Assembly (NCBI RefSeq): GCF_900116375.1
Contig: NZ_UETB01000003.1
Span: 172,890-236,889, forward strand
Length of the DNA stretch: 64,000 bases
Source: Georgenia satyanarayanai
GTDB lineage: Bacteria > Actinomycetota > Actinomycetes > Actinomycetales > Actinomycetaceae
Direction: 5' to 3'
The position numbers were made by a program, and so were the translations under genes. The number at the start of each line of letters is the position of its first letter. Within the stretch, counting starts at the first letter, position 1. The notes under the pieces are model-generated. The model was not told where the DNA came from. It ran no database searches and saw only the letters and a program-made list of their open reading frames with translations. This document shows positions 1 to 64,000 of this stretch, piece by piece.

Positions 1-1490
1 ACGCCGGCCATCATGAGGCCGAGGACGTCGCGCTCGGTGTCCCCCGGGACGACGCCGACGACGCGCCCCCGGTACATGACGGCGATGCGGTCGGCCAGGG
101 CCATGACCTCGTCGAGCTCGGTCGAGACGATGAGCACCGGGGTGCCCTTGTCCCGCTCGGCGACGATCTCCTTGTGGATGAACTCGATCGACCCGACGTC
201 GACGCCGCGGGTGGGCTGGGAGGCCACGAGCAGCCGCAGCGGACGTGACATCTCCCGCGCGATGACGACCTTCTGCTGGTTGCCGCCGGAGAGCGTGGAG
301 ATGGGGTCGTGCACCGAGGTGAGGCGCACGTCGAACTGCTCCGCCCGCCGGTGCGCGTTCTCCTCGACGACCCCCGGCTTGAGGCTGCCGAGCGAGGCGA
401 AGGGCTGCGTGTCGTACACGTCGAGGATGAAGTTCTCCGCCACGGTGAAGCCGGCGATGACCCCGCCCGTGGAGCGGTCCTCGGGGACGAAGCCGATGCC
501 GGCCCGCAGCCGCTGCTTGACCGACCTGCCGACGAGCTCCTTGCCGTCCAGGACGATCGAGCCGGAGACCGGCTCGACGAGGCCGAGGATCGTCTCGGTC
601 AGCTCGGTCTGGCCGTTGCCCTGGACACCGGCGACGACGACGATCTCCCCGTGCCGGACGGTGAGGTCGAGGCGGTCGACGGCGACCTGGCCCTTGCCGT
701 CGAGGACGGACAGGTCGGTGACGACGAAGGACTCCTCCCCCGGCGCGGCGTGGCCCTTGTCGACGGCCATGCTCACCGAGCGGCCGACCATGAGGGAGGC
801 GAGCTCGGTCTCCGAGCTCTGCGGGCTCGCCTCGCCGACGACCTTCCCGCGGCGGATGACCGTGATGGAGTCGGCGATCGCGCGGACCTCGCGGAGCTTG
901 TGCGTGATGAAGACGATCGAGGTGCCCTCGGCCTTGAGCTGGCGCATGATGCCGATGAGCTCGTCGGTCTCCTGCGGGGTGAGCACCGCCGTCGGCTCGT
1001 CGAGGATGAGCACCCTGGCGTCCCGCGAGAGCGCCTTGATGATCTCCACGCGCTGCTGCACACCGACGGGCAGGTCCTCGATGACGGCGTCGGGGTCGAC
1101 GTCGAAACCGAAGCGGTCGGAGATCTCCTTGACCCGCTTGCGCGCCTCGCGCTGACTGATGATGCCCAGGGGCCCGGTCGGCTCGTAGCCGAGGGCGACC
1201 GACTCGGCGACGGTGAAGACCGGGACGAGCATGAAGTGCTGGTGGACCATGCCGATGCCGGCGGCGACGGCGTCGCCGGGGCCGGAGAAGGTCGCGGGCT
1301 GCCCGTCGAGGAGGACCTGCCCCTCGTCCGGGTCGTACAGGCCGTAGAGCACGTTCATCAGGGTGCTCTTGCCGGCCCCGTTCTCACCGAGCAGGGCGTG
1401 GATCTCCCCGGGCTCCACGACGAGGTCGATGTGGTCGTTGGCGACCAGGGGGCCGAAGCGCTTGGTGATGCCGCGAAGCTCGAGCTTCAC
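1..1490 (-). CDS. BMP-associated nucleoside/sugar ABC transporter ATP-binding protein, cut by window edge
   Basis: Energising subunit of an ABC importer with two fused nucleotide-binding domains (RbsA/YufO type), acting on the cytoplasmic face. It reads on the minus strand from a GTG at 1488-1490 preceded by GGAG about 7 bases upstream. The first Walker A, GENGAGKST, covers residues 35-43. The second-domain signature LSGGNQQK lies near bases 260-285, and the last visible residues, RDVLGLMMAG, resemble the usual family C-terminus, so only a few residues are missing beyond the window. It follows the bmpA lipoprotein gene, with a strong hairpin between them. By context the substrate is probably a nucleoside, as known for BMP-type systems. 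The permeases should lie just outside the window. Confidence 0.88.
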   Translation of the reverse strand, partial: MKLELRGITKRFGPLVANDHIDLVVEPGEIHALLGENGAGKSTLMNVLYGLYDPDEGQVLLDGQPATFSGPGDAVAAGIGMVHQHFMLVPVFTVAESVALGYEPTGPLGIISQREARKRVKEISDRFGFDVDPDAVIEDLPVGVQQRVEIIKALSRDARVLILDEPTAVLTPQETDELIGIMRQLKAEGTSIVFITHKLREVRAIADSITVIRRGKVVGEASPQSSETELASLMVGRSVSMAVDKGHAAPGEESFVVTDLSVLDGKGQVAVDRLDLTVRHGEIVVVAGVQGNGQTELTETILGLVEPVSGSIVLDGKELVGRSVKQRLRAGIGFVPEDRSTGGVIAGFTVAENFILDVYDTQPFASLGSLKPGVVEENAHRRAEQFDVRLTSVHDPISTLSGGNQQKVVIAREMSRPLRLLVASQPTRGVDVGSIEFIHKEIVAERDKGTPVLIVSTELDEVMALADRIAVMYRGRVVGVVPGDTERDVLGLMMAG

Positions 1491-1564
1491 ATCCGCTCCA
1501 TCACTAGGGGCCGCGGCGACGCGGCCGGAGGGCTGGACGCCGCGGCGTCCGTGGAGGACGAACG

Positions 1565-1599
1565 GTGACGGCCCGGCCACGGGTTGGCCGGGCCGTCAC
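1565..1599 (-). terminator. Hairpin between bmpA and its ATPase gene
   Basis: Fifteen-base perfect inverted arms, 1565-1579 and 1585-1599, enclose a 5-base loop. It sits 13 bases past the bmpA stop and 75 bases before the ATPase start, all on the minus strand. No T-run follows. In a binding-protein-first operon such a hairpin typically acts as a partial terminator or 3' mRNA stabiliser, so the lipoprotein is made in excess over the ATPase. That role is inferred. Confidence 0.7.
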
Positions 1600-1612
1600 T
1601 GTGCGTGGTGGG

Positions 1613-2737
1613 TCAGGGAGCGTTGACGGTCTCGACGGCGAGCTCGCCCGAGATGATCTGCTCCTGGAGCCCCTCGACCTGGTCGAGCAGCTCCTGCGGG
1701 ATGTCGGCGCTGCCGGTGGCGAGGCTGACGCCGCCGTTGGCGAGGTCACCGATGTAGGGCTCGCCGGTGAAGCTGCCCTCGAGGCCGGCCTTGATGGTCT
1801 CGAAGACACCCGCGCCGATCTCCTTGACGACGGAGGCCAGCACGATGTCGGCGTAGTCGGTGGAGGCGGTCCAGTCGGAGTCGACACCGACGATCCACAC
1901 GTCACCGGCGCTCTCGGCGGCGGCGGCCGCACCGAGGCCGACGGGGCCGGCGACCGGCATGATGACGTCGGCGCCCTGGGCGATGAACTGCTCGGTCAGC
2001 GCCTGGCCCTGGCCCTGGTCCTCGAAGCCGCCGGAGAACGTGCCGTCCTGCGCCTCCTTGTCCCAGCCGAGGACCTGGACGTCGCCGTCGTTGTCCTCGT
2101 TGAACTTGGCGACGCCGTCGACGAAGCCGTCCATGAAGATGTTGACCGACGGGATCGGCAGACCACCGAAGGTGGCGACCGTGCCGGTCTCGCTCATGCC
2201 CGCGGCGACGTAGCCCGCGAGGTAGGCGGCCTCGGCCGTGTTGAAGATGATGGGAGCGGCGTTGGGCAGCTCGACCGGCACCGGGGGCGCGTCGGCACCC
2301 TCACCCGGGTCGGAGAAGGTCGCGTCGACGAGGCCGAAGTTCACGTCCGTGTTGCCCTCGGCGGCCGCCTGGATCGGGTCCTCGAGGAGGAAGCCGACGC
2401 CGATGGTCATGTCGCAGCCCTGCTGGACCATGGAGTCGACGTTCGGCCCGAAGTCCGCGTCGGACTGGGACTCGGCGTCGTTGAGCTGGATCCCGAGCTC
2501 CTCCTGGGCGCGCATGCCGCCCTCCATGGCCGACTGGTTGAAGGACTGGTCCTCCCAGCCGCCCTGGTCGGAGATGAGGCAGGCGAGGTAGTCGACCTCC
2601 TCGGCGGAGCCGGTGGCCTCCTCGGTGGTGGCCTCGCCGGCGGGCTCGGTGCTGTCGTCCTCCGGCGCGTCACCGCACGCCGCGAGTGCCAGCGTGGCGA
2701 CGGCCGCGAGAGCGGTCGCGTAGATCGTCTTCTTCAC
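1613..2737 (-). CDS. bmpA: BMP family ABC transporter substrate-binding lipoprotein
   Basis: Extracytoplasmic binding lipoprotein of 374 residues (PF02608 family; members bind purine nucleosides). The N-terminus starts MKKTIYATALAAVATLALAA and the lipobox LAAC places the lipidated Cys at residue 21, followed by an acidic Ser/Thr/Glu-rich linker. Conserved BMP-like stretches include GVGFLLEDPIQAAAE and, later, NGGVSLATG. The start is the GTG at 2735-2737, with AGGAGA about 8 bases upstream. It is the first gene of the operon, with the ATPase downstream beyond a hairpin. Adjacency to a fused ATPase supports an importer role. The exact ligand cannot be read from the sequence. Confidence 0.93.
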   Translation of the reverse strand: MKKTIYATALAAVATLALAACGDAPEDDSTEPAGEATTEEATGSAEEVDYLACLISDQGGWEDQSFNQSAMEGGMRAQEELGIQLNDAESQSDADFGPNVDSMVQQGCDMTIGVGFLLEDPIQAAAEGNTDVNFGLVDATFSDPGEGADAPPVPVELPNAAPIIFNTAEAAYLAGYVAAGMSETGTVATFGGLPIPSVNIFMDGFVDGVAKFNEDNDGDVQVLGWDKEAQDGTFSGGFEDQGQGQALTEQFIAQGADVIMPVAGPVGLGAAAAAESAGDVWIVGVDSDWTASTDYADIVLASVVKEIGAGVFETIKAGLEGSFTGEPYIGDLANGGVSLATGSADIPQELLDQVEGLQEQIISGELAVETVNAP

Positions 2738-2892
2738 GCTTGTCTCCTGGGGATGGTGTGAGGCCGGTGGCCGGCGGAACGATGGAGGCGTTCACCGTGA
2801 CCTATCGGCTGCGTACGGCCGACTGTAAGCCTCCGCGGGCGCGAGATTGGTCGCATGGTGAGATGTGCCTCGGTTCCGTTACACAACCGTTG

Positions 2893-4167
2893 CTATCGCG
2901 CGTGCCCGCGACCGGACAGGACGGGCGCGCCGCCCCGGGAGCCGAGCCGGGACGGCGTCGCGACCCGCGGCTCGTGGCCGGCACGCTGCGCGGTGCGGGC
3001 GAGCACCCGCGCCCCGATGCCGATCGCCCGCTCGTCGACGACGAGATCACCCTGGTGGAGGTCGTAGGCGGGGGCGTCGGGCGTCCGGGTCCCCAGCCGC
3101 ACCATGGCTCCGGGCACGCGCGAGAGGTACCAGGCGAAGTCCTCCCCGCCGAGGGACTGCTCGGTGAGCACGACGGCGTCACTCCCGAGGACCTCCCGCG
3201 TGGCGCCGTCGAGCAGGCGCACGCACTGCTCGTCGTTGACGACGGGGGGCATGCCCCGCTGGTGCTTGAGCTCGACCTCGACACCGAGCGGGGCCAGGAG
3301 GTCCGCGACGACGTCGTCGACGAGCTTTCCCGCCCGCTCCCAGGTCTCCACGTCCAGCGAGCGCAGCGTCCCGGTCACGGTGCCCACCGAGGGGATGGTG
3401 TTCGGCGCGCGGCCCGCGTTGACGGCACCCCACGTGAGGTTGGCCCCAGAGCGCGGGTCCAGGCGCCGGTCGAGCACGGCGGGCAGCTGGGTGATGATGT
3501 GGCCCAGGGCGTAGACGACGTCGCCGGTGAGGTGCGGGCGCGAGGTGTGCCCGCCGCTGGAGCGCACGGTGACGGTGACGTTGTCCGAGGCCGCGGTGAT
3601 CGGCCCGATGCGCGAACCGATCTTGCCGCAGGGGATCTTCGGCGCGCAGTGCAGGGCGTAGATCTGCTCGACGCCGTCGAGGACGCCCTGGTCGAGGAGC
3701 TCCTTGGCCCCGCTGGGCTGGACCTCCTCGGCGGGCTGGAGGATGAGCCGCACACCGACCGGCAGCTGTCCCTCCGCCTCGAGCCGGGCGAGGACGAGGC
3801 CGGCCCCGAGGACGGCGGTGGCGTGGACGTCGTGGCCGCAGGCGTGCGACACGCCCTTGTGCCGGGACCGGAAGGGCAGCCCGGTGGTCTCGGGGACGGG
3901 CAGCGCGTCGATGTCGCCGCGCAGCGCGATCCGCCGTCGTCCGCGCTCCCGCGGGTCGGGGCCGATGTCGCAGACCAGGCCGCTGCCCGAGGTGCGTCGC
4001 GGGGACAGGCCGGCGGCGGTGAGCCGGTCGAACAGGAGGGTGGTCGTCTCCTGCTCCATCCAGCCCAGCTCGGGGTTGGCGTGGATCTGGCGACGGATCG
4101 CCACCAGCTCCTCCTCCAGCTCGGCGGCGAGCTGGACGATGCGGTCGGCGTGGGGGACGTCATTCAC
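2893..4167 (-). CDS. M20 family metallo-amidohydrolase
   Basis: Cytoplasmic dinuclear-metal amidohydrolase of 424 residues, in the family of N-acyl-amino-acid and hippurate hydrolases and IAA-amide hydrolases. Visible metal and catalytic motifs are GDIDALP, the ACGHDVH ligand cluster, the paired glutamates in LQPAEEVQ, HCAP, and a late His in YDLHQGD. A dimerisation domain containing GGHTSRPH lies in the middle. The reading frame stays open far upstream into the next gene, but family similarity begins at VNDVPHADRIVQLAAELEEE, so the GTG at 4165-4167 is chosen. manC ends 20 bases upstream on the same strand, so the two may be co-transcribed. The substrate is unknown. Confidence 0.9.
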   Translation of the reverse strand: MNDVPHADRIVQLAAELEEELVAIRRQIHANPELGWMEQETTTLLFDRLTAAGLSPRRTSGSGLVCDIGPDPRERGRRRIALRGDIDALPVPETTGLPFRSRHKGVSHACGHDVHATAVLGAGLVLARLEAEGQLPVGVRLILQPAEEVQPSGAKELLDQGVLDGVEQIYALHCAPKIPCGKIGSRIGPITAASDNVTVTVRSSGGHTSRPHLTGDVVYALGHIITQLPAVLDRRLDPRSGANLTWGAVNAGRAPNTIPSVGTVTGTLRSLDVETWERAGKLVDDVVADLLAPLGVEVELKHQRGMPPVVNDEQCVRLLDGATREVLGSDAVVLTEQSLGGEDFAWYLSRVPGAMVRLGTRTPDAPAYDLHQGDLVVDERAIGIGARVLARTAQRAGHEPRVATPSRLGSRGGAPVLSGRGHAR

Positions 4168-4187
4168 CCCAGCGACCTTAGCGCCCC

Positions 4188-5282
4188 TCAGCGGAGCGCG
4201 TCGGGCAGGAGGTCGACGACCTCCTTGAGCCGCTGGGCGTGGTCGGTCGTCGTGACGAGCAGCGCGTCGGGCGTGTCGACGACGACGGCGCCCGGCAGCC
4301 CCAGCACCGCGACCAGCCGGTCCGTGGCGGGGACGAGGACGGCGCCGGCGCTGTCGACGGCGTGGGTCCGGCCCTCGCCCAGCGTCCGCACGCCGTCCGG
4401 ACCGGCGGGGAGCAGCGCCGCGAGCGAGCGCCAGTCCCCGACGTCGTCCCAGCCCAGCTCCGCGGGGACGACCGCCACCCCGCCCTCGGCGGCGACGGGC
4501 TCGGCGACGGCGTGGTCGATGGCGATGCGGGTGAGCCGCGGCCACTCGCGCGCGAGGACCTCCGCCCGGTCCGGCCCGTCCCAGGCGCGGGCGATGGCGA
4601 GCAGACCGTCGTGCAGCGGGGGCTGCAGCCGGCGCAGGTGCTCGAGCAGCACCTCGGCGCGGACGACGAACATGCCCGCGTTCCACCGGTAGCGGCCGGT
4701 GGCGAGGTACCCGGCGGCCGTCGCGGCGTCGGGCTTCTCGGCGAAGGAGACGACGTGGAGCGCGGAGGGCGCGGCGTCGACCCCGAGGTGCGCGCCGGAC
4801 TCGACGTAGCCGAAGGCCGTCGAGGGGTGGTCGGCCTCCACCCCGAGGGTCACGACGTACCCGGCACGGGCCGCGGCGACGGCCTCGCGGACGGCGGCGG
4901 CGAAGGCCGCGGGCCGGCGCACGACGTGGTCGGCGGCGAAGGAGCCGACGACGACGTCGCCGTGCCGCTCACGCAGGAGGGCCGCCGCGAGCCCGATCGC
5001 GGCCATCGAGTCCCGGCCCGAGGGCTCGGTGAGCAGGGCGGGCTCGGCGAGGTCCGGCAGCTGCTCGCGCACCCCCGCGGCGTGCGGCTCGCCCGTGACG
5101 ACCGTGACGCCGTCGGCGAGGGGGGCGAGCCGGTCCCAGGTGCCCTGGAGGAGCGTGCGCCCGCTCCCCGTGAGGTCGAGGAGGAACTTGGGGTGCGCAC
5201 GGCGTGAGAGCGGCCACAGCCGGGTGCCGGCACCGCCGGCGGGCACGACGGCGTGGAAGCCGGGGATCGCGTCGGAACTCAT
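4188..5282 (-). CDS. manC: Mannose-1-phosphate guanylyltransferase
   Basis: Makes GDP-mannose from mannose-1-phosphate and GTP for glycan and glycolipid synthesis in the cytoplasm. The nucleotidyltransferase signature GGAGTRLWPLSRRAHPK starts near residue 16. The acceptor-site region carries FVEKPD-like FAEKPDAATAAGYL followed by WNAGMFV, both typical of this family. At 364 residues it has the catalytic domain and short beta-helix but no phosphomannose isomerase domain, so it is the monofunctional form. The ATG at 5280-5282 lies about 100 bases from the divergent sdh operon. Confidence 0.93.
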   Translation of the reverse strand: MSSDAIPGFHAVVPAGGAGTRLWPLSRRAHPKFLLDLTGSGRTLLQGTWDRLAPLADGVTVVTGEPHAAGVREQLPDLAEPALLTEPSGRDSMAAIGLAAALLRERHGDVVVGSFAADHVVRRPAAFAAAVREAVAAARAGYVVTLGVEADHPSTAFGYVESGAHLGVDAAPSALHVVSFAEKPDAATAAGYLATGRYRWNAGMFVVRAEVLLEHLRRLQPPLHDGLLAIARAWDGPDRAEVLAREWPRLTRIAIDHAVAEPVAAEGGVAVVPAELGWDDVGDWRSLAALLPAGPDGVRTLGEGRTHAVDSAGAVLVPATDRLVAVLGLPGAVVVDTPDALLVTTTDHAQRLKEVVDLLPDALR

Positions 5283-5372
5283 GGACGCAGCCTAGACAGC
5301 CACCCCTCCGGCGACCGGCGGGCGCCCTACCGGTGTCCGGGCCCATGGTCCCGACCACGTCCACGAAGTGGA

Positions 5373-5385
5373 TACCATGCTGGTG
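5373..5385 (+). promoter_or_regulatory. Candidate -10 giving a leaderless sdhC message
   Basis: TACCAT at 5373-5378 lies six bases before the sdhC GTG at 5385, so a start at the usual distance would fall on the start codon itself. No Shine-Dalgarno sequence is visible before the GTG. No good -35 hexamer can be seen. Leaderless mRNAs are common in actinobacteria; this assignment is tentative. Confidence 0.3.
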
Positions 5386-6077
5386 TGTCCACCACTCATA
5401 CTGCAGCGCGGCAGGTCAAGGGCCGCCGCACGTCGGTCGCCCTCAAGCTCGTCATGGCCGTCACCGGCGTCATCTTCCTGCTCTTCGTGCTGGCCCACCT
5501 GTACGGCAACCTCAAGGCGCTGTCCGGCCAGCAGGCCTTCGACGACTACGCCCACCACCTGCGGGTGCTCGGCGAGCCGATGCTGCCGGAGTCCGGCTTC
5601 CTGTGGGTCATGCGCCTGGGCCTCATCGTCAGCCTCGTGCTCCACGTGTGGTCCGCGATCGTGCTCGCGCGGCGCAACCGCGCGGCCCGCACGCAGAAGT
5701 ACGTGATGAAGAAGTCGGTCTCCTCGAGCCTGTCCTCGCGGACGATGATGTGGGGCGGCCTGGCGCTCCTCCTGTTCATCGTCTTCCACATCCTGCAGTT
5801 CACGACCCTGACGATCGAGGTCGGCGGCTCCTTCGACAGCCCCTACGACCGCCTCGTCGCCGCCTTCGAGACGTGGTGGCTCGTGGCCATCTACGTCGTC
5901 GCGATGATCGCGCTCGGCATGCACCTGCGCCACGGCATCTTCAGCGCCGCGCAGACCCTCGGCTGGTCCAACCGCACGCGCCAGCCGATGATCAAGGCAG
6001 TAGCCCTGGCCGTCGCGGTCCTCGTCGTCGTCGGCTTCCTCGTCCCGCCGCTCGCCATCGCCTTCGGGCTCGTCTAG
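5385..6077 (+). CDS. sdhC: Succinate dehydrogenase cytochrome b subunit
   Basis: Membrane anchor of complex II, 230 residues with about five transmembrane helices. It carries electrons from the iron-sulfur subunit to menaquinone. Likely haem-ligand histidines sit in LAHLYGNLK, LVLHVWSA, VFHILQF and GMHLRHG, the pattern of the single-subunit (di-haem, type B) cytochrome b of Gram-positive bacteria and corynebacteria. The open frame continues upstream, but similarity begins at VSTTHTAARQVKGRR, so the GTG at 5385 is used. sdhA follows 21 bases downstream. The order C-A-B is typical of actinobacteria. Confidence 0.93.
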   Translation: MSTTHTAARQVKGRRTSVALKLVMAVTGVIFLLFVLAHLYGNLKALSGQQAFDDYAHHLRVLGEPMLPESGFLWVMRLGLIVSLVLHVWSAIVLARRNRAARTQKYVMKKSVSSSLSSRTMMWGGLALLLFIVFHILQFTTLTIEVGGSFDSPYDRLVAAFETWWLVAIYVVAMIALGMHLRHGIFSAAQTLGWSNRTRQPMIKAVALAVAVLVVVGFLVPPLAIAFGLV

Positions 6078-6098
6078 ACCCGCGGAGTAGTGCATCCC

Positions 6099-8068
<1,970 letters not shown>

Positions 8069-8072
<4 letters not shown>

Positions 8073-8812
8073 GAATCACCCTCAAGGTCTGGCGTCAGGC
8101 CAACGCCGCCACCCGCGGCCGGATGGTCGACTACGCACTCGACGACGTCTCCGAGGACATGTCCTTCCTCGAGATGCTCGACGTCCTCAACGAGCAGCTC
8201 ATCGCCAAGGGCGAGGAGCCGGTGGCCTTCGACCACGACTGCCGCGAGGGCATCTGCGGCATGTGCGGCCTCATGATCGACGGCGTCGCGCACGGGCCGG
8301 AGGTCACCACGGTCTGCCAGCTCCACATGCGGTCCTTCAATGACGGCGACACCATCACCGTCGAGCCGTGGCGCGCGGACCCCTTCCCCGTCATCAAGGA
8401 CCTCGTCGTGGACCGCTCGGCCTTCGACCGGATCATCCAGGCCGGCGGGTTCATCTCCGCCAACACCGGCGCGGCCCCGGACGCCCACGCGACCCCGGTG
8501 CCCAAGGCCGACGCCGACGCCGCCTTCGAGGCGGCCGCGTGCATCAGCTGCGGCGCCTGCGTCGCCGCCTGCCCCAACGGCTCCTCGATGCTCTTCACCG
8601 CCGCCAAGGTCACCCACCTCGGCAAGCTGCCCCAGGGCCAGCCGGAGCGGCTCGGGCGCGTGGTCTCGATGGTCGCCCAGCAGGACGCCGAGGGCTTCGG
8701 CGGCTGCACGAACATCGGTGAGTGCGCGTCCGTGTGCCCCAAGGGCATCCCGCTGGACACGATCAACCAGCTGAACTTCGACCTGCGCACCGCCCTCCGC
8801 AACGGCGCCTGA
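8069..8812 (+). CDS. sdhB: Succinate dehydrogenase iron-sulfur subunit
   Basis: Electron-transfer subunit of complex II, 247 residues, linking the FAD of SdhA to the quinone site of SdhC. The N-terminal plant-type ferredoxin domain carries the 2Fe-2S motif [10 protein letters not shown]. The C-terminal domain carries [12 protein letters not shown] and [12 protein letters not shown] for the 4Fe-4S and 3Fe-4S clusters. The start is the GTG at 8069, within the sdhA stop, which implies translational coupling. A long palindrome follows the gene. Confidence 0.95.
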
Positions 8813-8832
8813 CCCGCCGCCCCCTCTCTTCA

Positions 8833-8904
8833 GCCGAGTACGCACAAACGGTCACCCAGCGGCGCCTGCAGCGCCGCCTGGGTGACCGTTTGTGCGTACT
8901 CGGC
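8833..8904. terminator. Very long palindrome between convergent sdhB and yihY
   Basis: Arms 8833-8865 and 8871-8904 pair over 33 bases with one bulged G and a 5-base loop (CTGCA). It fills the space between the sdhB stop (8812) and the stop of the opposing YihY gene (8906), so it can serve both directions as a bidirectional terminator. The arms are about twice the length of an ordinary intrinsic terminator and lack a T-tract. Confidence 0.75.
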
Positions 8905-8905
8905 G

Positions 8906-10204
8906 TCAGGGCTGGCGGTGGCGGGTCTCGCCGCGGGCCTTGCGGCGCTGCGCCGAGCGCTCGGCGTAGGCGTCCTTGCTCACGAAGCGCCGCTGCAGCC
9001 GGCGCCGGTTCCAGTCCCGTGCCCGGCCCACGAGGCCGCCCCAGTAGGCCTCGCGGGCCCGCGCCTCCACGGCCGCCCGCTCGTTCCACTCCGCCCGCTC
9101 CTCCTCGGCGTGGCGCAGGGCGAGGACCTCCTCGCCCTCCTCCCCCAGGTGCTCGAGGTCGGCGACGAGCGTCTCCTCCCGGGACCTCTCGTCGGCCTGG
9201 ACGGTGCCGGTGGTCGCCTCGTAGTCCCACGTGAGGGTCTGGGGGACCGAGAGGGTGACGTAGTTGGGGTGCTCGTCGAAGTTCGTCGCGCTCGGGTCGT
9301 CCGGCTTGGGCGGCGCCGGTGGGTTGGCGGTCCACGCGGCGATCATCAGCGTGACGCGCGCGAGGAGGTTGACCCACAGCAGCAGGGTGATGAGCGCCGC
9401 GGCCGTCGCGAGCAGCGGGTCGTCGGCGCCCCCGACGAGAGTGGTCCCGAAGAGCCGGAGCACGGTGGAGGCCACCGCGCCCAGCAGCGCCCCGAGGAGG
9501 AGGTCACGGCGGGGCACGTGCACGCCGGCGAGCACCCGGAAGAGCAGGACGTACACCGCGGCGTCGACGAGGAGGGCGGCGAGGTAGCCGAGGACGCGCA
9601 GCGCGGCGGAGGCGAAGGCGCCCTCGATGCCGACGGCGTCGAGCACCCACTGCCCGGCCGCGCCGGCGGCGATCCCCAGCGCCGCCGTCGTGACGACCGC
9701 GGCGGCCAGGGCGAGGAAGCCGCCGAGGTCGCGCACCCGCATGAGCACGGGGCTCTCCTTGGGCGCGACGATGCCGAACATCATCCTGATCGATCGCCGG
9801 AGCGCGCCCATGACGGAGATCGCCGTCCACAGCAGCACGCCGGCGGCGGCGACGCTGGCGGGGTTGAGGGCAGTGTCGAGCACGAGCTCGCTGGGGTCGA
9901 CGAGTCCGCCGTTGGTGCCGGTGTCGATGATGCCGGGCAGGGCGTCGTCCACGCTCTGGAGCACGGTCTCCCGCAGCTCGGCGTTGGTGCCGAGCACCGT
10001 CATGAAGACGGTGTAGCCGATCGTCAGGGCCGCGAAGATCGAGAACAGCGCGGAGTAGGTGATGCCACCGGCGAGCAGGCCGCCGTTCACCTTGGCGTAC
10101 CGGGCCAGCCCGCGGCCGGGCCGCGAGTGCTCCCAGCGCGCCATCAGCGCCTTCACGCGTTCGCCCGCCGTCGGACCGTCGCTCCCCTGCTCCTCGGTGC
10201 TCAT
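8906..10204 (-). CDS. YihY/BrkB family inner-membrane protein
   Basis: 432-residue integral membrane protein of the YihY/virulence factor BrkB family, whose biochemical role is not established. The family core is visible: GLLAGGITYSALFSIFAALTIGY near the N-terminus, then about five more hydrophobic helices ending in ALITLLLWVNLLARVTLMIAA. A hydrophilic, Arg/Glu-rich tail of about 120 residues follows. The ATG at 10202-10204 is preferred over a TTG three codons upstream; neither has a strong ribosome site. It is monocistronic and convergent with sdhB. Confidence 0.85.
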   Translation of the reverse strand: MSTEEQGSDGPTAGERVKALMARWEHSRPGRGLARYAKVNGGLLAGGITYSALFSIFAALTIGYTVFMTVLGTNAELRETVLQSVDDALPGIIDTGTNGGLVDPSELVLDTALNPASVAAAGVLLWTAISVMGALRRSIRMMFGIVAPKESPVLMRVRDLGGFLALAAAVVTTAALGIAAGAAGQWVLDAVGIEGAFASAALRVLGYLAALLVDAAVYVLLFRVLAGVHVPRRDLLLGALLGAVASTVLRLFGTTLVGGADDPLLATAAALITLLLWVNLLARVTLMIAAWTANPPAPPKPDDPSATNFDEHPNYVTLSVPQTLTWDYEATTGTVQADERSREETLVADLEHLGEEGEEVLALRHAEEERAEWNERAAVEARAREAYWGGLVGRARDWNRRRLQRRFVSKDAYAERSAQRRKARGETRHRQP

Positions 10205-10271
10205 GCCCGCCAACCCTAGGGAGGAAGCCCGACGGCGGCATCAGCAGACCGATGCCCCCTCCTCTCCTCGT

Positions 10272-10313
10272 GCCGACAGCTGGATTCCTGTCACCAGGAA
10301 TCCAGCTGTCGGC
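10272..10313. terminator. 19-base-arm palindrome after the GH2 gene
   Basis: Perfect 19-base arms 10272-10290 and 10295-10313 with a TCAC loop. It lies just past the stop of the minus-strand glycosidase gene and upstream of the YihY start. The arms start GCCGACAGCTG, reminiscent of but not identical to the GCCGAGAGCTGAG family elsewhere in the window. Confidence 0.75.
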
Positions 10314-10329
10314 GCTGGGCGGGAGGGGG

Positions 10330-13300
10330 TCAGCTCAGCTTGGCTACCCCGGCCACGTCCTTGGCGGCGGCGGTCCCGGTCGCGGCGGGTGCCGGGCCGA
10401 CGGGGCGGCGGACACCGAGGGTGTCGGTCCCGTTGCCGTCCCAGTCACCCACGTACACCTCGTCGCCCAGGCGGCCGAAGGTCACCACCGTGTCCGCGTC
10501 CCCGCCACGCAGGGAGTTGTTCACGTGGTACACCCGGCCTCGCTGGATCGCGAAGGTGTCACTGCCGTTGCCGTCCCAGTCACCGGCCAGGGTGACGTCG
10601 GCGGACCGGCCGTAGGTGAACACCGTGTCGGCGTCCCCACCCCGCAGGGAGTTCTTCACGTGGTAGACCGCACCACGACGCACCGCGAAGGTGTCCGTGC
10701 CGTCGGCGTTCCAGTCACCGACTAGCACCTGGTCAGTCTCGCGGCCGTAGGTGAACACCACGTCGGCGTCCCCGCCACGCAGGGAGTTCTTCACGTGGTA
10801 CTCGGCCCCGCGGCGCACCGCGAAGGTGTCGGTGCCGTTGCCGTCCCAGTCACCGACCAGGATGACGTCACCATCACGGCCATAGGTCAGGACCACGTCC
10901 GCGTCCCCACCACGCTGCGCGTTAGACACGTGGAACTCGTTCCCGCGACGCACGGCGATCGTGTCGACGCCGTCACCGTCCCAGTCTCCGATGAGCACCT
11001 CATCAGCCCACCGGCCGTACATGAAGTGCACGTCCGTGGAACCCCGCCAGGTGTTGGACAGGTGGAACTCCGCACCACGGGTGTCCGGAGCCGGGGTGCC
11101 GGTGGTGAAGGCGAAGCTCCACTCCGCGGCGGCCCCCTCGGCCAGCACGAAGCCCTCCAGCGCACGCACCGTCACGGTGACGGTGCCCACGCCCGGGTAG
11201 GTCCCGGCCTCGATAACGTCACCGTCGATCACGTACTCCACGCCGTCGAGCGCGGGGACCGTGAAGGTATCATCGGCGAATCCGGGCCGGTCGACGAAGG
11301 ACACCGCCTCAGGCGTGACCTCCACCAGCTCCGGCCCCCCACCCTCGGTGGAGAAGGTGTGGGACCACTCGGCCACGGCACCCTCGGCGAGCACGAAGCC
11401 CTCCAGGGCGTGCGCGGTCACCGTGACCTCGCCCGAACCCTCGTGGGTCCCGGCCTCCACGACCGAGTCACCGATCCGGTACTCCACACCCTCGACGTCC
11501 GGCACCGTGAAGGTGTCGTCGTCGGTGCCATGCTCGTCGGAGAACGTCACCCCCTCAGGCGTCACCTCGACGAGCTCGGCCGGCGGCACCGCCAGCTCGG
11601 CGACCTGCTCAGCGGTCAGCACCCGGTCGAAGAGGTGGACGTTGTCTACGGCTCCGTCGAGGAAGTCGACGTCGTTGCCCTCCCACTGGCCGCGCCCGAC
11701 GGCGAAGGTGCCGTCGGTCAGGGTCGAGGCCTTGGACTCCTGGACAGCCGCGAGCTCGCCGTCGAGGTAGAGGCGCAGCTCTCGGGCAACCGCGTCGCGA
11801 ACACCGACCAGGTGTCGCCACTCGCCAGTACGCGGCGTCCCTTCCGCGACCGCGCGGTCGTTCTCGAAGCTGAAAGCGAAGCCATTGATCGGCGCGCCAT
11901 ACTGCAGGAAGAAGGCACTCTTACCGCGGACGCCGTCCATGCTGGCCACCGTCGCGTAGCCACCCGTGGGCAGCTCGTCCAGGCGCACCCAGGCCGAGAC
12001 GGAGAAGTTGCCCGTGGTGTCGAGTTCCGGAACCTGGGTCGTCGCCGCCCCGTCGCCGTCGAGACCGAGGGCCGAGCCCTGGATCCCGATCTCCTCCCAG
12101 GACATGCCCTCTCCGAGCGTGAGGGTGTGGTCGTTACCGGTCACGTCCTCGGCGGTGTCGCCCTCGTTCTCGTTCAGCGGCCAGTAGGCCAGCGCGTCAT
12201 CGGTCGGCTCCGGGAAGGTCCGCGGGTGCGAGCCGACCTCGACGAGCTTCTGGTTGATGGCACGCACGGCGTCCCGGTCCATCTTGGAGACCTTGCGGTC
12301 GTAGGTCCAGAACCCGTTGACCTCACCCTCGAGGTCGGTCAGCTGGGTGTAGACGGAGCCGGAGAGGTAGTCCTGCGCCGGCGCGATGAGCTCCGCGGTG
12401 TTCTGCACGTAGGCGGCGGTGAGCTCCTCGGAGGTGTCGACCTCGCCGTACGGGTTCACCGATCCGCCGGGCCACACGTGGCCCGGGACGGACAGCGAGA
12501 AGCCGCCGTGCTCGCCGTCGATCGCGGCGCGCGTGTCGTCCGGTCGCGGCAGTGCCGGCCCGGTGTACTGGTGGTAGTCGATGATGTCGCCCTGACCCGA
12601 GTCGCCCAGGGAGTTGCAGCAGTTGTGACCACTGTGCGCGTTCATGAGTCGTGACGGGTCGAGGGCCTTGATCTCGTTGGCGATCTCACCGGTGGTCTGC
12701 AGGTTCCACTCGCCCCAGCCCTCGTTGAAGGGGACCCAGCCGATGATCGAGGTGGAGGAGCCGAACTGCTCGACCATGGTCCGCATCTCGGCGCGGTACT
12801 GCTCGCGGACGTCCTCGTTGGCGTTGTCACCGCTGGGCATGTCCTGCCAGACCAGCATGCCGATCTGGTCGGCGTGGTAGTACCACCGCTGCGGCTCCAC
12901 CTTGATGTGCTTGCGGATCGTGTTGAAGCCGAGGTCCTTGGTCTCCTGGATATCCCAGGCGAGAGCCTCGTCGGTGGGAGCGGTGTACACGCCGTCCGGC
13001 CAGTACCCCTGGTCAAGGGTCGAGTTGAGGTAGGTCTGCTCGCCGTTCAGCAGGATGCGCTGCTGGCCGTCCACCTCCGCGACCTCGATCGACCGCATGC
13101 CGCTGTAGCCGTCGACGGCGTCGTTCTGGTCACCGTCGGTCAGCGTCGCCGTGAGGTCGTAGAGGTACGGGTCCTCCGGCGACCAGAGGTGCGGGTCGGG
13201 GATCTCGAGCTGCAGATTCGTGTCCGTCGCACCGGTCACGCTGCCGACCTCGACGCCGTCGGCGTCGTAGGCGACGATCTCGACGGACGCCTCGTCCGAG

Positions 13301-14808
13301 GCCCCCGCGGTGTTGACGTTGACGGTGAGCGCGTCGTTGTCGAGATCGGGGGTCAGGTCGAGCTGGGTGATGTGGGCGGCCGGGACCGGCTCCATCCACA
13401 CCGTCTGCCAGATGCCCGAGGCGGGCGTGTAGAAGATGCCCCCCGGGTTGTTCGACTGCTTGCCACGGGGCTGGTCCCCGGTGGTGTCGGTGACCCGCAC
13501 GACGAGCTCGTTCTCGCCCTCGACGAGGGCGTCGGTGATGTCGGCGGAGAAGGCGTCGAAACCACCGAGGTGGTGCGCCACCTCGGTGCCGTTGACGTAG
13601 ACGGTGGCCTCATAGTCGACCGCATCAAAGTTGAGCTGCAGCCGCTCTGTGGTCCCGATCGCCCAGCCCTCGGGCACCGCGAACGTGCGGTAGTAGGCGA
13701 AATGGTCCTCGGTGAGCTCGACCTCCGAGAGGATCGACTCGATCGGGAACGGGACGACGACCTCCTTCGAGAAGGCCTCGGCCTCGAACGGGGTCTCACT
13801 GTCGGCCTCGAGGATCTCGAGCTGCCAGGGCCCGTTGAGGTTCTGCCAGTCCTCGCGCACCATCCCGGGGCGGGGGTACTCCGGCAGCGGGTTGTCCCGG
13901 TCCAGGTCCGCGGCCCACGGCGTCACCATCACATAGGTCGACAGGTTCTCGACCGGGATGTCGAACGCCGGAGCGTCCTCGCCACCGACGGTGAGGTCAC
14001 CCTCGCCGTCGTAGGCGAGCCGTACTACCGCAAGCTCCGTCACCGGGCCCTCGGGGGTCAGCACGAGCGCCTCGCCCGAGGAGTAAACCTCGGCTTCCGC
14101 CACCGGGATCTCTCCGCCGTCGACGGTGAGCACGACGTGGTCGGCGACGTCACTGCCGGCCGCGACCGCTCCGTCGAGTTCGAGGCGCACCGCGTCGCCG
14201 GCCTCGTTGACCGTGCCGCGCGCCGGGTAGACGTCGAAGTCGTCCGGCGGCGTGAACGCGCTCAGAGGCACGATGCTCTTCTCGATGCCGGGACCCGTCC
14301 ACCGGACGAAGAGGTTGGCGCCGCCGGTGGCCTGGAACTGGTCGAGGCGGAAGTCGTACTTCTCGCCGGCCTCGAGCGTCACCGTCTGCGACGTCTGCTC
14401 GATGTCCCACTGGTTGACCCACCAGTCGATGATCTGCTCGCCGTCGACCCAGAGCCGGAAGCCGTTGTCGCCGGAGACGTAGAAGGTGTAGTCCCCGCTG
14501 GACGGCGCCTCGATCTGGCCCGTCCAACGCGCGCCGGTGTGCTCCCCCTGCCCGGTGCGCTGCTCGTACACCGGGACGAGGTTGTTGAAGTTGAGCTCGC
14601 CGTCGAGGATGGTGCTCGTCGGCTCGGTCAGCTCGAAGTCCGGTGCGGTGACCCCGGCGAAGTACTCGCCGCGGAGTCCGTTCACCTCCTCGACCGCTCC
14701 CTGCGCTGCGGCAGCTGTGCCGAGCAGCGATGCGACCAATGCACCGATGACAAGAACTGATCGTGCCCGGAGGGTGCTACCCCGGCCGCGACGATGTGGC
14801 TGAGTCAC
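10330..14808 (-). CDS. Secreted multidomain GH2 glycosidase (galactosidase-like)
   Basis: 1492-residue secreted glycoside hydrolase. A signal peptide spans about residues 1-37. A PA14-type sugar-binding domain (from GLRGEYF) reaches about residue 190. GH2 sugar-binding, Ig-like and TIM-barrel domains occupy about 290-860. The acid/base is Glu696 in FNEGWGEW and the likely nucleophile Glu766 in GEHGGF. A LamG/concanavalin-like domain spans about 865-1075, then two Ig-like repeats of about 80 residues, then five FG-GAP-like repeats (1246-1469). The GTG at 14806-14808 has AAAGG upstream. It follows a YtfQRT-YjfF-like sugar importer in the same direction, near galTK, so it probably releases galactose units outside the cell. 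Beta-galactosidase or beta-galactofuranosidase are both possible. Confidence 0.88.
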   Translation of the reverse strand: MTQPHRRGRGSTLRARSVLVIGALVASLLGTAAAAQGAVEEVNGLRGEYFAGVTAPDFELTEPTSTILDGELNFNNLVPVYEQRTGQGEHTGARWTGQIEAPSSGDYTFYVSGDNGFRLWVDGEQIIDWWVNQWDIEQTSQTVTLEAGEKYDFRLDQFQATGGANLFVRWTGPGIEKSIVPLSAFTPPDDFDVYPARGTVNEAGDAVRLELDGAVAAGSDVADHVVLTVDGGEIPVAEAEVYSSGEALVLTPEGPVTELAVVRLAYDGEGDLTVGGEDAPAFDIPVENLSTYVMVTPWAADLDRDNPLPEYPRPGMVREDWQNLNGPWQLEILEADSETPFEAEAFSKEVVVPFPIESILSEVELTEDHFAYYRTFAVPEGWAIGTTERLQLNFDAVDYEATVYVNGTEVAHHLGGFDAFSADITDALVEGENELVVRVTDTTGDQPRGKQSNNPGGIFYTPASGIWQTVWMEPVPAAHITQLDLTPDLDNDALTVNVNTAGASDEASVEIVAYDADGVEVGSVTGATDTNLQLEIPDPHLWSPEDPYLYDLTATLTDGDQNDAVDGYSGMRSIEVAEVDGQQRILLNGEQTYLNSTLDQGYWPDGVYTAPTDEALAWDIQETKDLGFNTIRKHIKVEPQRWYYHADQIGMLVWQDMPSGDNANEDVREQYRAEMRTMVEQFGSSTSIIGWVPFNEGWGEWNLQTTGEIANEIKALDPSRLMNAHSGHNCCNSLGDSGQGDIIDYHQYTGPALPRPDDTRAAIDGEHGGFSLSVPGHVWPGGSVNPYGEVDTSEELTAAYVQNTAELIAPAQDYLSGSVYTQLTDLEGEVNGFWTYDRKVSKMDRDAVRAINQKLVEVGSHPRTFPEPTDDALAYWPLNENEGDTAEDVTGNDHTLTLGEGMSWEEIGIQGSALGLDGDGAATTQVPELDTTGNFSVSAWVRLDELPTGGYATVASMDGVRGKSAFFLQYGAPINGFAFSFENDRAVAEGTPRTGEWRHLVGVRDAVARELRLYLDGELAAVQESKASTLTDGTFAVGRGQWEGNDVDFLDGAVDNVHLFDRVLTAEQVAELAVPPAELVEVTPEGVTFSDEHGTDDDTFTVPDVEGVEYRIGDSVVEAGTHEGSGEVTVTAHALEGFVLAEGAVAEWSHTFSTEGGGPELVEVTPEAVSFVDRPGFADDTFTVPALDGVEYVIDGDVIEAGTYPGVGTVTVTVRALEGFVLAEGAAAEWSFAFTTGTPAPDTRGAEFHLSNTWRGSTDVHFMYGRWADEVLIGDWDGDGVDTIAVRRGNEFHVSNAQRGGDADVVLTYGRDGDVILVGDWDGNGTDTFAVRRGAEYHVKNSLRGGDADVVFTYGRETDQVLVGDWNADGTDTFAVRRGAVYHVKNSLRGGDADTVFTYGRSADVTLAGDWDGNGSDTFAIQRGRVYHVNNSLRGGDADTVVTFGRLGDEVYVGDWDGNGTDTLGVRRPVGPAPAATGTAAAKDVAGVAKLS
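10402..11073 (-). repeat. Five FG-GAP-like 45-residue repeats (GH2 enzyme)
   Basis: Five in-frame repeats (44 then 4 x 45 residues, 672 bases) with the pattern aromatic-HxxN..RGGDAD..TYGR..D..L.GDWDGNGTDTFAVRRG. Each carries a DWDGDG-type Asp-rich loop like the calcium loops of beta-propeller and dockerin-type repeats. A module of exactly the same length and order ends the gamma-glutamyltransferase at 24215-24886. Confidence 0.85.
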
Positions 14809-14857
14809 TGTTGACCTTTCGACGTGGTGAACGGACTGCGGTGTGACCGGCCAACGT

Positions 14858-15895
14858 TCAGCCGATCGCCTTTCGTGGGCGTGCCTGCACCCGCGAGAGG
14901 TAGATCTGTGCCGTCGCGACGACGATGAGGACGGCACCGTTGACGACGGCCTGCCAGTTGGAGTCGGTCAGGCCGAGCCGGTTGATGAGGTTGGCGATGA
15001 CCTGGAGCAGGAGCATCCCCACGAGCGAGCCCAGGACGGAGCCGGACCCGCCCATGAGAGCCGTGCCACCGAGCACCACCGCGGAGATCGCGGTGAGCTC
15101 GAGGCCGACACCGAGGGTTGTCACTCCCGAGGCCGTGTAGGAAGCGGTCAACGCACCTGCGAGACCCGCGAGCATGCCGCTCGCGGTGTAGGCGATCATC
15201 TTGGAGCGGGCGACGGGCAGGCCCATGAGGTCGGCAGCCAGGGGCTGGCCACCGATGGCGAGTAGGGTGGATCCGTAGGACGTGCGGTACTGCACGAGCA
15301 TCCCGGCGGCGAACAGCAGCACGGCCAGCCAGACCGTGTACCCGAGGCCCAGGAAGGACCCCTGGGCGAGGGTGAGGAACCAGCTGCCCTCCGGCACCTT
15401 GAAGGTGATCGCGCCCTCGTCGGTGAGGACGAGCAGCAGCCCCCTGGCGAACAGCAGTCCGGCGAGCGTGACGATGAAGGCCGGGACCGCGGTCCGCGCC
15501 ACGATGGTTCCCTGCACCAGGCCGAACAGCCCGCACACCGCCAGCGGCAGCACGAGCCCGAGGAGCGGGTTGTGGCTCGCACCCCACGCGCCGAGGACAC
15601 CTCCCAGCGCGAAGACCGACCCCACGGACAGGTCGATACCCCCGGTGAAGATGACGAAGGTCATCCCGAGTGCGAGCAGCGAGTAGAAGGAGGCCTGCTG
15701 GGCGATCTGGCTGAGGTTGCTGGCAGTGCCGAACGAGTCGAAGGTCAGGCTCATCACCAGGCCGAGGCCGAGGAGCACAAGCAGGGCACCGTTGCGCTGC
15801 GCGAAGCGCGCACTCCGTTCCCGACGGCTGACTACGGCAGCCGTAACCTCGACCTTCTCCGACGTCACGCTACCGAGATCGGTGGTCGTCTTCAC
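14858..15895 (-). CDS. Sugar ABC transporter permease (YjfF-like)
   Basis: 345-residue inner-membrane permease of the BPD_transp_2 (RbsC) family. About eight to ten hydrophobic helices are visible and the family signature GGIDLSVGSVFALGGVLGAW is present. Second of two permeases in the operon, as in the E. coli galactofuranose importer ytfQ-ytfR-ytfT-yjfF. The GTG at 15893-15895 overlaps the stop of the first permease (GTGA) and AGGAAG lies just upstream. The glycosidase gene follows 49 bases downstream. Confidence 0.88.
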   Translation of the reverse strand: MKTTTDLGSVTSEKVEVTAAVVSRRERSARFAQRNGALLVLLGLGLVMSLTFDSFGTASNLSQIAQQASFYSLLALGMTFVIFTGGIDLSVGSVFALGGVLGAWGASHNPLLGLVLPLAVCGLFGLVQGTIVARTAVPAFIVTLAGLLFARGLLLVLTDEGAITFKVPEGSWFLTLAQGSFLGLGYTVWLAVLLFAAGMLVQYRTSYGSTLLAIGGQPLAADLMGLPVARSKMIAYTASGMLAGLAGALTASYTASGVTTLGVGLELTAISAVVLGGTALMGGSGSVLGSLVGMLLLQVIANLINRLGLTDSNWQAVVNGAVLIVVATAQIYLSRVQARPRKAIG

Positions 15896-16881
15896 GAGGT
15901 CTTCCTCCCGAGCTGGACGTAGACAGCCCCGACGATGACCACGGCCTGCGTCATCTGGGCGATCGAGTCCGCGATGTTGTGAGCCACCAAGGTCGAGGTG
16001 ATGAGCTGCATGAGCAGCGCACCGGCCAGCGTGCCGAGCACGCGGATCCTGCCGCCCGTGAGTGGAGTGCCGCCGATGACGACAGCAGCGATGGCATTGA
16101 GCTCCATGAGCAGTCCGAGCGTCCGCGGGTCGGACGCCTGCGACCGGGCCGCCAGGAGGATCCCGGCGATCGCCGCAAGGACTCCGCTCACGACGTACGT
16201 GGTAACGAGGATCCGGTTGACCGGGAGCCCCGCGAGCGTGGCGGCCCGACGGTTGCCGCCGATCGCCTCCATGCCGCGCCCGAAGGTCGTGCGCCGCACC
16301 AGGAATCCGACGACGAGCAGCATCACGGCGGCGACCAGCACCGTGTAGGGGACGCCGAGGAACGAGCCGAGGCCGAGCGAGCGCAGGCCGGGGTCGTTGA
16401 GGTTCTTGATCTGACCGCCGATCACGTTGGCCAGTCCTCGACCGCCGACGAGGATGGCGAGCGTGGCGACGATGGGTTGCAGTCCCACCCGAGACACCAG
16501 AGTCCCGACGAGGAAGCCCGATGCCGCTCCGCACAGCATCGCGATCGCGACACCCGTGAGCGTCCCGTACCCCAGGTACAGCGGCATGACGGCTGCGGCG
16601 AGCGCCATCACCGACCCGACCGACAGGTCGATGCCTCCGGTGCCGATGACCATCGCCATCCCGAGCGCGACGATGAGGGTGGGGGCGGTCTGGATGAGTT
16701 GGAGCCGGAGGTTGCTCGTCGTGACGAAGTGGGGGGTGATGACGATGTTGAGGATCACCAGCACGATGAGCGCGAGGTAGACGCCGTTGCGCCGTACCCA
16801 GTCACCGCTGATCGGTGAGCCGCGGCGGTGCTCCGCAGGGCCCGAGCCCGGAGGTGCCGCCACCGCTGTCTGGTTGCTCAT
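15892..16881 (-). CDS. Sugar ABC transporter permease (YtfT-like)
   Basis: 329-residue RbsC-family permease with the signature GTGGIDLSVGSVMALAAAVMP and repeated hydrophobic helices. Its short cytoplasmic N-terminus is Pro/Gly-rich. It probably forms a heterodimer with the neighbouring permease in the membrane, driven by the fused ATPase upstream. The ATG at 16879-16881 overlaps the ATPase stop (ATGA), which fixes the start despite a longer open frame upstream. Confidence 0.9.
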   Translation of the reverse strand: MSNQTAVAAPPGSGPAEHRRGSPISGDWVRRNGVYLALIVLVILNIVITPHFVTTSNLRLQLIQTAPTLIVALGMAMVIGTGGIDLSVGSVMALAAAVMPLYLGYGTLTGVAIAMLCGAASGFLVGTLVSRVGLQPIVATLAILVGGRGLANVIGGQIKNLNDPGLRSLGLGSFLGVPYTVLVAAVMLLVVGFLVRRTTFGRGMEAIGGNRRAATLAGLPVNRILVTTYVVSGVLAAIAGILLAARSQASDPRTLGLLMELNAIAAVVIGGTPLTGGRIRVLGTLAGALLMQLITSTLVAHNIADSIAQMTQAVVIVGAVYVQLGRKTS

Positions 16882-18458
16882 GAGGCCACCTCGTCCTGGA
16901 GGTCGTGAATTGTCGGGGCGACCAGCGCCGCAAGCAGTCGTGAGTGGGTCAGGTCGCTGCCGGAGAGTCGGTCGTTGACCGAACCCTCGTGCAGCACGAC
17001 GACCTTGTCGGAGGTGTCGACGAGCTCCTCCGTCTCCGACGAGATCATGAGGACCGCGAGCCCCTTCTCTGCCAGTTCGTCGATCACAGACGCAACCTCC
17101 TGCTTGGCACCGACATCGATTCCGCGGGTCGGCTCGTCGAGCAGGAAGACCTTCGGCTTGGTACACAGCCAGCGCGCGATGAGGACTTTCTGCTGGTTCC
17201 CGCCAGAGAGCTCGGAGACCAGCTGCTGCGGGCTCGACACCTTGATCCTCAGCCGCTTGATGAAGGTGTCGACGAGCTCGTCGACCTTCGCGTCGGAGAT
17301 GACGCCCCACCGGGAGACCTGGTCGAGGACCGCGAGCACGATGTTGTCGCGGACCGACAGGTCGGGGATGATCCCCTCGGCCTTGCGGTCCTCCGACAGG
17401 AGGGCGATCCCGGCATCGAGAGCGGCGGGGATCGAGTTCCGCCGGATGGCAGTGCCCTCGACGTCGATCGTGTCGGCGTCGGAGGCAAGGTCGCCGTAGA
17501 TGGCCTTGACGGTCTCGCTCCGGCCGGATCCGAGCAGCCCGGCGAGGCCGACGATCTCACCGGGGCGGACATCGAGGTCGATGCCGTGGAGTCGCCTGTG
17601 GGCCCGCAGCCCGCGGACGGACAGCACGGGTGCCGCGGCGTCGGCGTCGCCGGTGCTGATCGATGCCGACTCGCGTTCCCTGACGCCCTCGGCGATCTCT
17701 CGACCGAGCATGTGCGAGACGAGCTCGCGGCGGTCGAGGTCGGCCATCTGGCCCCGGTGGACGACCTCTCCGTCCCGCAGGATGGTGATGGCGTCGCACA
17801 GCTGCCACAGCTCGTCGAGGCGGTGGGACACGAACACGATGCCGACGCCGTCGTCACGGAGCCGTCGCGCGACCGAGAACAGTGTCTCGACCTCGCGGAT
17901 CTCGAGCGACGAGGTCGGCTCGTCCATGATCACGGTGCGGGCGTTGATCGTCATGGCCCGCGCGAGGGCGATCATCTGCTGGACGCCGAGCCCGAGTCGG
18001 CCGACGTCCTGGGTGACGTCGACCTCGATGCCGAGGTCGGCGGTGATGCGCTGCGCGTCACGGTTCATCGCGCGCACGTCGATGAGGCCGAGCCGGTTGC
18101 GGGGCTCTCGCCCCAAGAACACGTTTCGGGCCACGGAGAGCAAGGGGACGAGGCTGATCTCCTGGTAGACCGTGGAGATGCCGACGTCCTGTGCGTCGGA
18201 GGGGCGGGAGAAGCTCACCGGCTCACCGCGGTAGCGGATCTCGCCGGCGTCGGGCTGGTACACGCCGGTGAGGACCTTGATGAGCGTAGACTTCCCGGCA
18301 CCGTTCTCGCCGACGAGTGCGTGGATGGAGCCCGGGGCGACACTGAACGAGACGTCCGTGAGGGCTTTGATACCGGCGAACTGCTTGGTCACGCCGGTGA
18401 CCTCGAGAACCGAGGCCGCCGCTGACACGTCGACGGTCTGCAGGGGTGATGAAGGCAC
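16878..18458 (-). CDS. Sugar ABC transporter ATP-binding protein (YtfR/RbsA-like)
   Basis: 526-residue fused double ATPase for monosaccharide import. Domain 1 has Walker A GENGAGKST, a degenerate signature LGVGQ-like RLGLGVQQMIALARAM, and Walker B VIMDEPTSSL. Domain 2 has a degenerate Walker A (LLGSGRSE), the intact signature ELSGGNQQKVLIARWL and Walker B VFLLDEPTRGIDVGAKQE. This asymmetry is normal for the RbsA family. The GTG at 18456-18458 has GAAGGA about 8 bases upstream. It follows the binding-protein gene after a hairpin. Confidence 0.92.
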   Translation of the reverse strand: MPSSPLQTVDVSAAASVLEVTGVTKQFAGIKALTDVSFSVAPGSIHALVGENGAGKSTLIKVLTGVYQPDAGEIRYRGEPVSFSRPSDAQDVGISTVYQEISLVPLLSVARNVFLGREPRNRLGLIDVRAMNRDAQRITADLGIEVDVTQDVGRLGLGVQQMIALARAMTINARTVIMDEPTSSLEIREVETLFSVARRLRDDGVGIVFVSHRLDELWQLCDAITILRDGEVVHRGQMADLDRRELVSHMLGREIAEGVRERESASISTGDADAAAPVLSVRGLRAHRRLHGIDLDVRPGEIVGLAGLLGSGRSETVKAIYGDLASDADTIDVEGTAIRRNSIPAALDAGIALLSEDRKAEGIIPDLSVRDNIVLAVLDQVSRWGVISDAKVDELVDTFIKRLRIKVSSPQQLVSELSGGNQQKVLIARWLCTKPKVFLLDEPTRGIDVGAKQEVASVIDELAEKGLAVLMISSETEELVDTSDKVVVLHEGSVNDRLSGSDLTHSRLLAALVAPTIHDLQDEVAS

Positions 18459-18484
18459 AGCAGATTCCTTCGGGAGGGTGGGCG

Positions 18485-18524
18485 AAGTGCGTCCCGGCAC
18501 CGGCAGTGACGCCGGGACGCACTT
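18485..18524 (-). terminator. Hairpin between sugar-binding protein and ATPase genes
   Basis: Perfect 14-base arms 18485-18498 and 18511-18524 with a 12-base loop, 26 bases past the binding-protein stop. It has the same placement as the hairpin after bmpA and probably lowers read-through into the ATPase and permeases or protects the upstream message. Confidence 0.65.
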
Positions 18525-18549
18525 GGGGTGAGGAGGTAGAGCCGCTGGC

Positions 18550-19647
18550 TCAGAAAGCGCGCCCGAGCTGCTCCTCGGCGTTCTCCTGGGTGTACTCGCC
18601 GTCCTCGATGATGATGTCCTCGGGAATGGCCTCACCGTCGTAGAACCGCTGCAGCGTCTCGAAGACCAGGGGCCCGAAGCGCGGGTTGGACTCGATGACC
18701 GCGTTGTACGTCCCGGCGACGATGGCCTCGACAGCGTTGCGCGTGCCGTCGATCGACACGATCACCACGTCCTCGCCCGGCACCATGCCGGCCTCGGTGA
18801 TCGCCGTCATGGCGCCGAGACCTTCCTCGTCGTTGAAGGCGTAGATCGCGTCGATCTCCGGGTTCGACTGGAGCAGCTGGGCGGTGACTTCCTGGCCCTC
18901 GCTCCGGGAGGCGTTGGCCGTCTGCTCCGCGACGATGGTGATGTCGGGGTACTCAGCCGCCACACGCTCCTTGAAGCCGTTGGCCCGGCCGTCGGTGACG
19001 TTGTTGCCCGAGGGGCCGAGCAGGATCGCGACGTTCGCCTCACCATCGGTGATATCGGCCAGCGCGTCAGCCGCCCGCTCGCCCTGCTCGACGAAGTCCG
19101 AGCCGAGGAAGGCCAGGTAGTCGGAGCACGACTCGTTCGTGACCTTGCGGTCGATCGTCACGACGGGCACGCCCTGGTCCTGCGCGGCCTGCAGCGCAGG
19201 GTCCAGGCCGTCGGAGTTCACCGGAGCGACGACGAGGATGTCGATGCCCTGGTTGAGCATGTCCTGGATGTCGTTGATCTGCTTGGGCAGCTCGTTGTTC
19301 GCGTTGGTCACGATGAGCTCAGCGCCCACCTCAGCCGCCGCGTCGCGGATGGACTGGGTCTCAGCCGCGCGGAAGCTTGCCGAGTCCGGCTCCGACTGGG
19401 AGAAGCCCACCTTGGCGCCCTCGAGCTCGATGGCCTCCACGCCGTAGTCGTCGATGGTGCAGCCTTCGCCCTCGCCGACGTCCGCGTCGCGGACCTGCTG
19501 AGACGTGTCGACCGTGCTGTCACTGGTCGCTTCGTTCGAGCCGTCCGTTCCTCCGCCGCCCTCGTTCGTGCATCCCGCGAGGGCAAAGCCAGCGACTGCG
19601 ACGAGTGCTGCACCGCGCAGGAGGATGCGGTTCCCAGGACTTCTCAT
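18550..19647 (-). CDS. Sugar ABC transporter substrate-binding lipoprotein (YtfQ-like)
   Basis: 365-residue periplasmic-binding-protein-like lipoprotein with a lipobox LAGC (Cys26) and a Gly/Thr/Ser-rich linker. The mature start GAKVGFSQSEPDSASFRAAE and the late stretch ESNPRFGPLVFETLQRFYDGE resemble E. coli YtfQ, the galactofuranose-binding protein, more than RbsB; this is judged by eye. The ATG at 19645-19647 is preceded by AAGGAG at ideal spacing. First gene of the importer operon and divergent from the DeoR regulator. The ligand is probably a galactose form, judged from galTK next door. Confidence 0.88.
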   Translation of the reverse strand: MRSPGNRILLRGAALVAVAGFALAGCTNEGGGGTDGSNEATSDSTVDTSQQVRDADVGEGEGCTIDDYGVEAIELEGAKVGFSQSEPDSASFRAAETQSIRDAAAEVGAELIVTNANNELPKQINDIQDMLNQGIDILVVAPVNSDGLDPALQAAQDQGVPVVTIDRKVTNESCSDYLAFLGSDFVEQGERAADALADITDGEANVAILLGPSGNNVTDGRANGFKERVAAEYPDITIVAEQTANASRSEGQEVTAQLLQSNPEIDAIYAFNDEEGLGAMTAITEAGMVPGEDVVIVSIDGTRNAVEAIVAGTYNAVIESNPRFGPLVFETLQRFYDGEAIPEDIIIEDGEYTQENAEEQLGRAF

Positions 19648-19702
19648 GTGCGAATCTCCTTCGAATCGATCGGACAGCATCGTCACCGCCGAATGGACCC
19701 TT

Positions 19703-19817
19703 CCTATCGGACTACGCCAGATTCAGTCAAGCCCGAACACAAGCCATCCAGGACGAGCAGTCTCGCGATGCGGTCTGGTGGTTCATGTTCGTTCTTGAGT
19801 TCTTCGTGTGCCATACT
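19703..19817. promoter_or_regulatory. Divergent promoters with paired TGTTCG/CGAACA half-sites
   Basis: Toward the importer (minus strand) a -35 TTGACT (19725-19730) and a -10 GATAGG (19703-19708) are 16 bases apart. Toward deoR (plus strand) a weak -35 TTCGTT (19788-19793) and -10 CATACT (19812-19817) are 18 apart. CGAACA at 19734-19739 and TGTTCG at 19786-19791 are inverted copies lying at the two -35 regions. DeoR-family GlpR sites also carry TTCG/CGAA inverted halves, so autoregulation plus control of the importer is plausible. Confidence 0.4.
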
Positions 19818-19823
19818 GAGCGC

Positions 19824-20666
19824 ATGAGCATTGACCGCGCCGCACCCACCTCATCTCCGCTGCTCGCCCGCCAGCGGCAGCAGCAGATCCTGGCCGTCGT
19901 CAGCCAGCACGGTGGTGTGCGCGTCGCCGACATGGTCGATCAACTCGGCGTGTCAGAGATGACGATCCGTCGTGACATCACGAGCCTCGTGCGTCGTGGA
20001 CTCGTCTCCCGGGTGCATGGTGGCGCGGTCAGCCCGAGCCGCTCGACCGAGGAGCCCGCCTTCGCACTCAAGGCGACCCAGCACCAGGATGAGAAGGCCC
20101 GCATCGGTCGACATGCCGCCGCGCGGGTGGAGGCGGGCGACGCTGTCGCGCTCTCCGCGGGAACGACGACACTCGCCGTCGCCCGCGCCCTGGTCGCGCA
20201 CCCCGACTTCGCCACCCTCACCATCATCACCAACTCCCTGCCGGCGGCCGACATCCTCCATCAGGCCGCCATGCACGCCCGCGAGGCCTCCCACCCCAGT
20301 CCGACGATCGTGCTCACGGGCGGCGAACGGACACCCTCGGACGCCCTCGTGGGTCCCGCGACCATCGACTACCTCCGCGCGGTACGGGTCGACTGGGTGT
20401 TCCTCGGGGCGCACGGCTTCGATCCCACCATCGGCCTCATGACACCGAACCTCCAGGAGGCGGCGACCAACGCCGCCCTCCTCGCGACCGGCCGCAGCGT
20501 CGTCGCCGTGCTCGACTCGAGCAAGTGGGGCGTTCGCGGGGTGCGTGCCTTCTGCGGCGTCGAGGATCTCGCCGCCCTGGTCACCGATGCCGAGCCGGAT
20601 GAGGAGACCCTCGCAGCCGCCGCCACCCACGACTTCTCGCTGGAGATCGCCACCGATGACCACTGA
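19824..20666 (+). CDS. DeoR/GlpR family transcriptional regulator
   Basis: 280-residue DeoR-family repressor. The N-terminal winged helix-turn-helix (RQQQILAVVSQHGGVRVADMVDQLGVSEMTIRRDI) spans about residues 18-55 and ends in the usual RGLVSRVHGGAV. The DeoR effector domain follows with SAGTTTLAVARAL and TNSLPAADIL, where sugar phosphates bind in known members. The ATG at 19824 begins the family homology. It overlaps galT by 11 bases, so the regulator and galTK are one operon, divergent from the importer. It likely responds to a galactose phosphate; that effector is inferred. Confidence 0.9.
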   Translation: MSIDRAAPTSSPLLARQRQQQILAVVSQHGGVRVADMVDQLGVSEMTIRRDITSLVRRGLVSRVHGGAVSPSRSTEEPAFALKATQHQDEKARIGRHAAARVEAGDAVALSAGTTTLAVARALVAHPDFATLTIITNSLPAADILHQAAMHAREASHPSPTIVLTGGERTPSDALVGPATIDYLRAVRVDWVFLGAHGFDPTIGLMTPNLQEAATNAALLATGRSVVAVLDSSKWGVRGVRAFCGVEDLAALVTDAEPDEETLAAAATHDFSLEIATDDH

Positions 20667-21861
20667 CGCGCCCGCGGTCCGCAAGACGCGTGCCAGGCTC
20701 GCCGACGGCCGCGAGATCCTCTACTTCGACGACTCCGAGCCCTACGTCTCCGGCGGCGCCACCCGTCGTCTCGACGACCCCCGCCCGCTCCCGGACCGCT
20801 TCGCCCCCGTCCCCGGTCCCGACGGCGAGCCGCAGCCCTTCACCGGCCCGCAGATGCGCTACGACGTCCTCACCGGCGAGTGGGTCCCCATGGCCACCCA
20901 CCGGATGAACCGCACCCACCTGCCCCCGGCCGACGCGAACCCGCTGGCCCCCGCGAAGCCCGGCGCGGCGTACTCGGACGGTGAGGTGCCGGCCGACGAC
21001 TACGACGTCGTCGTCTTCGAGAACCGCTTCCCCTCCCTCGTCCAGGTGCCGGGCGAGGAGGACGTCGTCACCCACCTCGACGGCGAGCCGCTGTGGCCCG
21101 TGCGCCCCGCGGCGGGCCGCTGCGAGGTCATCTGCTTCTCCCCCGACGCGAAGGCCTCCCTCGCCACGCTGGACGAGGGCCGCATGCGGACCGTCGTCGA
21201 GGCCTGGGCGGACCGGACGTCCGAGCTCGGCGCCCTGCCCGGGATCGAGCAGGTCTTCTGCTTCGAGAACCGCGGCCGCGAGATCGGGGTGACCCTCCAC
21301 CACCCCCACGGGCAGATCTACGCCTACCCCTACCTCACGCCGCGGACCGCGACGATGCTGCGCCAGGCGCGCGAGCACCGCGCCGCCACCGGCCGCAACC
21401 TCCTGCGCGACGTCCTCGAGGCCGAGCTGCGCTCCGGCCGCCGCGTCGTCGCCGAGTCCGAGCACTGGGTCGCCTACGTGCCCGCCGCCGCGCGCTGGCC
21501 CGTCGAGATGCACCTCGCCCCGCGCCGCGACGTCCCCGACCTGCCCGCCCTCACCGACGCGGAGCGCACCGACCTCGCCGCGATCTACCTGCGCCTGCTC
21601 CGGGCCGGGGACCAGTTCTTCGTCGAGGAGGGGGCCGACGGCGAGCAGCGCGCCATCGCGCTGCCCTACATCTCCGCCTGGCACCAGGCACCGGTCCACG
21701 AGGGCCGCGAGGACCTGCGCCTGCACCTGCAGCTCTTCTCCGTCCTGCGCGCTCCCGGCAAGCTCAAGTACCTCGCCGGCTCGGAGTCCGGCATGGGCGC
21801 CTGGGTCTCCGACACCACCCCCGAGCGCATCGCCGACCGTCTGCGGGAGGTCATCGCGTGA
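20656..21861 (+). CDS. galT: Galactose-1-phosphate uridylyltransferase
   Basis: Leloir pathway enzyme of 401 residues swapping UMP between UDP-glucose and galactose-1-phosphate. The active-site motif HHPHGQIYAYPY holds the uridylylated His218. Other family regions are FENRFPSLV and the C-terminal WHQAPVHEGREDLRLHLQLF, the usual second His-rich strand. The chosen ATG at 20656 opens MTTDAPAVRKTRARLADGRE, inside the 3' end of the DeoR gene. Its stop overlaps the galK start (GTGA), implying coupled translation. Confidence 0.95.
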   Translation: MTTDAPAVRKTRARLADGREILYFDDSEPYVSGGATRRLDDPRPLPDRFAPVPGPDGEPQPFTGPQMRYDVLTGEWVPMATHRMNRTHLPPADANPLAPAKPGAAYSDGEVPADDYDVVVFENRFPSLVQVPGEEDVVTHLDGEPLWPVRPAAGRCEVICFSPDAKASLATLDEGRMRTVVEAWADRTSELGALPGIEQVFCFENRGREIGVTLHHPHGQIYAYPYLTPRTATMLRQAREHRAATGRNLLRDVLEAELRSGRRVVAESEHWVAYVPAAARWPVEMHLAPRRDVPDLPALTDAERTDLAAIYLRLLRAGDQFFVEEGADGEQRAIALPYISAWHQAPVHEGREDLRLHLQLFSVLRAPGKLKYLAGSESGMGAWVSDTTPERIADRLREVIA

Positions 21862-23087
21862 GCGTCCTCGCTCCCGCCTGGACCGCCGACGACGGCGCCC
21901 GCCGGGCCCGTGACCTCCTCACCTCCGTCCTCGGTCCCGAGCCCGCCGACGGCGTGTGGGCGGCTCCCGGGCGGGTCAACCTCATCGGGGAGCACACCGA
22001 CTACAACGGCGGTCTGTGCCTGCCCATCGCCCTCCCGCACCGCACGTACGTCGCCGTCCGCCGGCGCACCGACCGCACCGTGCGGCTCACCTCCGCCCAG
22101 GAGGAGGGCGTGCGCACCATCGACCTCGACGGCGTCGGCCCGGCCGGCACCGCGGGTGCGGTCGAGGGGTGGCCGGCGTACGTCGTCGGCGTCGCGTGGG
22201 CGCTGGTGGCCGAGGGTCTCGTGCCGCCCGAGCGGGTGACCGGCTTCGACGTCGCCGTGGACAGCTGCGTGCCCTACGGCGCCGGGCTGTCCTCCTCCGC
22301 GGCGCTCGAGTGCGCCGTGGCGATCGCCCTCGACGAGCTGTGGGAGCTGGGTCTTGCGGCGGACGACGCCGGCCGGTCCCGTCTCGCCGCTGCCTGCGTG
22401 CGCGCGGAGAACGAGGTCGCCGGCGCGCCGACGGGCGGCATGGACCAGTCCGCCTCGCTGCGCGCCGAGGAGGGCCGCGCACTGCTCCTCGACTGCCGCG
22501 ACGGCTCCACCCGTCAGGTCCCCTTCGACCTCGCGGCCGCGGGACTGGAGCTCCTCGTCATCGACACCCGGGCCCCGCACGCCCTCGTCGACGGGCAGTA
22601 CGCCGAGCGCCGCGACAGCTGCGAGCGCGCGGCCCGGCAGCTCGGGGTCACGACGCTGCGCGAGGTGGAGGACCTCGACGCCGCGCTCACGGCGTTGGAC
22701 GAGCCCGTCGTCCGGCGGCGGGTGCGCCACGTCGTCACCGAGATCGAGCGCGTGGCCCGCTTCGCCGGGGAGCTCGACGCCGGACCGCTCGACGCGGCCC
22801 GCGCCGCGGCGCTCGGGGCGCTCATGGCCGCCTCGCACGCCTCGATGCGCGACGACTACGAGATCTCCTGCGCGGAGCTCGACGTCGCCGTCGAGACCGC
22901 GACGGCGGCCGGCGCCCACGGCGCCCGGATGACCGGCGGCGGCTTCGGCGGCTCGGCCATCGCGCTGCTCCCGGCGGGGCAGGCCGAACGGGTGGCCGGT
23001 GAGGTCCGCGACGCCTTCGCCGCGGCCGGCTTCGCCGAGCCGGCCTTCCTCCTCGCCCCCGCGAGCGCCCCCGCCGCCCGCACCTGA
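21858..23087 (+). CDS. galK: Galactokinase
   Basis: GHMP-superfamily kinase of 409 residues phosphorylating D-galactose at C1. The galactokinase signature GRVNLIGEHTDYNGG lies near residue 35, the ATP-binding loop PYGAGLSSSAALE about residue 140, and the third GHMP motif TGGGFGGSAIALLP near the C-terminus. GTG at 21858 overlaps the galT stop. A GAPTGGMDQSAS stretch contains the catalytic Asp. galE and galM are not in the window. Confidence 0.95.
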   Translation: MSVLAPAWTADDGARRARDLLTSVLGPEPADGVWAAPGRVNLIGEHTDYNGGLCLPIALPHRTYVAVRRRTDRTVRLTSAQEEGVRTIDLDGVGPAGTAGAVEGWPAYVVGVAWALVAEGLVPPERVTGFDVAVDSCVPYGAGLSSSAALECAVAIALDELWELGLAADDAGRSRLAAACVRAENEVAGAPTGGMDQSASLRAEEGRALLLDCRDGSTRQVPFDLAAAGLELLVIDTRAPHALVDGQYAERRDSCERAARQLGVTTLREVEDLDAALTALDEPVVRRRVRHVVTEIERVARFAGELDAGPLDAARAAALGALMAASHASMRDDYEISCAELDVAVETATAAGAHGARMTGGGFGGSAIALLPAGQAERVAGEVRDAFAAAGFAEPAFLLAPASAPAART

Positions 23088-23122
23088 CCTCTCGGCGCGC
23101 CCGCCCCCGCCCCCTCCCCGCC

Positions 23123-23254
23123 GAGAGCTGAGTTCTTCACCGCACCCTGTCGGGAACAACTCAGCTCTCGACGCACCCCGGAACCGCCGCCGCGCCCCCT
23201 CCTCGCGGAGAGCTGAGTTCTTCACCGCACCCTGTCGGGAACAACTCAGCTCTC
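23123..23254. repeat. Two direct copies of a 47-base palindromic element after galK
   Basis: Copies at 23123-23169 and 23208-23254 are identical over 47 bases, starting GAGAGCTGAGTTCTTCACCG and ending CAACTCAGCTCTC. Each folds on itself: the outer 12 bases pair perfectly and the next few imperfectly. They lie between galK and the convergent exonuclease III gene, where they can act as terminators. The core GCTGAGTTGTT recurs at 44233-44422 and 56802-56841. Confidence 0.85.
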
Positions 23255-23321
23255 GGCGCACCCGGGACCCGGCCTCTCCCGCCGAGACCCCGGCCTCTCC
23301 CCGCGGGACCCGGGGGATCGG

Positions 23322-24137
23322 TCAGCCCAGGTCGACGACGAGGGGGGCGTGGTCGGAGAAGCGCTGGTCGTAGGCGGCGGCGCGGTCGACCGTGGCCGTG
23401 CGGGCGCGCTCGGCGAGGCCGGGCGAGGACAGCAGGTAGTCGATCCGCCAGCCGGCGTCGTTGTCGAAGGCCTTCCCGCGCATCGACCACCACGTGTAGG
23501 GGCCCGGCCCCTCCCCGCCGAGGCGGCGGCCGAGGTCGACGTAGGCGAGGTCGTCGAACCAGCGGTCGAGGTAGGCGATCTCCTGGTCGAGCACGCCCGA
23601 GGTGCGGTTGTGGTTGCCCTTCCAGTTCTTGATGTCCACCGGTCGGTGGACGATGTTGACGTCCCCGCCCACGACAACCTCCCGCTCCCCCGCCGCCGCC
23701 TGCTCCGAGAGCGTGGTGAGCCGCGCGGTGACCTTGTCCAGGTGCGCGTACTTCGCGGCCATCCGCTCGGGCTCGCTCGCCGTCCCCGAGTGGACGTAGA
23801 CGGACACCAGGGTGAGCGGACGGTCGCTGCCGGGCAGCTCGACGTCCATCTCCACCCAACGGCCGGTGTCGACGGGCGGCTCGTCCTCCCCCAGGCCCAC
23901 CCGCACCGCCGTGGCGGGCAGGCGGGAGGCGACGGCCACACCGGCCCGGCCCTTGATGTCGCTGGCCTGGTGGGCCACGTGCCAGCCCGCGCCGAGCAGC
24001 TCGCGGAGCACGTCGTCGGGGGCGCGGACCTCCTGCAGGAGGAGCAGGTCGGGTGAGCGGTCGGTGAGCCAGGTGTCCATGCCCTTGCGGACGGCGGCGC
24101 GGAGCCCGTTGACGTTGACGGTGGCGATTCTCAGCAT
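23322..24137 (-). CDS. xth: Exodeoxyribonuclease III
   Basis: 271-residue AP endonuclease / 3'-5' exonuclease of the ExoIII (EEP) family for base-excision repair. Motifs include TVNVNGLRAAVRKG at the start, LLLQEVRAPDD with the metal-binding Glu, GGDVNIVHRPVDIKN, the family-typical WRIDYLL, and the C-terminal FSDHAPLVVDL with the catalytic Asp-His. The start is the ATG at 24135-24137. Monocistronic, convergent with galK. Confidence 0.94.
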   Translation of the reverse strand: MLRIATVNVNGLRAAVRKGMDTWLTDRSPDLLLLQEVRAPDDVLRELLGAGWHVAHQASDIKGRAGVAVASRLPATAVRVGLGEDEPPVDTGRWVEMDVELPGSDRPLTLVSVYVHSGTASEPERMAAKYAHLDKVTARLTTLSEQAAAGEREVVVGGDVNIVHRPVDIKNWKGNHNRTSGVLDQEIAYLDRWFDDLAYVDLGRRLGGEGPGPYTWWSMRGKAFDNDAGWRIDYLLSSPGLAERARTATVDRAAAYDQRFSDHAPLVVDLG

Positions 24138-24174
24138 CCGGCCATTCTCACCTCGGGCGGTGACATGGCCGAAA

Positions 24175-24206
24175 CCGGCGGGACCCGCCGCTGCGGGTCC
24201 CGCCGG
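24175..24206 (-). terminator. Hairpin terminator after gamma-glutamyltransferase gene
   Basis: Perfect 14-base GC-rich arms 24175-24188 and 24193-24206 with a CGCT loop, six bases past the minus-strand stop at 24212. No T-run follows. Confidence 0.75.
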
Positions 24207-24211
24207 CCCGT

Positions 24212-26695
24212 TCAGTGGCGCCGCACCCCGAGCGTGTCGGTGCCGTTGCCGTCCCAGTCGCCGACGTAGACCTCGTCCCCCTCGCGCCCGAAGGTGAGGA
24301 CGCGGTCGGCGTCCCCGCCCCGCAGGGAGTTGTTCACGTGGAAGACACGGCCACGCTGGATCGACAGGGTGTCGGTGCCGTTGCCGTCCCAGTCACCCGC
24401 CAGCGTGACGTCCCCGGACCGGCCGTAGGTGAAGACCGTGTCGGCGTCCCCTCCGCGCAGCGAGTTCCTCACGTGGTACGTGGCGTCCCGGCGCACCGTG
24501 AAGGTGTCCGTCCCGTCCGCGTCCCAGTCGCCGACGAGGACCGTGTCGTTCTCCCGGCCGTAGCGGACCACGCGGTCCGCCTCCCCGCCGGTCAGCCGGT
24601 TCTTCACGTGGTAGTCCGCGCCGCGGCGCACGGCGAGCGTGTCGTGCCCGTCCCCGTCCCAGTCGCCGACGAGCAGCGTGTCGCCCGGGCGCCCGTACGT
24701 GAAGGCCAGTGACGCGTCGCCGCCGCGGTGACCGCCGGACACGTGGACGACGTTCCCGCGGCGCACCGCGATGGTGTCCGTGCCATCACCGTCCCAGTCA
24801 CCGATGAGGACCTCGTCCCCGCTGCGGCCGTAGCGGAAGACCTCGTCCGTGGTGCCGCGCCAGTCGTTGCTCAGGTGGAACTGCGGGGACGCCGAGGGCG
24901 GTGGGACGTCCTCGGGCCGGACCACCATGGCGCTGCCCCCGCCGGAGCGCTCGGGCTCGGCGGCGGCCTGCAGGCGCCCGTCGGGCAGGAAGGCGATGCC
25001 GGTGGCGTTGCCGAGCGTGCCCACCTCGTTGACCGTGTGGCCGCGGGCGCGCAGGGCCTCGCCGAGCGCGGTGCCGGCGATCGCGGCCTCCGCCTCGCTG
25101 GCGGCGCCGTTGCGGCTCGAGAGCCGCGGCGCGGCGATGGCCTCGGGCAGGGACATCCCGAGGTCGAGGTGGTTGACCGCGATCTGGAGCACGGTCGTGA
25201 TGATCGTGGCCCCGCCGGGTGAGCCGAAGGCGGCGACGGGGGCACCGTCGTCGAGCACGATCGTGGGGGCCATGCTGCTGCGCGGCCGCTTGCCGCCCTC
25301 CGGCGCGTTGGCCGGGTGCTCGGGGTCCGGCTCGAAGTCCGTGAGCTGGTTGTTGAGGAGGAAGCCGTACCCGGGCACGGCGATCCCGCTGCCGCCGATC
25401 TGCTCGATCGTGAAGGTGTAGCTCACGACGTTGCCCCACCTGTCGGCCACCGTGAGGTGCGTCGTCGAGCCGTGCCCCTCCGCCGAGCCGGCGTCGGCCG
25501 CGTCGCCGTCGCCGTCGTCGTAGGGCCACGGGTCCCCGGCCGGGACGGGACGTGCCTGGGCCCGCTCACCGATGAGCTCACGCCGCTCGTCGGCGAACTC
25601 CTGGGACAGCAGGCCGGTGAGCGGGACGTCGAGGAAGGCCTCGTCACCGACGTAGGTGTTGCGGTCGGCGAAGGCGAGCGCCGAGCTCTCGGCCATGTGG
25701 TGGAGCACCTCCTCCTCGGCCATGGCGGAGAGGTCGAAGCCCTCGAGGATGTTGAGCGCCTCCCCGACGGTCGAGCCGCCGCTCGAGGGCGGGGCCATCC
25801 CGTAGACCTGCAGGCCGCGGTAGTCCACGACCGTGGGCTCCTGCTCGAGCGCCTCGTAGCCGGCGAGGTCGGCCAGGGTCATCTCGCCGGGGCGGACCTC
25901 CCGCTCCGCGCCGTCGGAGAGCGGCGGGGTGGTGTTCGTCGCGACGATCGCCTCGGCGATCTCGCCCTCGTAGAAGACGTCCGCGCCCTCCTCGCCCAGG
26001 AGGCGGTAGGTGTCGGCGAGTTCCTCGTTGGTGATGACGGTGCCGGCCTCGGGCGCCTCGTCGTCGACGAGGAAGGTCGCGCTGCTCGAGGAGAAGTCGC
26101 GGAAGATCTCCAGGTTGTCCTCGGTGCGCCGCTCGTACTCGTCGTCGACGACGAAGCCGTCCTCGGCCACCCGCACCGCCGGTTCCAGCACCTCGGCGAG
26201 CGACTTGGTGCCGTACTCCGACAGCGCCAGCTCCCAGCCGCGGACCAGTCCGGGCACGCCCTGGGACAGCCCGGAGACGCGCCGCTCGGCGAAGGGGATG
26301 GGCTCGCCGTCCTCGAGGAAGACGTCCGGCTCCATCGCCGCCCACGCCTCCTCGCGGGAGTCGATCGTCGTCACCTCCCCGGTCTCGGCGGAGTAGTGGA
26401 CGAAGAACCCGCCACCGCCGATGCTGCCGTCGTAGGGGCGGGTGACGCCGAGCGCGGCGGAGGCCGCGACGGCGGCGTCGACGGCGTTGCCGCCCTCGCG
26501 CAGCACCTCCAGACCGGCGAGCGAGGCGTACGGGTCGAGGGAGGCGACGGCACCGTCGTAGCCGGTGGCGGTCGCCTCCTTGTCGTACTCCTGCGGCAGC
26601 CCGTGGGCTGCCGGGACGCCACCGACGACGAGCACCGCCGTCAGCGGAAGGATGAGGGTGGCCGGCCGGTGCGGCCGTCTCGCGAGGTGCGACAT
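24212..26695 (-). CDS. ggt: Secreted gamma-glutamyltransferase with C-terminal FG-GAP-like repeats
   Basis: 827-residue secreted Ntn-hydrolase cleaving or transferring gamma-glutamyl groups from glutathione and related peptides. A signal peptide covers about residues 1-32. The GGT fold follows, with GGNAVDAAVAA, DGSIGGGGF, and the autoprocessing site GHGSTTHLTVADRWGN. Thr411 should become the N-terminal nucleophile of the small subunit. SSMAPTIV and GSPGGATIITT are further GGT motifs. The last 224 residues are five repeats matching those of the GH2 enzyme and absent from ordinary GGTs of about 550-600 residues. ATG at 26693-26695 has GGAGGA upstream. Confidence 0.92.
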   Translation of the reverse strand: MSHLARRPHRPATLILPLTAVLVVGGVPAAHGLPQEYDKEATATGYDGAVASLDPYASLAGLEVLREGGNAVDAAVAASAALGVTRPYDGSIGGGGFFVHYSAETGEVTTIDSREEAWAAMEPDVFLEDGEPIPFAERRVSGLSQGVPGLVRGWELALSEYGTKSLAEVLEPAVRVAEDGFVVDDEYERRTEDNLEIFRDFSSSSATFLVDDEAPEAGTVITNEELADTYRLLGEEGADVFYEGEIAEAIVATNTTPPLSDGAEREVRPGEMTLADLAGYEALEQEPTVVDYRGLQVYGMAPPSSGGSTVGEALNILEGFDLSAMAEEEVLHHMAESSALAFADRNTYVGDEAFLDVPLTGLLSQEFADERRELIGERAQARPVPAGDPWPYDDGDGDAADAGSAEGHGSTTHLTVADRWGNVVSYTFTIEQIGGSGIAVPGYGFLLNNQLTDFEPDPEHPANAPEGGKRPRSSMAPTIVLDDGAPVAAFGSPGGATIITTVLQIAVNHLDLGMSLPEAIAAPRLSSRNGAASEAEAAIAGTALGEALRARGHTVNEVGTLGNATGIAFLPDGRLQAAAEPERSGGGSAMVVRPEDVPPPSASPQFHLSNDWRGTTDEVFRYGRSGDEVLIGDWDGDGTDTIAVRRGNVVHVSGGHRGGDASLAFTYGRPGDTLLVGDWDGDGHDTLAVRRGADYHVKNRLTGGEADRVVRYGRENDTVLVGDWDADGTDTFTVRRDATYHVRNSLRGGDADTVFTYGRSGDVTLAGDWDGNGTDTLSIQRGRVFHVNNSLRGGDADRVLTFGREGDEVYVGDWDGNGTDTLGVRRH
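24215..24886 (-). repeat. Five FG-GAP-like 45-residue repeats (GGT)
   Basis: Repeat module identical in length (672 bases) and repeat order to 10402-11073. Repeats 4 and 5 of the two proteins are the closest pairs, for example NSLRGGDADTVFTYGRSGDV against NSLRGGDADTVFTYGRSADV. Each repeat has a DWDGDG-type loop. It runs to the penultimate codon of the gene, so it forms the true C-terminus. Confidence 0.88.
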
Positions 26696-26798
26696 CGTTG
26701 TCCTCCGTGCTGTAGGGACCGTCCGTGGATGCTACGGCGGTCCCCGCGGCGGCGACATCCTCGGGAAGGATGACTGCGGGGTGGGTCTCGCGCGGGCG

Positions 26799-27992
26799 TC
26801 AGCGGCCGACGACGAGCCCCGGCCGTGCGGCCCCGAGCACGACGACGAGCTGCGCCACCCCGAAGCCGCCGACGACGACGAGCACGAAGCTCCACGAGAA
26901 GGTGCCACCCACCCATCCGGCGAGCAGCGGCCCGCACGCGGCGATCGCGTACCCGATGGTCTGCGCCATCGAGGAGAGCTGGGCGGTGTGCCGGGAGTGG
27001 GCCGTGCGCAGCCCGAAGAGGCTCAGCGCGAGCACGAGGGAGCTGCCCGTCCCCACGGCCGCCAGGGCGACCCAGGCGACGGCGACCTGCGGCGCGAGCA
27101 GCAGCCCACCCATCGCGACGACGATGCACAGGCTGATCGCGACGCCGAGCGGTCGCAGGTCGGTGCGGCCGCGCATGAGCGTGGCGACGAGCAGCCCGGC
27201 GAGCATCCCGACGAGCTGGAGGACGAACAGGTGCCAACCGGCGGCGCGCGGGTCGACGCCGAGGGAGGTCTCGACCGTGGGGAGCCAGGTGGCCAGGGTG
27301 AAGAACGACGCGGACTGCAGCCCCATGAACACGCTGACCACCCACGCGCTCGGGCTGCGCCACATCGTCACCGAGCGGCGCCCGGCGGCGGGCAGCCCGG
27401 CCGGTGCGTGCTCCTCCTCCGGCCGCGGCGTGCGCACCGCCCGGACCACCCAGAGGAGCGCGACGGGCAGGACGACGACGGCGAGCGCTCCCAGCGGCAG
27501 GCGCCACCCGCCGCCCCACGCGTCCGAGACGGGCACGGCGAGCCCGGACGCCGTCGCCGCCGTCGTCGTCATGACCGCCGTGAAGCAGGCCGTGACCAAC
27601 GCGATCCGCCCGGGGTGGTCCCGCTTGATCACCGCCGGGGCGAGCACGTTGCCGGCAGCGGAGGCGATGCCGATGACGGCGGTGCCCACCCACAGCGCAC
27701 CGGCGACGGGCACCGACCGCAGGACCACCGCGCCTGCCAGCGCCACGAGCGCGAACGCGAGGACCCGCTCGAGGCCGAACCGCATCGCCGGCCGGTGCAC
27801 CAGCGCCGAGCCGACGCCGAACCCGATGACCGGCAGCGAGCCGAGCAGCCCGAGGGCCGTGGCGCCGAGCCCGGTGTCCTCACCGACCCGCTCGAGGAGC
27901 GGACCGACCGAGGTCACCGGCGCGCGCAGGCACGCGGCCAGCAGCATGACGGCGAGAACGCCCCGGGCGAGACGCCCAGGGCGCCGGGGCAC
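26799..27992 (-). CDS. MFS transporter, CynX/NimT type
   Basis: 397-residue major facilitator with about 12 hydrophobic helices. The first helix reads MLLAACLRAPVTSVGPLLER, the RxxxTSVGPLL pattern of the CynX/NimT (cyanate, nitroimidazole) branch, and WLPTVETSLGVDP begins the second half. The gene lies directly after folD. The GTG at 27990-27992, five bases past the folD stop, is preferred over an in-frame ATG at 28041-28043 inside folD. The transported compound is unknown. Confidence 0.82.
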   Translation of the reverse strand: MPRRPGRLARGVLAVMLLAACLRAPVTSVGPLLERVGEDTGLGATALGLLGSLPVIGFGVGSALVHRPAMRFGLERVLAFALVALAGAVVLRSVPVAGALWVGTAVIGIASAAGNVLAPAVIKRDHPGRIALVTACFTAVMTTTAATASGLAVPVSDAWGGGWRLPLGALAVVVLPVALLWVVRAVRTPRPEEEHAPAGLPAAGRRSVTMWRSPSAWVVSVFMGLQSASFFTLATWLPTVETSLGVDPRAAGWHLFVLQLVGMLAGLLVATLMRGRTDLRPLGVAISLCIVVAMGGLLLAPQVAVAWVALAAVGTGSSLVLALSLFGLRTAHSRHTAQLSSMAQTIGYAIAACGPLLAGWVGGTFSWSFVLVVVGGFGVAQLVVVLGAARPGLVVGR

Positions 27993-27996
27993 CAAC

Positions 27997-28872
27997 TCAG
28001 GCCTGCTCTGCCGCGTCCACGACGTTGGCGAGCAGCATGGCACGGGTCATCGGACCGACCCCGCCCGGGTTGGGCGAGAGCCACCCCGCGACGTCCGCGA
28101 CGCCGTCGGCGACGTCCCCGCGCAGGCGCGCCTTGCCGGTCTCGGGGTCCTCGACACGGCTCACGCCGACGTCGAGCACGGCCGCGCCGGGCCGGACCAT
28201 GTCCGCGGTGACGATCCCGGGCACCCCGGCAGCGGCGACGACGACGTCGGCCTGGCGCACGTGCGCGGCGAGGTCGCGGGTGCCGGTGTGGGTGAGGGTG
28301 ACGGTCGCGTTGACGTCGCGGCGGGTGAGGAGCAGGCCGATGCTGCGCCCCACCGTGGTGCCGCGGCCGACGACGACGACGTGGGCGCCCTCGAGGTCGA
28401 CGTCGTAGCGGTCGAGGAGCTCGATGACGCCGCGCGGGGTGCACGGCAGGGGGCTGGTGACCGGCTCCTTGACGCGCAGGACGAGGCGGCCGAGGTTCGT
28501 CGGGTGCAGGCCGTCGGCGTCCTTGTCGGGGTCGATGCGCTCGAGGACGGCGTTGGTGTCCACGCCCGCGGGCAGCGGGAGCTGCACGATGTAGCCGGTG
28601 CAGGCGGGGTCGGCGTTGAGCCGGTCCACCGCCTCGAGGATCTCCTCCTGGGTGGCCGTGGCGGGCAGGTCCACGCGGATCGACTCGATGCCGACCTCCG
28701 CGCAGTCACGGTGCTTGCCGGCGACGTAGCTGCGCGAGCCCGGGTCCTCACCCACGAGCACCGTGCCCAGGCCCGGCACGACGCCACGCTCACGCAGCGC
28801 GGCCACGCGGGTGGCGAGCTCGGACTTGATCTGCGCCGCGGTGGCCTTGCCGTCCAGGATGCGCGCGGTCAC
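27997..28872 (-). CDS. folD: Bifunctional methylene-THF dehydrogenase / methenyl-THF cyclohydrolase
   Basis: 291-residue cytoplasmic enzyme interconverting 5,10-methylene-THF and 10-formyl-THF. Motifs are [15 protein letters not shown] with the catalytic Lys, [36 protein letters not shown] and the NADP-binding [14 protein letters not shown]. The GTG at 28870-28872 overlaps the glyA stop (GTGA). As the second gene of the glyA operon it should share the ZTP riboswitch upstream of glyA. Confidence 0.95.
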
Positions 28873-30167
28873 TGCTGCAGGCCCTCGTAGAGCGGGAAGG
28901 CCTCGGTGAGCGCCGTGACCCGGGCGTGCAGCGCGGTGACGTCCGCCGCCGTGCCCTCGGTGAGGGCGGTGGCGATGACGTCGGCGACCTCGGTGAACTC
29001 CGCGGCCCCGAAGCCGCGGGTGGCCAGCGCGGGGGTGCCGATGCGCAGGCCGGAGGTGACGCGCGGCGGGCGCGGGTCGAAGGGCACCGCGTTGCGGTTG
29101 ACCGTGATCCCGGCGGCGTGCAGCAGGTCCTCGGCCTGCTGGCCGTCGAGAGCCGAGCTGCGCAGGTCGACGAGGACGAGGTGGACGTCGGTGCCGCCGG
29201 TGACGACGGAGACGCCGGCCTCGCGGACGGCCGGGGCCATGAGGCGCTCGGCGATGATCCGCGCGCCCTCGAGGGTGCGGCGCTGCCGGTCGGCGAACTC
29301 CTCGCCGGCGGCGACCTTGAGCGCCACGGCCTTGGCGGCGATGACGTGCATGAGCGGGCCGCCCTGCTGGCCGGGGAAGACGGCGGAGTTGAGCTTCTTG
29401 CCCAGCTCCTCGGCGTCCCGGGACAGGATCATGCCCGAGCGGGGGCCGCCGAGGGTCTTGTGGATGGTCGTGGAGACGACGTCGGAGTGCGCGACCGGGT
29501 TGGGGTGCAGACCGGCGGCGACGAGTCCGGCGAAGTGGGCCATGTCGGTCCACAGGTAGGCGCCGACCTCGTCGGCGATGGCCCGGAAGGCCGCGAAGTC
29601 GAGGTGGCGGGGGTAGGCGGACCAGCCGGCGATGATGACCTTGGGGCGCTCGGCGAGGGCCTGCTCGCGCACCTGGTCCATGTCGATGCGGTGGGTCTGC
29701 TCGTCGACGCCGTAGGCGGCGATGTCGTAGAGACGGCCGGAGAAGTTGATCTTCATGCCGTGGGTGAGGTGGCCACCGTGCGGCAGGGACAGGCCCAGGA
29801 CCTTGTCGCCGGGGCGGGCGATGGCGTGGAGCACCGCGGCGTTGGCGGTGGCACCGGAGTGGGGCTGGACGTTGGCGTACGCGGCACCGAACAGCGACTT
29901 GGCGCGCTCGATCGCGAGGTTCTCGGCGATGTCGACCTGCTCGCAGCCGCCGTAGTAGCGCTTGCCGGGGTAGCCCTCGGCGTACTTGTTCGTCAGCACC
30001 GACCCCTGCGCCTGCAGGACGGCGCGCGGGACGAAGTTCTCGCTGGCGATCATCTCCAGCGTCTCGCGCTGGCGGGTGAGCTCGCCGTCGAGGACGGCGG
30101 CGATCTCGGGGTCGAGCTCGGCGAGGGCCTGGTCGGCGACCGGGCGCGTCTGAATGGGCTGGCTCAT
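28869..30167 (-). CDS. glyA: Serine hydroxymethyltransferase
   Basis: 432-residue PLP enzyme converting serine and THF to glycine and 5,10-methylene-THF, the main one-carbon supply. The PLP lysine is Lys237 in [13 protein letters not shown]. Other family motifs are [37 protein letters not shown] and [15 protein letters not shown]. The ATG at 30165-30167 follows GGAGG at close spacing; the frame continues upstream into the riboswitch but similarity does not. It is expressed with folD. Confidence 0.95.
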
Positions 30168-30225
30168 CGTTCCTCCGCATGTCTCACTGGGTGCGCGCCG
30201 GGGCGCGCGTTGCCGGTGACCCTCG

Positions 30226-30314
30226 GCCCAGGCGGGCGACCTGCGGTCTGCGTGGTTCGTCGCTCCCCGGTGGTGATCCACCTCTGGCGCCAGTCGCGAC
30301 AGGGACAGACTCTA
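30226..30314 (-). promoter_or_regulatory. ZTP (pfl) riboswitch controlling glyA-folD
   Basis: On the minus strand the leader shows the pfl consensus in order: CGACTGGCG, then GGTGGATCACCACC, then GGGGAGCG, a variable helix, and CCGCCTGGGC. A -10-like TAGAGT (30309-30314) would start transcription just before the aptamer (about 30226-30302). A GC-rich stem (GCGCGC repeated inverted, about 30192-30209) and the glyA ribosome site lie downstream as the expression platform. Known ZTP riboswitches sense ZTP/ZMP, which build up when 10-formyl-THF is short, and turn on folate genes. Confidence 0.87.
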
Positions 30315-30324
30315 CCCGCTCCGG

Positions 30325-30822
30325 CTACCCCTGGGGCTCGGCCGGCTCCTCCTCGCCGAGGATGCGGCGCAGGTAGGCGTAGGTGAGGTCACCGGTGTGC
30401 TGGTCGTACTGGTGCTCGTAGCCGTGCTTGGCGTACATCGACAGGTTCTGCTTGGAGTCCTGGCCGGTGAAGACCCAGACCTCCTTGGTCTGCTCGGGCA
30501 GGTACTCCAGGACGGCCATGAGCAGCTGGGTCCCCAGGCCCTGGCCCTGCAGGTCCGGGACGACGGCGAGGCGGCCGAGGTTGGCCCGCTCCCCCTCGAG
30601 CTCGACACGGATCGACCCGACGAGCCGGCTGCCGATCCACGCGCCGAGCGTGACGACCTCCGGGCGCTTGAGGTCCGCCCTCAGCTCGTCGAGGGTCTGG
30701 GTGAGGGCCGGGATGCTGGGGTCACCGTAGAGCTGGGCCTCGGTGACGAAGGCCGCGCGCCGGACCGTCAGCAGCTCGCCGGCGGCGTCGTCGTCGACCA
30801 CATCGATGCGAACGTCGTCCAT
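30325..30822 (-). CDS. GNAT family N-acetyltransferase
   Basis: 165-residue acetyl-CoA-dependent acyltransferase. The GNAT core is visible: GAWIGSRLVGSIRVELEG (strands 2-3), then LGRLAVVPDLQGQGLGTQLL containing the acetyl-CoA pyrophosphate loop Q-x-x-G-x-G, then EVWVFTGQDSKQNLSMYAKHGYE. The ATG at 30820-30822 has AAGGA about 9 bases upstream, whereas the open frame upstream lacks similarity. The gene ends 11 bases before the glyA promoter. The substrate cannot be told. Confidence 0.85.
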   Translation of the reverse strand: MDDVRIDVVDDDAAGELLTVRRAAFVTEAQLYGDPSIPALTQTLDELRADLKRPEVVTLGAWIGSRLVGSIRVELEGERANLGRLAVVPDLQGQGLGTQLLMAVLEYLPEQTKEVWVFTGQDSKQNLSMYAKHGYEHQYDQHTGDLTYAYLRRILGEEEPAEPQG

Positions 30823-30893
30823 GGCGCCATCCTTGCACCGTCCCCGGCCGCCCGCGTACACGTCCACCCGGCGATCCCCCTTCCCTCCCGTCA

Positions 30894-30925
30894 CCACCCG
30901 CCCTGCCCGCGGACAGGGCGGGTGG
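30894..30925 (-). terminator. Hairpin terminator after purU
   Basis: Perfect 12-base arms 30894-30905 and 30914-30925 with an 8-base loop, 13 bases past the purU stop on the minus strand. No T-tract. Confidence 0.7.
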
Positions 30926-30937
30926 AGGGACCCGGGG

Positions 30938-31795
30938 CTAGCGGAAGATGACGGTGCGGGCACCGTCGCGCAGGACGCGGTGCTCGGCGTGCCAGCGCAC
31001 CGCGCGGGCCAGCACCCGCCGCTCGACGTCCTCACCGAGGGCCACCATCTCGCGCTCGTCGTCGCCGTGGTCGACGCGCTCGACGTCCTGCTCGATGATC
31101 GGGCCCTCGTCCAGGTCCGCCGTGACGTAGTGGGCGGTGGCGCCGATGAGCTTGACGCCGCGGGCGTGGGCCTGGGCGTAGGGGCGGGCGCCCTTGAAGC
31201 TCGGGAGGAAGGAGTGGTGGATGTTGATGACACGTCCGTCCAGGCGGCGGCACAGGTCGTCGGAGAGCACCTGCATGTAGCGGGCGAGGACCACGAGCTC
31301 GACGTCGTTCTCCTCGACGAGCTCGAGCAGCCGCGCCTCGGCCTGCGCCTTGGTGTCCGCGGTGACCGGCACGTGGTGGAAGTCGTAGTCGTAGAACCGG
31401 GCGAGGTCCTCGAGGACGGTGTGGTTGGACACGACGCCGACGACGTCGATGGGCAGCCGGTCGTTGCGCTGGCGGTAGCCGAGGTCGGCGAGGCAGTGCG
31501 CCGCCTTGGACACGAGGACGAGCGTGCGCAGCGGGCGGCCGACGACGTCGAGGTGCCACGTCATCTCGAAGCGTCCGGCGAGCTCGGCGAGCGCCTCCTC
31601 GAGCTCCTCGCGCGGCGCGGCGGTCTGCACCTGCACGCGCATGAAGAACAGCCCGGTCGTGGGGTCGCCGAACTGCTGGGACTCGGTGATGTTCCCGCCG
31701 TGCTCGGCCAGCAGCCCGGCCACGGCACTGACGATGCCGGGCTGGTCCGGGCACGAGAGGGACAGGACGAGGTGGAGGTCGCCGTCGGTGTTCAC
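30938..31795 (-). CDS. purU: Formyltetrahydrofolate deformylase
   Basis: 285-residue hydrolase releasing formate from 10-formyl-THF, balancing the folate pool used for purines. An N-terminal ACT domain (VLSLSCPDQPGIVSAVAGLLAEHGGNI) precedes the formyltransferase-like catalytic domain. Catalytic motifs are VINIHHSFLPSFKGARPY and the Asp in TADLDEGPII. The GTG at 31793-31795 begins the ACT domain. The gene is monocistronic, flanked by palindromes on both sides. Confidence 0.94.
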   Translation of the reverse strand: MNTDGDLHLVLSLSCPDQPGIVSAVAGLLAEHGGNITESQQFGDPTTGLFFMRVQVQTAAPREELEEALAELAGRFEMTWHLDVVGRPLRTLVLVSKAAHCLADLGYRQRNDRLPIDVVGVVSNHTVLEDLARFYDYDFHHVPVTADTKAQAEARLLELVEENDVELVVLARYMQVLSDDLCRRLDGRVINIHHSFLPSFKGARPYAQAHARGVKLIGATAHYVTADLDEGPIIEQDVERVDHGDDEREMVALGEDVERRVLARAVRWHAEHRVLRDGARTVIFR

Positions 31796-31866
31796 CCGCC
31801 AGAGGCTAGCCGACCACGTCGGTCTGCCCGCTCAGCGGTCCGCTCCCCGGCCCCTGGCCACGACAT

Positions 31867-31907
31867 CGTGTGGGTTCCGGGTCCGCACAGGACCCGGAAC
31901 CCACACG
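31867..31907. terminator. 18-base-arm palindrome after the amylopullulanase gene
   Basis: Perfect arms 31867-31884 and 31890-31907 (CGTGTGGGTTCCGGGTCC and its complement) with a GCACA loop, 19 bases past the minus-strand stop at 31926 and upstream of purU. Confidence 0.75.
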
Positions 31908-31925
31908 TTGTGTGCGGCGGCGTGC

Positions 31926-37919
<5,994 letters not shown>

Positions 37920-37949
37920 GGGACTCCCTCGTCTCCGGATGATGCCCGC

Positions 37950-37978
37950 AGCGTAGACCCGCCTGAAAGCACGTGCAA
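37950..37978 (-). promoter_or_regulatory. Promoter of the amylopullulanase gene
   Basis: On the minus strand a -35 TTGCAC (37973-37978) and a -10 TACGCT (37950-37955) are exactly 17 bases apart, giving a leader of about 24 bases. The -35 lies inside the dyad operator. Confidence 0.6.
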
Positions 37979-37996
37979 GGCTTGCAGTACGTTTCA
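37964..37996. promoter_or_regulatory. LacI/MalR-type dyad operator
   Basis: Perfect inverted repeat TGCAAG-G-CTTGCA (37974-37986) inside a wider symmetric frame: TGAAA (37964-37968) and TTTCA (37992-37996), each five bases away. It covers the -35 box. In streptomycetes, TGCAAG/CTTGCA-type repeats before amylase and maltose genes are bound by the LacI-family regulator MalR/Reg1 (recalled). No such regulator gene lies in the window. Confidence 0.65.
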
Positions 37997-38024
37997 CGGC
38001 GCGGCAAAACCCGCCACAGGAGCC

Positions 38025-38062
38025 GACCTGCCGCCGTACGGCGTGCCGCACGGCGGCAGGTC
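38025..38062 (-). terminator. Hairpin terminator after the AIM24-family gene
   Basis: Perfect 13-base arms 38025-38037 and 38050-38062 with a 12-base loop that can itself pair partly, six bases past the stop at 38068. Confidence 0.7.
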
Positions 38063-38067
38063 CGTGG

Positions 38068-38796
38068 TCAGCCGAAGAGGCCGCCCAGCCCCCCGCCGCT
38101 GCTCTTCGTGCGGTTCTCCTGGTGCCCGCCGCTGACGACCGTCTCGCTCGGCTGGACGATGACGTAGCCCTGCCCGCCGAAGGCCATCTGGAAGGTCTCC
38201 CCCGTGCCACCGCGGACGATCGAGGACAGGCCACCCGTGTCGACGCGGATGTCGGCACTGACCCCGCCCGTCCACAGGACCACGGCCTGGGCATCGGCGA
38301 AGGTGGGGGCACTCGCGACGTCGAGGGCCACCGGCTCGCCCTGGGTGGTGACCGCGACGTACCCCGTGCCGCGCAGCGAGACGTTGTACAGGCCGCCGGT
38401 CATCGCGGCGCCGCGGGCCTGGAGGCGGTGGATGTCCCACTCGATGGAGGAGGAGAAGGCGAGCACGCTGGCGCCGTTGACCGACACCATGTCGTTCTCG
38501 AGGTAGAAGACCTGGACGTCGGCGGCGCCGTCGGCGACGAAGAGCTCGCCCTGGCCGGTGCACTCCATCATGCTCACGCCCTCGCCGGTCATCGCCGACT
38601 TGACGATCCGGCCGAGTCCACCGGAGCCCTTGTTCTGGAAGTGGACGTCGCCCTGGTAGGCGACCATCGAGCCGGACTTCGCCCAGACCGGGCCGTAGCC
38701 CATCTGGACCTTGAGGAGCTTCTTGTTCTGGAGCACGAAGGGCTCCCGGGCGGCAGTCTCCTGGAAGTCGCTGAACAGGGTCCCGTGGATCGGCAT
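38068..38796 (-). CDS. AIM24 family protein
   Basis: 242-residue protein of the AIM24 (TRAP-like beta-sandwich) family, common in actinobacteria and without a settled function. Repeated beta-strand pattern with SGSMVAYQGDVHFQNKGSGG, GQGELFVADGAADVQVFYLE and GGLYNVSLRGTGYVAVTTQGEP typical of the family. The C-terminus is Gly-rich (SSGGGLGGLFG). No signal peptide or membrane span. The ATG at 38794-38796 has GGAGGAG upstream. Single gene with its own terminator. Confidence 0.85.
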   Translation of the reverse strand: MPIHGTLFSDFQETAAREPFVLQNKKLLKVQMGYGPVWAKSGSMVAYQGDVHFQNKGSGGLGRIVKSAMTGEGVSMMECTGQGELFVADGAADVQVFYLENDMVSVNGASVLAFSSSIEWDIHRLQARGAAMTGGLYNVSLRGTGYVAVTTQGEPVALDVASAPTFADAQAVVLWTGGVSADIRVDTGGLSSIVRGGTGETFQMAFGGQGYVIVQPSETVVSGGHQENRTKSSGGGLGGLFG

Positions 38797-38860
38797 GGCT
38801 CTCCTCCGTCGTGGTGTGGCGGTGTTCGTCGGAAGAGTACCGCCGGACGGATGCAAGAAA

Positions 38861-38907
38861 CTCGGCTCTCGGCGAGGAAGGAGGGAACCTTCTCGCCGAG
38901 AGCCGAG
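38861..38907. terminator. 20-base-arm palindrome after mdh
   Basis: Arms 38861-38881 and 38888-38907 (beginning CTCGGCTCTCGGCGAG) pair over 20 bases with one bulged G and a short A/G loop. It lies 10 bases past the mdh stop (38918) and before the AIM24 start region. Confidence 0.72.
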
Positions 38908-38917
38908 CTCCTGTGGA

Positions 38918-41138
<2,221 letters not shown>

Positions 41139-41216
41139 GTTCCTGCGCTCTCCTGACCACCACGAGGGTGTGCTCGGCGTCCTCGGCGCCGGGGCGCCGG
41201 CACCGCGACCAGATTA

Positions 41217-41228
41217 CTCGACATCGAG
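41217..41228. promoter_or_regulatory. CTCGACATCGAG dyad upstream of icd
   Basis: Twelve-base dyad (arms CTCGA/TCGAG around CA) flanked by AT-rich TTA and TAA, unusual in this GC-rich DNA, about 79 bases before the icd start. The identical 12-mer precedes sucC at 51983-51994. Candidate site for a shared citric-acid-cycle regulator. Confidence 0.5.
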
Positions 41229-41247
41229 ATAAATGGGCCACACCTCC

Positions 41248-42579
41248 TCAGGGGTGCTGGCCGGCCACCCCCGGCTCGGCGCCGGCGACGGCGGAGACGT
41301 CACCGTCGTCGTCCTCGGTGGCCCGGACGTGGAGGCGGTCCACGCGCCGCCCGTCCATGGCCGCGACCGTGAGGGTGAGGCCCTCCCACTCGACGGTGTC
41401 CCCGATCTCCGGCATGCGGCCCAGGCGGGTGACGACGAAGCCGGCGAGGGTGTCGAAGGGGCCCTCGGGCAGCTCCCGGTCGAGGACCTTGGCGACGTCC
41501 GCGCGCCCGAGCAGGCCGGCCACGTCCCCGACGTCGCCGCGCGCCCGCACGCCGGGCTCGGGACGGTCGTACTCGTCGTTGATCTCCCCGACGAACTCCT
41601 CGACGACGTCCTCGAGGGTGACGATCCCGTCGGTGCCGCCGTACTCGTCGACGACGACGGCGAGGTGGGCGTTCTGGGTGCGCATGTCGGTGAGCGCGGA
41701 CAGGACCCGCTTGCCGGTGGGGAAGAAGGGCACCTGGCGGACGAGGTCACCGACGACGCGGGCACCGGGCCGCACGTGGATGAGGTCGCGCACGTGGACG
41801 AAGCCGAGGACGTCGTCGTCGTTGCGGCCGCGGACGGGGTAGCGCGAGTGCTCGAGGGTGGCGACGCGCGCCTGCGCCTCGCTCACCGGCAGGTCCGCGT
41901 CGAGGAACTCCACCTCGGTGCGGGGCGTCATGATCTCCTCCACGCCGCGGTCACCGACCGCGAGGATGTCGACGACCATGTCCCGCTCCACGGCACCGAT
42001 CGACTCGTGCTGGGCCACCATCGAGCGCAGCTCCTCCGCGCCGATCTCCTCGCGCTGCTCGTGCGGGTCGCGCCCGAGGAGGCGCATGACGAGGTTCGTG
42101 GAGGCACCGAGCAGCCAGATGAGCGGCCGCATGACGGTGGCGATCCAGTCCAGCGGTGTCGCGACGACGACGGCGAAGCGCTCGGCGCTCTGCATCGCCA
42201 GCCGCTTGGGCACGAGCTCGCCGAAGACCAGGGAGAGGTAGGAGATGAGCACGGTGGTGCCGACGAAGGCGACCGTGCTCGCGACCCCGCTGCCCAGCCC
42301 GAGGCTCGCCAGGGCGGGTGAGACCTGCGGCGCGATCTGGGCGGCGCCGAAGGACGCGGAGAAGAAGCCGGCGAGGGTGACGCCGATCTGCACCGAGGAC
42401 AGGAAGCGGTTGGAGTCCTCGGTCAGCCGGCCCACCCGGGCACCGGGGCCGCCCTTCTCGGTCAGTGCGCGCACCTGGCTGTCACGCAGGGAGACGAGGG
42501 CGATCTCGGAGGCGGCGAAGACGCCGCCGAGCAGGACGAAGGCGAAGACGAGGGAGATGTCGACGACGAGGTCGGTCAT
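41248..42579 (-). CDS. HlyC/CorC (UPF0053) family CNNM-CBS membrane protein
   Basis: 443-residue membrane protein with an N-terminal CNNM domain of about four helices (ISLVFAFVLLGGVFAASEIALVSL onward, with YLSLVFGELVPKRLAM), then two CBS domains (IMTPRTEVEFLDADLPVSEA; VVVDEYGGTDGIVTLEDVVEEFVGEI) and a C-terminal CorC_HlyC domain (TLAGFVVTRLGRMPEIGD). Family members are linked to magnesium or cobalt efflux. ATG at 42577-42579 begins the first helix; the long upstream open frame has no similarity. Downstream of the DUF3017-like gene. Confidence 0.88.
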   Translation of the reverse strand: MTDLVVDISLVFAFVLLGGVFAASEIALVSLRDSQVRALTEKGGPGARVGRLTEDSNRFLSSVQIGVTLAGFFSASFGAAQIAPQVSPALASLGLGSGVASTVAFVGTTVLISYLSLVFGELVPKRLAMQSAERFAVVVATPLDWIATVMRPLIWLLGASTNLVMRLLGRDPHEQREEIGAEELRSMVAQHESIGAVERDMVVDILAVGDRGVEEIMTPRTEVEFLDADLPVSEAQARVATLEHSRYPVRGRNDDDVLGFVHVRDLIHVRPGARVVGDLVRQVPFFPTGKRVLSALTDMRTQNAHLAVVVDEYGGTDGIVTLEDVVEEFVGEINDEYDRPEPGVRARGDVGDVAGLLGRADVAKVLDRELPEGPFDTLAGFVVTRLGRMPEIGDTVEWEGLTLTVAAMDGRRVDRLHVRATEDDDGDVSAVAGAEPGVAGQHP

Positions 42580-42629
42580 CGGGCCATTGTCCCAGGAGCG
42601 TCGCCGTGCGCACGGGACGCCCCGGGACG

Positions 42630-42675
42630 TCAGGTGAGGTTGCCGGCCGGGGTCAGGTGAGGTTGCCGGCCGGGG
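42630..42675. repeat. 23-base perfect tandem duplication at a stop codon
   Basis: Units 42630-42652 and 42653-42675 are identical, starting TCAGGTGAGGTTGCCGG. The second unit encodes the last residues and stop of the small membrane protein on the minus strand, so the duplication copied the 3' end of that gene into its downstream spacer. Confidence 0.85.
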
Positions 42676-42919
42676 AGAGGACGGCGAGCGCGACGGCGGC
42701 CACGAGGAGGAGGGTGACGTCGAAGCCGGTCGAGCGTGCCCGGAAGGCGGGCGGCACGCCGCGGTCGGTGCCGCGGACGACGGCGAGCGCCGCGCACACC
42801 GCCGCGAGGACGAGCGCGGCCGACGGCACGTCGACGAGCACCGCCGTGACGCCCGCGGCAAGCGTGCCGAGGACGACGAGCCACAGCACCGCCGTGCCCG
42901 CGCCGCGCGTGGAGTCCAT
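42653..42919 (-). CDS. Small DUF3017-like membrane protein
   Basis: 88 residues with about three hydrophobic segments and a conserved-looking RARSTGFDVTLLL before the last helix, resembling the RSRxxDVxxL of DUF3017 proteins often found beside folD, mdh or icd in actinobacteria. Function unknown. ATG at 42917-42919; it is divergent from the FAD reductase, with only 23 bases between the start codons. Its last codons are duplicated downstream. Confidence 0.65.
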   Translation of the reverse strand: MDSTRGAGTAVLWLVVLGTLAAGVTAVLVDVPSAALVLAAVCAALAVVRGTDRGVPPAFRARSTGFDVTLLLVAAVALAVLSPAGNLT

Positions 42920-42942
42920 GGCGACGAGGCTACCGTGGGCGG

Positions 42943-44196
42943 GTGACCCTCCCCTCCCTCCCTACCCGGGTGGCCGTCGTCGGCACCGGGCTGGCCGGCC
43001 TGCGGACGGCCGCCGAGCTGCGCGGCCAGGGCTTCAGCGGGCACCTCACCGTCGTCGGGGAGGAACGGGTCGCGCCCTACGACCGGCCGCCGCTGAGCAA
43101 GGAGCTCCTCACCCGCACCGAGCCCGTCGACCTCGCCGGTGAGGGCTACGGCGACCTCGCCGCACTCGCCGACGACCTCCTCACCGGCCACCGCGCCGTC
43201 GCCCTGGACGCCGACGACGGCGGCGCCCGCCTCACCGTGGCGGGACCGGCGGGGACGCGGGAGGTGGCGGCCGACGTCGTCGTCGCCGCGACGGGCGCGA
43301 GTCCCGTCGTCGTGCCGGGCTGGACCGACGTCCTCACCCTCCACGACCTCGACGACGCCGCGCGCCTACGCGGCCTGCTGCGGCCGGGGACCCGGTTGGC
43401 CGTCATCGGCGCGGGCTGGGTGGGCGCGGAGCTCGCCACGGTCGCGGCCGCGGCGGGCGTGGACGTCACGGTGCTCGAGGGCGGCCCGGTGCCGCTCGGG
43501 CACGTGCTCGGCCCGCGCGTGGGCGAGCTGCTCCTGCCCTGGTACGCCGAGCGCGGGATCGCGCTGCGCTGCGGTGCCACGGTGACCACGGCCGACGCGG
43601 GCGGGCTGGGGCTGACCGACGGCTCGCGGGTGGCGGCCGACGTCGTCGTCGCGGCCGTCGGGGTGCGGCCGAGCACCGGCTGGCTGTCCGGCTCGCTGCC
43701 GCTCAGCGCGCGGGGGGCGGTGCCCGTGGACCTCACCGGGCGGGTGCGCGGCGGGCCTGCGTCCGCGCGCGCGGTCGGGGACTGCGCGGACCGCCACTCC
43801 CCCCGCGACGGCGTCGTGCCGGGCGCCCACTGGGACGGCGCGCTGTCGCACCCCGCCGCGCTCGTCGCGGACCTGCTCGGCGCGGCCGAGGGTCCTGCGC
43901 CGGACCCGGCCCCCTACGTCTTCTCCACCCAGCTCGGGCGCGAGCTCACCGTCGTCGGGCACGTGCCGCCGGGTGCGGAGGTCGTGCTGCGCGGGGAGCC
44001 CGGCGCCGGTCCGTGGACCGCGCTGTACGTCGTCCCGGACGCCGACGGCGCCCCACGGCTGCACGCGGGTCTCACCGTGGACCGCCCCCGCGACGTCGGG
44101 GCGCTGCGCAAGGCTCTGTCGGGCGCCGAGCACCCGGTCCTCAACCCGGCTGCCGCCGCCGACCCGGCCACCCAGCTCCGCAAGACCCTCACCTGA
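42943..44196 (+). CDS. FAD-dependent oxidoreductase, ferredoxin/rubredoxin reductase type
   Basis: 417-residue flavoenzyme that would pass electrons from NAD(P)H to a ferredoxin-like partner. FAD-binding Rossmann motif VVGTGLAGLRTAAELR and APYDRPPLSKELL at the N-terminus; NAD-binding motif LAVIGAGWVGAELATVAAAAGVDVTVLEG in the middle; ATG motif VVAATGASPVVVPG; FAD-closing ARAVGDCAD. A C-terminal reductase-type domain follows. GTG at 42943. No ferredoxin or P450 gene is nearby, so the partner is unknown. Confidence 0.88.
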   Translation: MTLPSLPTRVAVVGTGLAGLRTAAELRGQGFSGHLTVVGEERVAPYDRPPLSKELLTRTEPVDLAGEGYGDLAALADDLLTGHRAVALDADDGGARLTVAGPAGTREVAADVVVAATGASPVVVPGWTDVLTLHDLDDAARLRGLLRPGTRLAVIGAGWVGAELATVAAAAGVDVTVLEGGPVPLGHVLGPRVGELLLPWYAERGIALRCGATVTTADAGGLGLTDGSRVAADVVVAAVGVRPSTGWLSGSLPLSARGAVPVDLTGRVRGGPASARAVGDCADRHSPRDGVVPGAHWDGALSHPAALVADLLGAAEGPAPDPAPYVFSTQLGRELTVVGHVPPGAEVVLRGEPGAGPWTALYVVPDADGAPRLHAGLTVDRPRDVGALRKALSGAEHPVLNPAAAADPATQLRKTLT

Positions 44197-44232
44197 CGGC
44201 GAGCACTTCCCCCGCCCCCAACTCCCCCTCCC

Positions 44233-44422
44233 GCCGAGAGCTGAGTTGTTACCGACACCCCCTCACGCCGAGAGCTGAGTTGTCACCGACACCCCCTCGC
44301 GCCGAGGTGGGTCGTGACGGACGGGGGCCGCGGAACACGTCGGCTGTCGGTAACAACTCAGCGCTCGGCGACAAGTCGGCTCTGGCGACACGTCGGCTGC
44401 CGGTAACAACTCAGCGCTCGGC
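44233..44422. repeat. Nested double inverted repeat between convergent genes
   Basis: Two left arms (44233-44257, 44267-44291) begin GCCGAGAGCTGAGTTGT, and two right arms (44345-44369, 44398-44422) end CAACTCAGCGCTCGGC. Either left arm can pair with either right arm over about 23 of 25 bases. The 267-base spacer between the FAD reductase and purH stops holds nothing else apparent beyond degenerate AAGTCGGC/ACACGTCGGC repeats. Same sequence family as 23123-23254 and 56802-56841. Confidence 0.85.
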
Positions 44423-44463
44423 GAGAAGTCGGCGCTGGGAGACACGTCGGCTGGTGTCGACTG

Positions 44464-46032
44464 TCAGTGGGCGAAGTGGCGGGTGCCGGTGAGGTACATC
44501 GTCACGCCGGCCGCCTGGGCCGCGGCGACGACCTCCTCGTCACGGATCGAGCCGCCGGGCTGGACGACGGCGCGCACGCCGGCGTCGAGCAGCACCTGCA
44601 GGCCGTCGGCGAAGGGGAAGAACGCGTCGGAGGCCGCGACGGCGCCGCGTGCGCGCTCCTGCCCCTCCCCCAGCGCGTTGGCCCGCTCCACCGCGAGACG
44701 GCAGGAGTCGACCCGGTTGACCTGCCCCATGCCCACGCCCACGCTCGCGCCGCCGGCGGCGAGGAGGATGGCGTTGGACCGCACGGCGCGCACCGAGCGC
44801 CACGCGAAGACGAGGTCGGAGAGCGTGGCCGGGTCGGCGGGCTCACCGGCGGCGAGCGTCCAGCCGCTCGGGTCGTCGCCGGGCGCGTCGACGAGGTCGC
44901 TGGCCTGGACGAGCAGCCCGCCGCTGATGGCGCGCATCTCCAGGGCCGGCCGGGCACCCTCGGGCACGACGAGCAGGCGGATGTTCTTCTTCGCGGAGAG
45001 GATCTCCACGGCCTCCGGCTCGAAGGCCGGCGCGACGACGACCTCGGTGAACACCGGGGCGATCTGCGCGGCGGCCTCGGCGGTCACCGGACGGTTGGCG
45101 GCGATGACGCCGCCGAAGGCGGAGACCGGGTCGCAGGCGTGTGCGGCAGCGTGGGCGGCCGCGATCGTGGCACCCACCGCGATCCCGCAGGGGTTGGCGT
45201 GCTTGATGATCGCCACGGCCGGGTCGGCGTGGTCGTGCGCGGCCCGCCAGGCGGCGTCGGCGTCGACGTAGTTGTTGTAGCTCATCGCCTTGCCGTGCAG
45301 CTGCTCCGCGGCGGCCAGCCCCGGCTCGCCGGTGCGGTACAGCGCGGCGGCCTGGTGCGGGTTCTCGCCGTAGCGCAGCACGTCGGCCCGCTGCCACGTG
45401 GCACCGGTCCACGCCGGGAAGCGGCTCTCGTCGTCGGGTGCGACGACGTTGCCCAGCCACGACGCGACGGCGACGTCGTAGTCGGCCGTGTGCCGGAAGG
45501 CGGCGGTCGCGAGGTGGCGGCGCTGCTCGAGGGTGAAGCCGCCCGCGGCGACGGCCGCGGTCACGTCGTCGTACCCGGAGGGGTCGACGACGACGGCGAC
45601 GCTCGCGTGGTTCTTCGCCGCGGCCCGGACCATCGTCGGCCCGCCGATGTCGATCTGCTCGACGCACTCCTCGGGCGCCGCGCCGGAGGCCACCGTGTCG
45701 GTGAAGGGGTAGAGGTTGACAACGACGAGCTCGAACGGCGCCACGCCGAGCTCCTCGAGCTCGCGGACGTGGCCGTCCTTGCGCAGGTCGGCGAGAATCC
45801 CGGCGTGGACGCGCGGGTGGAGGGTCTTGACGCGGCCGTCGAGGCACTCGGGGAAGCCGGTCACCTCCTCCACCGGCGTGACGGGCACACCCGCGGCGGC
45901 GATGGTGCGGGCGGTGGAGCCGGTCGAGACGATCTCCACGCCGGCGGCGTGGAGGGCCTGCGCGAGGGGCTCGAGGCCCGTCTTGTCGTAGACGGAGACG
46001 AGGGCACGGCGGATGGGACGCGTGTCGGTCAC
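44464..46032 (-). CDS. purH: Bifunctional AICAR transformylase / IMP cyclohydrolase
   Basis: 522-residue enzyme of the last two steps of IMP synthesis: AICAR formylation with 10-formyl-THF, then ring closure. The N-terminal MGS-like cyclohydrolase domain ([30 protein letters not shown]) precedes the AICARFT domain with [30 protein letters not shown], and [11 protein letters not shown] containing the catalytic Lys-His. The GTG at 46030-46032 has AGGAG seven bases upstream. It lies directly under a ZTP riboswitch. Confidence 0.95.
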
Positions 46033-46068
46033 GAGGTCACTCCTGGGTTCGCTGGTATCGGACCCGGG

Positions 46069-46159
46069 CACCCAGGCGGGCGGCACCCTGCAGGGGACTT
46101 CCGGCCGCTTCCCGGTGGTGACTCCACCTCTGCGCCAGTCACGGCCACGGTCGAGTCTA
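46069..46159 (-). promoter_or_regulatory. ZTP (pfl) riboswitch controlling purH
   Basis: Minus-strand leader with the pfl elements in order: GTGACTGGCG, GGTGGAGTCACCACC, GGGAAGCG, a variable helix, and CCGCCTGGGTGCC. A -10-like TAGACT (46154-46159) places the start just before the aptamer (about 46069-46147), the same layout as upstream of glyA. The substrate of PurH, AICAR monophosphate, is ZMP itself, so the sensed signal is the enzyme's own substrate. Confidence 0.85.
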
Positions 46160-46170
46160 CCGGTCGGTCC

Positions 46171-46722
46171 TCAGCCCTCGGGACGGCGGTGCTCGACGGG
46201 CAGGGACCGGTGGGCCCACCACGCCTCCTGGGCCTCCTCGCGGGTGCCACCCGGGTGCGCGGCGAACCACTCGCGGGTGAAGCGGTTGTACTCGAACTGC
46301 TCCCCGATCTGCCCCGGCGGCACGCCGCGGGTCCGGTGCCAGTGCGCCACCGCCTCGGCGAGCGTGCGGCCCTCGCCGTGGGCGACGAAGTCGCGCATGT
46401 GCTCGTCGAACCGGAAGCCCGGGCCGATCTGCTCGGCGAAGAAGTGCCGCAGCACCTGGCTGCACCGCTGGCCGGCCGGGATCACGGTGTGCGGACCCAC
46501 CGGGGCGGCGAGCTGCCTCCCCGCCGCTCGCCGCGGGGCGGGGGCGGGCGCCTGCTCGCCGTCGAGTGCTGCGGCCACCCTCCCGAGGAGCTCCTCCTTG
46601 CCGCCGCTGCGGGACACCCCCAGCACCGCGGCCAGCTCCTGGAGCTCGGTACGCAGCCAGTACCAGCGGCGCAGCTCGGCACCGCTGCGCACGGCCGTGA
46701 GGGCCGGTCGTGCCTCGTCCAC
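46171..46722 (-). CDS. DUF6434-like protein with SAP-like N-terminus
   Basis: 183 residues of unknown function. The N-terminal part (WYWLRTELQELAAVLGVSRSGGKEELLGRVAAAL) looks like a SAP-type helix-extended-helix nucleic-acid-binding domain. The C-terminal part (MRDFVAHGEGRTLAEAVAHW; GEQFEYNRFTREWFAAHPGG) matches my memory of DUF6434. GTG at 46720-46722 is four bases past the purN stop, suggesting coupling to purN. It separates purN from purH, which are more often adjacent. Confidence 0.7.
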   Translation of the reverse strand: MDEARPALTAVRSGAELRRWYWLRTELQELAAVLGVSRSGGKEELLGRVAAALDGEQAPAPAPRRAAGRQLAAPVGPHTVIPAGQRCSQVLRHFFAEQIGPGFRFDEHMRDFVAHGEGRTLAEAVAHWHRTRGVPPGQIGEQFEYNRFTREWFAAHPGGTREEAQEAWWAHRSLPVEHRRPEG

Positions 46723-46726
46723 CGGC

Positions 46727-47335
46727 TCAGCCGTCGACGACGACGCGGCGGCCCTCGACCCGCCACGGCAGGCGCGCGAGGCGGCCCACCTGCTCGACGA
46801 GCTGGGCACGCTCGGCCACCTTGATCCGCTCGGTGAGGGTCTCCACCGTGTCGTCGTCGTGGACGGGCACGGCGACCTGGGCGACGATCGCGCCCGTGTC
46901 CACGCCCTCGTCGACGACGAAGAGCGTGGCCCCGGCGATCTTCACCCCGTACTCCAGGGCGTCGCGCGGGCCGTTGATGCCGGCGAAGGCGGGCAGCAGG
47001 GAGTTGTGGGTGTTGAGGTAGCGCCCGCCGAACCGCTCGAGGAAGTGGTGCCCGCACAGCTTGAGGAAGCCGGCGGAGACGACGAGGTCGGGCTCGGCGG
47101 CCGCGACGGCCGCGGTGAGGGCGCGGTCCCAGGACTCGCGGTCGGGGTGGTCGCCGAGGCGCTCGACGAAGGTGGGGACCCCGGCCTGCTCGGCGAGCGC
47201 GAGCCCGCCGGCCGAGAGCCGGTCAGCACCGACGGCCACGACCTCGATGCCGTAGCCCGGTTCCCGGGCCGCGTCGAGGAGGGCGGCGAGGTTGGATCCC
47301 CCGCCGGAGATGAGGACGACGACTCGTGTGGGCAC
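46727..47335 (-). CDS. purN: Phosphoribosylglycinamide formyltransferase
   Basis: 202-residue GAR transformylase using 10-formyl-THF in purine synthesis. VVLISGGGSNLAALLDA is the N-terminal substrate loop; catalytic Asn and His lie in LNTHNSLLPAFAG and the Asp in VDEGVDTGAIV. The usual Pro after the His (NxHPxLLP) is Asn here, and the His of the usual xVHxV strand is Phe (TLFVV). GTG at 47333-47335. Divergent from the small membrane protein at 47374. Confidence 0.93.
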   Translation of the reverse strand: MPTRVVVLISGGGSNLAALLDAAREPGYGIEVVAVGADRLSAGGLALAEQAGVPTFVERLGDHPDRESWDRALTAAVAAAEPDLVVSAGFLKLCGHHFLERFGGRYLNTHNSLLPAFAGINGPRDALEYGVKIAGATLFVVDEGVDTGAIVAQVAVPVHDDDTVETLTERIKVAERAQLVEQVGRLARLPWRVEGRRVVVDG

Positions 47336-47373
47336 GTGCCGAGGGTAGTGGGCCGGAGTGGAACACTGGGCCC

Positions 47374-47787
47374 ATGTCCCGCGACCAGCCCGCTGCGCCG
47401 CCTAACGAGGAGGCGGTGCGAGCCGCGACCCGGCCGGTGCTGTGGTTCTCCGTCGTCCTGCTCGTGGGTCTGTGGCTCTCGGTGACCCGCCCGCCGTGGC
47501 CGTTGCCGCTGGTGCCGGGGCTGCTCGGGCTGCTCGCCGTCGTGCTCGGCGTCGTCGGCCTGGTGCGGATGCGGCGGGCGCGCGTGGGCGGGGCGATGGT
47601 GGTGCTCGTCGTCGTCGGGCTCGGCATCGCCGCGGCGATGGTGCTCCTCACCGGTCTGCAGGCCCTCCTGTGGCCGGTCTACGCCGACTTCTACGCCTGC
47701 CTGGACCGCGCGCTCACCCACCAGGCGGAGGCCGCCTGCCTCACCGGGCTCGAGGAGCGTGCCCAGCGGATGATCCTGCGGCCCTGA
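47374..47787 (+). CDS. Small membrane protein of unknown function
   Basis: 137 residues with about three hydrophobic segments (PVLWFSVVLLVGLWLSV; LVPGLLGLLAVVLGVVGLV; GAMVVLVVVGLGIAAAMVLL) and a short cytoplasmic Pro-rich N-terminus. Two Cys lie in the C-terminal soluble part (YACLDRAL and AACLTGLE), possibly a disulfide outside the membrane. ATG at 47374 is the first start in the similarity-like part. I do not recognise a family. Confidence 0.6.
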   Translation: MSRDQPAAPPNEEAVRAATRPVLWFSVVLLVGLWLSVTRPPWPLPLVPGLLGLLAVVLGVVGLVRMRRARVGGAMVVLVVVGLGIAAAMVLLTGLQALLWPVYADFYACLDRALTHQAEAACLTGLEERAQRMILRP

Positions 47788-47861
47788 CCGCCTCGGGAAG
47801 CGGGATGGCCCGAACGCTCCTAGCGTGGACGGCGAAACCCCAGACCCAAGGAGGCACCCCC

Positions 47862-48410
47862 ATGGCCCAGCTGACGAACAAGACCGTCGCGTTCCTCGCC
47901 ACCAACGGCTTCGAGGACTCCGAGCTCACCGCCCCCTGGGAGGCGGTGACCTCCCAGGGCGCCAAGGCCGTGCTCATCTCCCCGGAGTCCGGCGCGATCA
48001 CCGGCAAGAACGGCCACGAGCAGCAGGTGGACCTCACCACCGCCGAGGCCACCCCTGACCAGTACCACGCGCTCGTCCTGCCCGGCGGCGTCGTCAACGG
48101 GGACAAGCTCCGCATGGACGACGCGGCGGTCGCCTTCGTCCGGGAGGTCTTCAACCAGCACAAGCCGGTCGGCGTCATCTGCCACGGCGGCTGGATCCTC
48201 ACCGACGCCGAGGTCCTCCAGGGCCGCACGCTCACGTCCTACCCGAGCCTCAAGACCGACCTCAAGAACGCCGGGGCCACCTGGGTGGACGAGGAGGTCG
48301 TCGTCGACGCCGGGCTCGTCTCCAGCCGCGTGCCGGACGACCTGCCGGCCTTCTGCGACAAGCTCGTCGAGGAGATCGGCGAGGGCGAGCACGAGGGCCA
48401 GACGGCCTGA
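47862..48410 (+). CDS. PfpI/DJ-1 family protein
   Basis: 182-residue DJ-1/PfpI superfamily protein (class I glutamine amidotransferase-like fold); relatives act as deglycases, glyoxalases or stress proteins. The nucleophilic Cys107 sits in GVICHGGW and the partner acidic residue in NGFEDSELTAPW. ALVLPGGVVNGDKLR is the usual strand before the elbow. ATG at 47862 with a strong AAGGAGG seven bases upstream. Convergent with the next gene, only one base apart. Confidence 0.9.
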   Translation: MAQLTNKTVAFLATNGFEDSELTAPWEAVTSQGAKAVLISPESGAITGKNGHEQQVDLTTAEATPDQYHALVLPGGVVNGDKLRMDDAAVAFVREVFNQHKPVGVICHGGWILTDAEVLQGRTLTSYPSLKTDLKNAGATWVDEEVVVDAGLVSSRVPDDLPAFCDKLVEEIGEGEHEGQTA

Positions 48411-48411
48411 C

Positions 48412-49695
48412 CTACTCGGGCGAGTCGGACGGCGGCGTGGGCGCGGAGCCCTCGCCGCCGTCGTCGTCCGTGCGGCTCACCCTGGCGCGCAGGGCACGCG
48501 AGCCGCGCCCGACGGCGTCGTGGACCTGCGGGTGCAGGGCGAGGAGGACGACGACGGCGCCCACGGTGGTCTGCCAGGCGAGGGCACCGGCAAGGGACGG
48601 CGCCGAGACTCCCACGGTCGCGAGGCGGCCGGGCCCGATGCTGCCGGAGGCCGCCACGGCGAGGAGTGCGCCGAGGACCGCGAGGGTGGCGGCGGCGACG
48701 ACGCCGCTCAGTGCTGCCTGCCACCAGCGCTCCTGGAAGCGGCTGCGGTGCAGCCACGCCCCGACGGCCGCACCGACGAGGACGGGCACGAGCACGACGA
48801 GCCCGAGTCCCGGCGCGCCCGGCTCGGGGAGCATCCCGAGCACGGGGAAGGCCGGCAGCGGGGCCGTGACGACCTCGCTCGGGGAGAACAGTGTCCCCTG
48901 CCCGACGGTGAAACCGGGTCCGCTGAGCCAGGCCAGCGACCACACGGCCATGGTCGGCAGGTAGGCGAGCTGGCCGAGGAGCAGGACGACGGTGCCGAGC
49001 CGGCCGGGCGCGAGCGCCTCGTGGAGCTCGAGGACGGTGACGATGCCGCGCACCAGCCCCACGGCGAGGACGAGGACGGCGAGGGCGAGCAGGGCGGCGA
49101 GAGCGAGCCACGCGCCGCGCACACCGGCGCGCGCCCAGTCCGGCGTGGCCTCGCGCAGGCGCAGCCACCACGCGGGCCCCGGCGTGCGCGCGCGCCACAG
49201 CGCGAGGACGAGGGCAGCGCCGCCGATGACCAGGGCGACGAGTGCGACCACGGGCCGGGCGGCGGGTCCGGGTACGACGGCCGAGAGGCCGAGCACGCTG
49301 AGCACGAAGCCGCCCAGGGCGAAGGAGGCGGTGGCCGGGCGGCGCAGCCGCGCGCGGCGGGCGCCGCCGTAGACGAGAGCCGCGCTGAGGAGGCTCGTCC
49401 CGAGCGGGGCGAGGGAGACGACGCCCGCCTCCCCGACGTCGACGGCCGCCCCGTGGCCGAGCAGCCACACGCCGGTGCCGATGGCCGCGGCATCCGTCCA
49501 GCTGGCCTCACCCAGCAGGGGTGCGGCGGCGGTGGCGACGTAGCTGGCGACCGTCGGCACGACGACGAGCAGCCAGCTGATGATCGCGGCCTCGATCCCC
49601 GCGAGGGTGGCACGCAGCCAGGCCTCGGGGAGCCGGGGCGCGCGGCGGGCGGGGCCGCTCACCTGGGGGTGGACCGTCGTCGTCATCTGCCCCAT
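48412..49695 (-). CDS. DUF6350-like polytopic membrane protein
   Basis: 427 residues with about ten hydrophobic helices and an acidic C-terminal tail (TDDDGGEGSAPTPPSDSPE). Position between purN and sucDC is the usual place of the actinobacterial DUF6350 (sometimes annotated cell division protein PerM) gene; identification rests on this synteny and the membrane pattern. ATG at 49693-49695; a second in-frame ATG at 49684-49686 is possible. The function is not established. Confidence 0.7.
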   Translation of the reverse strand: MGQMTTTVHPQVSGPARRAPRLPEAWLRATLAGIEAAIISWLLVVVPTVASYVATAAAPLLGEASWTDAAAIGTGVWLLGHGAAVDVGEAGVVSLAPLGTSLLSAALVYGGARRARLRRPATASFALGGFVLSVLGLSAVVPGPAARPVVALVALVIGGAALVLALWRARTPGPAWWLRLREATPDWARAGVRGAWLALAALLALAVLVLAVGLVRGIVTVLELHEALAPGRLGTVVLLLGQLAYLPTMAVWSLAWLSGPGFTVGQGTLFSPSEVVTAPLPAFPVLGMLPEPGAPGLGLVVLVPVLVGAAVGAWLHRSRFQERWWQAALSGVVAAATLAVLGALLAVAASGSIGPGRLATVGVSAPSLAGALAWQTTVGAVVVLLALHPQVHDAVGRGSRALRARVSRTDDDGGEGSAPTPPSDSPE

Positions 49696-49795
49696 CGTCG
49701 GTGACCGGACGGCGTGGGCGCGCGAAGGCGGCGGCGTGTCGTGGCGATGTGTCCGATCCCCGCCACCCTGCCGGCGGCGCGCCCGTGGCCGGACG

Positions 49796-49835
49796 GACGA
49801 CGGCCCGCCGCGCAGGTGCGCGACGGGCCGCCGTC
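49796..49835 (-). terminator. Hairpin terminator after sucD
   Basis: 18-base arms 49796-49813 and 49818-49835 pair with two mismatches around a 4-base loop, 14 bases past the sucD stop. Also lies in the DUF6350-like gene's upstream region. Confidence 0.65.
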
Positions 49836-49849
49836 AGGTGCGTGCAGGC

Positions 49850-50770
49850 TCAGCCCTGGAGCAGCTCGCGGGCCAGGCGCGCGGTCTCGCTCGGGGTCTT
49901 GCCGACCTTGACGCCGGCGGCCTCCAGGGCCTCCTTCTTCGCCTCGGCCGTGCCGGAGGAGCCGGAGACGATGGCGCCGGCGTGGCCCATCGTCTTGCCC
50001 TCGGGCGCGGTGAACCCGGCGACGTAGCCGACGACGGGCTTGGTGACGTTCTCCTTGATGAACGCCGCGGCCCGCTCCTCGGCGTCGCCGCCGATCTCAC
50101 CGATCATGACGACGAGCTCGGTGTCGGGGTCCGCCTCGAAGGCCGCGAGGGCGTCGATGTGGGTGGTCCCGATGACCGGGTCCCCGCCGATGCCGATCGC
50201 GGTGGTGAAGCCGATGTCCCGCAGCTCGAACATCATCTGGTAGGTCAGCGTGCCGGACTTGGACACGAGGCCGATGCGGCCCGGGCCGGTGATGTCCGCG
50301 GGCGTGATGCCGACGTTGGACTTCCCGGGGCTGATGATGCCGGGGCAGTTCGGGCCGATGAGGCGCACGCCCTTGCTCTGCGCGTAGGCGAAGAACTCGG
50401 CGGTGTCGGCCACCGGGACGCCCTCGGTGATGATGACGACGAGCGGCATGCCGGCGTCGACGGCCTCGATGACGGCCGCCTTGGTGAAGGCCGGCGGGAC
50501 GAAGACGACGGACACGTTGGCGCCGGAGGCCTCCATCGCCTCGGTCACGGTGCCGTACACCGGGACGGACACGGTGCCGCCGGTACGGTCCTCGGCGCCC
50601 GGGCCGATCGGGGTGACGTCGAAGTCGACGCTCGTGCCGGCCTTGCGCGGGTTGACGCCGCCGACGATCTGGGTGCCCGAGCCGAGCATCCGGCGGGTGT
50701 GCTTCTGCCCCTCGGCACCGGTCATGCCCTGGACGATGACGCGCGAGTTCGCGTCGAGGAAGATCGACAT
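49850..50770 (-). CDS. sucD: Succinyl-CoA synthetase alpha subunit
   Basis: 306-residue CoA-binding subunit of the citric-acid-cycle ligase. The CoA-binding N-terminal domain carries [19 protein letters not shown]. The phosphohistidine lies in [35 protein letters not shown] is typical. ATG at 50768-50770, 16 bases after the sucC stop, so sucC-sucD are one operon. Confidence 0.96.
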
Positions 50771-50786
50771 GCTGTTTGTCCCGTCC

Positions 50787-51947
50787 TTACTTCGCGAGCT
50801 CGGCGGCCTTGGCCGCGGCGTCGTCCATCGTGTCCACCATGGTGACCAGCGGGTGGTTGGCCTCGTCGAGGATCCGGCGGCCCTCGACGACGTTGTTGCC
50901 GTCCAGGCGGACGACGAGCGGCTTGGTGGCGGAGTCGCCGAGGATCTCCAGCGCCTGGACGATGCCGCTGGCGACCTCGTCGCACGCGGTGATGCCGCCG
51001 AAGACGTTGACGAAGACGCTCTTGACCTGCTCGTCACCGAGGATGACGTCCAGCCCGTTGGCCATGACCTCGGCGTTCGCGCCGCCACCGATGTCGAGGA
51101 AGTTCGCCGGGCCGACGCCGTACTGCTCGCCCGCGTAGGCGACGACGTCGAGGGTGCTCATGACCAGCCCCGCACCGTTGCCGATGATGCCGACCTCGCC
51201 GTCGAGCTTGACGTAGTTGAGGCCCAGGCCCTTGGCCTTGGCCTCGAGCGGGTCGGCCGCGTCCTTGTCCTCGAGCTCGGCGTGCTCGGCGTGACGGAAG
51301 GCGGCGTTCTCGTCGATCGTCACCTTGCCGTCCAGCGCGATGATCGCGCCGTCCTCGGTGCGCACGAGCGGGTTGACCTCGACGAGCGTCGCGTCCTCGT
51401 TCGCGTAGACCGTCCACAGCTTCTGGACGACGTCGACGACGGCGTCGGCCACGTCAGCGGCGAAGCCGGCGGCCTGGACGATCTCCTTGGCCTTGGCCTC
51501 GTCGATGCCGACCATCGGGTCGACGGCCACGCGCGCCAGCGCCTCGGGGCGCTCGATGGCCAGCTGCTCGATCTCCACGCCGCCCTCGACGCTGGCCATG
51601 GCCAGGTAACGACGCTCGGCGCGGTCCAGGAGCACCGAGAAGTAGAACTCCTCGGCGATCTTGGCGCCCTCGGCGATCATCACGCGGTGGACGGTGTGGC
51701 CCTTGATGTCCATGCCGAGGATCTCGGCCGCGCGTGCCTCGGCCTCCTCGGGGCTGTGGGCGAGCTTGACGCCGCCCGCCTTGCCTCGGCCGCCGGTCTT
51801 GACCTGCGCCTTGACGACGACGGTCCCGCCGCCCAGCTGCTCGGCCGCGGCACGTGCCTCCGCCGGCGTGGTCGCCACGATCCCGCCCAGGACGGGTACC
51901 CCGTGCTTCTCGAACACGTCCCGTGCCTGGTACTCGAAAAGGTCCAC
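50787..51947 (-). CDS. sucC: Succinyl-CoA synthetase beta subunit
   Basis: 386-residue nucleotide-binding (ATP-grasp) subunit pairing with Suc[23 protein letters not shown]-like start (as VDLFEYQAR), [33 protein letters not shown] and [13 protein letters not shown] are typical. The GTG at 51945-51947 with GAGAGGA upstream is chosen; the open frame runs further but through the operator and a palindrome. A dyad operator lies 36 bases upstream. Confidence 0.95.
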
Positions 51948-51982
51948 CAGGTCAGTCCTCTCATCGCCGTCTCTCGGAATGC

Positions 51983-51994
51983 CTCGACATCGAG
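51983..51994. promoter_or_regulatory. CTCGACATCGAG dyad upstream of sucC
   Basis: Same 12-base dyad as before icd (41217-41228), 36 bases before the sucC start. The shared stretch is 13 bases (TCTCGATGTCGAG on the minus strand), while bases outside it differ, consistent with a protein-binding site. Confidence 0.5.
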
Positions 51995-52066
51995 ACATCT
52001 CCCTCCACTGTACCCGCCGTGGCAGCCGCAGGCCCACCGGGCCGGAGCTCGCCGGGCCGGCCGACC

Positions 52067-52137
52067 CTGACCTCCCCGGTTGTCCTCCGGCCTCCCCCAC
52101 CGGCTCACGGTGGGAGGAGGACAACCGGGGAAGTCAG
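52067..52137. terminator. Large two-step palindrome between sucC and the aldo/keto reductase gene
   Basis: Outer arms 52067-52088 and 52116-52137 pair over 22 bases with one mismatch; an inner CACCG/CGGTG stem (about 52098-52111) extends the structure. It lies 48 bases past the aldo/keto reductase stop and upstream of sucC. Confidence 0.72.
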
Positions 52138-52184
52138 CGGCACGCAGGCGCGCGCCCGGGCGAGCCGGGGGCGCCGGCACCCGG

Positions 52185-53144
<960 letters not shown>

Positions 53145-53213
53145 GAGGGTCCTTTCGGTGGGGTGGTCGTGGCCGTGAGGACGCGCCTCAGCCCGGCGGG
53201 TCCGGGTCGACGG

Positions 53214-53819
53214 TCAGTCGCGACGGAGGACGGCGACGAGGAAGTCGGAGTCCTCGGCGGCCGGGCGCAGGTCCCAGGTGGACAGCAGGTGGTCGGCCAC
53301 CAGCCCGGCGGCGCGGGCGTCGCCGAGGAAGTCGTCGAAGTCGTAGCCGCGCCCGGCCCCGAAGCCGATGACGGCGCGACCGTCGTGCGTGAGGTGGCGA
53401 GCCATCCGGCGCAGCACCTCCCGCCGCGTGCTCGTGGCGAGGAAGGTCATGACGTTGCCGGCGCAGAGGATCGCGTCGAACGGCTCGACGATGCCCCGCG
53501 CGGGCAGGTCGAGCTCCGCGAGGTCCTCCACGAGCCACGTGGCGTCGGGGAAGTCCTCCTTCGCCGCGGCGATGAGGACGGGGTCGACGTCGACGCCGAC
53601 GACGGTGTGGCCCTGCGCGGCGAGGTAGCCGCCGTGACGCCCCGGACCGCACCCGGCGTCCAGGATCCGGGCCGCGCGCGGCACCATGGCGTCGATGAGC
53701 CTCGCCTCGCCGACGACGTCCGCCCCCGAGGCCGCCATCTGCCGGAACCGCTCGACGTACCAGGTGGAGTGGTCCGGGTTGGCCTGGGTGATCTGCACCC
53801 ACTTGCTCTGCTCGGTCAT
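53214..53819 (-). CDS. Class I SAM-dependent methyltransferase
   Basis: 201-residue methyltransferase with SAM-binding motif I ILDAGCGPGRHGGYLAAQGH, acidic residue after motif II GVDVDPVLIAAA, and LCAGNVMTFL as motif IV. ATG at 53817-53819 starts the recognisable domain; the upstream open frame crosses low-complexity sequence. The substrate is unknown. It is the last gene before a 414-base spacer upstream. Confidence 0.86.
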   Translation of the reverse strand: MTEQSKWVQITQANPDHSTWYVERFRQMAASGADVVGEARLIDAMVPRAARILDAGCGPGRHGGYLAAQGHTVVGVDVDPVLIAAAKEDFPDATWLVEDLAELDLPARGIVEPFDAILCAGNVMTFLATSTRREVLRRMARHLTHDGRAVIGFGAGRGYDFDDFLGDARAAGLVADHLLSTWDLRPAAEDSDFLVAVLRRD

Positions 53820-53889
53820 GCGTCCATCCTCCCCCACGGTCGCGCCGAGCCGCCGGTGGGCACGGTCTGCCGCAGGCGCCGCTGCTGTG

Positions 53890-53969
53890 CTGATCCGACG
53901 TCCGCGACACGCGGGCGACACGCCGGGGCGTGTGTCGATCAGCGGCCCTCGCACCGCACGTCGGATCAG
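53890..53969. repeat. Palindrome with nested inverted repeats in the 53.8-54.2 kb spacer
   Basis: Outer arms CTGATCCGACGT (53890-53901) and its complement (53958-53969) enclose a second GACACGC/GCGTGTGTC inverted repeat. It lies within the 414-base spacer 53820-54233, which otherwise holds only the 44-codon ORF at 54006-54140 and a heptamer repeat. It may terminate that ORF's message. Confidence 0.6.
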
Positions 53970-54005
53970 GACAGCGACACCGCGAGGACCCCATCCGGTG
54001 GCGGG

Positions 54006-54140
54006 TCAGTGCGGACGGCGCTCGATGGACTCCTCGACGTCCTCGCCGGCGCGCTCGAGACTCGAGGCCTCCTCCTCCTCGCCACCTGCCGTGTCCGCAT
54101 CCGGTCCGTCGTGCGCCGTCTCGGGCCTCTGTCGTCCCAC
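54006..54140 (-). CDS. Candidate 44-residue acidic protein
   Basis: GTG at 54138-54140 is preceded by AAGGAGG five bases upstream, one of the best ribosome sites in the window. The 44-residue product starts VGRQRPETAHDGPDADTAGG and contains a run of four Glu then alternating Glu/Asp, ending ESIERRPH; no signal or membrane span. Strongly acidic and probably disordered. Function unknown; it may be chance, but the ribosome site and G/C third positions support a real small gene. Confidence 0.5.
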   Translation of the reverse strand: MGRQRPETAHDGPDADTAGGEEEEASSLERAGEDVEESIERRPH

Positions 54141-54213
54141 CGTTCCCTCCTTCGTACGACTGTCCGTGTCGACGCTAGGACCGCGGCCACGGGCCTGCAT
54201 CCGGGAGCCGCGG

Positions 54214-54244
54214 CAGCAGTCAGCAGTCAGCAGTCAGCAGTCAG
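54214..54244. repeat. CAGCAGT heptamer repeated 4.4 times over the tag stop codon
   Basis: Four perfect CAGCAGT units (54214-54241) plus CAG. On the minus strand each unit reads CTGACTG and the tag stop codon lies inside the array. Seven is not a multiple of three, so slippage could shift any reading beyond the first stop but leaves the catalytic domain intact. Confidence 0.85.
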
Positions 54245-54830
54245 GCCACACCCCCGACGACGCGCGGCGGTGGCTCCCCACGAGGTGGGTGTCGACGATC
54301 CCGACGGCCTCCATGAGCGCGAACATCGTCGTCGGGCCCACGTGCCGGAACCCGCGGGCCTTGAGCGCCCTGGCGAGCGCGACCGACCCGGGCGAGGTCG
54401 TCGGCACCTCGGCGGAGAACCGCGGCCGGGGCGTGTCGGCAGGCTGGAAGGACCAGACGAACGCGGGCAGGCCGCCGTCGGCGCGCAGGGCGACGGTCGC
54501 GCGGGCGTTGGCGATCGTCGCGTCGACCTTGCGCCGGTTGCGGACGATCCCGGCGTCGGCCATGAGACGGGTGACGTCGTCGTCGTCGAAGGCGGCGACG
54601 GCGTCGGGGTCGAAGTCGGCGAAGGCTGCGCGGAAGGCCGGGCGCTTGCGCAGGATCGTGGCCCACGAGAGACCGGACTGGAACGCCTCGAGGCTCAGGC
54701 GCTCGAACAGGCCGCGCTCGTCGCGCACCGGCATGCCCCACTCGGTGTCGTAGTACTCGCGCAGCAGCGGGTCGGAGGCGGCCCAGACCGGGCGGGCGAG
54801 GCCGTCCTCGCCGGTGACGAGGTCACTCAC
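54234..54830 (-). CDS. tag: DNA-3-methyladenine glycosylase I
   Basis: 198-residue base-excision repair glycosylase removing 3-methyladenine. Tag motifs: VWAASDPLLREYYDTEWGMPVRDERGLFE near the start, LEAFQSGLSWATILRKRPAFR with the base-binding region, and GFRHVGPTTMFALMEAVGIVDTH with the conserved His residues. The GTG at 54828-54830 overlaps the acyltransferase stop by eight bases and has GAGGAG upstream. The C-terminus (VWPDC) runs into a heptamer repeat. Confidence 0.93.
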   Translation of the reverse strand: MSDLVTGEDGLARPVWAASDPLLREYYDTEWGMPVRDERGLFERLSLEAFQSGLSWATILRKRPAFRAAFADFDPDAVAAFDDDDVTRLMADAGIVRNRRKVDATIANARATVALRADGGLPAFVWSFQPADTPRPRFSAEVPTTSPGSVALARALKARGFRHVGPTTMFALMEAVGIVDTHLVGSHRRASSGVWPDC

Positions 54831-56709
54831 CCGCCGTCTCCTCGAGCAGGCGCTCGGACAGCTCGGCGAAGGCATCGGCGACGACGTCCGTGTAGAGGTG
54901 CCCGCCCTCGATGTCGGGGTGGATGCCGTCGGACTGGAGCTTGTCCGGCTCGGCGTCGATGGCCGAGTACCAGTCGGCGATGATCGCGTTGGGGTACTCG
55001 GCGACGACGTCCGCGAGCGCGGCGTTGGCCTCGGGGATCCAGTACGAGCCGCCGTAGAGGTTGACGACGACGGCCATCCGGCCCGGTCCCAGCGCGTCCA
55101 GCGCCGCCCGGACGACGTCGGGCTCGCCGACGCCCGCGTTGGTGCCGAAGTCGAGGACGACGGCGCGGCGCACCGTGCCCTGGTCCACGGCCTGCTCGAT
55201 GGCGGCGAGCCCGTCGGGCCACTGGCGGTTCGACTTCGCGTCCAGCGAGATCTCCGGCCAGCGGTGGGTGAGGCCGTGGGCGCTCGTCACCATGATCGAG
55301 TCGCCGAAGCCGCTGATCTCCTCGGCGGCGGGCACGGTCCAGTCGGCGTCGACGGGCAGCGGCTCGGGTGCCTCACGCTCGACGGCGGAGGCGGCGACGA
55401 GCTCCTCGTTCGCCTCGATCTGCTGCTGGGTGAGGGACGTCGTCGGCGCGGTCGCCACCGCGACGGCGGTCGTGACGAGGAGGACGACGCCGGCCCCGCC
55501 GACCACCTGGGCGGTACGCCGGCCCCCGCGCAGGGCGGTGCGCCAGCGGCGCCAGACCCCGGTGAAGCCGTCCCGGCGCACCGGGATCTCCAGCCAGCGG
55601 TAGGAGGCGCCGGCCACCACGAGGGTGAGGACGAGCGCGAGCGCCCGGGTGGCCCAGCTGAGGGCCGAGTCGTAGGTCGTGGCGGGCAGCAGCTCGGTGA
55701 GGACGAGGATGAGGGGCCAGTGCCACAGGTAGATGCCGTAGGAGCGCTCCCCCACCCAGGCGACCGGCGGCATCCGCAGCAGCCGCTGGTAGAGGCCCAC
55801 CGGCCCGAGCAGCGCCGCGACGAGCACGGCGGTGAGGAGGCAGGCGGTGAGGATGCCGCCCCGGAAGGTGAGGGCCGTGTCCTCGTGGAGGACCGTCATG
55901 AGGACGAGCAGCCCGGCGAACGCGGCCAGTGCGGCGGGCTGGCGCCAGCGCTGCCACGCCGCGGAGTGCAGCCAGCTGCGTGGGGAGGCCCAGGCGAAGG
56001 CGAGCGCCACCCCGATCATCAGCCCGAAGAGGTGGGTGTCGGTGCCGTAGTAGACGCGGGTCGCGTCCTCCCCCGCCGTGTGGAGCAGTGCCATGAGGAG
56101 CGCGGAGACGGCGGCGACACCGAGCGCGACCCGCACCCGTTGCCGGCCGGTGCTGGTGAGCGCGAGCAGGAGGCCGAGCAGCGGCGGCCACAGCAGGTAG
56201 AACTGCTCCTCCACCGCCAGGGACCAGAAGTTGACGAAGAGCAGGGGTGAGGTCTGGGCGAAGTAGCTCGAGCCCGCGCCGATCTCCAGCCAGTTGTTGG
56301 AGAAGGTCAGCGCCCCGAGCACCTGCCGGCCGATGTTGACGAGCAGGTCACCGCCCGCGACGGCCGCCAGGCTCACGCTCACGACGACGACGCTGACCAG
56401 CGCCGGCAGCAGGCGCCGTGCGCGTCGCAGCCAGAACCGCGGGAGGTCGACGCGGCCCTTCGTGCCGAGCTCCCGCAGCAGCAGGGTGGTGATGAGGAAG
56501 CCGGAGATGACGAAGAAGACGTCGACGCCGAGGAAGCCGCCCGGCAGCGAGGTGGGCCGTAGGTGGTAGACGAGCACGGCGCCGACGGCGATCGCCCGCA
56601 GTCCGTCTAGGCCGTGGATGTGCCCGGCTCTCGGAGTGGTCCGGGCGGGGGCACGACGGGAGGTCGTGCGGGCGCGCTCGGGGCGAGCCGGCGCGGCGGT
56701 CTGGGCCAT
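54823..56709 (-). CDS. OatA-like acyltransferase (AT3 membrane domain plus SGNH domain)
   Basis: 628-residue enzyme that would O-acetylate a cell-wall or surface glycan. The AT3 domain starts GHIHGLDGLRAIAVGAVLVYHL and spans about ten helices to residue 400, with GFLGVDVFFVISGFLITTLLL and FWSLAVEEQFYLLWP. An extracytoplasmic SGNH-type domain follows with ISGFGDSIMV and the C-terminal DGIHPDIEGG (Ser and Asp-His of the triad). ATG at 56707-56709. Its stop overlaps tag. Confidence 0.9.
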   Translation of the reverse strand: MAQTAAPARPERARTTSRRAPARTTPRAGHIHGLDGLRAIAVGAVLVYHLRPTSLPGGFLGVDVFFVISGFLITTLLLRELGTKGRVDLPRFWLRRARRLLPALVSVVVVSVSLAAVAGGDLLVNIGRQVLGALTFSNNWLEIGAGSSYFAQTSPLLFVNFWSLAVEEQFYLLWPPLLGLLLALTSTGRQRVRVALGVAAVSALLMALLHTAGEDATRVYYGTDTHLFGLMIGVALAFAWASPRSWLHSAAWQRWRQPAALAAFAGLLVLMTVLHEDTALTFRGGILTACLLTAVLVAALLGPVGLYQRLLRMPPVAWVGERSYGIYLWHWPLILVLTELLPATTYDSALSWATRALALVLTLVVAGASYRWLEIPVRRDGFTGVWRRWRTALRGGRRTAQVVGGAGVVLLVTTAVAVATAPTTSLTQQQIEANEELVAASAVEREAPEPLPVDADWTVPAAEEISGFGDSIMVTSAHGLTHRWPEISLDAKSNRQWPDGLAAIEQAVDQGTVRRAVVLDFGTNAGVGEPDVVRAALDALGPGRMAVVVNLYGGSYWIPEANAALADVVAEYPNAIIADWYSAIDAEPDKLQSDGIHPDIEGGHLYTDVVADAFAELSERLLEETAGE

Positions 56710-56801
56710 CCGCCCTCCTCGACAGTCGTGTCGGGCTCAGGCTAAGTCTGCCGCGCGCGCCCTGGTGGGAGCCGCGCCGCACACCCCTCCCCCCTTTCGC
56801 A

Positions 56802-56841
56802 CCGAGCGCTGAGTTGTTCCAAGGAACAACTCAGCGCTCGG
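56802..56841. terminator. 19-base-arm palindrome between acyltransferase and pcrA
   Basis: Arms 56802-56820 and 56823-56841 (CCGAGCGCTGAGTTGTTCC and its complement) separated by AA. It lies downstream of pcrA and upstream of the acyltransferase on the minus strand. Member of the GCTGAGTTGTT palindrome family seen at 23123 and 44233. Confidence 0.78.
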
Positions 56842-56852
56842 CGGGAAGGGGC

Positions 56853-56903
56853 CTGTCGGTGGGAAGTGCACTGTCGGCGGGAAGTGCGCTGTCGGCGGGA
56901 GGG
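56853..56903. repeat. 18-base imperfect tandem repeat before the pcrA stop
   Basis: CTGTCGGTGGGAAGTGCA, CTGTCGGCGGGAAGTGCG and a partial CTGTCGGCGGGA follow each other (56853-56900), then a G-run. They lie between the palindrome and the pcrA stop. No coding role seen. Confidence 0.7.
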
Positions 56904-56914
56904 GGGGGTGATGC

Positions 56915-59362
56915 CTAGAGCTTGGTGACCGGGGCGTAGCGCAGGAGGAGCCGCTTGACCTGGCCGCCGCCGAAGTCGATCTGCGCGACCGCGCTGGAGC
57001 CGGAGCCCTCGAGGCCGACGACGGTGCCCAGGCCGTAGGAGTCGTGGGTGACCTTGTCGCCGATGTCGAAACCGGGGATGTCGCCCGCCGGGCGCGGGGC
57101 CGCCGAGCCGAAGCTCGGGGTCTCCGGCTCGCTGCGGCGGGTACGCACCGGGCCGCTGCGCGCGCCGCTGCCCCCCGCCGGGCGTCCACCGCCGTACCCG
57201 AAGCCGCCGGAGCCCCAGCCACCACCGCGCAGGGCGTCGGTGGAGGACTCGGCGCGCCGCCAGTCGAGGAGCTCCTCGGGGATGTCGGAGATGAAGCGGC
57301 TCGGCGGCAGCTGCTGCGGCATGCCCCAGGCCGTGCGCACGGCCGCACGCGAGAGGTAGAGGCGCTTGCGCGCCCGGGTGAGCGCCACGTAGGCCAGCCG
57401 CCGCTCCTCGGCGAGCTCGTCCTCGTCGGTGAGCGAGCGCTGGTGCGGGAAGGTGCCGTCCTCCATGCCCGTGACGAAGACGACCGGGAACTCCAGGCCC
57501 TTGGCGGTGTGGACGGTCATGAGGGTGACCTGGCCCTGGTTGGCGGCGTCGTCGTCGGGGATCTGGTCGGAGTCGGCGACGAGCGCGACGCGCTCGAGGA
57601 AGTCCCCGAGGTCCCCCTCGGGATCGGTCTGGGAGAACTCGGCGGCCACGGCGTGGAGCTCGGCGAGGTTCTCCACCCGGGTGGCGTCCTGCGGGTCCTC
57701 ACTCGCCCGGAGCTCGGCGAGGTAGCCCGAGCGGTCCAGGGCGGCATCGAGGATCTCGGCGGGGCCGGCGCCCGCGGCGAGCATGTCGCGCAGGCCGGTC
57801 ATCAGCTCGTGGAAGCCGCGCACCTGGGTGCGCCCACGGGTGGCGAGGCCCAGGACCTCGGGCGCTGCACCGTCGGGGGCCGCGGCGTGCTCGATCGCGC
57901 CGCCGAAGGAGATGCGCTCGCGCTCGGCGTGGGCGGCGAGCATCGCCTCGGCCCGCTCCCCCAGCCCGCGCTTGGGGACGTTGAGGATGCGGCGGAGGTT
58001 GACGGCGTCGTCGGGGTTGGCCACGGCGCGGAGGTAGGCGAGGGCGTCCTTGATCTCCTTGCGCTCGTAGAAGCGCGTGCCACCGACCACCTTGTAGGGG
58101 ATGCCGACGCGGACGAGCACCTCCTCCAGCGCCCGGGACTGGGCGTTGGTCCGGTAGAAGACGGCGACGTCGCCGGGCCGCACACCGTCGGAGTCGCCGA
58201 GGCGGTCGATCTCCTCGGCGATGAACCGGGCCTCCTGGTGCTCGGAGTCCGCGACGTAGCCGACCACCTCGGGGCCGGCACCGCTGTCGGTCCACAGGTT
58301 CTTCGCGCGGCGGTTCGGGTTGCGCGAGATGACGGCGTTGGCGGCCGTGAGAATGTTCTGCGTGGAGCGGTAGTTCTGCTCGAGGAGGATGGTCGTCGCG
58401 TCGGGGTAGTCGGCCTCGAACTCGAGGATGTTGCGGATCGTGGCGCCGCGGAAGGCGTAGATCGACTGGTCGGCGTCACCGACGACGGTGAGCTCGGCGG
58501 GCGGCAGACCGGTGGAGTCGTCGGCGACGCCGGCGAGCTCGCGGATGAGGACGTACTGGGCGTGGTTGGTGTCCTGGTACTCGTCGACGAGGACGTGGCG
58601 GAACCGGCGGCGGTAGTGCTCGGCCACGTGCGGGAAGGCCTGGAGCAGGTTGACCGTCTGCATGATGAGGTCGTCGAAGTCGAGGGCGTGCGCCTGGCGC
58701 AGCCGCGCGTCGTACTGGCGGTAGGCCTGGGCCAGCGCAGTGTCGAAGGCGTTGCCCTCGCTCACCTCGGCGGCGAAGGAGTCCGGGTCGACGAGCTCGT
58801 TCTTGAGGTCGGAGACCTTGCGGGAGAAGGTCTTCGGCGGGAACTTCTTGGGGTCGAGGTCGAGCTGGCGCATGACCAGGGCCATGAGGCGCTGGGAGTC
58901 CGCGGCGTCGTAGATGGAGAAGCTCGAGCGCAGCCCGAGCGTGGCGTGCTCGCGGCGCAGGATCCGCACGCACGCGGAGTGGAAGGTGGAGACCCACATG
59001 TGCCGGGCGACCGGACCGACGAGGTCGCTCACGCGCTCGCGCATCTCCGCGGCGGCCTTGTTGGTGAAGGTGATGGCCAGCACCTCCCCCGCCCGGGCGC
59101 GCCCGGTGGCGAGCAGGCCGGCGATGCGGTGGGTGAGGACGCGGGTCTTGCCGGAGCCTGCGCCCGCGACGATGAGCAGCGGCCCGCCCTGGTGGACCAC
59201 GGCGGCACGCTGCTGCGGGTTGAGCCCCTCGAGCAGGTCCGCCTGGCGCGGTGCGGCGGGGGCGGCGGAGGGCGCGTCGTCCTCGCGCGGGGGGACGGCG
59301 GCGGCCAGGGGCGGCAGGTTCCCGCCCATGAGGCCGGGCAGGTTGTCGAAGAGGGAGGTCAT
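56915..59362 (-). CDS. pcrA: ATP-dependent DNA helicase PcrA/UvrD
   Basis: 815-residue SF1A 3'-5' helicase for repair and for clearing recombinase from DNA. Motif I GAGSGKTRVLTHRIA, motif Ia ITFTNKAAAEMRERV, motif II VDEYQDTN, motif III VVGDADQSIYAFRGA, motif IV LEQNYRST, motif V LMTVHTAKGLEFPVVFV and motif VI AYVALTRARKRLYL are all intact. The C-terminal Gly-rich linker ends in a Tudor-like domain (DKVTHDSYGLGTVVGLEG). ATG at 59360-59362 with GGAAGGG upstream. Confidence 0.95.
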   Translation of the reverse strand: MTSLFDNLPGLMGGNLPPLAAAVPPREDDAPSAAPAAPRQADLLEGLNPQQRAAVVHQGGPLLIVAGAGSGKTRVLTHRIAGLLATGRARAGEVLAITFTNKAAAEMRERVSDLVGPVARHMWVSTFHSACVRILRREHATLGLRSSFSIYDAADSQRLMALVMRQLDLDPKKFPPKTFSRKVSDLKNELVDPDSFAAEVSEGNAFDTALAQAYRQYDARLRQAHALDFDDLIMQTVNLLQAFPHVAEHYRRRFRHVLVDEYQDTNHAQYVLIRELAGVADDSTGLPPAELTVVGDADQSIYAFRGATIRNILEFEADYPDATTILLEQNYRSTQNILTAANAVISRNPNRRAKNLWTDSGAGPEVVGYVADSEHQEARFIAEEIDRLGDSDGVRPGDVAVFYRTNAQSRALEEVLVRVGIPYKVVGGTRFYERKEIKDALAYLRAVANPDDAVNLRRILNVPKRGLGERAEAMLAAHAERERISFGGAIEHAAAPDGAAPEVLGLATRGRTQVRGFHELMTGLRDMLAAGAGPAEILDAALDRSGYLAELRASEDPQDATRVENLAELHAVAAEFSQTDPEGDLGDFLERVALVADSDQIPDDDAANQGQVTLMTVHTAKGLEFPVVFVTGMEDGTFPHQRSLTDEDELAEERRLAYVALTRARKRLYLSRAAVRTAWGMPQQLPPSRFISDIPEELLDWRRAESSTDALRGGGWGSGGFGYGGGRPAGGSGARSGPVRTRRSEPETPSFGSAAPRPAGDIPGFDIGDKVTHDSYGLGTVVGLEGSGSSAVAQIDFGGGQVKRLLLRYAPVTKL

Positions 59363-59402
59363 GGCCCTTCCAGGGTAGGTCCTGCCACCGACACCGCCGC
59401 CG

Positions 59403-59888
59403 TCAGGTCTGCCACATGCCGATGAGGAGGGCCCCGGTCGCGATGAGCGCACCGCTCAGCTCGATGAGGATCGCCAGGCCGACGGCCCGCATCGCCCGGG
59501 TGGTGGAGCGCCACGCCTCGCCCTGGTCGCGCAGGCGGCTGCTCTCGGCGGCGTAGACGCCGGCGACGAAGCCGATCGGCAGGCCGATCACCGGGATGAC
59601 GAAGAAGCCCACGACACCGAGGGCGGCCCCGATCACCAGGGTGCGGGTCGGCACGCCGCCCTTGCCGAGGTAGCGCCCCGCGATGACGTACTTGCCGACC
59701 TCCGCCCCGAGGACGGCGACGACGGCGACCGTCCCCACCGTCCACCCGACGGTGCCGCCGGTGACGACGGCCCACACGACGGCGGCCACCCCGACGAGGA
59801 AGCCGCCGCCCGGGACGACCTGCACGACGGCACCGACGAGCCCGATGATGACGGCGATGAGGACGATCGCCTCGCCGAGGACGCCCAT
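59403..59888 (-). CDS. DUF456 family membrane protein
   Basis: 161-residue membrane protein with four to five hydrophobic helices; the pattern VQVVPGGGFLVGVAAVVWAVV and GEAWRSTTRAMRAVGLAILIELSGALI matches DUF456 proteins, whose role is unknown. ATG at 59886-59888. It lies 40 bases upstream of pcrA and 7 bases after the stop of the next gene, so all three may be co-transcribed. Confidence 0.82.
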   Translation of the reverse strand: MGVLGEAIVLIAVIIGLVGAVVQVVPGGGFLVGVAAVVWAVVTGGTVGWTVGTVAVVAVLGAEVGKYVIAGRYLGKGGVPTRTLVIGAALGVVGFFVIPVIGLPIGFVAGVYAAESSRLRDQGEAWRSTTRAMRAVGLAILIELSGALIATGALLIGMWQT

Positions 59889-59895
59889 CAGCGGG

Positions 59896-60240
59896 TCAGC
59901 GCCACAACGCCGCGATGGCGATGTTGAGGGTGGTGAGCGCGGCGATGGAGCCGATGAGCGCGCGGCTCGGGTCCTTCTTCCGGCTCGCCACGACGACGAG
60001 GGCGGTGATGACGACGGCGACGACGAGCTTGATGCCGATCTTCATGTAGTTGAGGTCCGGCAGGCCGTCCCCCATCTCGGCGACGCCGGTCATGAGGACG
60101 CCGGTGACGAGCGCGGTGAGCACACCGTGCAGCACGCCCGGCGCGAGGCGCGGCGTGCGCAGGTTGGTCACGGTGCCACCGAGCACGATGGCCCAGCCGA
60201 CGAAGTGGAGGAAGAGGAGGAGGTAGTACACGACGGTCAT
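59896..60240 (-). CDS. Four-helix membrane protein of unknown function
   Basis: 114 residues with four predicted helices (VYYLLLFLHFVGWAIVLGGTV; VLHGVLTALVTGVLMTGVA; IGIKLVVAVVITALVVVA; ALIGSIAALTTLNIAIAAL). His12 and Gly-rich helices recall small conserved actinobacterial membrane proteins, but I do not recognise a family. ATG at 60238-60240. Confidence 0.7.
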   Translation of the reverse strand: MTVVYYLLLFLHFVGWAIVLGGTVTNLRTPRLAPGVLHGVLTALVTGVLMTGVAEMGDGLPDLNYMKIGIKLVVAVVITALVVVASRKKDPSRALIGSIAALTTLNIAIAALWR

Positions 60241-60274
60241 GCCGCCAGCCTAGGCGAGCGCCGTCGTCGTCCCG

Positions 60275-61063
60275 TCATGCGCGCGCCGTCGTCGCCCTGA
60301 CCAGCCGGGCGCTCGCGTACCGGTTCTCACCGGCCTTGAACCGCGCGTGCGTGCTGCTCCCCTCGACCGCCGCGAAGCGCTCGAAGGGCCGGTGGAAGGG
60401 CCGTGGGATCCACGCGTCGAGGAGGGCCCGACGGCGGTCGTCGTCCAGCTCGAGCGCCGCGCAGACGTTCGCCGTGATGTCGCGCATCTCCACCACCTCC
60501 AGCGGGCCCTCGCGCAGCGTGCCCCGCAGCTCCGACATCTCCTCCTGCCCCCGCAGGTCGGCGAGCAGGAGGCTGCCTCCCGGGCGCAGCACCCGGTGGA
60601 CCTCGCGGAGGAACGCCTCGACCGAGGGGTAGCAGTGCGAGGACTCGACGTTGACGACGACGTCGAAGGACTCGTCCGGGAACGGCAGGTCCAGCGCGTC
60701 GCCCCGGACGAAGGAGAGCCCCGGGGCGTGCCGGTGGCGCCGGCACAGTGCGATGGCGCTGCGGGAGAGGTCGACGCCGGTCACCGTCGCCGGCCCCCGG
60801 TAGCGGGCGAGGTAGGAGCTGCCGCCACCTCGTCCGCAGCCGACCTCCAGGACGTCGGTGCCGCGCAGCTCCACGGCCCCGACCACGTGGTCGTAGAGCT
60901 GGATGCACATGCGGTCCGGCTCGTCGGCGGGCTCGAGGACCGGGGCCTCCTCGTCGGGGTCGAGAGGGGCGTAGCCGTAGTTCATGAAGGTCCACTCCGG
61001 GCGCCGCACCCGCGCCCCGAGCACCTCGTACAGGGCCCGCCACCCGAGCTGCCGCATGCTCAT
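60275..61063 (-). CDS. SAM-dependent methyltransferase, phthiotriolone-methyltransferase-like
   Basis: 262-residue class I methyltransferase with motif I VLEVGCGRGGGSSYLARY, acidic GVDLSRSAI, and PFPDESFDVVVNVESSHCYPS. The N-terminal EWTFMNYGYAPLD and HCYPSVEAFLREVHRVLRPGG resemble mycobacterial (phenol)phthiotriol methyltransferases and related natural-product enzymes. ATG at 61061-61063; a second ATG two codons on is possible. No biosynthetic cluster surrounds it, so its substrate is open. Confidence 0.82.
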   Translation of the reverse strand: MSMRQLGWRALYEVLGARVRRPEWTFMNYGYAPLDPDEEAPVLEPADEPDRMCIQLYDHVVGAVELRGTDVLEVGCGRGGGSSYLARYRGPATVTGVDLSRSAIALCRRHRHAPGLSFVRGDALDLPFPDESFDVVVNVESSHCYPSVEAFLREVHRVLRPGGSLLLADLRGQEEMSELRGTLREGPLEVVEMRDITANVCAALELDDDRRRALLDAWIPRPFHRPFERFAAVEGSSTHARFKAGENRYASARLVRATTARA

Positions 61064-61098
61064 GCCTGCAGGCTAGAGCGCCCCACCCCGGCGCGGCC

Positions 61099-61773
61099 TC
61101 AGATGAGACGGCGGACGGCCGCCCACCTCGTCAGCTCGTGGCGCGAGGAGAGCTGGAGCTTGCGCAGCACCGCCGAGACGTGGGTCTCCACGGTCTTGAC
61201 CGAGATAAACAGCTCGCTCGCCACCTCCTTGTAGGAGTACCCGCGCGCGATGAGGCGCATGACCTCCTGCTCGCGCGCGGAGAGCCGGTCGAGCTCGTCG
61301 TCGGTCGTGGCGATGTCCTTGGCGGCGGTGCCGAAGGCGTCGAGGACGAAACCGGCGAGCCGCGGGGAGAAGACGGCGTCCCCGCCGGCCACCCGGCGCA
61401 CGGCGTCGGCGAGCTCGGTGGGGGTGATCGCCTTGGTGACGTAGCCGCGAGCGCCGGCGCGGATGACGCCCACGACGTCCTCGCTGGAGTCCGACACGGA
61501 CAGCGCGAGGAAGCGGGCCGACAGGTCACGGCAGCCGGTGATGACGTCGATGCCGCCCCCGCCGCGGCCACCGGGCAGGTGGACGTCGAGGAGGACGACG
61601 TCGGGCAGCGTCTCGTGGACGACGGCGACGGCGGACTCGACGTCCGCGGCCTCCCCGACGATCCGCAGGTCCGGCGCGTGCGCCTCGAGCTCGCTGCGCA
61701 CCCCGCTGCGCACGAGGGCGTGGTCGTCGACGACGACGACCCGCAGCCGACCGTCCCCTGGTGTCTCGCTCAT
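61099..61773 (-). CDS. NarL/LuxR-type response regulator
   Basis: 224 residues: receiver domain with VVVDDHALVRSG, phosphoacceptor Asp63 (VVLLDVHLP), and Lys in YVTKAITPTE; then a LuxR-type helix-turn-helix (LSAREQEVMRLIARGYSYKEVASELFISVKTVETHVSAVLRKL). ATG at 61771-61773 lies one base past the sensor stop (TGACATG), so the pair is translationally coupled. It probably controls the divergent PspC gene and its own operon. Confidence 0.94.
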   Translation of the reverse strand: MSETPGDGRLRVVVVDDHALVRSGVRSELEAHAPDLRIVGEAADVESAVAVVHETLPDVVLLDVHLPGGRGGGGIDVITGCRDLSARFLALSVSDSSEDVVGVIRAGARGYVTKAITPTELADAVRRVAGGDAVFSPRLAGFVLDAFGTAAKDIATTDDELDRLSAREQEVMRLIARGYSYKEVASELFISVKTVETHVSAVLRKLQLSSRHELTRWAAVRRLI

Positions 61774-61774
61774 G

Positions 61775-63019
61775 TCACTCCCCTGTCCCCGGCTCGGGCA
61801 TCCGCAGCACGATCTCCGTGCCCTCCAGGCCGCTGCCCGGTCCCGTACGGATCGTCGCACTGCCGCCGTGCCGTTCCAAGCGCCCGACGATGGAGTCGCG
61901 CACCCCGTGCCGGTCCGCCGGCACCGCAGCGGGGTCGAAGCCCGGTCCGCGGTCACGCACGAAGACCTCCGTCGCGCCCTCGCCCACCTCCACGTACAGG
62001 GACACCGGCGGCGCGCCGTGGACGACGGCGTTGCGCAGCGCCTCCCGGGTGGCGGCCAGCAGCGGCTCGGTCGTCGCGTGCGGGACCCGGTCACCGGCGG
62101 TGACGACGTCGACGGCCACCCCGTGCTGGTCCTCCACCTCGGCGGCGACCTCCCGCAGCGCGGCCGCCACGGAGGTGCCGGCGGCGGGCCGGTCGGAGTA
62201 GAGCCACTGCCGCAGCTCGCGCTCCTGGGCGCGGGCGAGCCGGGCGACCTGGTCGGGGTCCTCGGCGCGCGCGCGGATGAGGGAGAGCGTCTGGAGCACG
62301 GAGTCGTGCAGGTGCGCGGCGATGTCGGCCCGCTCGGACTCCCGGGCGCGGGCGGTGCGCTCGGCGCTGAGGTCGCGGACCAGACGCAGCCACACCGGCG
62401 CGAGGACCACGGCCACGCCGACGAGGATGGCGGTGCTCGCGAGGATCCCGGAGAGGAGCTCGTCGGCCCCCAGCCCGCGCCCCAGCAGGAGCACGATGCC
62501 GACGACGGCGAGGAGCAGCCCGCCGCCCACGCGGGCCACGCGGTGCCACCGGGGCGCGGGTGCGGCGTCGTGCCCGGACAGCGACGCGTCGAGCTGGGTC
62601 CACACCAGGGCGGCGCCGCCCACGACGACGAGGAGCGGCACCAGCCACTCGTTGGGCAGCGGGACGTCCGCGCGCCACAGGAGCACCGCGCCGGCGGCGA
62701 GGAGCAGGAGCAGGCCGACGACGACGTCGGTCGCCGGCACCACGCGGCTCATGCGCCGCAGCCGCGGCGCCAGGCGCACCGAGGCGGCAGGGCGGGCGGC
62801 CTCGGCGGCGTCCTCGGGGTCACCGCCGGGCACGAGCACCCACAGCCAGCCGTACAGGACGATGCCGGCCCCGAAGGCGAGCACCGACAGCAGCATGGCC
62901 AGGCGCACCCGCGCCAGGGGCACACCGAGGTGGGCGGCGAGGCCGGCGCACACGCCGCCGATCCGTCGCTCGGCCGCCGGCCGGCGCAGCGGCAGCCGCT
63001 CGGGAAGGGAGGTGGTCAC
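61775..63019 (-). CDS. PspC-domain sensor histidine kinase
   Basis: 414-residue membrane kinase. The N-terminus is a PspC domain (ERRIGGVCAGLAAHLGVPLARVRLAML) with a following helix, then about three more helices, then HisKA_3 with phosphoacceptor His238 in IAAHLHDSVLQTLSLI, and a HATPase domain (ATREALRNAVVHG; VRDRGPGFDPAAVP). The PspC/LiaS-like layout suggests sensing envelope stress. ATG at 63017-63019. Operon with the regulator; divergent from another PspC protein. Confidence 0.92.
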   Translation of the reverse strand: MTTSLPERLPLRRPAAERRIGGVCAGLAAHLGVPLARVRLAMLLSVLAFGAGIVLYGWLWVLVPGGDPEDAAEAARPAASVRLAPRLRRMSRVVPATDVVVGLLLLLAAGAVLLWRADVPLPNEWLVPLLVVVGGAALVWTQLDASLSGHDAAPAPRWHRVARVGGGLLLAVVGIVLLLGRGLGADELLSGILASTAILVGVAVVLAPVWLRLVRDLSAERTARARESERADIAAHLHDSVLQTLSLIRARAEDPDQVARLARAQERELRQWLYSDRPAAGTSVAAALREVAAEVEDQHGVAVDVVTAGDRVPHATTEPLLAATREALRNAVVHGAPPVSLYVEVGEGATEVFVRDRGPGFDPAAVPADRHGVRDSIVGRLERHGGSATIRTGPGSGLEGTEIVLRMPEPGTGE

Positions 63020-63166
63020 GGGCCGATCGTCACACGCCGGGGGCCTCCACCGGGAGTCCCCCGGCGGAGGACCAGGGTCGCCCCGGGGCCCTCACGGCAT
63101 CGACCGGGGTGCGGATCAGGGGGGTCCCCGATACCGGGCGCGGCCGGCCCGCGCTTTGCTGGTCCT

Positions 63167-64000
63167 ATGAACGGCCAGAGTGCACCGCACACCTCTCCCC
63201 CACCCCCGCCGGCACCGTCCACCGGCTTCTTCGACTCCGTCCGCCGCGTCGGCATCTGGCGCGGCGCCGACCGGTGGGCCGGTGGCGTGGCCGCCGGCAT
63301 CGGCCGCCGCTACGGCCTCGACCCGCTGCTCGTGCGCGGGCTCCTCGTCGTCGTCACGCTCTTCGGCGGCCTCGGACTCGTCCTGTACGGCCTGGCCTGG
63401 GCGCTGCTCCCCGAGGAGGCCGACGGCCGCATCCATCTCGAGGAGGCGCTGCGCGGGCGGATCGACATCGCCCTCGCCGGTGCCGCCGCCGTCCTCGTCA
63501 TCGGTCTCAGCCGGCCGGTCTTCTGGTGGGGCGCCGCCTGGTGGTCCGTCCCGTGGGTCCTCATCGTGGCCGGGGTCATCGTGCTCGTCATCATGAGCAA
63601 GGACCGCGACACGACGACGGCGCCGCCCCCGCCCGGTAGCCCACCCCCCGTCGCGGCCGGCACGCCGGCCACCCCGCCCCCTCCCGCCGCACCCCGGCCC
63701 GCCTACGACGTCCCGGAGGACGCCATGCCCGCAAACCCCGCCCCGGCCACCGGGGAGACCTCCCCGTCCACGGAGGTGATCGAGGCGCCCACGCTGCCCA
63801 TGTCCACCTCCCCGGGGACGACCACCGAGGGGGTTCCCGGACCCACCGAGCCCACTGCCCCCGCAGGGCCCGGCGCGACCGCGCCGGGAGAGGGCGGCTG
63901 GCAGGGCAGCGGCGCCTGGCACGGCGGCTCGGGCGCCGGCGGTCCGGACGACTGGGACGGCACCGGGTGGAGCGGAGGACAGACACCCCCGGCACAGCCG
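63167..64000 (+). CDS. PspC domain membrane protein, cut by window edge
   Basis: 278 codons visible. A short Pro-rich start leads into a PspC domain (RGADRWAGGVAAGIGRRYGLDPLLVRGLLVV), a second pair of hydrophobic helices (IDIALAGAAAVLVIGLS; VPWVLIVAGVIVLVIMS), then a long Pro/Thr/Gly-rich tail still open at 64000. ATG at 63167 is chosen because the PspC domain begins soon after. It is divergent from the PspC-domain kinase/regulator pair, a layout also seen in streptomycetes. Confidence 0.85.
   Translation, partial: MNGQSAPHTSPPPPPAPSTGFFDSVRRVGIWRGADRWAGGVAAGIGRRYGLDPLLVRGLLVVVTLFGGLGLVLYGLAWALLPEEADGRIHLEEALRGRIDIALAGAAAVLVIGLSRPVFWWGAAWWSVPWVLIVAGVIVLVIMSKDRDTTTAPPPPGSPPPVAAGTPATPPPPAAPRPAYDVPEDAMPANPAPATGETSPSTEVIEAPTLPMSTSPGTTTEGVPGPTEPTAPAGPGATAPGEGGWQGSGAWHGGSGAGGPDDWDGTGWSGGQTPPAQP

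Follow-up and report, generated by a model that had tools for sequence, protein, structure and literature searches.

Short directional repeats at gene 3' ends in Georgenia and Oceanitalea: a candidate REP-like family, probably retained as two-way hairpins

In high-GC actinobacteria few terminators carry a U-tract, and how genes end is debated. Among the closest described systems, the DUS/USS motifs of Neisseria and Pasteurellaceae are paired as terminators (Kingsford 2007, PMC1852404; Frye 2013, PMC3630211, in the parts of both papers available to us). The repeat described here resembles them, as those parts present them, in being a short dispersed motif whose inverted pairs form hairpins preferring convergent gaps and which has dialects among related species. 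It differs in that nearly all clusters lie in gaps, only 3 of 71 being found inside genes, and, on the same portions of text, in copy number and unit: DUS/USS count 1000 or more copies, whereas here there are about 200 copies of a longer, 21-nt unit, of which two types can occur in one genome. It also differs from USS in its common same-direction arrays (73 neighbouring pairs within 120 nt, including 5 no more than 10 nt apart); the accessible part of Kingsford's table (PMC1852404) gives 0–1 USS same-direction pairs within 10 nt. With REP/BIME families it shares many short extragenic palindromes, often grouped and in high copy number, for which roles in termination or mRNA stability have been proposed (Di Nocera 2013, PMC3733652, in the available excerpt). 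Unlike those families as described there, it has no GTAG tag and, in five genomes of the genus, no Y1 transposase; its unit is one arm and not the whole palindrome, and it forms tandem 18-nt arrays and has variable loops. CGTC-REPs, too, are without a dedicated transposase, and the five phyla named for them in that excerpt exclude Actinobacteria (PMC3733652). Hairpin-cluster terminators (Sci Rep 2021, PMC8355165) likewise consist of hairpin groups after genes in which the U-tract is less needed, and they include a GC-rich actinobacterium; that work, in the part available, concerns structure and not repeated sequence. On this comparison the repeat appears to work most like paired DUS terminators and to look most like REP/BIME families. 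It lacks the defining feature tested for DUS (in-gene location) and that tested for RAYT-REP (the transposase), and we file it with the extragenic palindromic repeats. No description of the family was found among the matches listed in a literature search by title and abstract start.

The window analyzed is a 64-kb stretch, whose coordinates are used below, of a source genome of 3,906,813 bases in 37 contigs. An earlier note had described palindromes at 23123-23254, 44233-44422 and 56802-56841, and these are present as described. Its proposal that they belong to a dispersed repeat is borne out by the genome, in which the core GCTGAGTTGTT has 194 exact copies, 97 per strand, against none of the reversed, uncomplemented motif. 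Its claim of a core shared by the three loci holds with a small correction, in that the core is not the same in all arms (GCTGAGTTCTT in the left arms at 23127 and 23212; the arm at 44274 ends GTTGTC). Allowing at most one mismatch, the 11-mer has 10 matches in the window against 0.23 expected, a number reached by none of 100 shuffles, and six folded stretches gave RNA-fold z-scores of −5.85 to −10.09. The two 47-base copies after galK, 23123-23169 and 23208-23254, are identical and lie within an 82-base direct repeat (93% identical, spacing 85). This duplication does look recent, as had been suggested, in that the orthologous gaps of Oceanitalea stevensii Sa1BUA1 (G065) and G041 (probably Georgenia satyanarayanai) are without it and hold other palindromes, G008 not being comparable at that gap. 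Modules resembling an 18-nt sister type, B, adjoin two of the three cited sites, and two further unit-bearing sites were added (Table 1). Rfam at gathering score returned two ZMP/ZTP riboswitches only in the window and nothing at six unit-bearing loci, so a known RNA family was rejected as the identity of the repeat. Both riboswitches are on the minus strand (46063-46152 and 30219-30307), one of them immediately upstream of AICARFT/IMPCHase (purH).

Table 1. Repeat units and associated features; coordinates refer to the window unless a locus is named
Feature	Position	Strand	Basis or remark
Inverted type-A unit pair, copy 1 after galK, left arm GCTGAGTTCTT	23120..23172	.	motif, repeat, fold
Inverted type-A unit pair, copy 2 after galK, duplicated at 85-nt spacing	23205..23257	.	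motif, repeat, fold
Two tandem type-A units, 34-nt period, after Pyr_redox_2 gene	44233..44284	+	
Two inverted type-A units, 53-nt period, interleaved with B-like modules	44352..44422	-	
B-like 18-nt modules, each 3 mismatches from type B	44334-44351, 44370-44404, 44423-44440		
Near-perfect type-A hairpin after UvrD/PcrA-like gene	56801..56842	.	RNA-fold z −10.1 on one strand, −9.0 on the other
Pair of B-like 18-nt modules of the GCCGACAGTGCACTTCCC type, 2-3 mismatches from type B, next to the 56.8-kb hairpin	56861..56896	-	
Perfect type-C hairpin, GCCGACAGCTGGATTCCT in both arms	10272..10313	.	missed by the earlier note
B-like inverted pair at 3' end of minus-strand gene	38856..38912	.	missed by the earlier note
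Family D palindromes, three copies in the stretches compared	8833-8904; L132 ~5652-5722; L089 ~939-1009		
AbiEi-like gene with A+ array before and A- array after, at 3' end of preceding gene	L163:17723-19169 (source genome, C13)		
Related AbiEi-like gene enclosed by inverted type-C units	L168:10107-11307 (O. stevensii); L170:53-1255 (G041)		

The unit is directional and about 21 nt long, CGCCGA(G/C)(A/C)GCTGAGTTGTT(A/C)C, with a C-rich stretch preceding it (185 copies at 63 loci); the profile of these 185 copies with 30-nt flanks has no conserved GTAG or CGTC tag beside the stem. What repeats is a single arm, arranged singly, in head-to-tail arrays, in inverted arrays or in mixtures such as +++----. 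Spacings between same-direction neighbours within 120 nt include 34, 53, 32, 42 and 18 nt, and in 19 of the 40 inverted pairs within 60 nt only 5–6 nt separate the 16-mer arms. Loops are variable, with 30 distinct ones among the 40 pairs, and spacers are alike within many arrays and unlike between sites, a pattern such as local tandem duplication would leave. A separate palindrome family, D, consisting of GCCGAGTACGCACNNACGGTCA and its mirror, has its arms 58 nt apart in all three copies, which lie in convergent gaps of the source genome.

The cited loci had been placed at gene 3' ends, and this agrees with our gene calls, which come from our own codon-model caller and not from annotation: two occupy convergent gaps (23088-23321 and 44197-44463), and the third follows the stop of a UvrD/PcrA-like gene (56710-56914). 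Position relative to gene ends, a tabulation that the earlier note had proposed, was recorded for 100 of the 111 CGCTGAGTTGTT places, plus any of the other 11 within the fetched stretches, and it reveals a preference for convergent gaps and, in tandem gaps, for the upstream stop. Of the 71 clusters, 34 are in convergent, 30 in tandem and 3 in divergent gaps; another 3 fall within called genes, and the last lacks a called gene on one of its sides. Among gaps of at least 30 nt in the sampled loci, the core is carried by 34 of 42 convergent, 30 of 100 tandem and 3 of 42 divergent ones; the loci were picked for carrying the core, so that the contrast between gap classes is what counts (convergent versus divergent, Fisher p=3e-12). 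Units lie nearer the upstream stop in 25 of the 30 tandem gaps (Wilcoxon p=2.4e-4). At 5 of the 71 clusters the end of the called gene runs into the unit by a single base step (gap −1), and at L093 and L127 the TAA stop is supplied by TAACAACTCAGC. The clusters in divergent gaps and those inside called genes, three of each, count against a 3'-end role; tRNA genes were rejected as the reason for the divergent-gap cases, with 0 tRNA in nine loci. In G008, 18-nt arrays lie inside called genes at L160:2357-2570 and L161:2425-2636; they may be translated, as 18 nt keeps the frame, or the gene calls may be wrong.

With up to 4 mismatches allowed over 16 positions, units in both directions are present in 59 of 67 core-bearing gaps, and in one orientation only in 8 of the 67; the chance rate of a unit match on a given strand, estimated on resampled gaps, is 28% (187 of 670 trials). 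Opposite arms also vary together. The variable positions −2 and −1 agree between them in 29 of 36 clusters against 13.1 after shuffling (p=5e-5, the lowest value this test can give). When 26 tight hairpins of the source genome, O. stevensii and G. satyanarayanai are aligned, 27 cells are altered on both sides, compared with 10.3 in shuffles, and the covariation score of 0.141, versus 0.048, was reached by none of 500 shuffles; the number of pairs with two-sided change in these hairpins, 4, was not above that in shuffles (3.7). At the 56.8-kb gap of O. stevensii both arms are altered together, from GAGCGCTG to GACAGCTG, with the core unchanged.

Relatives about 90% identical to the source genome carry sister units. 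Types A, B and C share the first nine positions (GCCGA..GC) and differ afterwards: type B is an 18-nt tandem unit, GCCGASAGCCGASTTSYC, found in G008, with similar tandem arrays at two compared gaps of G084, and type C is GCCGACAGCYGGATTCCT, carried by O. stevensii and G041 as well. A and C coexist at different sites in both the source genome and O. stevensii. A union pattern for A, B and C matches in all six genomes of the genus (source 188, O. stevensii 230, G008 184, G041 122, G084 3, and 5 in G465, whose assembly is 57% complete), with 0 matches for the reversed control; exact core copies within the genus number 194, 130, 16, 1 and 0. Across 396 genomes of the order, a draw in which G084 was not included, the A/B pattern exceeds six matches only in the source genome, G008, G041 and G065. 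Ruania rhizosphaerae (G198) has 20 core copies, mostly in a palindrome of fixed geometry. This palindrome, GCTGAGTTGTTCGGC (L178-L189), spans about 58 nt with the same core and belongs to a species from a different family of the order. Isolated 17-mer matches in Burkholderia and in assorted MAGs were regarded as chance.

Orthologous gaps were compared for 49 source gaps of at least 20 nt in three stretches, the part in the window being unselected and the other two chosen for density; counterparts were available for 45 in O. stevensii, 42 in G008, 39 in G041 and 22 in G084. In this set, 5 of 7 convergent gaps carry units in one genome or more, as do 8 of 35 tandem gaps, and none of the 7 divergent gaps does. 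The sites are often held in common while the arrays on them change. The median difference in gap length between the source genome and O. stevensii is 60 nt in 13 gaps with units and 0 in 32 without, and nine source gaps have type A, their O. stevensii counterparts being of type A in 7 cases and of type C in 2. Another 23 source/O. stevensii pairs, 20 of which were located by the motif itself and are thus biased to presence, yielded 19 usable comparisons, with a full type-A unit in O. stevensii in 16. The type at one site can differ: at L163:10318 there are seven A units in the source genome against five C in G041, two C in O. stevensii and one C in G008, and at L165:16077 G008 has thirteen B where the other three, the source genome, O. 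stevensii and G041, carry A. Where a gap holds at least two units in a genome they are of a single type in 28 of 31 cases, the exceptions being the source genome at 44.2 and 56.8 kb and G008 at 44.2 kb. The O. stevensii gap in L043 orthologous to L119:2426-2643 bears units and contains a long run of G and Ns, which may reflect faulty assembly at the hairpin.

The suggestion that the repeat has been adopted as a terminator is plausible, considering the hairpins, the covarying arms, the convergent gaps and one copy in the relative G. satyanarayanai that has two-way terminator form, with T-rich tails on both strands. It is no more than plausible because most source copies are without a U-tract: among the 44 tails of 22 tight hairpins just 5 are rich in T, and G makes up 58% of the tails, and a simple terminator scan gave no match at the three cited window sites. 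Another feature of intrinsic terminators, a stable hairpin soon after the stop codon, is present with the exception of one-direction and non-folding arrays; at L163:10318, the five C units in minus orientation in G041 (z −0.9) and the two in O. stevensii (z +0.1) have no fold signal. Gaps without units were folded as well, with random seeds that vary the z-scores between runs. Convergent ones have a median z of −3.0 (8 of 14 below −2) against −0.2 for divergent ones (45 of 59 folded; p=0.0009), and tandem ones show no hairpin signal (median 0.1, 45 of 212 folded; p=0.87 versus divergent), implying that a hairpin is not generally required after genes. Four convergent source gaps without units fold strongly, and three of the four, including window 8813-8905, contain family D. 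At 38797-38917 the source genome has a B-like hairpin, and O. stevensii, G008 and G041 share there an unrelated hairpin next to the stop. This suggests that convergent gaps are a slot needing a hairpin, occupied by whichever family is at hand. Substitute hairpins in species without units at such gaps were not significant (p=0.35 and 0.20), in a test whose threshold admits false units, for instance in divergent gaps.

The reading we prefer, with a probability of roughly 0.6, is a REP-like repeat family that is locally amplified and retained as two-way hairpins setting mRNA 3' ends. Its short directional units are found in one actinobacterial genus (Georgenia/Oceanitalea), and an inverted pair of them would give a hairpin of about 20 bp just downstream of stops, most often between convergent genes. 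This hairpin would serve both strands as an mRNA 3'-end element, either as a terminator or as an exonuclease stop after Rho termination; a 3'-end role of the hairpin is favoured, with no preference between termination proper and such protection. Local tandem duplication of unit and spacer would add copies, with both arms held complementary, and in the longer term a sister type could take over the whole array at a site. The sequences themselves show the copy number, the position, the covariation of the arms, the conserved sites with their changing arrays and the types that differ between species at one site. Action of the hairpin in RNA, its terminating or stabilizing effect on transcripts and the way units spread between sites are inferred.

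An alternative that we consider unlikely is a selfish element that is MITE-like or mobilized by an unknown enzyme and is tolerated in the 3' gaps where its insertion does least harm, hairpin and gene-end position being by-products. The widely varying copy numbers within the genus, the fast change in array size and the differences in type at one site would fit such an element, as would an AbiEi-like stretch with flanking arrays at L163. This stretch is present in the source genome and in O. stevensii, where it is split over two contig ends, and in G008 and G041 the matching flanks are only 6 and 11 bases apart. The source gene was assigned by similarity to its O. stevensii homolog, and its protein as called matches no Pfam family. 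The AbiEi-like protein of O. stevensii at L168 matches Pfam AbiEi_4 and AbiEi_1, and at the position of its gene the source genome and G008 show a gap of about 120 bp. The presence and absence of the stretch shows that DNA including unit arrays can come or go; as the case shared by the source genome and O. stevensii has type A and the one shared by O. stevensii and G041 type C, the arrays were probably not carried along unchanged from one to the other. Inverted arrays do not always mark a mobile cassette, an idea rejected on L153 of G008, where they flank an ordinary gene; its neighbours we take to be lpqB-like and hibernation-factor-like, names read from the sequences without a family search. 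Against a mobile element, the tyrosine transposase that would accompany a classical REP, Pfam Y1_Tnp (PF01797), the only transposase family searched for, was found in 0 of 5 genus genomes (G465 left out of the six; control positive in 5 of 14), and a RAYT-type REP was rejected on this ground. By eye, the empty/filled comparison at the 56.8-kb site, the one site so compared, has no target-site duplication. The distinct loops are unlike recent copies of one master, and 7 of 9 type-A gaps keep A in O. stevensii. A MITE, as the earlier note had considered, is not shown, with no duplication seen at that site, sites often common to species and loops that differ. Phage carriage was dismissed, five single matches in viral contigs being taken as chance.

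Less probable still is a protein binding site at the DNA level that fixes the core, with hairpins following from paired sites; gyrase, a nucleoid protein or, as for DUS, an uptake receptor could be the binder. For BIMEs, gyrase or a nucleoid protein has been proposed. The core does behave differently from the stem: in the 40 +- pairs within 60 nt, all 26 core departures are one-sided, none being compensated, versus two-sided change at positions −2 and −1 in 25 of 35. This would mean that the core is preserved for its sequence, although the comparison is biased, since choosing loci by an exact core works against finding core changes on both sides. Pairing alone would not require a fixed core, so some other constraint must maintain GCTGAGTTGTT. 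Counting by the prefix only still gives TGAGTTGTT at 25 of 62 sites in the O. stevensii stretches, which are orthologs of unit-rich source stretches; direct-only arrays exist, and species-specific types recall DUS dialects. Yet the binder is hypothetical, clusters are rare inside called genes, unlike DUS, and two types share one genome at different sites. A related idea, which we rate as more doubtful again, is that the unit is the recognition site of a cellular factor in 3'-end formation, chromosome topology or DNA uptake, with A, B and C as dialects that co-evolve with it. If this were true, a change in factor specificity would lead to arrays being rewritten in fixed slots at gene ends, and the system would be the actinobacterial parallel, acting on gene ends, to the DUS dialects of Neisseria. 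That these are ordinary terminators alike by chance or base composition is highly improbable: hairpins are common at high G+C, but 194 exact copies against 0 reversed ones share sequence and not fold alone.

On the preferred reading of two-way 3'-end hairpins, Georgenia and its relatives offer a repeat family that marks gene ends, with covarying arms and with different versions in sister species at orthologous gaps. Natural comparisons of two kinds become available: whether structure or sequence is what such a hairpin requires, and how short repeats for which no transposase is known spread and come to supplant each other.
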